From positions 1 through 22,538 of IMG/VR virus record IMGVR_UViG_3300044632_002106: a stretch of 22,538 nucleotides of DNA. One strand, written 5' to 3'. The DNA comes from a virus. The position numbers and the translations under genes are program-made. Positions 1-22,538 of the stretch are shown piece by piece. The notes under the pieces were generated by a model. It had not been told where the DNA came from and made no database searches. It was given only the letters and a program-made list of their open reading frames with translations. The first letter of the stretch is position 1. The number at the start of each line of letters is the position of its first letter.

Positions 1-461
1 TTTTCCAATTTACGCTGTTTGGTTTCTTTGATCTTAATATCGAACCAGTTCATAGCGTAATTGAATTCTTCATCAGTAGTGCAGTTAAATATAGCCTCGT
101 GAAGATAGTCGTGCGCCTCCTGGTCATCTTCTTCTAAACCCAGGCTCTCTGCGAGTTCATTATATAATTTGTCGCTAGCAGCCTGATTTTTGCTGACCTG
201 CTCTCTAATGACTTTTACTTTGAATTTGTCGTTCGGTTCCATTGTCTCGGGTATTTCAAACCAGCTTAAGCAAAACTTATATGCTGGGAATTCTTTTAAA
301 ACTACTGCTGTCCAACTAGACGCACTGCTTGTATAGGCTACGGTATATTCCTCGCCAGGCTTCAACAGCTTACCGGCTGCTTTGCTAGCTTCCACATACC
401 AAAAGAGGTCTACACCCTTAAACCTTACTTTACTTCCAGGCTCAGGTATTAGTGTTTTCAT
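1..461 (-). CDS. Hypothetical phage protein, 3' end outside the window
   Basis: The frame is open from ATG at 461 to the left edge, giving at least 153 residues that begin MKTLIPEPGSKVRF. The first 70 or so residues look like a compact beta-rich domain (VRFKGVDLFWYV, EEYTVAYTSS, KFCLSWFEIP). The rest is acidic and helical (LAESLGLEEDDQEAHDYLHEAIF). The start codon overlaps the TGA of the gene at 458-664 in an ATGA, which suggests translational coupling and supports this start. I do not recognise the family. The C-terminus is missing because the window ends. Confidence 0.75.
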   Translation of the reverse strand, partial: MKTLIPEPGSKVRFKGVDLFWYVEASKAAGKLLKPGEEYTVAYTSSASSWTAVVLKEFPAYKFCLSWFEIPETMEPNDKFKVKVIREQVSKNQAASDKLYNELAESLGLEEDDQEAHDYLHEAIFNCTTDEEFNYAMNWFDIKIKETKQRKLE

Positions 462-664
462 ACATCGTCATTCTCGTTTTCAGAGACATACTTATCTAGT
501 AGGTCTGTCTTTTGATCTAGCTCTTCCTGCATTTTCTCTAGCAGGTCTGTCTTTTCATCTAGTTCATCCTGCATTTTCTCTATAGCATAATCATGTGCTT
601 CTAGAATATTACTTAGGAGGCTTTCGATTTGATTTACGAAGTCTTTTACTGTTGTATTAGGCAT
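458..664 (-). CDS. Small coiled-coil protein with an internal 14-residue repeat
   Basis: Encodes 68 residues. Residues 1-28 are helical (VNQIESLLSNILEAHDYAI). They are followed by two near-identical 14-residue units, EKMQDELDEKTDLL and EKMQEELDQKTDLL, each two heptads with hydrophobic residues at a/d positions, so a parallel coiled coil is likely. The tail is acidic (SENENDDV). The ATG at 664 lies 2 nt after the TAA of the preceding gene (TAATTATG), and the stop forms an ATGA overlap with the next gene, so it sits inside a tightly coupled operon. Function is unknown. An oligomerisation or accessory role is only a guess from the coiled coil. Confidence 0.75.
   Translation of the reverse strand: MPNTTVKDFVNQIESLLSNILEAHDYAIEKMQDELDEKTDLLEKMQEELDQKTDLLDKYVSENENDDV
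501..584 (-). repeat. Two tandem 42-bp direct repeats inside a coiled-coil gene
   Basis: Units at 501-542 and 543-584 differ at only a few bases and keep the reading frame. Each codes for 14 residues, two heptads. This looks like an in-frame tandem duplication that lengthened the coiled coil by about 2 nm without breaking register. Confidence 0.85.
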
Positions 665-666
665 AA

Positions 667-957
667 TTACTGTGTGTTTTTATTTTTAAGTTTCAGGTAT
701 TCTTCAATAGCATCTTCTGCGTGCTTGATCTGCCTATCATTTCTATCGTATCCTTTACCCCATAAGGATAATTGATGCACAAATTCATGAGCGTAATCCA
801 CTAGAGCTTCTGCGCATTTTTCCCAATTTTTAATATCTTCTCGCTGCTTGTCGATGATGGCAGCATAATCTTTGAGAAGTTGATCTCTCGTCATATATCT
901 ATCTTCAGCCAAAGCATCAATACCTTCTTTTAATTCACTCATAAGATTACGCTCCAT
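667..957 (-). CDS. Hypothetical helical phage protein
   Basis: Encodes 96 residues, mostly predicted helix and charged (MTRDQLLKDYAAIIDKQREDIKNWEKCAEALVDYAHEFVHQ), with one Cys and several Trp. ATG at 957 follows the TAA of the upstream gene after one base (TAATATG), which supports this start. An internal ATG at 942 has GGAG 9 nt upstream and could be used instead, giving 91 residues. No family recognised. It belongs to the coupled small-gene run at the left of the window. Confidence 0.72.
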   Translation of the reverse strand: MERNLMSELKEGIDALAEDRYMTRDQLLKDYAAIIDKQREDIKNWEKCAEALVDYAHEFVHQLSLWGKGYDRNDRQIKHAEDAIEEYLKLKNKNTQ

Positions 958-958
958 A

Positions 959-1159
959 TTAATAAGAAGCTATTTGATCTCCAATATACCATATCATAGC
1001 AGTAAGTTTATTGAGGTCTGCTTCACGGCCATTATAAGGATCTAGAATTCCGCCAATATCATCGCTCAGCTTAGATTCAATTACATGAATCATCGATTCA
1101 GCAATTATATTCAATTCTTTCTTTTGTTCGTCTGATAGTTTGTAGTTTGAGTGTCCCAT
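959..1159 (-). CDS. Hypothetical small phage protein
   Basis: Encodes 66 residues beginning MGHSNYKLSDEQKKELN. A longer in-frame start exists at 1180, but ATG at 1159 is preferred. It has AGGAG 5 nt upstream and follows the TAA of the 48-residue gene after a single base (TAATATG), whereas the longer form would overlap that gene. The protein is helical and acidic with a terminal aromatic stretch (MIWYIGDQIASY). Function unknown. Confidence 0.72.
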   Translation of the reverse strand: MGHSNYKLSDEQKKELNIIAESMIHVIESKLSDDIGGILDPYNGREADLNKLTAMIWYIGDQIASY

Positions 1160-1160
1160 A

Positions 1161-1307
1161 TTATCTCCTGTATTTTCCATATGTGTCTTCGGTCACTTCC
1201 CATCCAACAAAACAAGTAACCTTTTCCCAAATTGGTGGAAGATAAGATAGCTGAATGTTTACTTCGTCGGTCTTTTTTATTGTTTCGCCAATGTTTAAAA
1301 ATCTCAT
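1161..1307 (-). CDS. Hypothetical 48-residue phage protein
   Basis: A short reading frame starting MRFLNIGETIKKTDEVNIQL and ending WEVTEDTYGKYRR. It fills exactly the space between its neighbours. Its ATG follows the upstream TAA after one base (TAATATG), and its own TAA lies one base before the next ATG. That fit and the balanced composition, with a plausible beta-strand core around IWEKVTCFVGW, argue it is a real gene. Its last codons carry the AGGAG Shine-Dalgarno of the downstream gene. Family unknown. Confidence 0.68.
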   Translation of the reverse strand: MRFLNIGETIKKTDEVNIQLSYLPPIWEKVTCFVGWEVTEDTYGKYRR

Positions 1308-1308
1308 A

Positions 1309-1548
1309 TTATTTTGGTTCAATTTTATACTTTGATGCATATACTACTTCTGTATAAGAATAACGCGGTGTATCATCGTTCTTATTAACAAAGATAACAT
1401 CTTGCCTGCCAGTTAACACCTCAAACAAATGTTGAGCATCATCATTCTCCAAAACTAGAGTATTTTGAACCCCTTCTATCACATAAGAGATCTTAATCTT
1501 GGTGAAGCGAAACCCCCATTTTTGTTCTGCATATACTTGAATGCTCAT
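1309..1548 (-). CDS. Hypothetical small phage protein
   Basis: The form chosen has 79 residues, starting MSIQVYAEQKWGFRFTKIKIS. An in-frame ATG at 1578 would add MGRRLKTKND but would overlap the upstream gene by 16 nt. Overlaps of 14-20 nt occur elsewhere in this window, so the longer form cannot be excluded. Alternating hydrophobic segments (FRFTKIKISYVI, NTLVLEND, QDVIFVNK, YTEVVYASKYKIE) suggest a small beta-rich fold. No family recognised. The stop is one base before the next start. Confidence 0.68.
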   Translation of the reverse strand: MSIQVYAEQKWGFRFTKIKISYVIEGVQNTLVLENDDAQHLFEVLTGRQDVIFVNKNDDTPRYSYTEVVYASKYKIEPK

Positions 1549-1562
1549 ATCATTTTTAGTTT

Positions 1563-1805
1563 TTAATCTCCTTCCCATTTGCCTATTGTGCGAAGAAAAG
1601 CTTGTGCTCGCTGACGAGCTGTTGCATAAATTGGTCCCGTTCTACTCATAAACCCACCAAGCCACCTAGGATAAAAGATTTCACTCTGATCCTGAGTTAG
1701 TGTCTTTTCTGCCTCATGCATAGCGTTGAGATCCTGGGTGTAATTACCGTGACCAGCGCAATTTGTCGCGTTGGCAATTGCCACATTAATCTGTTCGTCT
1801 GTCAT
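1563..1805 (-). CDS. Phage ABA-sandwich domain protein
   Basis: Encodes 80 residues. The layout MTDEQINVAIA (1-11), then DLNAMHEAEKTL (25-36), then an ATARQRAQAFLRTIGKW C-terminus matches my recollection of the phage ABA-sandwich family. Those proteins typically read D-L-N-A-M-H-E-A-E in the middle and A-T-A-x-x-R-A-E-A-F-L-x-x-G-K-W at the end. Members are small alpha/beta proteins found in phages and prophages with no assigned biochemical role. The ATG at 1805 overlaps the TGA of the upstream gene in an ATGA, indicating coupling. Assignment is from recalled motifs, not a search. Confidence 0.72.
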   Translation of the reverse strand: MTDEQINVAIANATNCAGHGNYTQDLNAMHEAEKTLTQDQSEIFYPRWLGGFMSRTGPIYATARQRAQAFLRTIGKWEGD

Positions 1806-2140
1806 TTTTTATTTGCTTCTATGAGTTTATCTGCCTGCTCGATCCACCAACCATCATCACAAACATCTTCTGATCGGTAGTCTGAGTTTGCGAACCATGC
1901 TGATTTGAACATGGCTGCAATCTCTAGTCTAGATGGCTCTGGTTTGATCATTTTCGTGACGTCAGGAATATGATCCTTCAATACATTCAGCTCAGCTAGC
2001 AATTCTCCACGCTGCGTGAGCAGATCATTTGAGATGCCTTCTTGTATCTCTATTCTTGCTTTTAAGCGCTTCACTTCACTCTGTGCTGCGTCTCGTTCTT
2101 TAATGAGTCTTAAAAATTCCAGTTCATCTTCGTTCATCAT
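1802..2140 (-). CDS. Coiled-coil phage protein with conserved C-terminal tail
   Basis: Encodes 112 residues. Residues 3-58 form a long charged helix (LEFLRLIKERDAAQSEVKRLKARIEI...LLAELNVLKDHI), probably a coiled coil. The C-terminal 45 residues (PSRLEIAAMFKSAW, then WWIEQADKLIEA) resemble a short tail I recall from many phage hypothetical proteins, with R-L-E-I-A-A early and W-W-I-E-Q-A-D near the end. It starts ATGATG, either codon possible, overlapping the upstream TGA. It is coupled to the ABA-sandwich gene by an ATGA overlap. Function unknown. Confidence 0.72.
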   Translation of the reverse strand: MMNEDELEFLRLIKERDAAQSEVKRLKARIEIQEGISNDLLTQRGELLAELNVLKDHIPDVTKMIKPEPSRLEIAAMFKSAWFANSDYRSEDVCDDGWWIEQADKLIEANKK

Positions 2141-2355
2141 AGGTTATTCAGGTTCCAGAAGTTACGATTAATAATTTCTTGTTGTTGTTCTTCAGTAAGC
2201 TCACCGTTACCAACGCGGTGAGCGTAGCTCCAACTGTCTGCATTATTCAATAATGCTCGAATACCGGGGCCGTTCCCGGAAATTGTCATCATATTGATGT
2301 TGTGCAGAAACTGCTCGTATTGAGCTACCTTCTCTTCTAGTGTAGGTGTATTCAT
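2137..2355 (-). CDS. Hypothetical small phage protein
   Basis: Encodes 72 residues starting MNTPTLEEKVAQYEQFLHNIN. It is Asn/Gln-rich, with helices at both ends and a Gly/Asn-rich centre (ISGNGPGIRALLNNADSW). Its ATG follows the upstream TAG after one base (TAGTATG), and its TGA overlaps the next start. No family recognised. Gene reality rests on the tight spacing and normal composition. Confidence 0.68.
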   Translation of the reverse strand: MNTPTLEEKVAQYEQFLHNINMMTISGNGPGIRALLNNADSWSYAHRVGNGELTEEQQQEIINRNFWNLNNL

Positions 2356-2356
2356 A

Positions 2357-2638
2357 CTAATACGTAATTTTTAGACTATCTAATCTGTCTTCTATTGTTC
2401 TTAAGCTGTTCTTAAGTTCATCGATGCTCTCGTCATATTCGACCAGCTGAGTCAAAAACAAACTGACTTTTTGCTCTTCACTAAGTTTACTCCAAAAGTT
2501 TTTGATAAAAGCATCAGCGTTGGTGATGCGATACTCATTAAAGGATATAATTTCAATACCTAGATTTTCAATTAGTTTAACTGATAGTCTACCGTGATTT
2601 GGATAGATGCTTTTTAATATAGATTTATCGATTTTCAT
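2357..2638 (-). CDS. Hypothetical phage protein
   Basis: Encodes 93 residues beginning MKIDKSILKSIYPNHGRLSV. The C-terminal 35 residues are a likely amphipathic helix or coiled coil (YDESIDELKNSLRTIEDRLDSLKI). Its ATG overlaps the TGA of the 195-residue gene upstream in an ATGA, so the two are probably co-translated. Family not recognised. Confidence 0.7.
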   Translation of the reverse strand: MKIDKSILKSIYPNHGRLSVKLIENLGIEIISFNEYRITNADAFIKNFWSKLSEEQKVSLFLTQLVEYDESIDELKNSLRTIEDRLDSLKITY

Positions 2639-3222
2639 TCTTCTTTTAAATGTGGTGTTGCGAAGTCAACTTCATCTAGATTAGCTTGCGGTCTATCTGC
2701 TAACAATCTTTTCCATTCTTCAAATCTGGTAATCTGAATTTCTGAATCTATACGGTATTGTTTAACTGCTTCGATATACTCATAAGCATTATTAAAAATC
2801 ACCATCTCATTCTCGTGAAGAGGAAGCATTCCTCTTTCTTTTTTAAATGCATTTAATCTTTCATACAATGCCTTTTCACTTTTTGATATGAAATCATCAA
2901 TCTTAATCTCCCATCGAGATTGAAACACGATAATTGGACAATGATTGTTTATCTGCACAAATGCAATATCACCATCATCAGTCAATGAGTGATATATATT
3001 GTTGCACAGAATTTCAAAGTCGTGTGCGTTTTCGTAAAAATATTTAAACCTATCATGTTCTGCTATCATGGCATATCTATCTTCGCTATCATAAATAAAC
3101 CTGCACAGCGTTGCGGCTGCTTTATATTCAGGATACTCTTGAGTCTCAACGTCAATCATGTGCTTGATTGATCTGATGGCTTTTCTGTGATTTTTTTCTA
3201 ATAATTTGATAAAATCAGACAT
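2635..3222 (-). CDS. Hypothetical phage protein, 195 residues
   Basis: Starts MSDFIKLLEKNHRKAIRSIKHM. A TTG at 3243 would add seven residues, but the ATG at 3222 is the simpler start. The protein is alpha/beta with many aromatic residues (YAMIAEHDRFKYFYENAH, DIAFVQINNHCPIIVFQ) and a charged helical C-terminal half. The stretch DGDIAFVQINNHCPIIVFQSRWEIKI may be a beta-sheet core. I do not recognise the fold. It ends in an ATGA overlap with the next gene and lies 31 nt after the upstream stop. Confidence 0.7.
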   Translation of the reverse strand: MSDFIKLLEKNHRKAIRSIKHMIDVETQEYPEYKAAATLCRFIYDSEDRYAMIAEHDRFKYFYENAHDFEILCNNIYHSLTDDGDIAFVQINNHCPIIVFQSRWEIKIDDFISKSEKALYERLNAFKKERGMLPLHENEMVIFNNAYEYIEAVKQYRIDSEIQITRFEEWKRLLADRPQANLDEVDFATPHLKEE

Positions 3223-3253
3223 ATTATTCTCTAGTTTACTCAAATGTTAGATT

Positions 3254-3499
3254 TTAATCATTTTGATCGAGTTTCATAAGAGTGTAACCTTGCTGATCTT
3301 TCATCAGGTGTTTAAATACCTTCAAAGTAGCATCCAGGAACTCAATTTGATCTGATTCTGGCACATGATTTAGATATCTATTCAGTACTAGATACAGTAT
3401 TCCTCCACACAAATCAGGATCGAAATGATGTCTTTTGAAATGAAGAGTAGCTGCGTTTGTTTCAGGATCTTTAGATATTTTAAGAATTATTTTTTCCAT
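3254..3499 (-). CDS. Hypothetical small phage protein
   Basis: Encodes 81 residues: an N-terminal beta segment (MEKIILKISKDPETNAATLHFKRH) followed by two helices (LCGGILYLVLNRYLNHV and QIEFLDATLKVFKHLMKDQQ). Its ATG is 2 nt after the TAA of the 59-residue gene. Family unknown. Confidence 0.7.
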   Translation of the reverse strand: MEKIILKISKDPETNAATLHFKRHHFDPDLCGGILYLVLNRYLNHVPESDQIEFLDATLKVFKHLMKDQQGYTLMKLDQND

Positions 3500-3501
3500 A
3501 A

Positions 3502-3681
3502 TTATTCTGGTTCTATTATTTCAAACGTATAACCGTCTTCTGCTTTGTATGTAGGATAGAGTTCTCTTATCTCTCTCCGCATGCTTTCTTTGTCTTGTCT
3601 ATCGTACTCATACGAGCCGACTATCCTTTTGCCGCTTTTGGTGCGTTTGTCTTTTATGTATATGTTTAATATATAGGTCAT
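3502..3681 (-). CDS. Hypothetical 59-residue phage protein
   Basis: Reading frame MTYILNIYIKDKRTKSGKRI...GYTFEIIEPE. It has beta segments at both ends and a basic, Arg-rich helix (YDRQDKESMRREIRELYPTY) between them, a beta-alpha-beta-like pattern. It is packed between neighbours, 1 nt after the upstream TAG and 2 nt before the next ATG, which supports coding. The family is not recognised. Confidence 0.65.
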   Translation of the reverse strand: MTYILNIYIKDKRTKSGKRIVGSYEYDRQDKESMRREIRELYPTYKAEDGYTFEIIEPE

Positions 3682-3682
3682 A

Positions 3683-3790
3683 CTAGTCTACATTATAGTG
3701 AATTAATAATGCCACTGTAGCCAGTATCATTACTGTAAGTACAAATGGCGTTGATAGTTTGTGTAATGCTACGATGTTATACGGTTCCAT
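3683..3790 (-). CDS. 35-residue single-span membrane protein
   Basis: Reading frame MEPYNIVALHKLSTPFVLTV followed by MILATVALLIHYNVD. Residues 13-32 form one strongly hydrophobic segment, so an inner-membrane micro-protein is likely. The ATG lies inside the end of the exonuclease gene, a 14-nt overlap in another frame. The TAG is one base from the next ATG (TAGTATG). Overlap plus tight spacing suggests coupled translation. It could be a membrane-disturbing or superinfection-type peptide, but nothing in the sequence specifies that. Confidence 0.6.
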   Translation of the reverse strand: MEPYNIVALHKLSTPFVLTVMILATVALLIHYNVD

Positions 3791-4883
3791 AGATTGTTGC
3801 TTTGTAGTTATCTAATACCATCTTAGGATCTGCTTCTGTCAGAAGCTTGCTAGCTAGGTCAAACACAAGATCAGCGTTTTCCAATGAGGATGTCATCTGT
3901 TTGAGTACAGCCTCAATTCTATCCATTGTTTTAAGCTCTGACCTAATGTTGACCATCTCTTCATTACCTTCCTTGTCCTCTTTAACCTTGGTCATGCGTA
4001 CATAGCCAATATCATAGAGGAAATTCAGGTTATTGCCCACTTCTGAGCCTTTGTATATCTTTACCAGAAATACAGGTCGTTTAGCTTCTTGCTTGTACGC
4101 CTCGTATTTCTTCTTTAGCTCGACCAGGTAGTCGCTCTCAGGAGCCACATGATCATGAATCTCAATGGTTACGTACTTCCTAGGTAAAGTGTACTCTACG
4201 GTGGAAAGCTTTTGTCCATCATAATAGTACAAACCAGGTTTAGAGGTCTCGTTGGCTGCTGTTACACCAAGACTGCCGCAATAGCCTACAAACAACTCCT
4301 TATTGCAGGTATTATCGAAGTAGCGCATCTCCCTACGGATATGAATGTCACCCAATAATATTCCCTCAATACTTCCACACTGGTTAGACAGGTCCAGATC
4401 TTTTATACTAATCTTTTTCTTGTCTTCACAGAAAGGCCATAGCTCAGGAACCTGCTGATGCATGAATATCCACTTAACAGTGTCTTTAGCTCGCTTATTC
4501 AGCTCATGGTTAATTAGAGCAATTACGTCAGCAGGGTTATCATTATAGTCTACACCTACAAAACTATCGAAGTTATTAACACTGTGAAACCCGCACACAT
4601 GCTCCCAGGTGGCACCGTTTACTGGTTTACTATGGTCACCAGCAATAGCCAGAGGTGTTACATCTGCACTGAGCCTGGACAGTTCTTCACTTACAAAACG
4701 AATTGTTTCGCTATTTGGTCTATTATTATCAAATAGGTCACCGACGCTAATAAGATAGTCTACACCAAGCTCCATAGCTTTATCTATAACCATCTTAAAC
4801 AATTCTCGATTGTCCTGCTCAAGTTCAGGGATGTTATAGAGTTTACTCTCTAGATGCTGGTCACTAAATGCTAGAAATTTCAT
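3777..4883 (-). CDS. SbcD/Mre11-like metallophosphoesterase (T4 gp47-like)
   Basis: Encodes 368 residues of the calcineurin-like phosphoesterase fold, in the SbcD/Mre11/T4 gp47 group that processes DNA ends with a two-metal nuclease site. Visible motifs: D8-x-H10 (FSDQH), G48-D49-L-F-D52, the Asn-His motif position as G82-D83-H84-S85, H142 (IFMHQQ) and the last motif as G178-D179-I-H181. In the family the third motif is normally GNHD/E and the last GHxH, so two usual metal ligands (Asn and His) are both Asp here. No SbcC/gp46 partner lies in the window. It starts inside the 3' end of the upstream gene with a 20-nt overlap. A role in phage recombination or replication is inferred from the family. 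Confidence 0.85.
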   Translation of the reverse strand: MKFLAFSDQHLESKLYNIPELEQDNRELFKMVIDKAMELGVDYLISVGDLFDNNRPNSETIRFVSEELSRLSADVTPLAIAGDHSKPVNGATWEHVCGFHSVNNFDSFVGVDYNDNPADVIALINHELNKRAKDTVKWIFMHQQVPELWPFCEDKKKISIKDLDLSNQCGSIEGILLGDIHIRREMRYFDNTCNKELFVGYCGSLGVTAANETSKPGLYYYDGQKLSTVEYTLPRKYVTIEIHDHVAPESDYLVELKKKYEAYKQEAKRPVFLVKIYKGSEVGNNLNFLYDIGYVRMTKVKEDKEGNEEMVNIRSELKTMDRIEAVLKQMTSSLENADLVFDLASKLLTEADPKMVLDNYKATIYGTV

Positions 4884-5055
4884 ATTTGTTTACTTTTGTT
4901 TGAATTTTTACTGTATACTCGGCCGAAAACGCTTTAGGCATATTATTTATTGCCCCCAAAAATAAAGGAAGCCCGTTTGGTTTCACGGCCCATGCTCCTT
5001 TTTCCTTTAGGCGTTTTAAATTTCTTGCGAATGCTTTGCTTCCTGATTTTTTCAT
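4864..5055 (-). CDS. Small basic hypothetical protein
   Basis: Encodes 63 residues starting MKKSGSKAFARNLKRLKEKG. The N-terminal third is strongly basic and helical, which is compatible with nucleic-acid contact. The rest is neutral (LPLFLGAINNMPKAFSAEYTVKI). It overlaps the exonuclease gene start by 20 nt and begins 5 nt after the upstream stop, so it is probably co-transcribed with the exonuclease. Family unknown. Confidence 0.62.
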   Translation of the reverse strand: MKKSGSKAFARNLKRLKEKGAWAVKPNGLPLFLGAINNMPKAFSAEYTVKIQTKVNKYEISSI

Positions 5056-5060
5056 ATTAG

Positions 5061-5447
5061 TTATGATAGTTTTCTATACTCTGGTTCTTCTGGTTTTACT
5101 TCTCTAAGCTTAGGCTTGGCTTTTGTTGCTTTTAAAGTGGGGTTGAAAATATCTTTAAAGTTAGGTACTGCTATCTTTTCTCCGTTTTTTAAAAACCTAA
5201 ATCCTGCCTTTTGCTTCTCACACAGGATAGATTTATGCATACTGAGGGCTGCTTCCTGGTGCTCTGTTTGTAATCTTATCCTGCTGGATATTTTTTTCCT
5301 CTGGTGTTTTTGAGGATTAGTCCTAACACTGTGAGTCAATACTCTGTACATTTCGTCATCAGAGTTTAACTCTACTACAACTACCTTTCCTGCATGTCTG
5401 CCATGATTGCTGTCACAGCACATTATTTCAATTAATAGTCTTTGCAT
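5061..5447 (-). CDS. Hypothetical basic phage protein
   Basis: Encodes 128 residues beginning MQRLLIEIMCCDSNHGRHAG. The first 40 residues are beta-like with CC and His (MCCDSNHGRHAGKVVVVELNSDD), the centre is basic (HQRKKISSRIRL), and the C-terminus is Lys/Pro/Glu-rich and probably disordered (KATKAKPKLREVKPEEPEY). A terminator-like hairpin ends only 5 nt before the ATG, so this gene may open a separate transcription unit or be controlled by that structure. Family not recognised. Confidence 0.68.
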   Translation of the reverse strand: MQRLLIEIMCCDSNHGRHAGKVVVVELNSDDEMYRVLTHSVRTNPQKHQRKKISSRIRLQTEHQEAALSMHKSILCEKQKAGFRFLKNGEKIAVPNFKDIFNPTLKATKAKPKLREVKPEEPEYRKLS

Positions 5448-5451
5448 ATAT

Positions 5452-5491
5452 AAAAATGTTCAACCCAACAGGGATCGGACCTGAAGGGTTG
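5452..5491 (-). terminator. Terminator-like hairpin just upstream of a start codon
   Basis: On the minus strand CAACCC (5491-5486) pairs with GGGTTG (5466-5461). After a 2x2 TT/TT internal loop, CAGG (5483-5480) pairs with CCTG (5472-5469) around a 7-nt loop. A U-run (5456-5452) follows after a few bases. The structure fits a rho-independent terminator for the 5500-9927 operon. Because it lies only 5 nt before the next ATG, it could also be an attenuator or translation-control element. Confidence 0.55.
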
Positions 5492-5499
5492 ATGTGGGT

Positions 5500-5760
5500 T
5501 TAGAGGGAAGCCGCGAAGCTCTCTTCTATTTTTTTATTTAGGTAATCTCGTTCCATATTGATTACCTCGCTCCTGATTGGACTGGTAGCTATGACTGCTC
5601 CCTCGAGATCTGTGGCTGACCATAATTGTGTTGTATGGTCGAACTCTACGTTAGATACTCGATTTACTTGCTTATTACCTAGAGAAGTTAGTCTGTCTAT
5701 AACATCGTCAGCCAGCCCGCTGACATTGCCATCTTTGTCTACGTATATGACTGTTTTCAT
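5500..5760 (-). CDS. Hypothetical protein downstream of DUF2997 gene
   Basis: Encodes 86 residues starting MKTVIYVDKDGNVSGLADDV. A TTG codon one position upstream is also in frame, but the ATG at 5760 overlaps the TGA of the DUF2997-like gene by one base (TGATG), a common reinitiation arrangement. It is a small beta-rich protein (IYVDKDGNV, VSNVEFDHTTQLWSATDLEGAVIATS) followed by a C-terminal helix (SEVINMERDYLNKKIEESF). It is the last gene before the hairpin at 5452-5491, so it closes the AAA+ operon. It may be a further small partner of that set. No family recognised. Confidence 0.7.
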   Translation of the reverse strand: MKTVIYVDKDGNVSGLADDVIDRLTSLGNKQVNRVSNVEFDHTTQLWSATDLEGAVIATSPIRSEVINMERDYLNKKIEESFAASL

Positions 5761-5960
5761 CAATGGCGTATACGCTCTGAATTATCAACGCTCACGGTAT
5801 CTTCGTATTCCTCAGTCATTCTGCGAGTAGACTCATCTGCTTTACCCAAGGCTTTTTCTATGAACTTGGTAGCCTCAAGGCATGACGATCCGTAGCCTTC
5901 AACTTTATCAACTACAACATCGCCATCTTTAGTAATTTTAAATACTATTTTTTTAGACAT
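5760..5960 (-). CDS. DUF2997-like protein
   Basis: Encodes 66 residues. The pattern is KKIVFKITKDGDVVVDKVEGYG, then S-C-L-E-A-T-K-F-I-E-K-A-L-G. It matches what I recall of DUF2997: an N-terminal beta-hairpin with DG, then G-x-x-C-L-x-x-T-x-x-L-E-x-x-L-G. A TTG start at 5975 is possible, but ATG at 5960 follows the upstream TAA after one base (TAATATG). In other genomes DUF2997 genes sit next to DUF1257 genes and AAA+ ATPases, and the same neighbours are seen here. Biochemical role unknown. Confidence 0.78.
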   Translation of the reverse strand: MSKKIVFKITKDGDVVVDKVEGYGSSCLEATKFIEKALGKADESTRRMTEEYEDTVSVDNSERIRH

Positions 5961-5961
5961 A

Positions 5962-6351
5962 TTATTTTTCGGCAATTACGACCAACTCTCCTGTAGGGAG
6001 TTCGCTTACCTTATATTCCAGGTCTTCTTCTCGCAAGCGCTTTTTAATTTCACTTAGCGAATAGCCTTGTTTGACTTTTTGTAGATTTTTGCCCAGGCTT
6101 TCTTCGATGCTGCGGTCAAAGAAGTCGCAAACAAAATAAGCGTTACCTTCGTTATCTAGGTTAACTCCTACATCATATCCTGTTGACTTAGGGTTTTTTG
6201 CTACATACTTGTGTATTTCCCCACGGCGCGGATCGCTTGGGTATGTTGTACATTTTGTATTCATCTCAATTTTCCACCCGAGCGCTTTAAACTGCTCTAA
6301 TAGATTATTGGTGTTTTTGAACTGTGTTTTGATGTCTACTGAGTGACTCAT
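5962..6351 (-). CDS. DUF1257 / Ycf35-like protein
   Basis: Encodes 129 residues. MSHSVDIKTQFKNTNNLLEQ then FKALGWKIE at the start, YDVGVNLDNEGNAYFVCDFF in the middle, and YSLSEIKKRLREEDLEYKV with TGELVVIAEK at the end follow the DUF1257/Ycf35 plan: S-H-x-x-x-I-K-T, a helix ending L-G-W, a D-I-G-F-like strand, V-A-D-W, then a Y-x-x-x-x-v helix and a final hairpin. Ycf35 is known from cyanobacteria and red-algal plastids, with no clear biochemical activity. It overlaps the upstream gene by ATGA. Its pairing with DUF2997 and a Ycf46-like ATPase suggests one functional unit. Confidence 0.78.
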   Translation of the reverse strand: MSHSVDIKTQFKNTNNLLEQFKALGWKIEMNTKCTTYPSDPRRGEIHKYVAKNPKSTGYDVGVNLDNEGNAYFVCDFFDRSIEESLGKNLQKVKQGYSLSEIKKRLREEDLEYKVSELPTGELVVIAEK

Positions 6352-6650
6352 AGTATTTTTATTGTGTCGTAGCTGCTGGCTAGCTGAATATTTAATTTTA
6401 TTATTTCTTTAATATCGAAGGCCTTTTCAACGGCAGATACAAAGTCTGTATACCCCATCTTCAGTAGTTCAGGTTTTCCATCATTTAATACAGATATGCT
6501 TACAGCACTCTCGTTTATCTCAACTATATCTCCGTTAGCTACTTCACAGTAGGGTAAGGCTACTTCATAATTGTCTCCTCTAAACTGTACAGTCAGAGTG
6601 TCAAAATATGGGGGATCTGTTAATCCGTTTTGCTCGTCTCCTGAATTCAT
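6348..6650 (-). CDS. Hypothetical acidic protein inside the AAA+/DUF1257 operon
   Basis: Encodes 100 residues, acidic. A Gly/Asp/Pro-rich N-terminus (NSGDEQNGLTDPP) is followed by a beta-rich segment (FDTLTVQFRGDNYEVALPYC, GDIVEINESAVSISVL) and a helical end. The ATG overlaps the upstream TAA by one base (TAATG), and the stop overlaps the DUF1257-like start (ATGA), so it is translationally locked into the module. I do not recognise the family. Confidence 0.72.
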   Translation of the reverse strand: MNSGDEQNGLTDPPYFDTLTVQFRGDNYEVALPYCEVANGDIVEINESAVSISVLNDGKPELLKMGYTDFVSAVEKAFDIKEIIKLNIQLASSYDTIKIL

Positions 6651-7648
6651 TATACTAGTTTTCTGAAGTATTCGCCCGAAACGTTGGCTACGTCGGAAAG
6701 ATTTTCTGCTTCTGTGACTACAGTGTTAAGATGCGTGCGTAACAAACCAATAGCATCTTCGTCTTTACTGAAATCGTGGTTACCCACCAGCAATCTTTCA
6801 ACTTTAGCCAATTCGTTCTCTACTGCCTTGTCGTCTACAAAATTCATATCCCTAAATTCTTGGATATGTTTCAGTAGTGTTTTGATGCTGGCGTCAGAAA
6901 CAACTTCTTTCTTGTTTATCTTTTGTAGTGCCTTGGAGCAATGCTCTACAACCTTTGCTCGCAAAGTAGATGTAACTTCACCGACAAAATCGTTAATTTT
7001 TGCCATGTGTGTACTGATCTGCTTGCTGTATTCTTTCTTGTAGTTATCTAGGGCTTTCAGTTTAGCTTCGTTGCCGGCTATTTCGCGGTCAATTTCATCC
7101 TGAAGATTGAGCTCTTTGAACTCTGTGGGTAGAGCAATTTCAAACGAGCCTATTTCAAAATAAAACTTACTACGAACATTAGCTGCAGAAGGATAGTATT
7201 TTTCTAAATCTTCCACATTAACAGTATCCTTGTGTTGCTGGTAAAACTCAATTGCCTCCTGCTTGTATCCTTCGTAATTCTCAATAAATTCGTCTACCAT
7301 TTGCATAAATTCATCACGATACTTATAAAGGTTTGTTTGCACCTCAATATAGCGCGACTTTGGAACAAACGGCAGGTTTACCATCGGGAAAGCAAAAGAG
7401 CTTGTGTAAAGATATTTACGGCTCTTTTGCTCAAGATTTTTAAACTTTTTGAACACCGAGGTCTTAATTAGCATTTTTTTACCCAAATCAATAGTGTCAG
7501 GCAATTTATTCTCTAATTTAATATCTTCCTCAGTAAGCTTATAGCCCATGCCCCACATACCGATGTGGAGATTTACTAATTTTCCATCTTGGAAAACTTT
7601 GTCGTAGTATTTCTGTAATGTTTCAGTTACTTGATATTCGTTAGTCAT
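6650..7648 (-). CDS. DUF3150-like protein
   Basis: Encodes 332 residues. The N-terminus GKLVNLHIGMWGMGYKLTEEDI, with LPDTIDLGKKMLI and FKKFKNLEQKSRKYLYTSSFAF following, resembles DUF3150: a (V/L)-x-L-x-I-x-x-W opening, L-x-x-E-D-L, then L-G-x-K and a helix ending at a small aromatic patch. The remainder is a long charged helical region (residues about 95-330) with likely coiled coil. DUF3150 proteins are encoded near AAA+ ATPases in phages and bacteria. Here the gene is 30 nt after a Ycf46-like AAA+ gene, which supports a substrate-adaptor or partner role. That role is inference. The family call is from recalled pattern. Confidence 0.65.
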   Translation of the reverse strand: MTNEYQVTETLQKYYDKVFQDGKLVNLHIGMWGMGYKLTEEDIKLENKLPDTIDLGKKMLIKTSVFKKFKNLEQKSRKYLYTSSFAFPMVNLPFVPKSRYIEVQTNLYKYRDEFMQMVDEFIENYEGYKQEAIEFYQQHKDTVNVEDLEKYYPSAANVRSKFYFEIGSFEIALPTEFKELNLQDEIDREIAGNEAKLKALDNYKKEYSKQISTHMAKINDFVGEVTSTLRAKVVEHCSKALQKINKKEVVSDASIKTLLKHIQEFRDMNFVDDKAVENELAKVERLLVGNHDFSKDEDAIGLLRTHLNTVVTEAENLSDVANVSGEYFRKLV

Positions 7649-7678
7649 ATATTGTGTTGTTTAATTGTTTGCTTATTC

Positions 7679-9259
7679 TTAGTCGTTACCGATAGCGATG
7701 CTGAGTTTTCTCATATTTTTCTGAACATCTGCAATAGGATCGCCTTTACTGGTTACCATCACTAGCTTTCCTTGCGCCTGTCTGCGCATTACCTTCAAGT
7801 CTTCTTCATGAGATACTGCGAATGGAATAAACTCTGCTAATACCTCCGTGACATGGCTGTCGTTGATTTCTTCTCCAGCGTCAAATGCTTTGTATAACGC
7901 ATCCTTGAACACCTCTTCGATCTCAGCGCCTGTAAAATTATCAGAACCAGTCACAAGTGTTTTAATAGAGAAATTTTTAGGGTCTCTGTTATATTTCTTA
8001 ATAACTACATTAAATATCTCTTTGCGTTCGTCTGCCGTAGGTAGATCTACCCAGAACAATTGGTCAAAACGACCTTTGCGTATTAAGGCGGCAGGTAAAA
8101 GTGTGTGATTGTTGGTAGTAGCCACAATAAACGCAGGATTAGTACGGTCATTAAGCCAGCTTAGGAAAGTGCCGAAAATACGGCTACTTACACCACTGTC
8201 TCCAGAGCCGCTAACTGCGCTGTTGCTTAGACTTTTTTCGATCTCGTCGATTAATATCACACATTTGCCAATACTTTCTACTGTCTTGATAATCTCGCGC
8301 ATATTTTTCTCGCTGTTGCCAACCAGTGAATCAAATACACTTCCAATATCTAGAGCAAACAGTGGGCAATCAAACTCTTTGGCAATTGCCTTACATATTA
8401 AGCTTTTGCCTGTACCTGGAACACTAGCCAGAAGCATTCCTTTAGGTAGAGGTAGATTATATGCTCTAGCTTCTTTGTTGTAGGCTTTTTTCCTGGTAGT
8501 TAGCCAGTTCTTGAGCCCCTGCATCCCGCCGACGTTATCGAAGCTAATGTTAGGCTCCATATAAGTAAGCAGTCCATTCTTTTTAAGTTGCGCAATCTTT
8601 TCTTTAAATACAGCCTCAACGAATTCGCTGTTAAATTTTCCTATTTCTGTCCAGGCTGAAGCAAAGGCATTTTCTGCTTCAGTACTAGTCATACCTCTGG
8701 CTGCCTCAACAGCTGTCTCGATAATACTATTATCAAGCTCAATAGGCTCCCTTCCTGCTTCTTCTCTACCTTTGTCTATTGACCCTTTGATGTACATCAA
8801 CCTCTCGGTAAGAGCCTCAATATCTGGCAGGGAGTAGTCTAGCAACTGTATCTCTTTCTGTAGCTCGCCTGGGACTGCATATTTGTGCCCCACAAAAGCT
8901 ATCATGTTACCTATTCTCTTAAGTTTATTCCATGCGTTTCTTAATAAACGAATATTAAGAATTTTATCAAAATGCAAATGAAAATCTTTTAATACAAAGA
9001 TTGTGTTACCGTGCTTATAGTTTTGAATATATTCTAGAAGACTTTTGGTGGTTTCAGTATCTTCAGGATGTGCCATTGCGGTTGGCCCTGATCTGTAGAC
9101 AAGCCCATTTTGCGTGTCCCACTCATTAATGGTAAGTGTGGGGTCTTGACTACTCAAGGCTGTAAGCTCAAGCATAAATCTGGACTCCTCGTGCGTTAGA
9201 ACGAAAACACCAGAATAACCAGCTTTTTGATAATTTTTAATTTTATTAATGCAATTCAT
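7679..9259 (-). CDS. Ycf46-like AAA+ ATPase
   Basis: Encodes 526 residues. Residues 1-150 look like a degenerate, inactive AAA-like domain (YSGVFVLTHEESRFMLEL, NTIFVLKDFHLHF). Residues about 238-480 are a complete AAA+ module: Walker A SVPGTGKS (279-286), Walker B VILIDE (334-339), sensor-1 region ATTNN (380-384), RKGRFD with likely arginine fingers R394/R397, and GAEIEEV (444-450) in the C-terminal lid. This two-part layout is that of Ycf46-type ATPases of cyanobacteria and plastids, related to FtsH/Cdc48 but without the protease. It probably forms a hexamer that remodels proteins. The start has GAGG 7 nt upstream. It is followed by DUF3150-, DUF1257- and DUF2997-like genes, its probable partners. 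Confidence 0.88.
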   Translation of the reverse strand: MNCINKIKNYQKAGYSGVFVLTHEESRFMLELTALSSQDPTLTINEWDTQNGLVYRSGPTAMAHPEDTETTKSLLEYIQNYKHGNTIFVLKDFHLHFDKILNIRLLRNAWNKLKRIGNMIAFVGHKYAVPGELQKEIQLLDYSLPDIEALTERLMYIKGSIDKGREEAGREPIELDNSIIETAVEAARGMTSTEAENAFASAWTEIGKFNSEFVEAVFKEKIAQLKKNGLLTYMEPNISFDNVGGMQGLKNWLTTRKKAYNKEARAYNLPLPKGMLLASVPGTGKSLICKAIAKEFDCPLFALDIGSVFDSLVGNSEKNMREIIKTVESIGKCVILIDEIEKSLSNSAVSGSGDSGVSSRIFGTFLSWLNDRTNPAFIVATTNNHTLLPAALIRKGRFDQLFWVDLPTADERKEIFNVVIKKYNRDPKNFSIKTLVTGSDNFTGAEIEEVFKDALYKAFDAGEEINDSHVTEVLAEFIPFAVSHEEDLKVMRRQAQGKLVMVTSKGDPIADVQKNMRKLSIAIGND

Positions 9260-9263
9260 TTTG

Positions 9264-9818
9264 TTACCTCACTATAAATGTGTTTTTCTTGATTTGTTTA
9301 CAAAGCTCAGTGTCTTGGACGTTAAAAAAACCCAATATATCCGAAGCTATGGCAACTTGTAGTGTTGCGCCTATTTTACCTGCACGACTGCGATAGTATT
9401 GCAGCTCGTTATGATGCATATTTTTTTCTAGCCAAGCTATGGCAGAAAACAACGGGTGGTCATTTTTATATTTATCTTCCTGCTCGTTTTTAACTTTAAC
9501 AGGAGCAACCGCAGGTGGATTGTTTTTTTTTGGCCTACCTGGCGGTTTCTTTAAAACCACAACAATATCTCTAGAAGCATCAGCCTGATGCTTTTTGCTT
9601 TTAATTTTAACTTCAGGGGAGCTGTCGTGTTTTGGTTTGTTTTTAGCTCCCTTAGGTCTCCCCCTAGACCTTTTCTTTTCTATTATAACCGGCGCATCAA
9701 CTTTAGTTTTATTTTTAGAGCCTTTTGGGCGGCCTCTTTTTCTTTTTAATGTAGGTTCAGTTAAGTTGCTCGTCTGCGTTATCCTCCCTGAACCCTTTCT
9801 TTCTGATTTTCCTGTCAT
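9264..9818 (-). CDS. Triple AT-hook DNA-binding protein
   Basis: Encodes 184 residues, very basic in the first 110. Three AT-hook cores are visible: RGRPKG at 28-33, RGRPKG at 52-57, each followed by a basic S/A-K-N-K tail, and PGRPKK at 93-98. These bind the minor groove of AT-rich DNA. Residues about 115-184 form a separate small folded domain (LFSAIAWLEKNMHHNELQYY, ATLQVAIASDILGFF). It could compact or mark the AT-rich phage genome, or act as a regulator. The sequence does not decide which. It lies 4 nt before the AAA+ gene, and its start overlaps a tiny basic gene by 62 nt. Confidence 0.82.
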   Translation of the reverse strand: MTGKSERKGSGRITQTSNLTEPTLKRKRGRPKGSKNKTKVDAPVIIEKKRSRGRPKGAKNKPKHDSSPEVKIKSKKHQADASRDIVVVLKKPPGRPKKNNPPAVAPVKVKNEQEDKYKNDHPLFSAIAWLEKNMHHNELQYYRSRAGKIGATLQVAIASDILGFFNVQDTELCKQIKKNTFIVR

Positions 9819-9927
9819 GTGATTTTGCTACATCGGTATAATACTGGTCTTCAAGCTTCTCACGCTCGATGCGTTTATAGCGATTGCGTCTGTCTCTGAC
9901 TTGGTATTTTCTTATAGTTCTACTCAT
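9757..9927 (-). CDS. Tiny basic hypothetical protein
   Basis: Reading frame of 56 residues, MSRTIRKYQVRDRRNRYKRI ... GFREDNADEQLN. About a third is Arg/Lys, as in nucleic-acid-binding peptides. It overlaps the AT-hook gene start by 62 nt in a different frame, long for this genome, so one start may be wrong. An extended -10-like TGTTATACT ends 10 nt upstream of its ATG. Real-gene status is plausible but unproven. Confidence 0.5.
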   Translation of the reverse strand: MSRTIRKYQVRDRRNRYKRIEREKLEDQYYTDVAKSHDRKIRKKGFREDNADEQLN

Positions 9928-9937
9928 AACGACTATA

Positions 9938-9946
9938 AGTATAACA
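9938..9946 (-). promoter_or_regulatory. Candidate extended -10 promoter for the AAA+ operon
   Basis: Minus-strand TGTTATACT: TG, one base, then the -10 hexamer TATACT (9943-9938). No good -35 is visible. Transcription would start about 3 nt before the ATG at 9927, giving an almost leaderless mRNA for the 9927-5500 operon. Position between two small genes is consistent, but the evidence is one short motif. Confidence 0.4.
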
Positions 9947-9950
9947 TACT

Positions 9951-10115
9951 TTACCTTCGTTTGTAGACTCTATAATATTTTTTCTTGTCAGACTTGCCGC
10001 TTTTGAAGATACTGAGAAATGCGTCCAACGACGATTCCACAATCGTAAATACTTCTTTTGTTACATTTTCTGCTTTTTTAAAGGTTGGCTTATTTCTTCT
10101 TTTATGCTTTATCAT
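9951..10115 (-). CDS. Tiny basic hypothetical protein divergent from terminase
   Basis: Reading frame of 54 residues, MIKHKRRNKPTFKKAENVTK ... KSDKKKYYRVYKRR. It has basic ends around a hydrophobic helix (VFTIVESSLDAFLSIF). Its 5' end overlaps the terminase start by 12 nt on the opposite strand, so either both genes are real with interleaved starts, or the terminase begins slightly later. Composition looks protein-like and it lies 23 nt upstream of the next basic gene. Family unknown. Confidence 0.48.
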   Translation of the reverse strand: MIKHKRRNKPTFKKAENVTKEVFTIVESSLDAFLSIFKSGKSDKKKYYRVYKRR

Positions 10116-11828
10116 GATAAAATTAAAGACATTGCGGAAAAGCTTCTTCGCAAAAATAATGCAAAGTCGTCTTTTCTTGCAAGGCAGCTGATTTTTTCGG
10201 TGTTACCTCCCTCACATTTTGTCGAAAACTATCTATACGACAACGAGGGAAGACTTCAAAAGCTGGATGCTTTCCCTATGTTGAAGCATATTTATGACAA
10301 TATGCCTCAAAAGCTTTTGCTAAAGTGTAGTCGTAAAACGTTAAAATCTACACTTTTAAGTAATTTTATATGTCTTAATTTGATCCGCTGGAATTATTTT
10401 AAAATGATGTACGTCGGCCCTCAGGAGCTCACTACAAAGTATTTTTCTAGTAACTATATTCCTCCGAGATTTGAGAGCCCAAAAATTAAAAATTTATTAT
10501 TAAAGGGATGGTTTAAGAACGATGTTTTTGAAAAGATTTTAGATGATACACACAGCAGTGTGCTATTTAGATATGTTAGTGATGATGCAACCCGTACTCG
10601 CGGGCCAGCTATTGATTGTGTTGTGTATGACGAAGTTCAGGATATTCAGCATGATCAAATCCCAATTATTCAGGAAACTATGGCTATGAGTCCTTATAAA
10701 AGGGAAATTTTTGCCGGTACTCCACTGGATTCTACAAATACTATTCATAGAATGTGGAAAACATCCAATCAGCTTGAATGGATGATGAAGTGCACGGGCT
10801 GTAACCATTGGAACTCGCTTACAGAGGGGAATGACCCGCTGAAAATGATCCAGCCGCACGGTTTCAGCTGCTCTAAATGCAGCAAAGTATTAAACTCTCG
10901 AGAGGGTGAATGGGTGAGCATGAACCCTAGCGATTATCTAATTACAGGCTATCATCTAGCTCAGCCGCTGTTACCGCACTTCAATGAAGATCCTAAAGAA
11001 TGGAAGGAAATTTATCAGAAGGTGCATAGCGGTAAAAATGAACTTAGAGTGGTTATGAATGAAACGCTAGGATTGTCCTATGATGTAGGGTCCAAGCCAA
11101 TCACTCAGGAAGAACTTGTTAAAGTCTGCCTGTTGGGTTCACAACATGTAAATGGTAATGAGTATGATCTAGCTATTTTGAATAAAAATAAAGCCAGATA
11201 TGCTGCGTATACCATGGGGGTCGATTGGGGGGTCAGTATGGCGCAATCTCGCACAGTTGCTACACTTGGAGCTATGAGAACTGACGGAATTTATGAAGTC
11301 ATTTCAGCTAAAATATATCGTGGCTTTGATTATGAGGCGCACATTAAAGATATAGCTCAGCACGCTAATAGTGTAAATGCCTTTTGCGTATCTGACTCAG
11401 GTCCTGACCCCATCAGGGGAATCAAGCTGTGCGAGCTTACAGACCCTAGTAGATCTCAAATGGCTGCCTATAGAAGAACAAAAATGATTCAGCATTTTGA
11501 ACCAGGTGTGTACGACTGGAGGCAGAATAGATGGGTCTTACATAGATCTGATGTAATATCTTTGGTAATCAGGCAAATCAAAGCAGGTAAAATACTCTTT
11601 CCTGCCTGGAGTGAAGTGTCTGAGTATATGCAAGATCTACTTAACATATACATCGAGGTGAAGGATGGACTGTATGGTCAAGAGCTTATCTATAACCACC
11701 ACCCTAAACAGCCTGACGACGCTATGCACAGCCTTGTATTTGCTGTGTGCGCCGCCTATATGGCTGTAGGAGACTCAAGTCTTACAGGCCCTAGTAGTAG
11801 TGCCGGTAGGGATGATTTGGTTTCCTAG
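10104..11828 (+). CDS. terL: Terminase large subunit (GpA-like, with zinc ribbon)
   Basis: Encodes 574 residues, the packaging motor that translocates DNA into proheads and cuts it. ATPase domain: non-classical Walker A CSRKTLKST (75-83), Walker B CVVYDE (172-177), and the coupling motif AGTP (204-207). A zinc ribbon follows, with Cys 230/233 and Cys 256/259. The nuclease domain shows conserved acids at D374 (GVDWG), D431 (VSDSG) and D538/D539 (QPDDAMHS). Length fits the family. It is the only gene on the plus strand here, with no small subunit or portal beside it. Its start overlaps a tiny minus-strand gene, and no clear Shine-Dalgarno is visible. Confidence 0.93.
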   Translation: MLYHDKIKDIAEKLLRKNNAKSSFLARQLIFSVLPPSHFVENYLYDNEGRLQKLDAFPMLKHIYDNMPQKLLLKCSRKTLKSTLLSNFICLNLIRWNYFKMMYVGPQELTTKYFSSNYIPPRFESPKIKNLLLKGWFKNDVFEKILDDTHSSVLFRYVSDDATRTRGPAIDCVVYDEVQDIQHDQIPIIQETMAMSPYKREIFAGTPLDSTNTIHRMWKTSNQLEWMMKCTGCNHWNSLTEGNDPLKMIQPHGFSCSKCSKVLNSREGEWVSMNPSDYLITGYHLAQPLLPHFNEDPKEWKEIYQKVHSGKNELRVVMNETLGLSYDVGSKPITQEELVKVCLLGSQHVNGNEYDLAILNKNKARYAAYTMGVDWGVSMAQSRTVATLGAMRTDGIYEVISAKIYRGFDYEAHIKDIAQHANSVNAFCVSDSGPDPIRGIKLCELTDPSRSQMAAYRRTKMIQHFEPGVYDWRQNRWVLHRSDVISLVIRQIKAGKILFPAWSEVSEYMQDLLNIYIEVKDGLYGQELIYNHHPKQPDDAMHSLVFAVCAAYMAVGDSSLTGPSSSAGRDDLVS

Positions 11829-12937
11829 AAGAATCCTACCCGCTTTTCTTCTGGCTTCTCATAGCCTGGCTGATCTTCCATATGGTAGATATCTGCAAGA
11901 GTCATACCCTCAGTGATTTTGGAAGTATTTAATCCTAGAGACTCGGCCAGTTTGATTGTATCGTCTAGCGAGAGCTTATCAAACTCATAGCTAAGCTTTA
12001 GTCTACCTTTACGTAATAGCGCCGAATCAATGTTATCCTTAGATGTATTGAATGTGGCAATGATGGACACATTGGCCGCATCACCAAGGAAACCTGACGT
12101 AAGGTTGAGTACAGTCTGAACCATGTCTGTGTTTGCTGATACTTCTCTAGAAATTAGAGCTTTTTCAGCATCTTCGATTACCAGAATAATATTCTTGTTC
12201 TCGACTAGCAATGGAACCATCTCGGGAGAGACAAGCTGCTCAATCATTCCTCCTGGGATATAAACTATCTTACGCCCAATATCACATGTTGTAAGATACT
12301 TGATATAAGACGACTTGCCTGTGCCTGGAGGTCCGCTGAACAGATACAGCCCGGATGTCTTCGTTTTAAGGCTCTCCATAATCTTTTCATGAAAAGCTTC
12401 AAACCCTGATCCATAGTTTAGAGTTAAATTACTATTAACGTCCATTGTAGGTAGCGGAGACAGACTAAGATCTCCATAATTAGCAGTGAGCATGTAGATC
12501 TTATTCTTAAGCTGCAGCTTAAACGGCAATAAAAGATCGCATAACAGCTTGGCTTCTTCTCTGTCTTTGCACGCAGCTCTAACACTTACGTGCAAGCTAT
12601 CAATCTCTTCTTTTTTAATATTATTACCGTATACTGCTCCTAGCATAGGATGGTCTCCGTCGGGAGACCTATATGAAGAGTGTAATAGAATATCTTTGTA
12701 TGCCCCCTCTTTACCTACCCATACATTTTCTTCTACAAGCCTAGAGCCTATCACTGTTATATCGCTGGTGAAGATATGAAAGTACTCCTCGATAGCCTTC
12801 AAGCAATCCATCTCAAAGTTATCAGAAAAGGTGACTGTTGTCGGTATAGTTTCAAAAAGCTTGTTATATAGATGCTCTAATCTTTTGGCGTTAGGCTTCT
12901 CATAAATATCTACAAGGTGGGAGTTATAGCTGTGCAT
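11825..12937 (-). CDS. BCS1-like AAA+ ATPase
   Basis: Encodes 370 residues. Residues 1-185 are an unfamiliar N-terminal domain. Residues 195-330 are an AAA+ core: Walker A GPPGTGKS (202-209), Walker B ILVIEDAE (251-258, with E-D where most families have D-E), sensor-1 Asn in ATFNTS (N297), and RKGR (309-312) with likely arginine fingers. The order and the IEDAE form resemble the BCS1-type AAA proteins found in several large phages. It probably remodels a protein complex, target unknown. The ATG overlaps the upstream gene by 14 nt. Its stop codon shares CTAG with the terminase stop. Confidence 0.82.
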   Translation of the reverse strand: MHSYNSHLVDIYEKPNAKRLEHLYNKLFETIPTTVTFSDNFEMDCLKAIEEYFHIFTSDITVIGSRLVEENVWVGKEGAYKDILLHSSYRSPDGDHPMLGAVYGNNIKKEEIDSLHVSVRAACKDREEAKLLCDLLLPFKLQLKNKIYMLTANYGDLSLSPLPTMDVNSNLTLNYGSGFEAFHEKIMESLKTKTSGLYLFSGPPGTGKSSYIKYLTTCDIGRKIVYIPGGMIEQLVSPEMVPLLVENKNIILVIEDAEKALISREVSANTDMVQTVLNLTSGFLGDAANVSIIATFNTSKDNIDSALLRKGRLKLSYEFDKLSLDDTIKLAESLGLNTSKITEGMTLADIYHMEDQPGYEKPEEKRVGFF

Positions 12938-13472
12938 TGTCTAAGTATTCTTTAGTAATCCTAAGTTTCTCGTCAAACAATTCCTGTAGAGCTTCATTCT
13001 TCTCGTCATCATTGCCGTCGCGCTCCTGCATCAGAGCTTTCGGGAATAACGTAGGAGGTTTGTGAAATCCGTAGTCATTAAATATAATTCCTGCATAAAC
13101 TCTAACCTCGGGAGAAAATTCCATCTCTTCTCCTACGATCAGATAGGCTTCCGTCAACCCACAAATCAGCTCTTCTGCTTCTAGCGGGTTTAATTCATCT
13201 AGGTTATCAGGCTGGTGATTTAATAGATAGTTCAATGTTTCAAACACAGGCACATTATTTTCATATAAGTCTGTAGTTAGAATTGTAATACCTGCCTGAA
13301 TTTTATCTGATTGTAAGTCTGATATTTTGCAGTCAAAATCTTCCTGAAGTTCTGCCCTAAGTACTCCAGGCTCCCACTCATAGCACTCTTTACCGTATTC
13401 TTTAGTTACGAGTGCAAGCAAGACCAGTACAGGAGCTTTCTCATCTTTTAGTATTTCTTTTTTACTCTTCAT
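12924..13472 (-). CDS. Hypothetical phage protein preceding the AAA+ gene
   Basis: Encodes 182 residues from ATG at 13472 (MKSKKEILKDEKAPVLVLLA). An in-frame start 36 nt further upstream exists but would overlap the previous gene. The chosen ATG is 7 nt after that gene's TAA. The protein is acidic (isoelectric point clearly low), mostly helical, with a hydrophobic first helix (APVLVLLALVTKEYG) and an acidic C-terminus (ERDGNDDEKNEALQELFDEK). Its 14-nt overlap with the AAA+ gene suggests coupled expression, and it may be a partner of that ATPase. Family unknown. Confidence 0.72.
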   Translation of the reverse strand: MKSKKEILKDEKAPVLVLLALVTKEYGKECYEWEPGVLRAELQEDFDCKISDLQSDKIQAGITILTTDLYENNVPVFETLNYLLNHQPDNLDELNPLEAEELICGLTEAYLIVGEEMEFSPEVRVYAGIIFNDYGFHKPPTLFPKALMQERDGNDDEKNEALQELFDEKLRITKEYLDNAQL

Positions 13473-13479
13473 ATAGGCA

Positions 13480-14043
13480 TTATACAATCTCACCGTTCTC
13501 ATCCACAAACTGTTTGTGAACTTTCTGAACAGCCAGATTAACTATAGGCATCCAACAAGCAAGATCATCTGAGTTAATGCTCGCGTCAAGATTATATACG
13601 TACGCATCACCATATCTGGGAAATAAACTTACTCGAGGTGCTCTAAGATACTCTGATACAGGTTGTCCATTATGTGTAAATTTACTGCAAGGTAGAATTG
13701 CGTAGATGTTGCTGAATGGTGCTGGCAGATACCTAGAAGCAACCATAGCCTCTTCTGGTGGAGTAGCGTATGGCCACAATCTCCAGTAGTTTATGAATAT
13801 TTTGGGGTCTTTAAACTCAAAATCCTGCCTATAACCTACAATTAGATTTATAGTGTATCGAGATATACTAGATTTACTTTTCCTTATATTGAAAGCTTTA
13901 ACAATTATAGCTTTATTTCCTCTTAGCGCGTTATTGAAAAACTCTTCCGGAGAATTAAGTAACGGTAGGCTTTTCCTTTTCTTATGGTGTTTGCCTCCAG
14001 GCAACCACTCTACATGTACGTCTTCTTCTGTATATGTCGGCAT
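13480..14043 (-). CDS. Hypothetical phage protein, 187 residues
   Basis: Starts MPTYTEEDVHVEWLPGGKHHKK. After a basic N-terminal patch (KHHKKRKSLPLL), the body is rich in aromatics and Pro (DPKIFINYWRLWPYATPPEE, NIYAILPCSKFTHNGQPVSE, FPRYGDAYVYNLDA), which looks like a compact beta-rich structural protein. The ATG is one base after the U-run of a strong terminator, so expression depends on read-through or on an unseen promoter. It heads a three-gene unit with 12924-13472 and the AAA+ gene. I do not recognise the family. Confidence 0.72.
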   Translation of the reverse strand: MPTYTEEDVHVEWLPGGKHHKKRKSLPLLNSPEEFFNNALRGNKAIIVKAFNIRKSKSSISRYTINLIVGYRQDFEFKDPKIFINYWRLWPYATPPEEAMVASRYLPAPFSNIYAILPCSKFTHNGQPVSEYLRAPRVSLFPRYGDAYVYNLDASINSDDLACWMPIVNLAVQKVHKQFVDENGEIV

Positions 14044-14075
14044 AAAAGAAACCCGCCAAGTTGTAGCCTGGCGGG
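14044..14075 (-). terminator. Intrinsic terminator, possibly an attenuator
   Basis: Minus-strand stem CCCGCCA (14075-14069) pairs perfectly with TGGCGGG (14058-14052) around a 10-nt loop. It is followed directly by TTTCTTTT (14051-14044). This is a textbook rho-independent terminator for the 14111-15166 gene. Its U-tract ends one base before the next ATG at 14043. Confidence 0.85.
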
Positions 14076-14110
14076 CTGTTATTTAATTTTAGTTTGTTTA
14101 AGTTTGTTAA

Positions 14111-15166
14111 TTAGATAGGTCTCAAGCCTGTGATTTCCTCGAGAAGCTTTACATCGCTTCTGGGCATGGTGGGGAGAATATCTGCAATCTTCACAGGGTC
14201 TGCAGGATCAATTCCGCAGTCTCCGAATGCTTCTTCGTACTTATCCTTGCTGATCTTTGTGAGATCGTCGAGTTTGTACTTATCACCATGAACCTCAACA
14301 TAGCTAAGGTCGCTGGCAATCTTGGTGACAGGCTCTGTGAAGATTCTGTCCACAGGGTCACCGAGAATCTGAGCTACTTTAACATTGTCGTAAAGACCCT
14401 CCATGTTTTCGATGTTGAAGCAGGTTTCTGCAACCTTCATAACCTCCGAAACACTGGTCATATTAGAAAGGTCATCGCGGATCTTGTCATAGATTTCATG
14501 ATGAGCTTCATTGGCCAGCTTGGTAGATCTACGCCAGAGTTCCTGGTCGAGGTTAATCAAGTCTGGGTAGTACAGGCCCGCATATTTAAGGATAAGCTCA
14601 GGCATATCGTCTACACCTAGCTCACCAGCGGCCTTTACGAAATTCTCGGCAGATTTAACTCTTACCGCAAAAGGGAAATTACTGATATTTTTAGCAAAAG
14701 TTTCAGCAGACTCGCTAAGGTCTGAAGCTGTTTTGACAGGAAACAGTTTAACGGAAGCATCCATGCCTGGAGCTTCAAACTCTACCATATACTTTTCTTC
14801 ATAGTCTGCAGCAATCTTTACGTTGAGTTCGCTATTATAATTACTGAGATCTTCTGAGATTCCGAATACTTCTGCAGCTTCAGCGATCTTGTTTTCTAAT
14901 TGACTAGAATACTCTTCACCGTATAGTTTGGTAATATCAGCTTTTTTATTAACAAAATGAGCATTACTTACATAAACCCTAGCAGGAGTATTGATAGGAT
15001 ATATCATTCTTTCGGGATCTGCGAAAGCTGTCTTAGGAAGCTGTCTAAGTTCATGCGAATCTTCTACTTCGGCTGTTTTGACATATTCTGGAACTTCTAC
15101 GCCAGAAAGCATGCTATATAATTGTTTGCCTGAGTAGTCGGTCTGTTGGTCAAATGCAATTTTCAT
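14111..15166 (-). CDS. Possible virion- or head-associated phage protein
   Basis: Encodes 351 residues, starting MKIAFDQQTDYSGKQLYSML. Residues about 40-75 (LPKTAFADPERMIYPINTPA then YVSNAHF) follow a pattern I recall from phage head-protease or scaffold-associated tails: F-A-D-P-x-x-R-x-Y-P-I followed by a helix ending in Y/H-F. The rest is acidic alpha/beta. It is monocistronic, with its own promoter (15177-15204) and a strong terminator (14044-14075), suggesting high or independently timed expression, as for an abundant structural protein. The virion role is inference and the family is not firmly recognised. Confidence 0.6.
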   Translation of the reverse strand: MKIAFDQQTDYSGKQLYSMLSGVEVPEYVKTAEVEDSHELRQLPKTAFADPERMIYPINTPARVYVSNAHFVNKKADITKLYGEEYSSQLENKIAEAAEVFGISEDLSNYNSELNVKIAADYEEKYMVEFEAPGMDASVKLFPVKTASDLSESAETFAKNISNFPFAVRVKSAENFVKAAGELGVDDMPELILKYAGLYYPDLINLDQELWRRSTKLANEAHHEIYDKIRDDLSNMTSVSEVMKVAETCFNIENMEGLYDNVKVAQILGDPVDRIFTEPVTKIASDLSYVEVHGDKYKLDDLTKISKDKYEEAFGDCGIDPADPVKIADILPTMPRSDVKLLEEITGLRPI

Positions 15167-15176
15167 ATTTATTCTT

Positions 15177-15204
15177 ATTATACTATGTTACTAAATTCGT
15201 TCAA
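15177..15204 (-). promoter_or_regulatory. Promoter of the 351-residue gene
   Basis: Minus-strand TTGAAC (15204-15199), 16-nt spacer, then TATAAT (15182-15177), a sigma70-type arrangement. Initiation would fall near 15170, about 4 nt before the ATG at 15166, so the mRNA would be nearly leaderless. The same bases read on the plus strand give TATACT (15179-15184) directly before the divergent ATG. Confidence 0.6.
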
Positions 15205-16465
15205 TTCTAAAATAAATCTACCTAGTGTAGTAGGTAAATTGGGGGCAAATACGTCCGAATATGACTTTGTACGTGTACCTCTGTTTGGTTGGTATGCTAA
15301 ATCTAAAACTTCTGACTTTGTTGGAAATATTTTTGATTTTTTCCCTATAGCTGATTGGCATAAGCTATATGGCGTAATCTGTAGGGATTTTTCTGACTGC
15401 TTTGATTTTAATCTACCATATAGTGAATACGCTGAAAAGCAGCTTTTTAGGAACCAGACCAGAATTATGCAATTTCAATCTGCCTGGCTGCTTAGTGTAC
15501 AGGAAGCTCAAGGAGCAAGAGTAAGACATCAGGAGAGTATGGCATATGTTAAAGATATTCTGAATGAGCTGGGTATGCCTGAGCTGTTGAATAATAGATT
15601 TGGATATTTGTCTGAAAAAGTTATTAAAGCTTTCCCTAAGCTAGACTTAGAGAATAAACACAAGTATAGAAAAAATCTTGTGGTTCCTTCATTTTGTTCT
15701 CCCAAGCATATATGCTCTCTAGAGGTTGCAAGGATTACCGATATTAACCAACGTGAAAACGTGTTTCTGAATGGTGAGTACGGTTGGTATGGTCGCCACG
15801 GCAGAGAAATAGTGCGTGATGTTAATGAGCTTAAAATTAAGCAGGGAAATACTTGGAACTATAAGAATGACTATTGGAATTTCTTGCCTGTAGGAATTTC
15901 AGAGATGGTGACCACCGAGCAGCTCATTAAAATATGGAGTGAAAGTAAGCATTCTAACTTTAGTGATAATATTACTGAACTTATGCTAGGTAAGCAGGGA
16001 AATGACGATCTGAAGAACCATGTAGGGATGCTCAGCTATCATCAGGTCCAAGAGTTAGAAAAAAACAGCGACCAAGAACTTATGTCCTACTGGATGAAAT
16101 CCAGAGAGCAGCAGTTTAATGTACAAGGTAAAACCTACGTTAAACGCGATAAGTCTTATTTTCTAATAAAGCGCAACGAAGAGGAGATGCTTACAAATTT
16201 CACTCTAGATGTTAATGAGATACGTAAAAAAAATGAAGATGAATTTATTTGGTGTGGAATGATATATTTTGAAGATCATGCTGTACCATTTGAAATGGAA
16301 GACAAGTATTTCACATCATGCTTTTTGTTTACAAAAGGTATTCGTAAAATGTTTTTAACCCTGGGTCTTGGCATACCATTCATCAATGAGAAGTATGTAC
16401 GTCAACTTATGACAATGATTCAGCTTACTTGTCATGATGTTAAAATCGTAAATGCCGATAGCTAA
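15185..16465 (+). CDS. Large hypothetical protein, possibly primase-related
   Basis: Encodes 426 residues from ATG at 15185 (MLLNSFNSKINLPSVVGKLG). An upstream TTG at 15146 is in frame but would run through the divergent gene's start. An N-terminal domain (residues 1-110) leads to VVPSFCSPKHICSLEVARIT and LNGEYGWYGRHG (about 165-210). A charged middle follows, then FTLDVNEIRKKNEDEFIWCG with MIYFEDHAVPFEME (about 340-375). The linear plan faintly resembles the N-terminal half of phage primase-helicase proteins with a degenerate Toprim region, but I see no complete catalytic motif or helicase domain, so this is speculative. It is isolated on the plus strand and ends before the hairpin at 16486. 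Confidence 0.72.
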   Translation: MLLNSFNSKINLPSVVGKLGANTSEYDFVRVPLFGWYAKSKTSDFVGNIFDFFPIADWHKLYGVICRDFSDCFDFNLPYSEYAEKQLFRNQTRIMQFQSAWLLSVQEAQGARVRHQESMAYVKDILNELGMPELLNNRFGYLSEKVIKAFPKLDLENKHKYRKNLVVPSFCSPKHICSLEVARITDINQRENVFLNGEYGWYGRHGREIVRDVNELKIKQGNTWNYKNDYWNFLPVGISEMVTTEQLIKIWSESKHSNFSDNITELMLGKQGNDDLKNHVGMLSYHQVQELEKNSDQELMSYWMKSREQQFNVQGKTYVKRDKSYFLIKRNEEEMLTNFTLDVNEIRKKNEDEFIWCGMIYFEDHAVPFEMEDKYFTSCFLFTKGIRKMFLTLGLGIPFINEKYVRQLMTMIQLTCHDVKIVNADS

Positions 16466-16485
16466 GAAAAACTAGTAATAGGAAA

Positions 16486-16511
16486 CCCCTGTCCACTTTC
16501 GTGGACAGGGG
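16486..16511 (-). terminator. Strong 11-bp hairpin with GNRA loop between convergent units
   Basis: CCCCTGTCCAC pairs perfectly with GTGGACAGGGG. On the minus strand the loop is GAAA, a GNRA tetraloop closed by C-G, and is followed by TTTCC. On the plus strand the loop is TTTC with no U-run. It probably ends or protects the tmRNA-tRNA transcript, and may also stop read-through from the plus-strand gene. Confidence 0.6.
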
Positions 16512-16532
16512 ACCAACCTACACCGAAAGGGG

Positions 16533-16605
16533 TAGGGGTGGAGGGATTCGAACCCCCAACCAAGCAATTATGAGTTGCCTGCTCTGACCATTGAGCTACA
16601 CCCCC
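16533..16605 (-). tRNA. tRNA with anticodon CAT (Met, or Ile if modified)
   Basis: 73 nt with a full cloverleaf. Acceptor GGGGGTG (16605-16599) pairs with CACCCCT, with one G-T at the end. The D arm is GCTC/GAGC. The anticodon stem GGCAA/TTGCT encloses loop CTCATAA (anticodon CAT), the variable loop is 5 nt, and the T arm carries loop TTCGAAT. The discriminator base is A, and no CCA is encoded. It is not an obvious initiator tRNA. Elongator Met or lysidine-modified Ile(CAU) cannot be told apart from sequence alone. It lies about 105 nt downstream of the tmRNA and is probably co-transcribed with it. Confidence 0.93.
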
Positions 16606-16628
16606 GAAAAGTGTCCAGGATTTATTAA

Positions 16629-16706
16629 CGACTGCCTGGTCAGTCGGGGGACGCATGGGGGACTATGCATCCTGCCACCAGCCCTTGTTAAAGTCTTGGG
16701 CAGACT
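16629..16706 (-). other. Three consecutive stem-loops between tmRNA and tRNA
   Basis: On the minus strand, in order: AGTCT/AGACT with 5-nt loop (16706-16692); GGATGCAT/ATGCGTCC with 8-nt loop (16672-16649, one G-T pair); CGACTG/CAGTCG with 6-nt loop (16646-16629). They fill most of the spacer between the tmRNA CCA end and the tRNA 5' end. They may be processing signals or a small structured RNA. No third tRNA can be folded here. Confidence 0.55.
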
Positions 16707-16709
16707 AAG

Positions 16710-17106
16710 TGGTGGAGGTGAGGGGAGTTGAACCCCTGTCCTATGCACTTATCTTGCAGCTTCTACAAGCTTAGACTGTTTTTTGTAAGAAAGCGTATCT
16801 TCAACAGTCAAACTATACGCACTCTTTTGAATTGTTATAGTTCTGCTTGAGCGGCAATTCTTTTCTTCAAGCACCAGCTACTAACGTTTACAGACTTTTA
16901 GTAGCATCCAGTCTGTACCTTATGCAGCGAGGAGCTCAGCGTCCACAAAGCCACTGGCCTTGAGGAATGCATCTGCTTCTGCTACCGAAGGAGCGAAGTC
17001 AAAATTAGACTCTGCGTTTATTTTGCCTAGATTTTTAAGAGGCCCACCAGGCTTCCTCTACATGCTGCTGCAAGGGCTCATACACAGTCGAAACCAGATC
17101 ACCCCC
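16710..17106 (-). ncRNA. ssrA: tmRNA (transfer-messenger RNA), one-piece
   Basis: 397 nt including an encoded CCA. The acceptor stem GGGGGTG (17106-17100) pairs with CACCTCC (16720-16714). The 3' end carries the T arm with TTCAACT. Helix 2 pairs TTGCAGC near the 5' end with GCTGCAA near the 3' end. Four pseudoknots can be drawn: PK1 GAGG/CCTC with GCCTGG/CTAGGC before the tag; PK2 ACAGACT/AGTCTGT with GCTACTA/TAGTAGC; PK3 GCTTGA/TCAAGC with GAATTG/CAATTC; PK4 GCGTAT/ATACGC with GACTGTT/AACAGTC. The tag frame runs from GCA at 17015 to TAA at 16922-16920: 31 codons, starting AESNFDFA and ending DAELLAA, a proteolysis-type end. The RNA rescues stalled ribosomes and tags the nascent protein. No smpB gene is in the window. 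Confidence 0.95.
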
Positions 17107-17139
17107 GAAAAACTGAAAAACAGATTTCTGTTTCATAGT

Positions 17140-17168
17140 ATTATACCACAAAACAGAAAAAATGTACA
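17140..17168 (-). promoter_or_regulatory. Promoter of the tmRNA-tRNA unit
   Basis: Minus-strand TGTACA (17168-17163, four of six match to TTGACA), 17-nt spacer, TATAAT (17145-17140) with TG one base upstream (extended -10, TGGTATAAT). The start would be near 17133, leaving about 27 nt of 5' leader before mature tmRNA. The leader can form a hairpin (ACAGA/TCTGT). The core is almost identical to the promoter at 17611. Confidence 0.75.
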
Positions 17169-17174
17169 GGAGGG

Positions 17175-17387
17175 TTACTTAACTCTCCCTAATACTGTCG
17201 CGGCCATCACTATGTCCGCTTCCTTACGCAATTCACACTTACCGGTCAACGGATGGTACTCCGCATAACCTGCAGTCACGACTTCGTGGTGAGCTGTACT
17301 TAACGCATTACAATAACCCAGCAGATATGATGAGATCATACCTATTAAGGTTGCTAATACTATTGAAGCTTTTTGATAGTTATTCAT
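17175..17387 (-). CDS. Small membrane-anchored phage protein
   Basis: Encodes 70 residues. Residues 8-28 (SIVLATLIGMISSYLLGYCN) form one membrane segment or uncleaved signal. The rest (TAGYAEYHPLTGKCELRKEA) carries a G-Y-A-E-Y-x-P-x-T-G motif I recall in many small phage membrane proteins of unknown role. The ATG overlaps the TGA of the 57-residue gene upstream (ATGA). The gene lies between two related promoters, upstream of the tmRNA. Confidence 0.75.
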   Translation of the reverse strand: MNNYQKASIVLATLIGMISSYLLGYCNALSTAHHEVVTAGYAEYHPLTGKCELRKEADIVMAATVLGRVK

Positions 17388-17557
17388 GATTTGCAGACTG
17401 GGTGTAAATGCTGACTGGCGTCTATGACCATACTACGTATACGATTAAGCGTTGTAGTTTTAACCTGACGTAGTTTATGTAGCTCAGCCAGAAGTTGATC
17501 TAGCTGACTGCCGTTTAATTCTCTTGCTAATTCTGTTATTTGTTTTTGCTTGTCCAC
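17384..17557 (-). CDS. Small helical protein with GTG start
   Basis: Reading frame of 57 residues starting at GTG 17557 (VDKQKQITELARELNGSQLD) and ending SQHLHPVCKS. It is almost entirely helical, basic and amphipathic. It overlaps the next gene by ATGA and follows an extended -10 promoter by about 47 nt, which together support a real gene. No ATG fits: the first internal one (SMVIDAS) would leave only about 15 residues. Family unknown. Confidence 0.66.
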   Translation of the reverse strand: MDKQKQITELARELNGSQLDQLLAELHKLRQVKTTTLNRIRSMVIDASQHLHPVCKS

Positions 17558-17610
17558 AATGCTAGGTTGTTATGCCTTTACGCTGAAAAGCGAAAAAGCG
17601 GATTCAATAT

Positions 17611-17619
17611 ATTATACCA
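17611..17619 (-). promoter_or_regulatory. Extended -10 promoter of the small-gene pair
   Basis: Minus-strand TGGTATAAT inside GTTTTGTGGTATAATA, a 16-base block shared exactly with the tmRNA promoter. No good -35 at 17 nt, as is usual for extended -10 promoters. The predicted start near 17604 gives a 47-nt leader to the GTG at 17557. Confidence 0.68.
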
Positions 17620-17620
17620 C

Positions 17621-17653
17621 AAAACTAGTAAATACCTTAGCTGGGTATTTACT
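17621..17653 (-). terminator. Terminator at the end of the tail operon
   Basis: A perfect 10-bp stem AGTAAATACC/GGTATTTACT (17653-17644 with 17636-17627) around a 7-nt loop, followed by AGTTTT. It overlaps the stop codon region of the 237-residue gene and lies directly upstream of the next promoter. The stem is AT-rich and the U-run short, so termination strength is uncertain. Confidence 0.55.
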
Positions 17654-18362
17654 GATTAGCTGTCACGTCTGTTCCCTTACCGGTAGGAGCAGTGTATTGA
17701 TTCAATTTATCTACAGACCTACCTACAGTGTCTGGTTTATTAGGCCATGTTTCTTCTACGGTAGATCTACTTGGTGCATCTGTAGAGCTCTTTAATGATT
17801 CGGGGGCTGGCGAGAAATTACTGTACTCTAGGTTAAAGACAGTCTGTAATAGTACGTATTTTCTATCATATCTTCCGCCTCCTCTACCTATTCTTTCAGT
17901 AATCATCACATCTACATAGTATGACCCTCCAAGTAACTGAGCTGTTACACTCGAGGGAATCCATACTTCATAATAACCGTCCTTATTGTTAATCTTATAA
18001 ATACCAAAGTCTAGTTTGCCCTCCCAGGCTATCGTGTGGGCTCTGGGAGAAGTTTTTACTAGCACGTTAATGTCGTAATCTTCAGAAGATACATTTGCGC
18101 CCTCGTGAAACAAAAATAAATCATACACAATATCTTCTCCTTGATAAAAAGTATCAGGGTTAGGTGCACCTCGCTCAAACGGTATGCCTGGAATATTATC
18201 TAGAGCGGAATAGTAGTTATCGGTTGCCTTACGCTGTCTTCCTCTGGCTTTAATCTCTGAGGATTTAATAACCTCAAGATTTTCTATAGCTGTTTTATAA
18301 ACAGCCTGAGCGTCCCCTTTGTTGTCTGGGGTGTAAAATTGAGGTGTAAGATTATCGTTCAT
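17649..18362 (-). CDS. Tail or baseplate protein with Ig-like/BppU-like domain
   Basis: Encodes 237 residues. Residues 1-65 are a helical stem (YKTAIENLEVIKSSEIKARG). Residues about 68-170 form a beta-sandwich: F-Y-Q-G-E-D-I-V-Y-D-L at the start, DINVLVKTSPRAHTIAWEG, YYEVWIPSSVTAQLLGGSYY, then VDVMITE. This order (Q-G-D, strand pairs, then a t-x-x-l-x-x-G-x-Y-x-x-D segment) resembles baseplate N-terminal domains of the BppU type. The C-terminal 45 residues are Pro/Ser/Thr-rich and flexible. It is the last gene of the tail module and ends in a terminator. Fold assignment is from pattern only. Confidence 0.68.
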   Translation of the reverse strand: MNDNLTPQFYTPDNKGDAQAVYKTAIENLEVIKSSEIKARGRQRKATDNYYSALDNIPGIPFERGAPNPDTFYQGEDIVYDLFLFHEGANVSSEDYDINVLVKTSPRAHTIAWEGKLDFGIYKINNKDGYYEVWIPSSVTAQLLGGSYYVDVMITERIGRGGGRYDRKYVLLQTVFNLEYSNFSPAPESLKSSTDAPSRSTVEETWPNKPDTVGRSVDKLNQYTAPTGKGTDVTANQ

Positions 18363-18364
18363 GA

Positions 18365-18730
18365 TTAGATGCAGATCAACTCTAAACTGTTGTCTGTAAG
18401 GTTTCTTTTATAATAGCACAATTGATCCACGCGCAACACATTTTTAATAGTTTTAAACTCCATAACAGTAAGCGCTGACAATACTTGTTCAGCCGCCTGC
18501 TTAGCTGGAGCGTCGGTTTGTACATTTCTTTTGCTTCCGCAGTTACATGATTTTTTAGGTGCTTCAGCTAAAGTTTGGCGGCCAATTAGATTAAGCCTTG
18601 GCACCGAAGCTGTAAGCTGTGGGTTTTGTCTAACTAGAGTAATTAGCTGGTTTACACTAGTTAATACTAATCTTTTGCTGCTAGGTTGTTCCATGCTGTT
18701 AGGTTGTTCCATGCTGTTAGGTTGTTCCAT
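18365..18730 (-). CDS. Hypothetical protein with iterated MEQPNS N-terminus
   Basis: Encodes 121 residues from the most upstream ATG at 18730, which follows the previous TAA after one base (TAATATG). The first 18 residues are three copies of MEQPNS (the last MEQPSS), each with its own in-frame ATG, so initiation could also occur at 18712 or 18694. A helix (LTSVNQLITLVRQNPQ), a Cys pair motif KKSCNCGSKRN (about residues 59-69), and a helical C-terminal part follow. It sits between tail-type genes and may be a small virion component. No family recognised. Confidence 0.7.
   Translation of the reverse strand: MEQPNSMEQPNSMEQPSSKRLVLTSVNQLITLVRQNPQLTASVPRLNLIGRQTLAEAPKKSCNCGSKRNVQTDAPAKQAAEQVLSALTVMEFKTIKNVLRVDQLCYYKRNLTDNSLELICI
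18677..18730 (-). repeat. Three 18-bp tandem repeats containing the start codon
   Basis: Units at 18730-18713, 18712-18695 and 18694-18677, the first two identical and the third differing at one base or so. Each reads ATGGAACAACCT plus six bases. Copy-number change would keep the frame and alter only the N-terminal tail length. Confidence 0.9.
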
Positions 18731-18731
18731 A

Positions 18732-19631
18732 TTATATTAGTGATGGTGTTATATTTACAGGTTTACATATTTCCGACGCATCAAAGCTTAAACCTACAAA
18801 CAGTGAGTGGGCATTAGATCTTTCAGAGAAAGAATCATCAAAATAATCTATTGATGAACCTTCTATGATATTGATGTTGTGCCCAGCTTTAAGTGTAAAT
18901 TTACCTGTTTCGTCAGGAGGTATTCCATTTATATAGTTGATAATTTCGTCACAGTCTAGATATTTTTCATCTAAAAATGACGTTGTACAATCTGTAGGAA
19001 TTCCGCTTCCTCTGGTTGCAGCCAAATTAATTTTATTTTCAGATATTATGACACTGAAATTAAATCCTTCTAAAAATCTTACATCTCCAGAAACCACTCT
19101 CTGTACTGCTACGTCTGATAACGGTCTTTCAGCTTCTGGACTATTTTGCTTACTTAACTTTTCTGGGAATGCTTTTAAACTGGATACACCTAACCATGGC
19201 CCCGTAAATTCAAAAGATACAGAGGGCTCTAAAGGTATGTTGGGGTATATTGTCACATCGGCTTGACCGCAGGCAATTAAGAAACTATGCAAACCCTTTC
19301 CTAAAACTATCAAGCTTCCACTAGGTTTTCTTATGTATTTGGGAGACAATGTTTCTGTTATTTCAGAAACAGGTATAGTGAACTTTGTAACTTCATGCTC
19401 ATATGTGCCAAAGATTAGCTCTACTTGAGAGTTATTTTTTGATAATTTTTTTAGTCTTACCGGAGAGTCTAGTTTGTATTTGGTTGTTATAAGTTGAATG
19501 TCCAATATAAAGTTATTAGGAAAAAGCCACTCAACACCTTCAGTTAAAATGTAAGGTTTATCGCAATAGGCGTCCATCAGTGGATATGCCCTTAATTCGT
19601 TTTCGTTAAGCCAATCTAATACTTGATGCAT
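18732..19631 (-). CDS. Tail or virion protein, WxNENxLxxYP family, member 1
   Basis: Encodes 299 residues. The N-terminus reads LDWLNENELRAYPLMDA. The W-x-N-E-N-x-L-x-x-Y-P element is shared with the next gene and I recall similar openings in phage structural proteins. A long beta-rich body follows (FILDIQLITTKYKL, QVELIFGTYEHEVTKFTIPV, GSLIVLGKGLHSFLIACG). A segment with DCTTSFLDEKYLDCDEIINY and a Gly-rich strand (GKFTLKAGHNINIIEG) lies near the C-terminus. It lies between the fibre-like gene and the baseplate-like gene, which supports a tail role. The exact position in the virion is unknown. Confidence 0.68.
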   Translation of the reverse strand: MHQVLDWLNENELRAYPLMDAYCDKPYILTEGVEWLFPNNFILDIQLITTKYKLDSPVRLKKLSKNNSQVELIFGTYEHEVTKFTIPVSEITETLSPKYIRKPSGSLIVLGKGLHSFLIACGQADVTIYPNIPLEPSVSFEFTGPWLGVSSLKAFPEKLSKQNSPEAERPLSDVAVQRVVSGDVRFLEGFNFSVIISENKINLAATRGSGIPTDCTTSFLDEKYLDCDEIINYINGIPPDETGKFTLKAGHNINIIEGSSIDYFDDSFSERSNAHSLFVGLSFDASEICKPVNITPSLI

Positions 19632-19638
19632 ATTACAA

Positions 19639-20373
19639 TTAGGATATCAATGTGGGTATTGAAAAGGACTTGTCTGGTTTACCAGAAACGAGACCTATGG
19701 TTAGATATGAAAAATCTTCGTCGGGTGTGTTTATTTTAATCACATCGTTAGAAGCAAGGTTAATATTGTTATCTACAGGACCCACCAGGTTTATTTTTCT
19801 TAAAACCCCAGGATCGTTTAAAATTGGTGAGTTGCCGTAGACAGCATTAAATGTGATAGCCTCAAACTCTTCGTCTGTAGGTACGTATGTATTATAGAAA
19901 ATTGAAGAAATTCCATAATTTTTGTTAAGCTCTATATCTCCATAAAGATAATCTAATGTGTAGACAGCATCATTTAATGGAATACTTCTAACTGTTTGCG
20001 CTAGAAAATACTGCTGTACTGTTAACTTTCGCCCCACATAAGCTTCCCACAAATCTGCTGCTCCTGCACCAAAAGTTATGGTTCCTAGGTACCTATCATT
20101 TTTAAAATGATATATTTTAAGATACCTATAAGCCTCTCCTTTTATATATTCGCTTTTAAGAAAAGTAATATCTGACTTTATGCCATAGTCAAAACGAATA
20201 GATAAAACAATATTGTTTTCGTTAACTACAATGTAGTCTAAAAACGGTATTGTTTGATTAAATTGGATAAAGTTTGCATCTACTATAAAACTATTAACGT
20301 CCAATGCTTGCGCAAAAGGATAATTCGATAGGCTGTTCTCGTTTTGCCAGTTTAGAGGGTTATAGTTGGGCAT
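19639..20373 (-). CDS. Tail or virion protein, WxNENxLxxYP family, member 2
   Basis: Encodes 244 residues. It begins MPNYNPLNWQNENSLSNYPF, with the same W-x-N-E-N-x-L-x-x-Y-P element as the next gene. Beta-rich body: FLDYIVVNENNIVLSIRFDY, YRYLKIYHFKNDRYLGTITF, GDIELNKNYGISSIFYN. The end (NNINLASNDVIKINTPDEDF, then LTIGLVSGKPD) resembles the C-terminal segment of member 1 (HNINIIEGSSIDYFDD, LFVGLSFDA). The pair is likely paralogous after a tandem duplication. It lies 25 nt downstream of the large fibre-like gene. Probable tail structural protein. Confidence 0.68.
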   Translation of the reverse strand: MPNYNPLNWQNENSLSNYPFAQALDVNSFIVDANFIQFNQTIPFLDYIVVNENNIVLSIRFDYGIKSDITFLKSEYIKGEAYRYLKIYHFKNDRYLGTITFGAGAADLWEAYVGRKLTVQQYFLAQTVRSIPLNDAVYTLDYLYGDIELNKNYGISSIFYNTYVPTDEEFEAITFNAVYGNSPILNDPGVLRKINLVGPVDNNINLASNDVIKINTPDEDFSYLTIGLVSGKPDKSFSIPTLIS

Positions 20374-20398
20374 AATTTAAAAATTATCAGTTTAAAAT

Positions 20399-22538
20399 TT
20401 ACGTACTGTATATGGATCTGGTGTTGGTGCCGCCATTCCCGTCGGCTACATAATTTGTGGTTCCACGATTCCATAATATTGTTCCTGAGGCTGGGTAGTT
20501 GTAAACTTTAGTGATATCACCTTCGGCTGTACAGTAATAGTCTATAGTGCCATTATAAATTAAAACATCAAAGCCTAGGTCTAAATAGTTATAATCAGAT
20601 ACTAAAAAGCCTTCAGCTGTAATTGTGCAATTTGAGGTTAATCCTCCTCTGCCATTAGAGTAACGCTCACAATAACCTATGTTAAAGGTACGATTACTTA
20701 CCTGCTTGTTTATCTGTATGGTATCTATATATGTTCCTAACGGGAAAGAACTATTATAAGGTCTTCTGTAATACCTGCATTCTCCATCCGCAACATACTC
20801 AATCTTTGTTTCCCGCTCTATATACAATATAGTTTGGGCTGGAGGACAATCGTTAATTTCAATCAGCCCTCCTTCTCCATCAGAATAATAGGTTATTGTT
20901 TTATATGGTAATCCGTAGTCGTATGCTTCTACACTATCTGTTATTTTATAAGGCACCACAGCAATCGGAGTGGCCTCTGGATCTGGGTATATCTTAGGCC
21001 TTTCAATTATGAAGTCGGCTCTTGGAGGCTCACCTAGATAGGATGAAGGGACCACCTTGTATACACCGTCTTGGTATACAACACCGTCTATGCTGGTGTA
21101 ATTAGGAAGTTCTGCAATAACTTCAGGCTCTTCGGCGTTAGGATCTACCATAATCACTCCACACTCTCCATCTGCTTTGTAAAACTTACCTGTAACTATG
21201 TCTGTATATATCAAATGATCTTCGGCCAAACACACTGTACCTGCTGTGTATCCGCCGATTCCGTCTGCTCGATAAGTAACTGTTCCGTTTATGAAAGATA
21301 TATCAGGCACATCAGATGAATATATAAGCTTGGAACCTAGTATAGCCAGTTGTTCAGGATAATTGAAATTACCTTGTAAACTGCCTCCTTGTCCGTCAGC
21401 TAAAATATCAAAAGTACCGTTAGCAAAGGTCCTATTTTCTATAGTTAAATAATTTTTAACGTTTGCCTGCAACACAGTACCAGCTGCCGGATAATTTGGT
21501 CCAGTAGAGCCTGTCGATCCGGTCGATCCTGTTGCCCCCGTAGCTCCTGTCGATCCGGTCGATCCTGTAGGACCAGAGGCTCCTTCAATGGTTTTCCACC
21601 TATAATAATATTCTTCTTTTAAAAATTGAGGCCAATAATAAAACTCTGGTGTGTTAGTTGCATTAAAATTACTAGCGTATCTGGCAGGTATCTGATAAGG
21701 ATAATTGATGTTTGTAGCATCTGCGTCACGTCTTGCCATGCCTGGTTTGGCGTAATATTTATCTATAAACTCTTCAGAAGGATTCATGAAGCCAGATAAA
21801 TCTACAGGAGGCAGTAAATTATGTCTGAGTGAACATAAGCTATCCAGACTGAGTGTCGGAGATTCTATGTTAAGCACACCTGGCAGTGGAGCGGTTTCAC
21901 CTGTATCTGGATTTTCTTGTCCTGGTATACCGTAAAAAATTATAGGTTTTACACCAACTAGATATATGTTACCGTCATTTTCGGCTGAGCCTTCATACAT
22001 TTTAGATGGCGATACACCATTTATAGCTTTAATTGGGCGTCTTGGACAATTATCTAGAAATGACGATCTGTCGGCTATGTTTTTAACTTCATTAGTATCT
22101 ATAACGCTAAATCTTATTGTGTTACCAGCAATAAATTTATCAAGGTTAATTAAATTACCAAAATATACATTACCTCTTAATTCTGTAGAATTTTTATCTG
22201 ATATACTTAACACTCCAGGAGGCGTATAGCAGAAAATTATAGACTCCTCGAACTCAGCTGTATCTTTATTAAAATTAAGTAAAGTAGGTAACGACTGAAC
22301 TACCGTTAAAGATCCTATAGTCAGAGACCCGCTTGTAAATCTAACAAAAGGAAATAAGTTCAGCTTTACATTGTCCTCTTCAATTGTACCTGAAAAAACA
22401 CCCAAAATAGTGTCATCAAAGTAAGACGCCACAGCCAAACTTATATGAGTGTTTTGACGAAAAATTTGCTTAATATACACCCTATGTTTACCGTAGGTTG
22501 CTGTGATTGAGCAGGCTACAATTAAATCGTCAGGGACA
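20399..22538 (-). CDS. Large tail-fibre-like protein, 5' end outside window
   Basis: The frame is open to the right edge, giving at least 712 residues. A GTG at 22480 would be a possible start, but the frame continues above it (PDDLIVACSITATYGKHR) without a stop, so the gene begins outside. The N-terminal 280 residues seen are beta-rich. A collagen-like Gly-X-Y tract with GST/GAT triplets follows (21498-21583). The C-terminal half carries about eight degenerate repeats around A-D-G-x-G-G: ILADGQGG, YRADGIGG, YKADGECG, YYSDGEGG, YVADGECR, YSNGRGG, CTAEGD, YVADGNGG. Collagen-like stalks and repeats are typical of fibres or receptor-contact proteins. It is the first gene seen in the tail module. 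Confidence 0.8.
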   Translation of the reverse strand, partial: VPDDLIVACSITATYGKHRVYIKQIFRQNTHISLAVASYFDDTILGVFSGTIEEDNVKLNLFPFVRFTSGSLTIGSLTVVQSLPTLLNFNKDTAEFEESIIFCYTPPGVLSISDKNSTELRGNVYFGNLINLDKFIAGNTIRFSVIDTNEVKNIADRSSFLDNCPRRPIKAINGVSPSKMYEGSAENDGNIYLVGVKPIIFYGIPGQENPDTGETAPLPGVLNIESPTLSLDSLCSLRHNLLPPVDLSGFMNPSEEFIDKYYAKPGMARRDADATNINYPYQIPARYASNFNATNTPEFYYWPQFLKEEYYYRWKTIEGASGPTGSTGSTGATGATGSTGSTGSTGPNYPAAGTVLQANVKNYLTIENRTFANGTFDILADGQGGSLQGNFNYPEQLAILGSKLIYSSDVPDISFINGTVTYRADGIGGYTAGTVCLAEDHLIYTDIVTGKFYKADGECGVIMVDPNAEEPEVIAELPNYTSIDGVVYQDGVYKVVPSSYLGEPPRADFIIERPKIYPDPEATPIAVVPYKITDSVEAYDYGLPYKTITYYSDGEGGLIEINDCPPAQTILYIERETKIEYVADGECRYYRRPYNSSFPLGTYIDTIQINKQVSNRTFNIGYCERYSNGRGGLTSNCTITAEGFLVSDYNYLDLGFDVLIYNGTIDYYCTAEGDITKVYNYPASGTILWNRGTTNYVADGNGGTNTRSIYST
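21498..21583 (-). repeat. Collagen-like Gly-X-Y repeat tract
   Basis: Codes for about nine Gly-X-Y triplets, mainly GST and GAT with GPT at the start and GPN at the end. At DNA level a 23-bp unit recurs exactly at 21510-21532 and 21546-21568. Phage fibres use such tracts as trimeric stalk segments, and they are prone to copy-number change. Confidence 0.85.

Follow-up and report, generated by a model that had tools for sequence, protein, structure and literature searches.

Six closely packed genes of a phage for which environmental DNA is the sole source raise the question of whether they encode a single molecular system and, if so, what that system does. The first-pass annotation of this DNA (the window, a stretch of 22,538 nucleotides from an IMG/VR virus record) had proposed one machine, an AAA+ motor with adaptors. 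The genes occupy positions 5500–9259, all on the minus strand:

7679..9259, minus strand: tandem AAA+ ATPase, 526 aa (Pfam AAA 1.4e-28; PHROG 8638 2e-119)
6650..7648, minus strand: DUF3150 protein, 332 aa, largely long helices (PF11348 5.2e-13, above cut-off)
6348..6650, minus strand: x100, clade-specific protein, 100 aa (kept in 28 relatives)
5962..6351, minus strand: divergent DUF1257 (Ycf35-like) protein, 129 aa, N-terminus MSHSV.IKT (window-clade profile, below the Pfam threshold)
5760..5960, minus strand: DUF2997 protein, 66 aa from the conserved ATG (PF11211 1e-9, above cut-off)
5500..5760, minus strand: y86, 86 aa, new core family (window-clade profile matches beside DUF2997)

Gene layout and family assignment

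An ORF check bore out the six-gene block together with its ORF lengths and junctions. Counted from the conserved ATG starts, 30 nt separate the AAA and DUF3150 genes, and the four later junctions are, in order, a 1 nt overlap, a 4 nt overlap, a spacing of 1 nt and a 1 nt overlap. The longest DUF2997 ORF begins at a TTG at 5975, and y86, which is 86 aa long when the conserved ATG is used, has an alternative TTG start at 5763. Across 39 IMG/VR loci the six genes keep their order over whatever part of the block the contig covers, and dN/dS, where dS was measurable, is 0.03–0.14 for AAA, DUF1257, x100 and y86 (DUF2997 had too few changes to judge and DUF3150 was saturated). This conserved order and the low dN/dS show that the ORFs are real genes. 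A nucleotide search of published phages returned no match.

Profile searches upheld the proposed families for three proteins directly and for a fourth by way of its relatives. The AAA protein scored 100 bits against a Pfam cut-off of 21.2, the DUF3150 protein 49.3 bits against 24.9 (PF11348) and the DUF2997 protein 38.6 bits against 24.1 (PF11211); DUF3150 was above cut-off in all 12 IMG/VR relatives searched, and DUF2997 in 17 of 20 phage records. The window DUF1257 protein, however, had no match to PF06868 at E≤1, nor did this profile match in 12 related IMG/VR records. An HMM of the window clade nonetheless matched proteins of Rhizobium phage I4 (2.4e-6) and Pseudomonas phage SM1 (9.6e-5) which themselves pass the PF06868 cut-off and hold the same gene position. 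With accepted members the window protein shares an MSH start and a YDVG-like motif, and the label ‘DUF1257-like' thus stands on homology in an equivalent gene position while falling below the direct Pfam threshold.

Neither window-type DUF3150 nor window-type DUF2997 was found by tblastn in published phages; the protein of ~200–266 aa that follows AAA in those phages was considered as a DUF3150 candidate and is not detectably DUF3150. A methyltransferase assignment for DUF2997 was likewise rejected, being a marginal match in the defence-family scan. The AF2 model of DUF3150 (pLDDT 72) contains a 64-residue helix. Fold searches with this model and that of DUF1257 (pLDDT 70) gave no match at E≤0.001, in the PDB for DUF3150, and sequence searches of both proteins against solved structures returned none.

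The two proteins of no named family had been singled out as the most novel parts, an expectation that y86 fulfils as a widespread core member and x100, limited to one clade, does not. The window-clade y86 profile matches proteins beside DUF2997 in phages I4, SM1 and HJ05 (E 8e-8 to 7e-7), and homologues also occur in Nitrospirota and clostridial genomes; y86 is a core cassette member whose family was unnamed until now. Against solved structures it gave only weak kinase and ribosomal-protein matches, at E 0.01 or worse. x100 had no Pfam, PHROG or NCBIfam match, and no homologue turned up beyond this phage clade. Most relatives carry an extra gene of ~95 aa (z95) between DUF1257 and DUF2997, absent from the window. 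Homology among DUF1257, DUF2997, y86, x100 and z95 was unsupported, reaching at most 12%.

A tandem AAA+ protein with one active domain

The AAA protein had been called Ycf46-like, and its architecture is of that type, with a degenerate AAA domain ahead of an active one. The C-terminal domain is intact (Walker A GTGKS, Walker B LIDE, sensor N and an RKGRFD finger), whereas the N-terminal domain, at about residues 40–205, is degenerate and lacks the P-loop; Walker A/B, sensor 1 and the Arg finger are intact in the C domain only. Comparison of the N domain with the protein's own C domain in hhalign gave 96% (E 4.6e-9) with a diverse alignment, the only one with which it succeeded, and 1.7% with a narrow one. 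In the collections searched, Pfam and NCBIfam among them, no reference Ycf46 sequence or profile turned up; the link to plastid Ycf46 is one of architecture alone. The nearest solved relatives of the active domain are the D2 domains of Cdc48, p97 and VAT. Where such motors usually have an aromatic pore-loop residue, the window clade has Leu or His, which makes simple threading a weaker model.

Distribution of the cassette

Neighbourhood surveys showed that the genes recur together in unrelated viruses, plasmids and genomes. Of 29 further viral contigs, 28 carry AAA, DUF1257 and DUF2997 together, and the remaining one stops directly after the AAA gene; DUF3150 was present in 18 of these contigs and y86 in 8. 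The core also occurs in published Rhizobium, Pseudomonas, Aeromonas, Rhodobacter and Agrobacterium phages and on plasmids, and Nitrospirota plasmids and contigs hold AAA, DUF1257, DUF2997, DUF3150 and y86 together. When loci in three phyla were seeded with DUF2997 (reach ~1.5 kb), DUF1257 was present at 28 of 37 and y86 at 10 of 11 in Nitrospirota. The Paenibacillus AAA, used as query against viral sequences, gave no match. Two clostridial genomes encode DUF1257 and DUF2997 in one fused ORF. Because of this co-occurrence and the fusion, both of which lend strong support to the proposal of a single machine with an AAA+ motor and adaptors, the recurrent gene set very probably represents one undescribed molecular machine; a search of the open literature turned up no account of it.

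Genomic context and possible function

The genes around the cassette belong mainly to replication and recombination. An SbcD gene lies near it in the window, SbcC/Rad50-like, XPB-type helicase and Toprim protein genes lie nearby in relatives, and phages HJ05 and I4 have RepO-like and DnaB-like neighbours. A Treponema plasmid has the cassette by a baseplate gene, and a Pseudanabaena plasmid by Hsp70/GrpE.

At roughly even odds (a probability of about 0.5), the six genes specify a single protein-remodelling machine, driven by ATP, whose client is likely the element's own replication–recombination complex. The AAA+ protein would be the motor, with an inert first tier and a working second tier in a ring, an assembly we infer from the resemblance to the D2 domain of Cdc48/VAT. 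DUF1257 and DUF2997 would form a physically coupled adaptor pair on this motor, a contact that one line of evidence, the fusion ORF, supports; y86 would act as an additional core adaptor or regulator, and DUF3150 as a long helical arm able to serve MoxR/VWA-type motors too. Since the cassette carries no protease (no protease family was recognized among ten proteins scanned around it), the machine would most likely unfold, extract or switch a protein and not degrade it. Since it is encoded beside replication–recombination genes, its client in phages and plasmids would most likely be a complex of that apparatus, although such neighbours may mirror early expression only and other genes flank some of the cassettes. 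A cofactor or activase role would suit the radical-SAM and ferredoxin partners seen elsewhere equally well, and it also counts against the remodelling reading that the DUF1257 and DUF3150 models have no counterpart among solved folds.

MoxR/VWA and Rubisco-activase systems condition enzymes in the manner of activases, and the AAA+ protein with DUF1257 and DUF2997 might similarly condition a redox, metal- or radical-bearing enzyme, y86 and DUF3150 standing in for a radical-SAM partner in phages. An NrdG-like radical-SAM gene indeed takes the place of y86 in other lineages, being present at 16 of 19 DUF2997 loci in Chloroflexota and also on actinobacterial, Paenibacillus and Treponema plasmids. 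One Cys is common to all recognized DUF2997 homologues aligned, DUF3150 also sits in MoxR/VWA plasmid cassettes (on a Cupriavidus plasmid it has a MoxR-like AAA gene on one side and a DUF2201/VWA gene on the other), and Synechocystis has a DUF2997–ycf35–fed7 gene cluster (PMC4284462). Beside the window cassette, however, no gene for a radical-SAM protein, a ferredoxin or a cofactor enzyme was recognized, and its AAA protein is of the classical class (PF00004, CDC48-like) and not MoxR-like, with no VWA protein in the cassette. We consider such an activase or cofactor-insertion machine possible but rather doubtful.

The first-pass annotation had also suggested virion assembly, host takeover or anti-defence, roles for which we obtained no direct support. 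A virion assembly or packaging factor might be supposed from the large terminase and tail-fibre-like genes in the same window. The terminase lies on the opposite strand, however, the cassette contains no structural genes and also occurs on plasmids where no virion genes are annotated nearby, and published phages place it after lysis genes and before replication genes, all of which makes this role very improbable. That the motor takes apart a host defence or regulatory complex is unlikely, if less so. The cassette is found in phages as well as plasmids, across many hosts, and its AAA domain is similar to IetA, a component of the IetAS defence system, and therefore represents a fold used in phage–host conflict. 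In the defence-family scan, though, the IetA/TRIP13 similarity was confined to the AAA domain, the one match besides the marginal DUF2997 hit; it scored 82.5 bits against a curated IetA cut-off of 510, and no IetS-like protease adjoins it. The fixed gene order and repeated position by replication genes are also unlike accessory anti-defence genes, and the cassette occurs in bacterial genomes as well.

At one clostridial locus an E2-like gene (Prok-E2_D, weak PRTRC_B) lies ~2.4 kb beyond y86, and two Nitrospirota loci have JAB-type genes near the cassette. We read the latter as RadC and for this reason set aside a link to ubiquitin-like systems.

Comparison with known systems

Among solved structures, the Cdc48/p97/VAT unfoldases are nearest to the active AAA domain, but the first AAA tier of the cassette protein has no P-loop, its partners are unrelated small proteins and its pore loop is mostly non-aromatic. 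IetAS and SgiAT of SGI1 have a kindred AAA domain of the SpoVK/Ycf46/Vps4 superfamily; theirs is paired with a subtilisin-like protease, which this cassette lacks, and the score is far under the family cut-off. The MoxR/DUF3150/DUF2201-VWA cassettes on large plasmids of Cupriavidus, Burkholderia and Pseudomonas luteola similarly place DUF3150 beside or near an AAA-type ATPase, but with a MoxR-like AAA_5 match and a VWA/metallopeptidase-like partner, and without DUF1257, DUF2997 or y86.

The Ycf46-type AAA+ ATPases that cyanobacteria and plastids have along with DUF1257 (Ycf35) and DUF2997 share the tandem AAA with a degenerate first domain. DUF1257 adjoins DUF2997 in Synechocystis (PMC4284462), and on cyanobacterial plasmids an AAA of this type lies ~4 kb or less from both. 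The phage and Nitrospirota form differs in adding DUF3150 and y86, whereas that of Synechocystis has the adjoining ferredoxin fed7. The module, found across several phyla of bacteria and on their plasmids as well as in at least three separate lineages of viruses, ties DUF1257, DUF2997 and DUF3150, families of unknown function, and the unnamed y86 to a single AAA+ motor. We tentatively propose that it is a widespread undescribed phage and plasmid AAA+ remodelling system and that ycf46 and ycf35, orphan genes of plastids, would be its domesticated relatives; its parts might then be the motor, the DUF1257–DUF2997 adaptor pair, y86 (or radical-SAM instead) and DUF3150. If so, the phage version could reveal the role of ycf46 and ycf35. 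The exchange of y86 for a radical-SAM activase and the DUF3150 common to MoxR/VWA cassettes offer testable clues to mechanism, and the small phage proteins and fused adaptor pair a first experimental handle on the plastid genes.

Results

The cassette lies in a 22.5-kb virus record that also carries a terminase large subunit, a tail-fibre-like protein, a tRNA-Met and a tmRNA.

Features of the window
9259-5500, minus strand: six cassette genes in the order AAA+ (526 aa), DUF3150 (332 aa), x100 (100 aa), DUF1257-like (129 aa), DUF2997 (66 aa, from a conserved ATG) and y86 (86 aa)
11825-12937: another AAA protein of 370 aa (PHROG 14322), across the terminase gene from the cassette and kept in relatives
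16531-16605: tRNA-Met, phage-borne
16710-17106: tmRNA, phage-borne, 31-residue tag AESNFDFAPSVAEADAFLKASGFVDAELLAA

The tight spacing of the six genes claimed by the first-pass annotation was borne out: a 30-nt gap follows the AAA gene, and the later junctions measure -1, -4, +1 and -1 nt. Its family assignments held above the curated Pfam cut-offs for AAA, DUF3150 and DUF2997; the DUF1257-like protein of the window was not recognised directly by Pfam. Most start codons across 5500-9259 are missing a clear Shine-Dalgarno sequence and are preceded by A/T-rich stretches (for example ATAT-ATG), a pattern that might indicate a host of the Bacteroidota type. The tmRNA is also present in two related loci, L039 and L041.

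Scanning IMG/VR with the window AAA protein as query returned 39 loci at 51-90% identity, in which cassette order is unchanged to the extent that each contig covers it, with a terminase upstream on the opposite strand and SbcD downstream; x100 fell under the detection limit of the scan in L033, L034 and L038. AAA, DUF1257, x100 and y86 are under purifying selection at divergences with measurable dS, most remaining comparisons being saturated and the changes in DUF2997 too few to judge. Most relatives (L014, L015, L017, L019-L021, L025-L028, L030-L037, L040-L044, L046, L048 and L049) carry between DUF1257 and DUF2997 a further conserved protein of about 87-97 aa, z95, which is unassigned to a family and ends in ...KKHTV.IKF.YD..GKF...SM.YV. 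This position is empty in the window, L011-L013 and L024, and z95 was not found anywhere else in the window. A separate match, to abiF RNA (Rfam RF03085, 47 bits), lies at 5583-5619 of the related phage contig L041.

The AAA protein is built as a tandem ATPase. Compared through a diverse alignment, its N-terminal half matches the C-terminal AAA domain of the same protein collinearly (96%, E 4.6e-9). It retains LKDFH as a degenerate Walker B region, P.EL as a sensor-1-like strand, and a lid-like helix, but the P-loop is missing. All catalytic motifs are present in the C-terminal domain, for which the nearest solved structures are the Cdc48/p97/VAT D2 domains. At the pore-loop position the window clade has Leu or His, and a few phages have an aromatic residue. 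Inserts split the gene at Walker A or Walker B in several relatives (L039 11020-11830; L041 11006-11816; L042; L044 8900-10000; L045 3146-4230). We read their ORFs as HNH or LAGLIDADG-like, and one insert matches a group I intron at E 2e-4, under the gathering score. Such elements prefer conserved positions within important genes.

The association extends beyond this clade. Phages I4 (Rhizobium), SM1 (Pseudomonas), HJ05 (Aeromonas), RcMenchie (Rhodobacter) and JP1 (Agrobacterium) encode, in this order, AAA, at least one unrelated protein, DUF1257, DUF2997 and, directly 3' of DUF2997 or a few genes beyond, y86. The proteins adjoining DUF2997 in I4, SM1 and HJ05 match a y86 profile at E 8e-8 to 7e-7, and these matches are not circular because the profile was made from the window clade alone; y86 was assigned in RcMenchie by alignment and position, and in JP1 by a wider profile. 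The set AAA-DUF1257-DUF2997-DUF3150-y86 is also found in Nitrospirota, on plasmids of Candidatus Manganitrophus and on other contigs of the phylum. Among 29 further viral contigs, made up of a second set retrieved with the Manganitrophus AAA plus three contigs of I4 type, AAA-DUF1257-DUF2997 is found in 28 (the sole exception stops right 3' of its AAA gene), DUF3150 in 18 and y86 in 8. Mycobacterium phage Firecracker and Stenotrophomonas phage Summit have the AAA gene without recognisable partner genes. DUF3150 on the large proteobacterial plasmids L101, L102 and L103 adjoins VWA-type partners, with a MoxR-like or other AAA nearby and DUF1257 and DUF2997 missing beside it.

To avoid selection on the AAA gene, we seeded a survey with DUF2997, sampling three phyla evenly and taking neighbours within about 1.5 kb.

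Neighbours of DUF2997 by phylum
Nitrospirota: DUF1257 adjoining 10/11; y86 10/11; NrdG-like radical-SAM gene 0
Clostridia-genome phylum: 5/7; 2/7; 0
Anaerolineae-genome phylum: 13/19; 0/19; 16/19

Wider flanks revealed the AAA gene at more loci, but several Nitrospirota loci still lack one within 10 kb, and a different, canonical-looking AAA is encoded at a few loci from clostridia and Chloroflexota. DUF1257 and DUF2997 are fused into a single open frame in two clostridial genomes. The locus with this fusion (L172 9353-14162; L173) also encodes y86, a protein of the DUF6744 family and an E2-like protein that matches Prok-E2_D and, weakly, PRTRC protein B. In 2.0 Mb of scanned loci, with overlaps counted twice, stray matches numbered 0 for DUF1257, 0 for y86, 2 for DUF2997 (in 3-kb loci) and 4 for DUF3150 (all on plasmids fetched for DUF3150); as the loci were chosen for cassette genes, these figures test the models, not genome-wide frequency.

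Discussion

The main rival reading, a possible cofactor or activase role for the cassette, draws on the radical-SAM and ferredoxin partners that accompany cassette genes in other lineages. An NrdG-like radical-SAM gene, not y86, is often near DUF2997 in Chloroflexota, Actinomycetota, Paenibacillus and one Nitrospirota genome (L123, L146-L163, L083, L086, L108, L166). In an AAA tree, y86-type cassettes and radical-SAM-type cassettes each cluster, with 2 label changes each vs 8.5 in shuffles, although near-copies add to this clustering and deep forks are weak.

The window has SbcD downstream of the cassette, and relatives encode there, in addition, proteins of SbcC/Rad50-like, XPB-type helicase and Toprim kinds; a DnaB-like gene in I4 and a RepO-like gene in HJ05 are close 3', and primase-like, UvrD-like and SSB-like ORFs (our reading, plus one UvrD annotation) are near it on Nitrospirota contigs. 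The cassette itself encodes no protease. These replication-type neighbours and the protease-free cassette best support an ATP-driven, non-proteolytic remodelling machine with an early, replication-linked client. The cassette proteins would form a complex in which DUF1257 and DUF2997 act as a coupled adaptor pair and y86 and DUF3150 as further subunits of the AAA+ machine. Gene association and domain architecture are direct observations, whereas the complex, what it does and which client it serves are inferred.

In 5.39 million open papers, DUF1257 or DUF2997 comes up in just three and DUF3150 in none; judged on that literature, the cassette is provisionally undescribed. Among known systems, it could be placed with neither IetAS nor MoxR-VWA. 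Its AAA, DUF3150, DUF1257 and DUF2997 families already exist in Pfam, and the one relevant literature statement found is of a DUF2997-ycf35-fed7 cluster in Synechocystis (PMC4284462).
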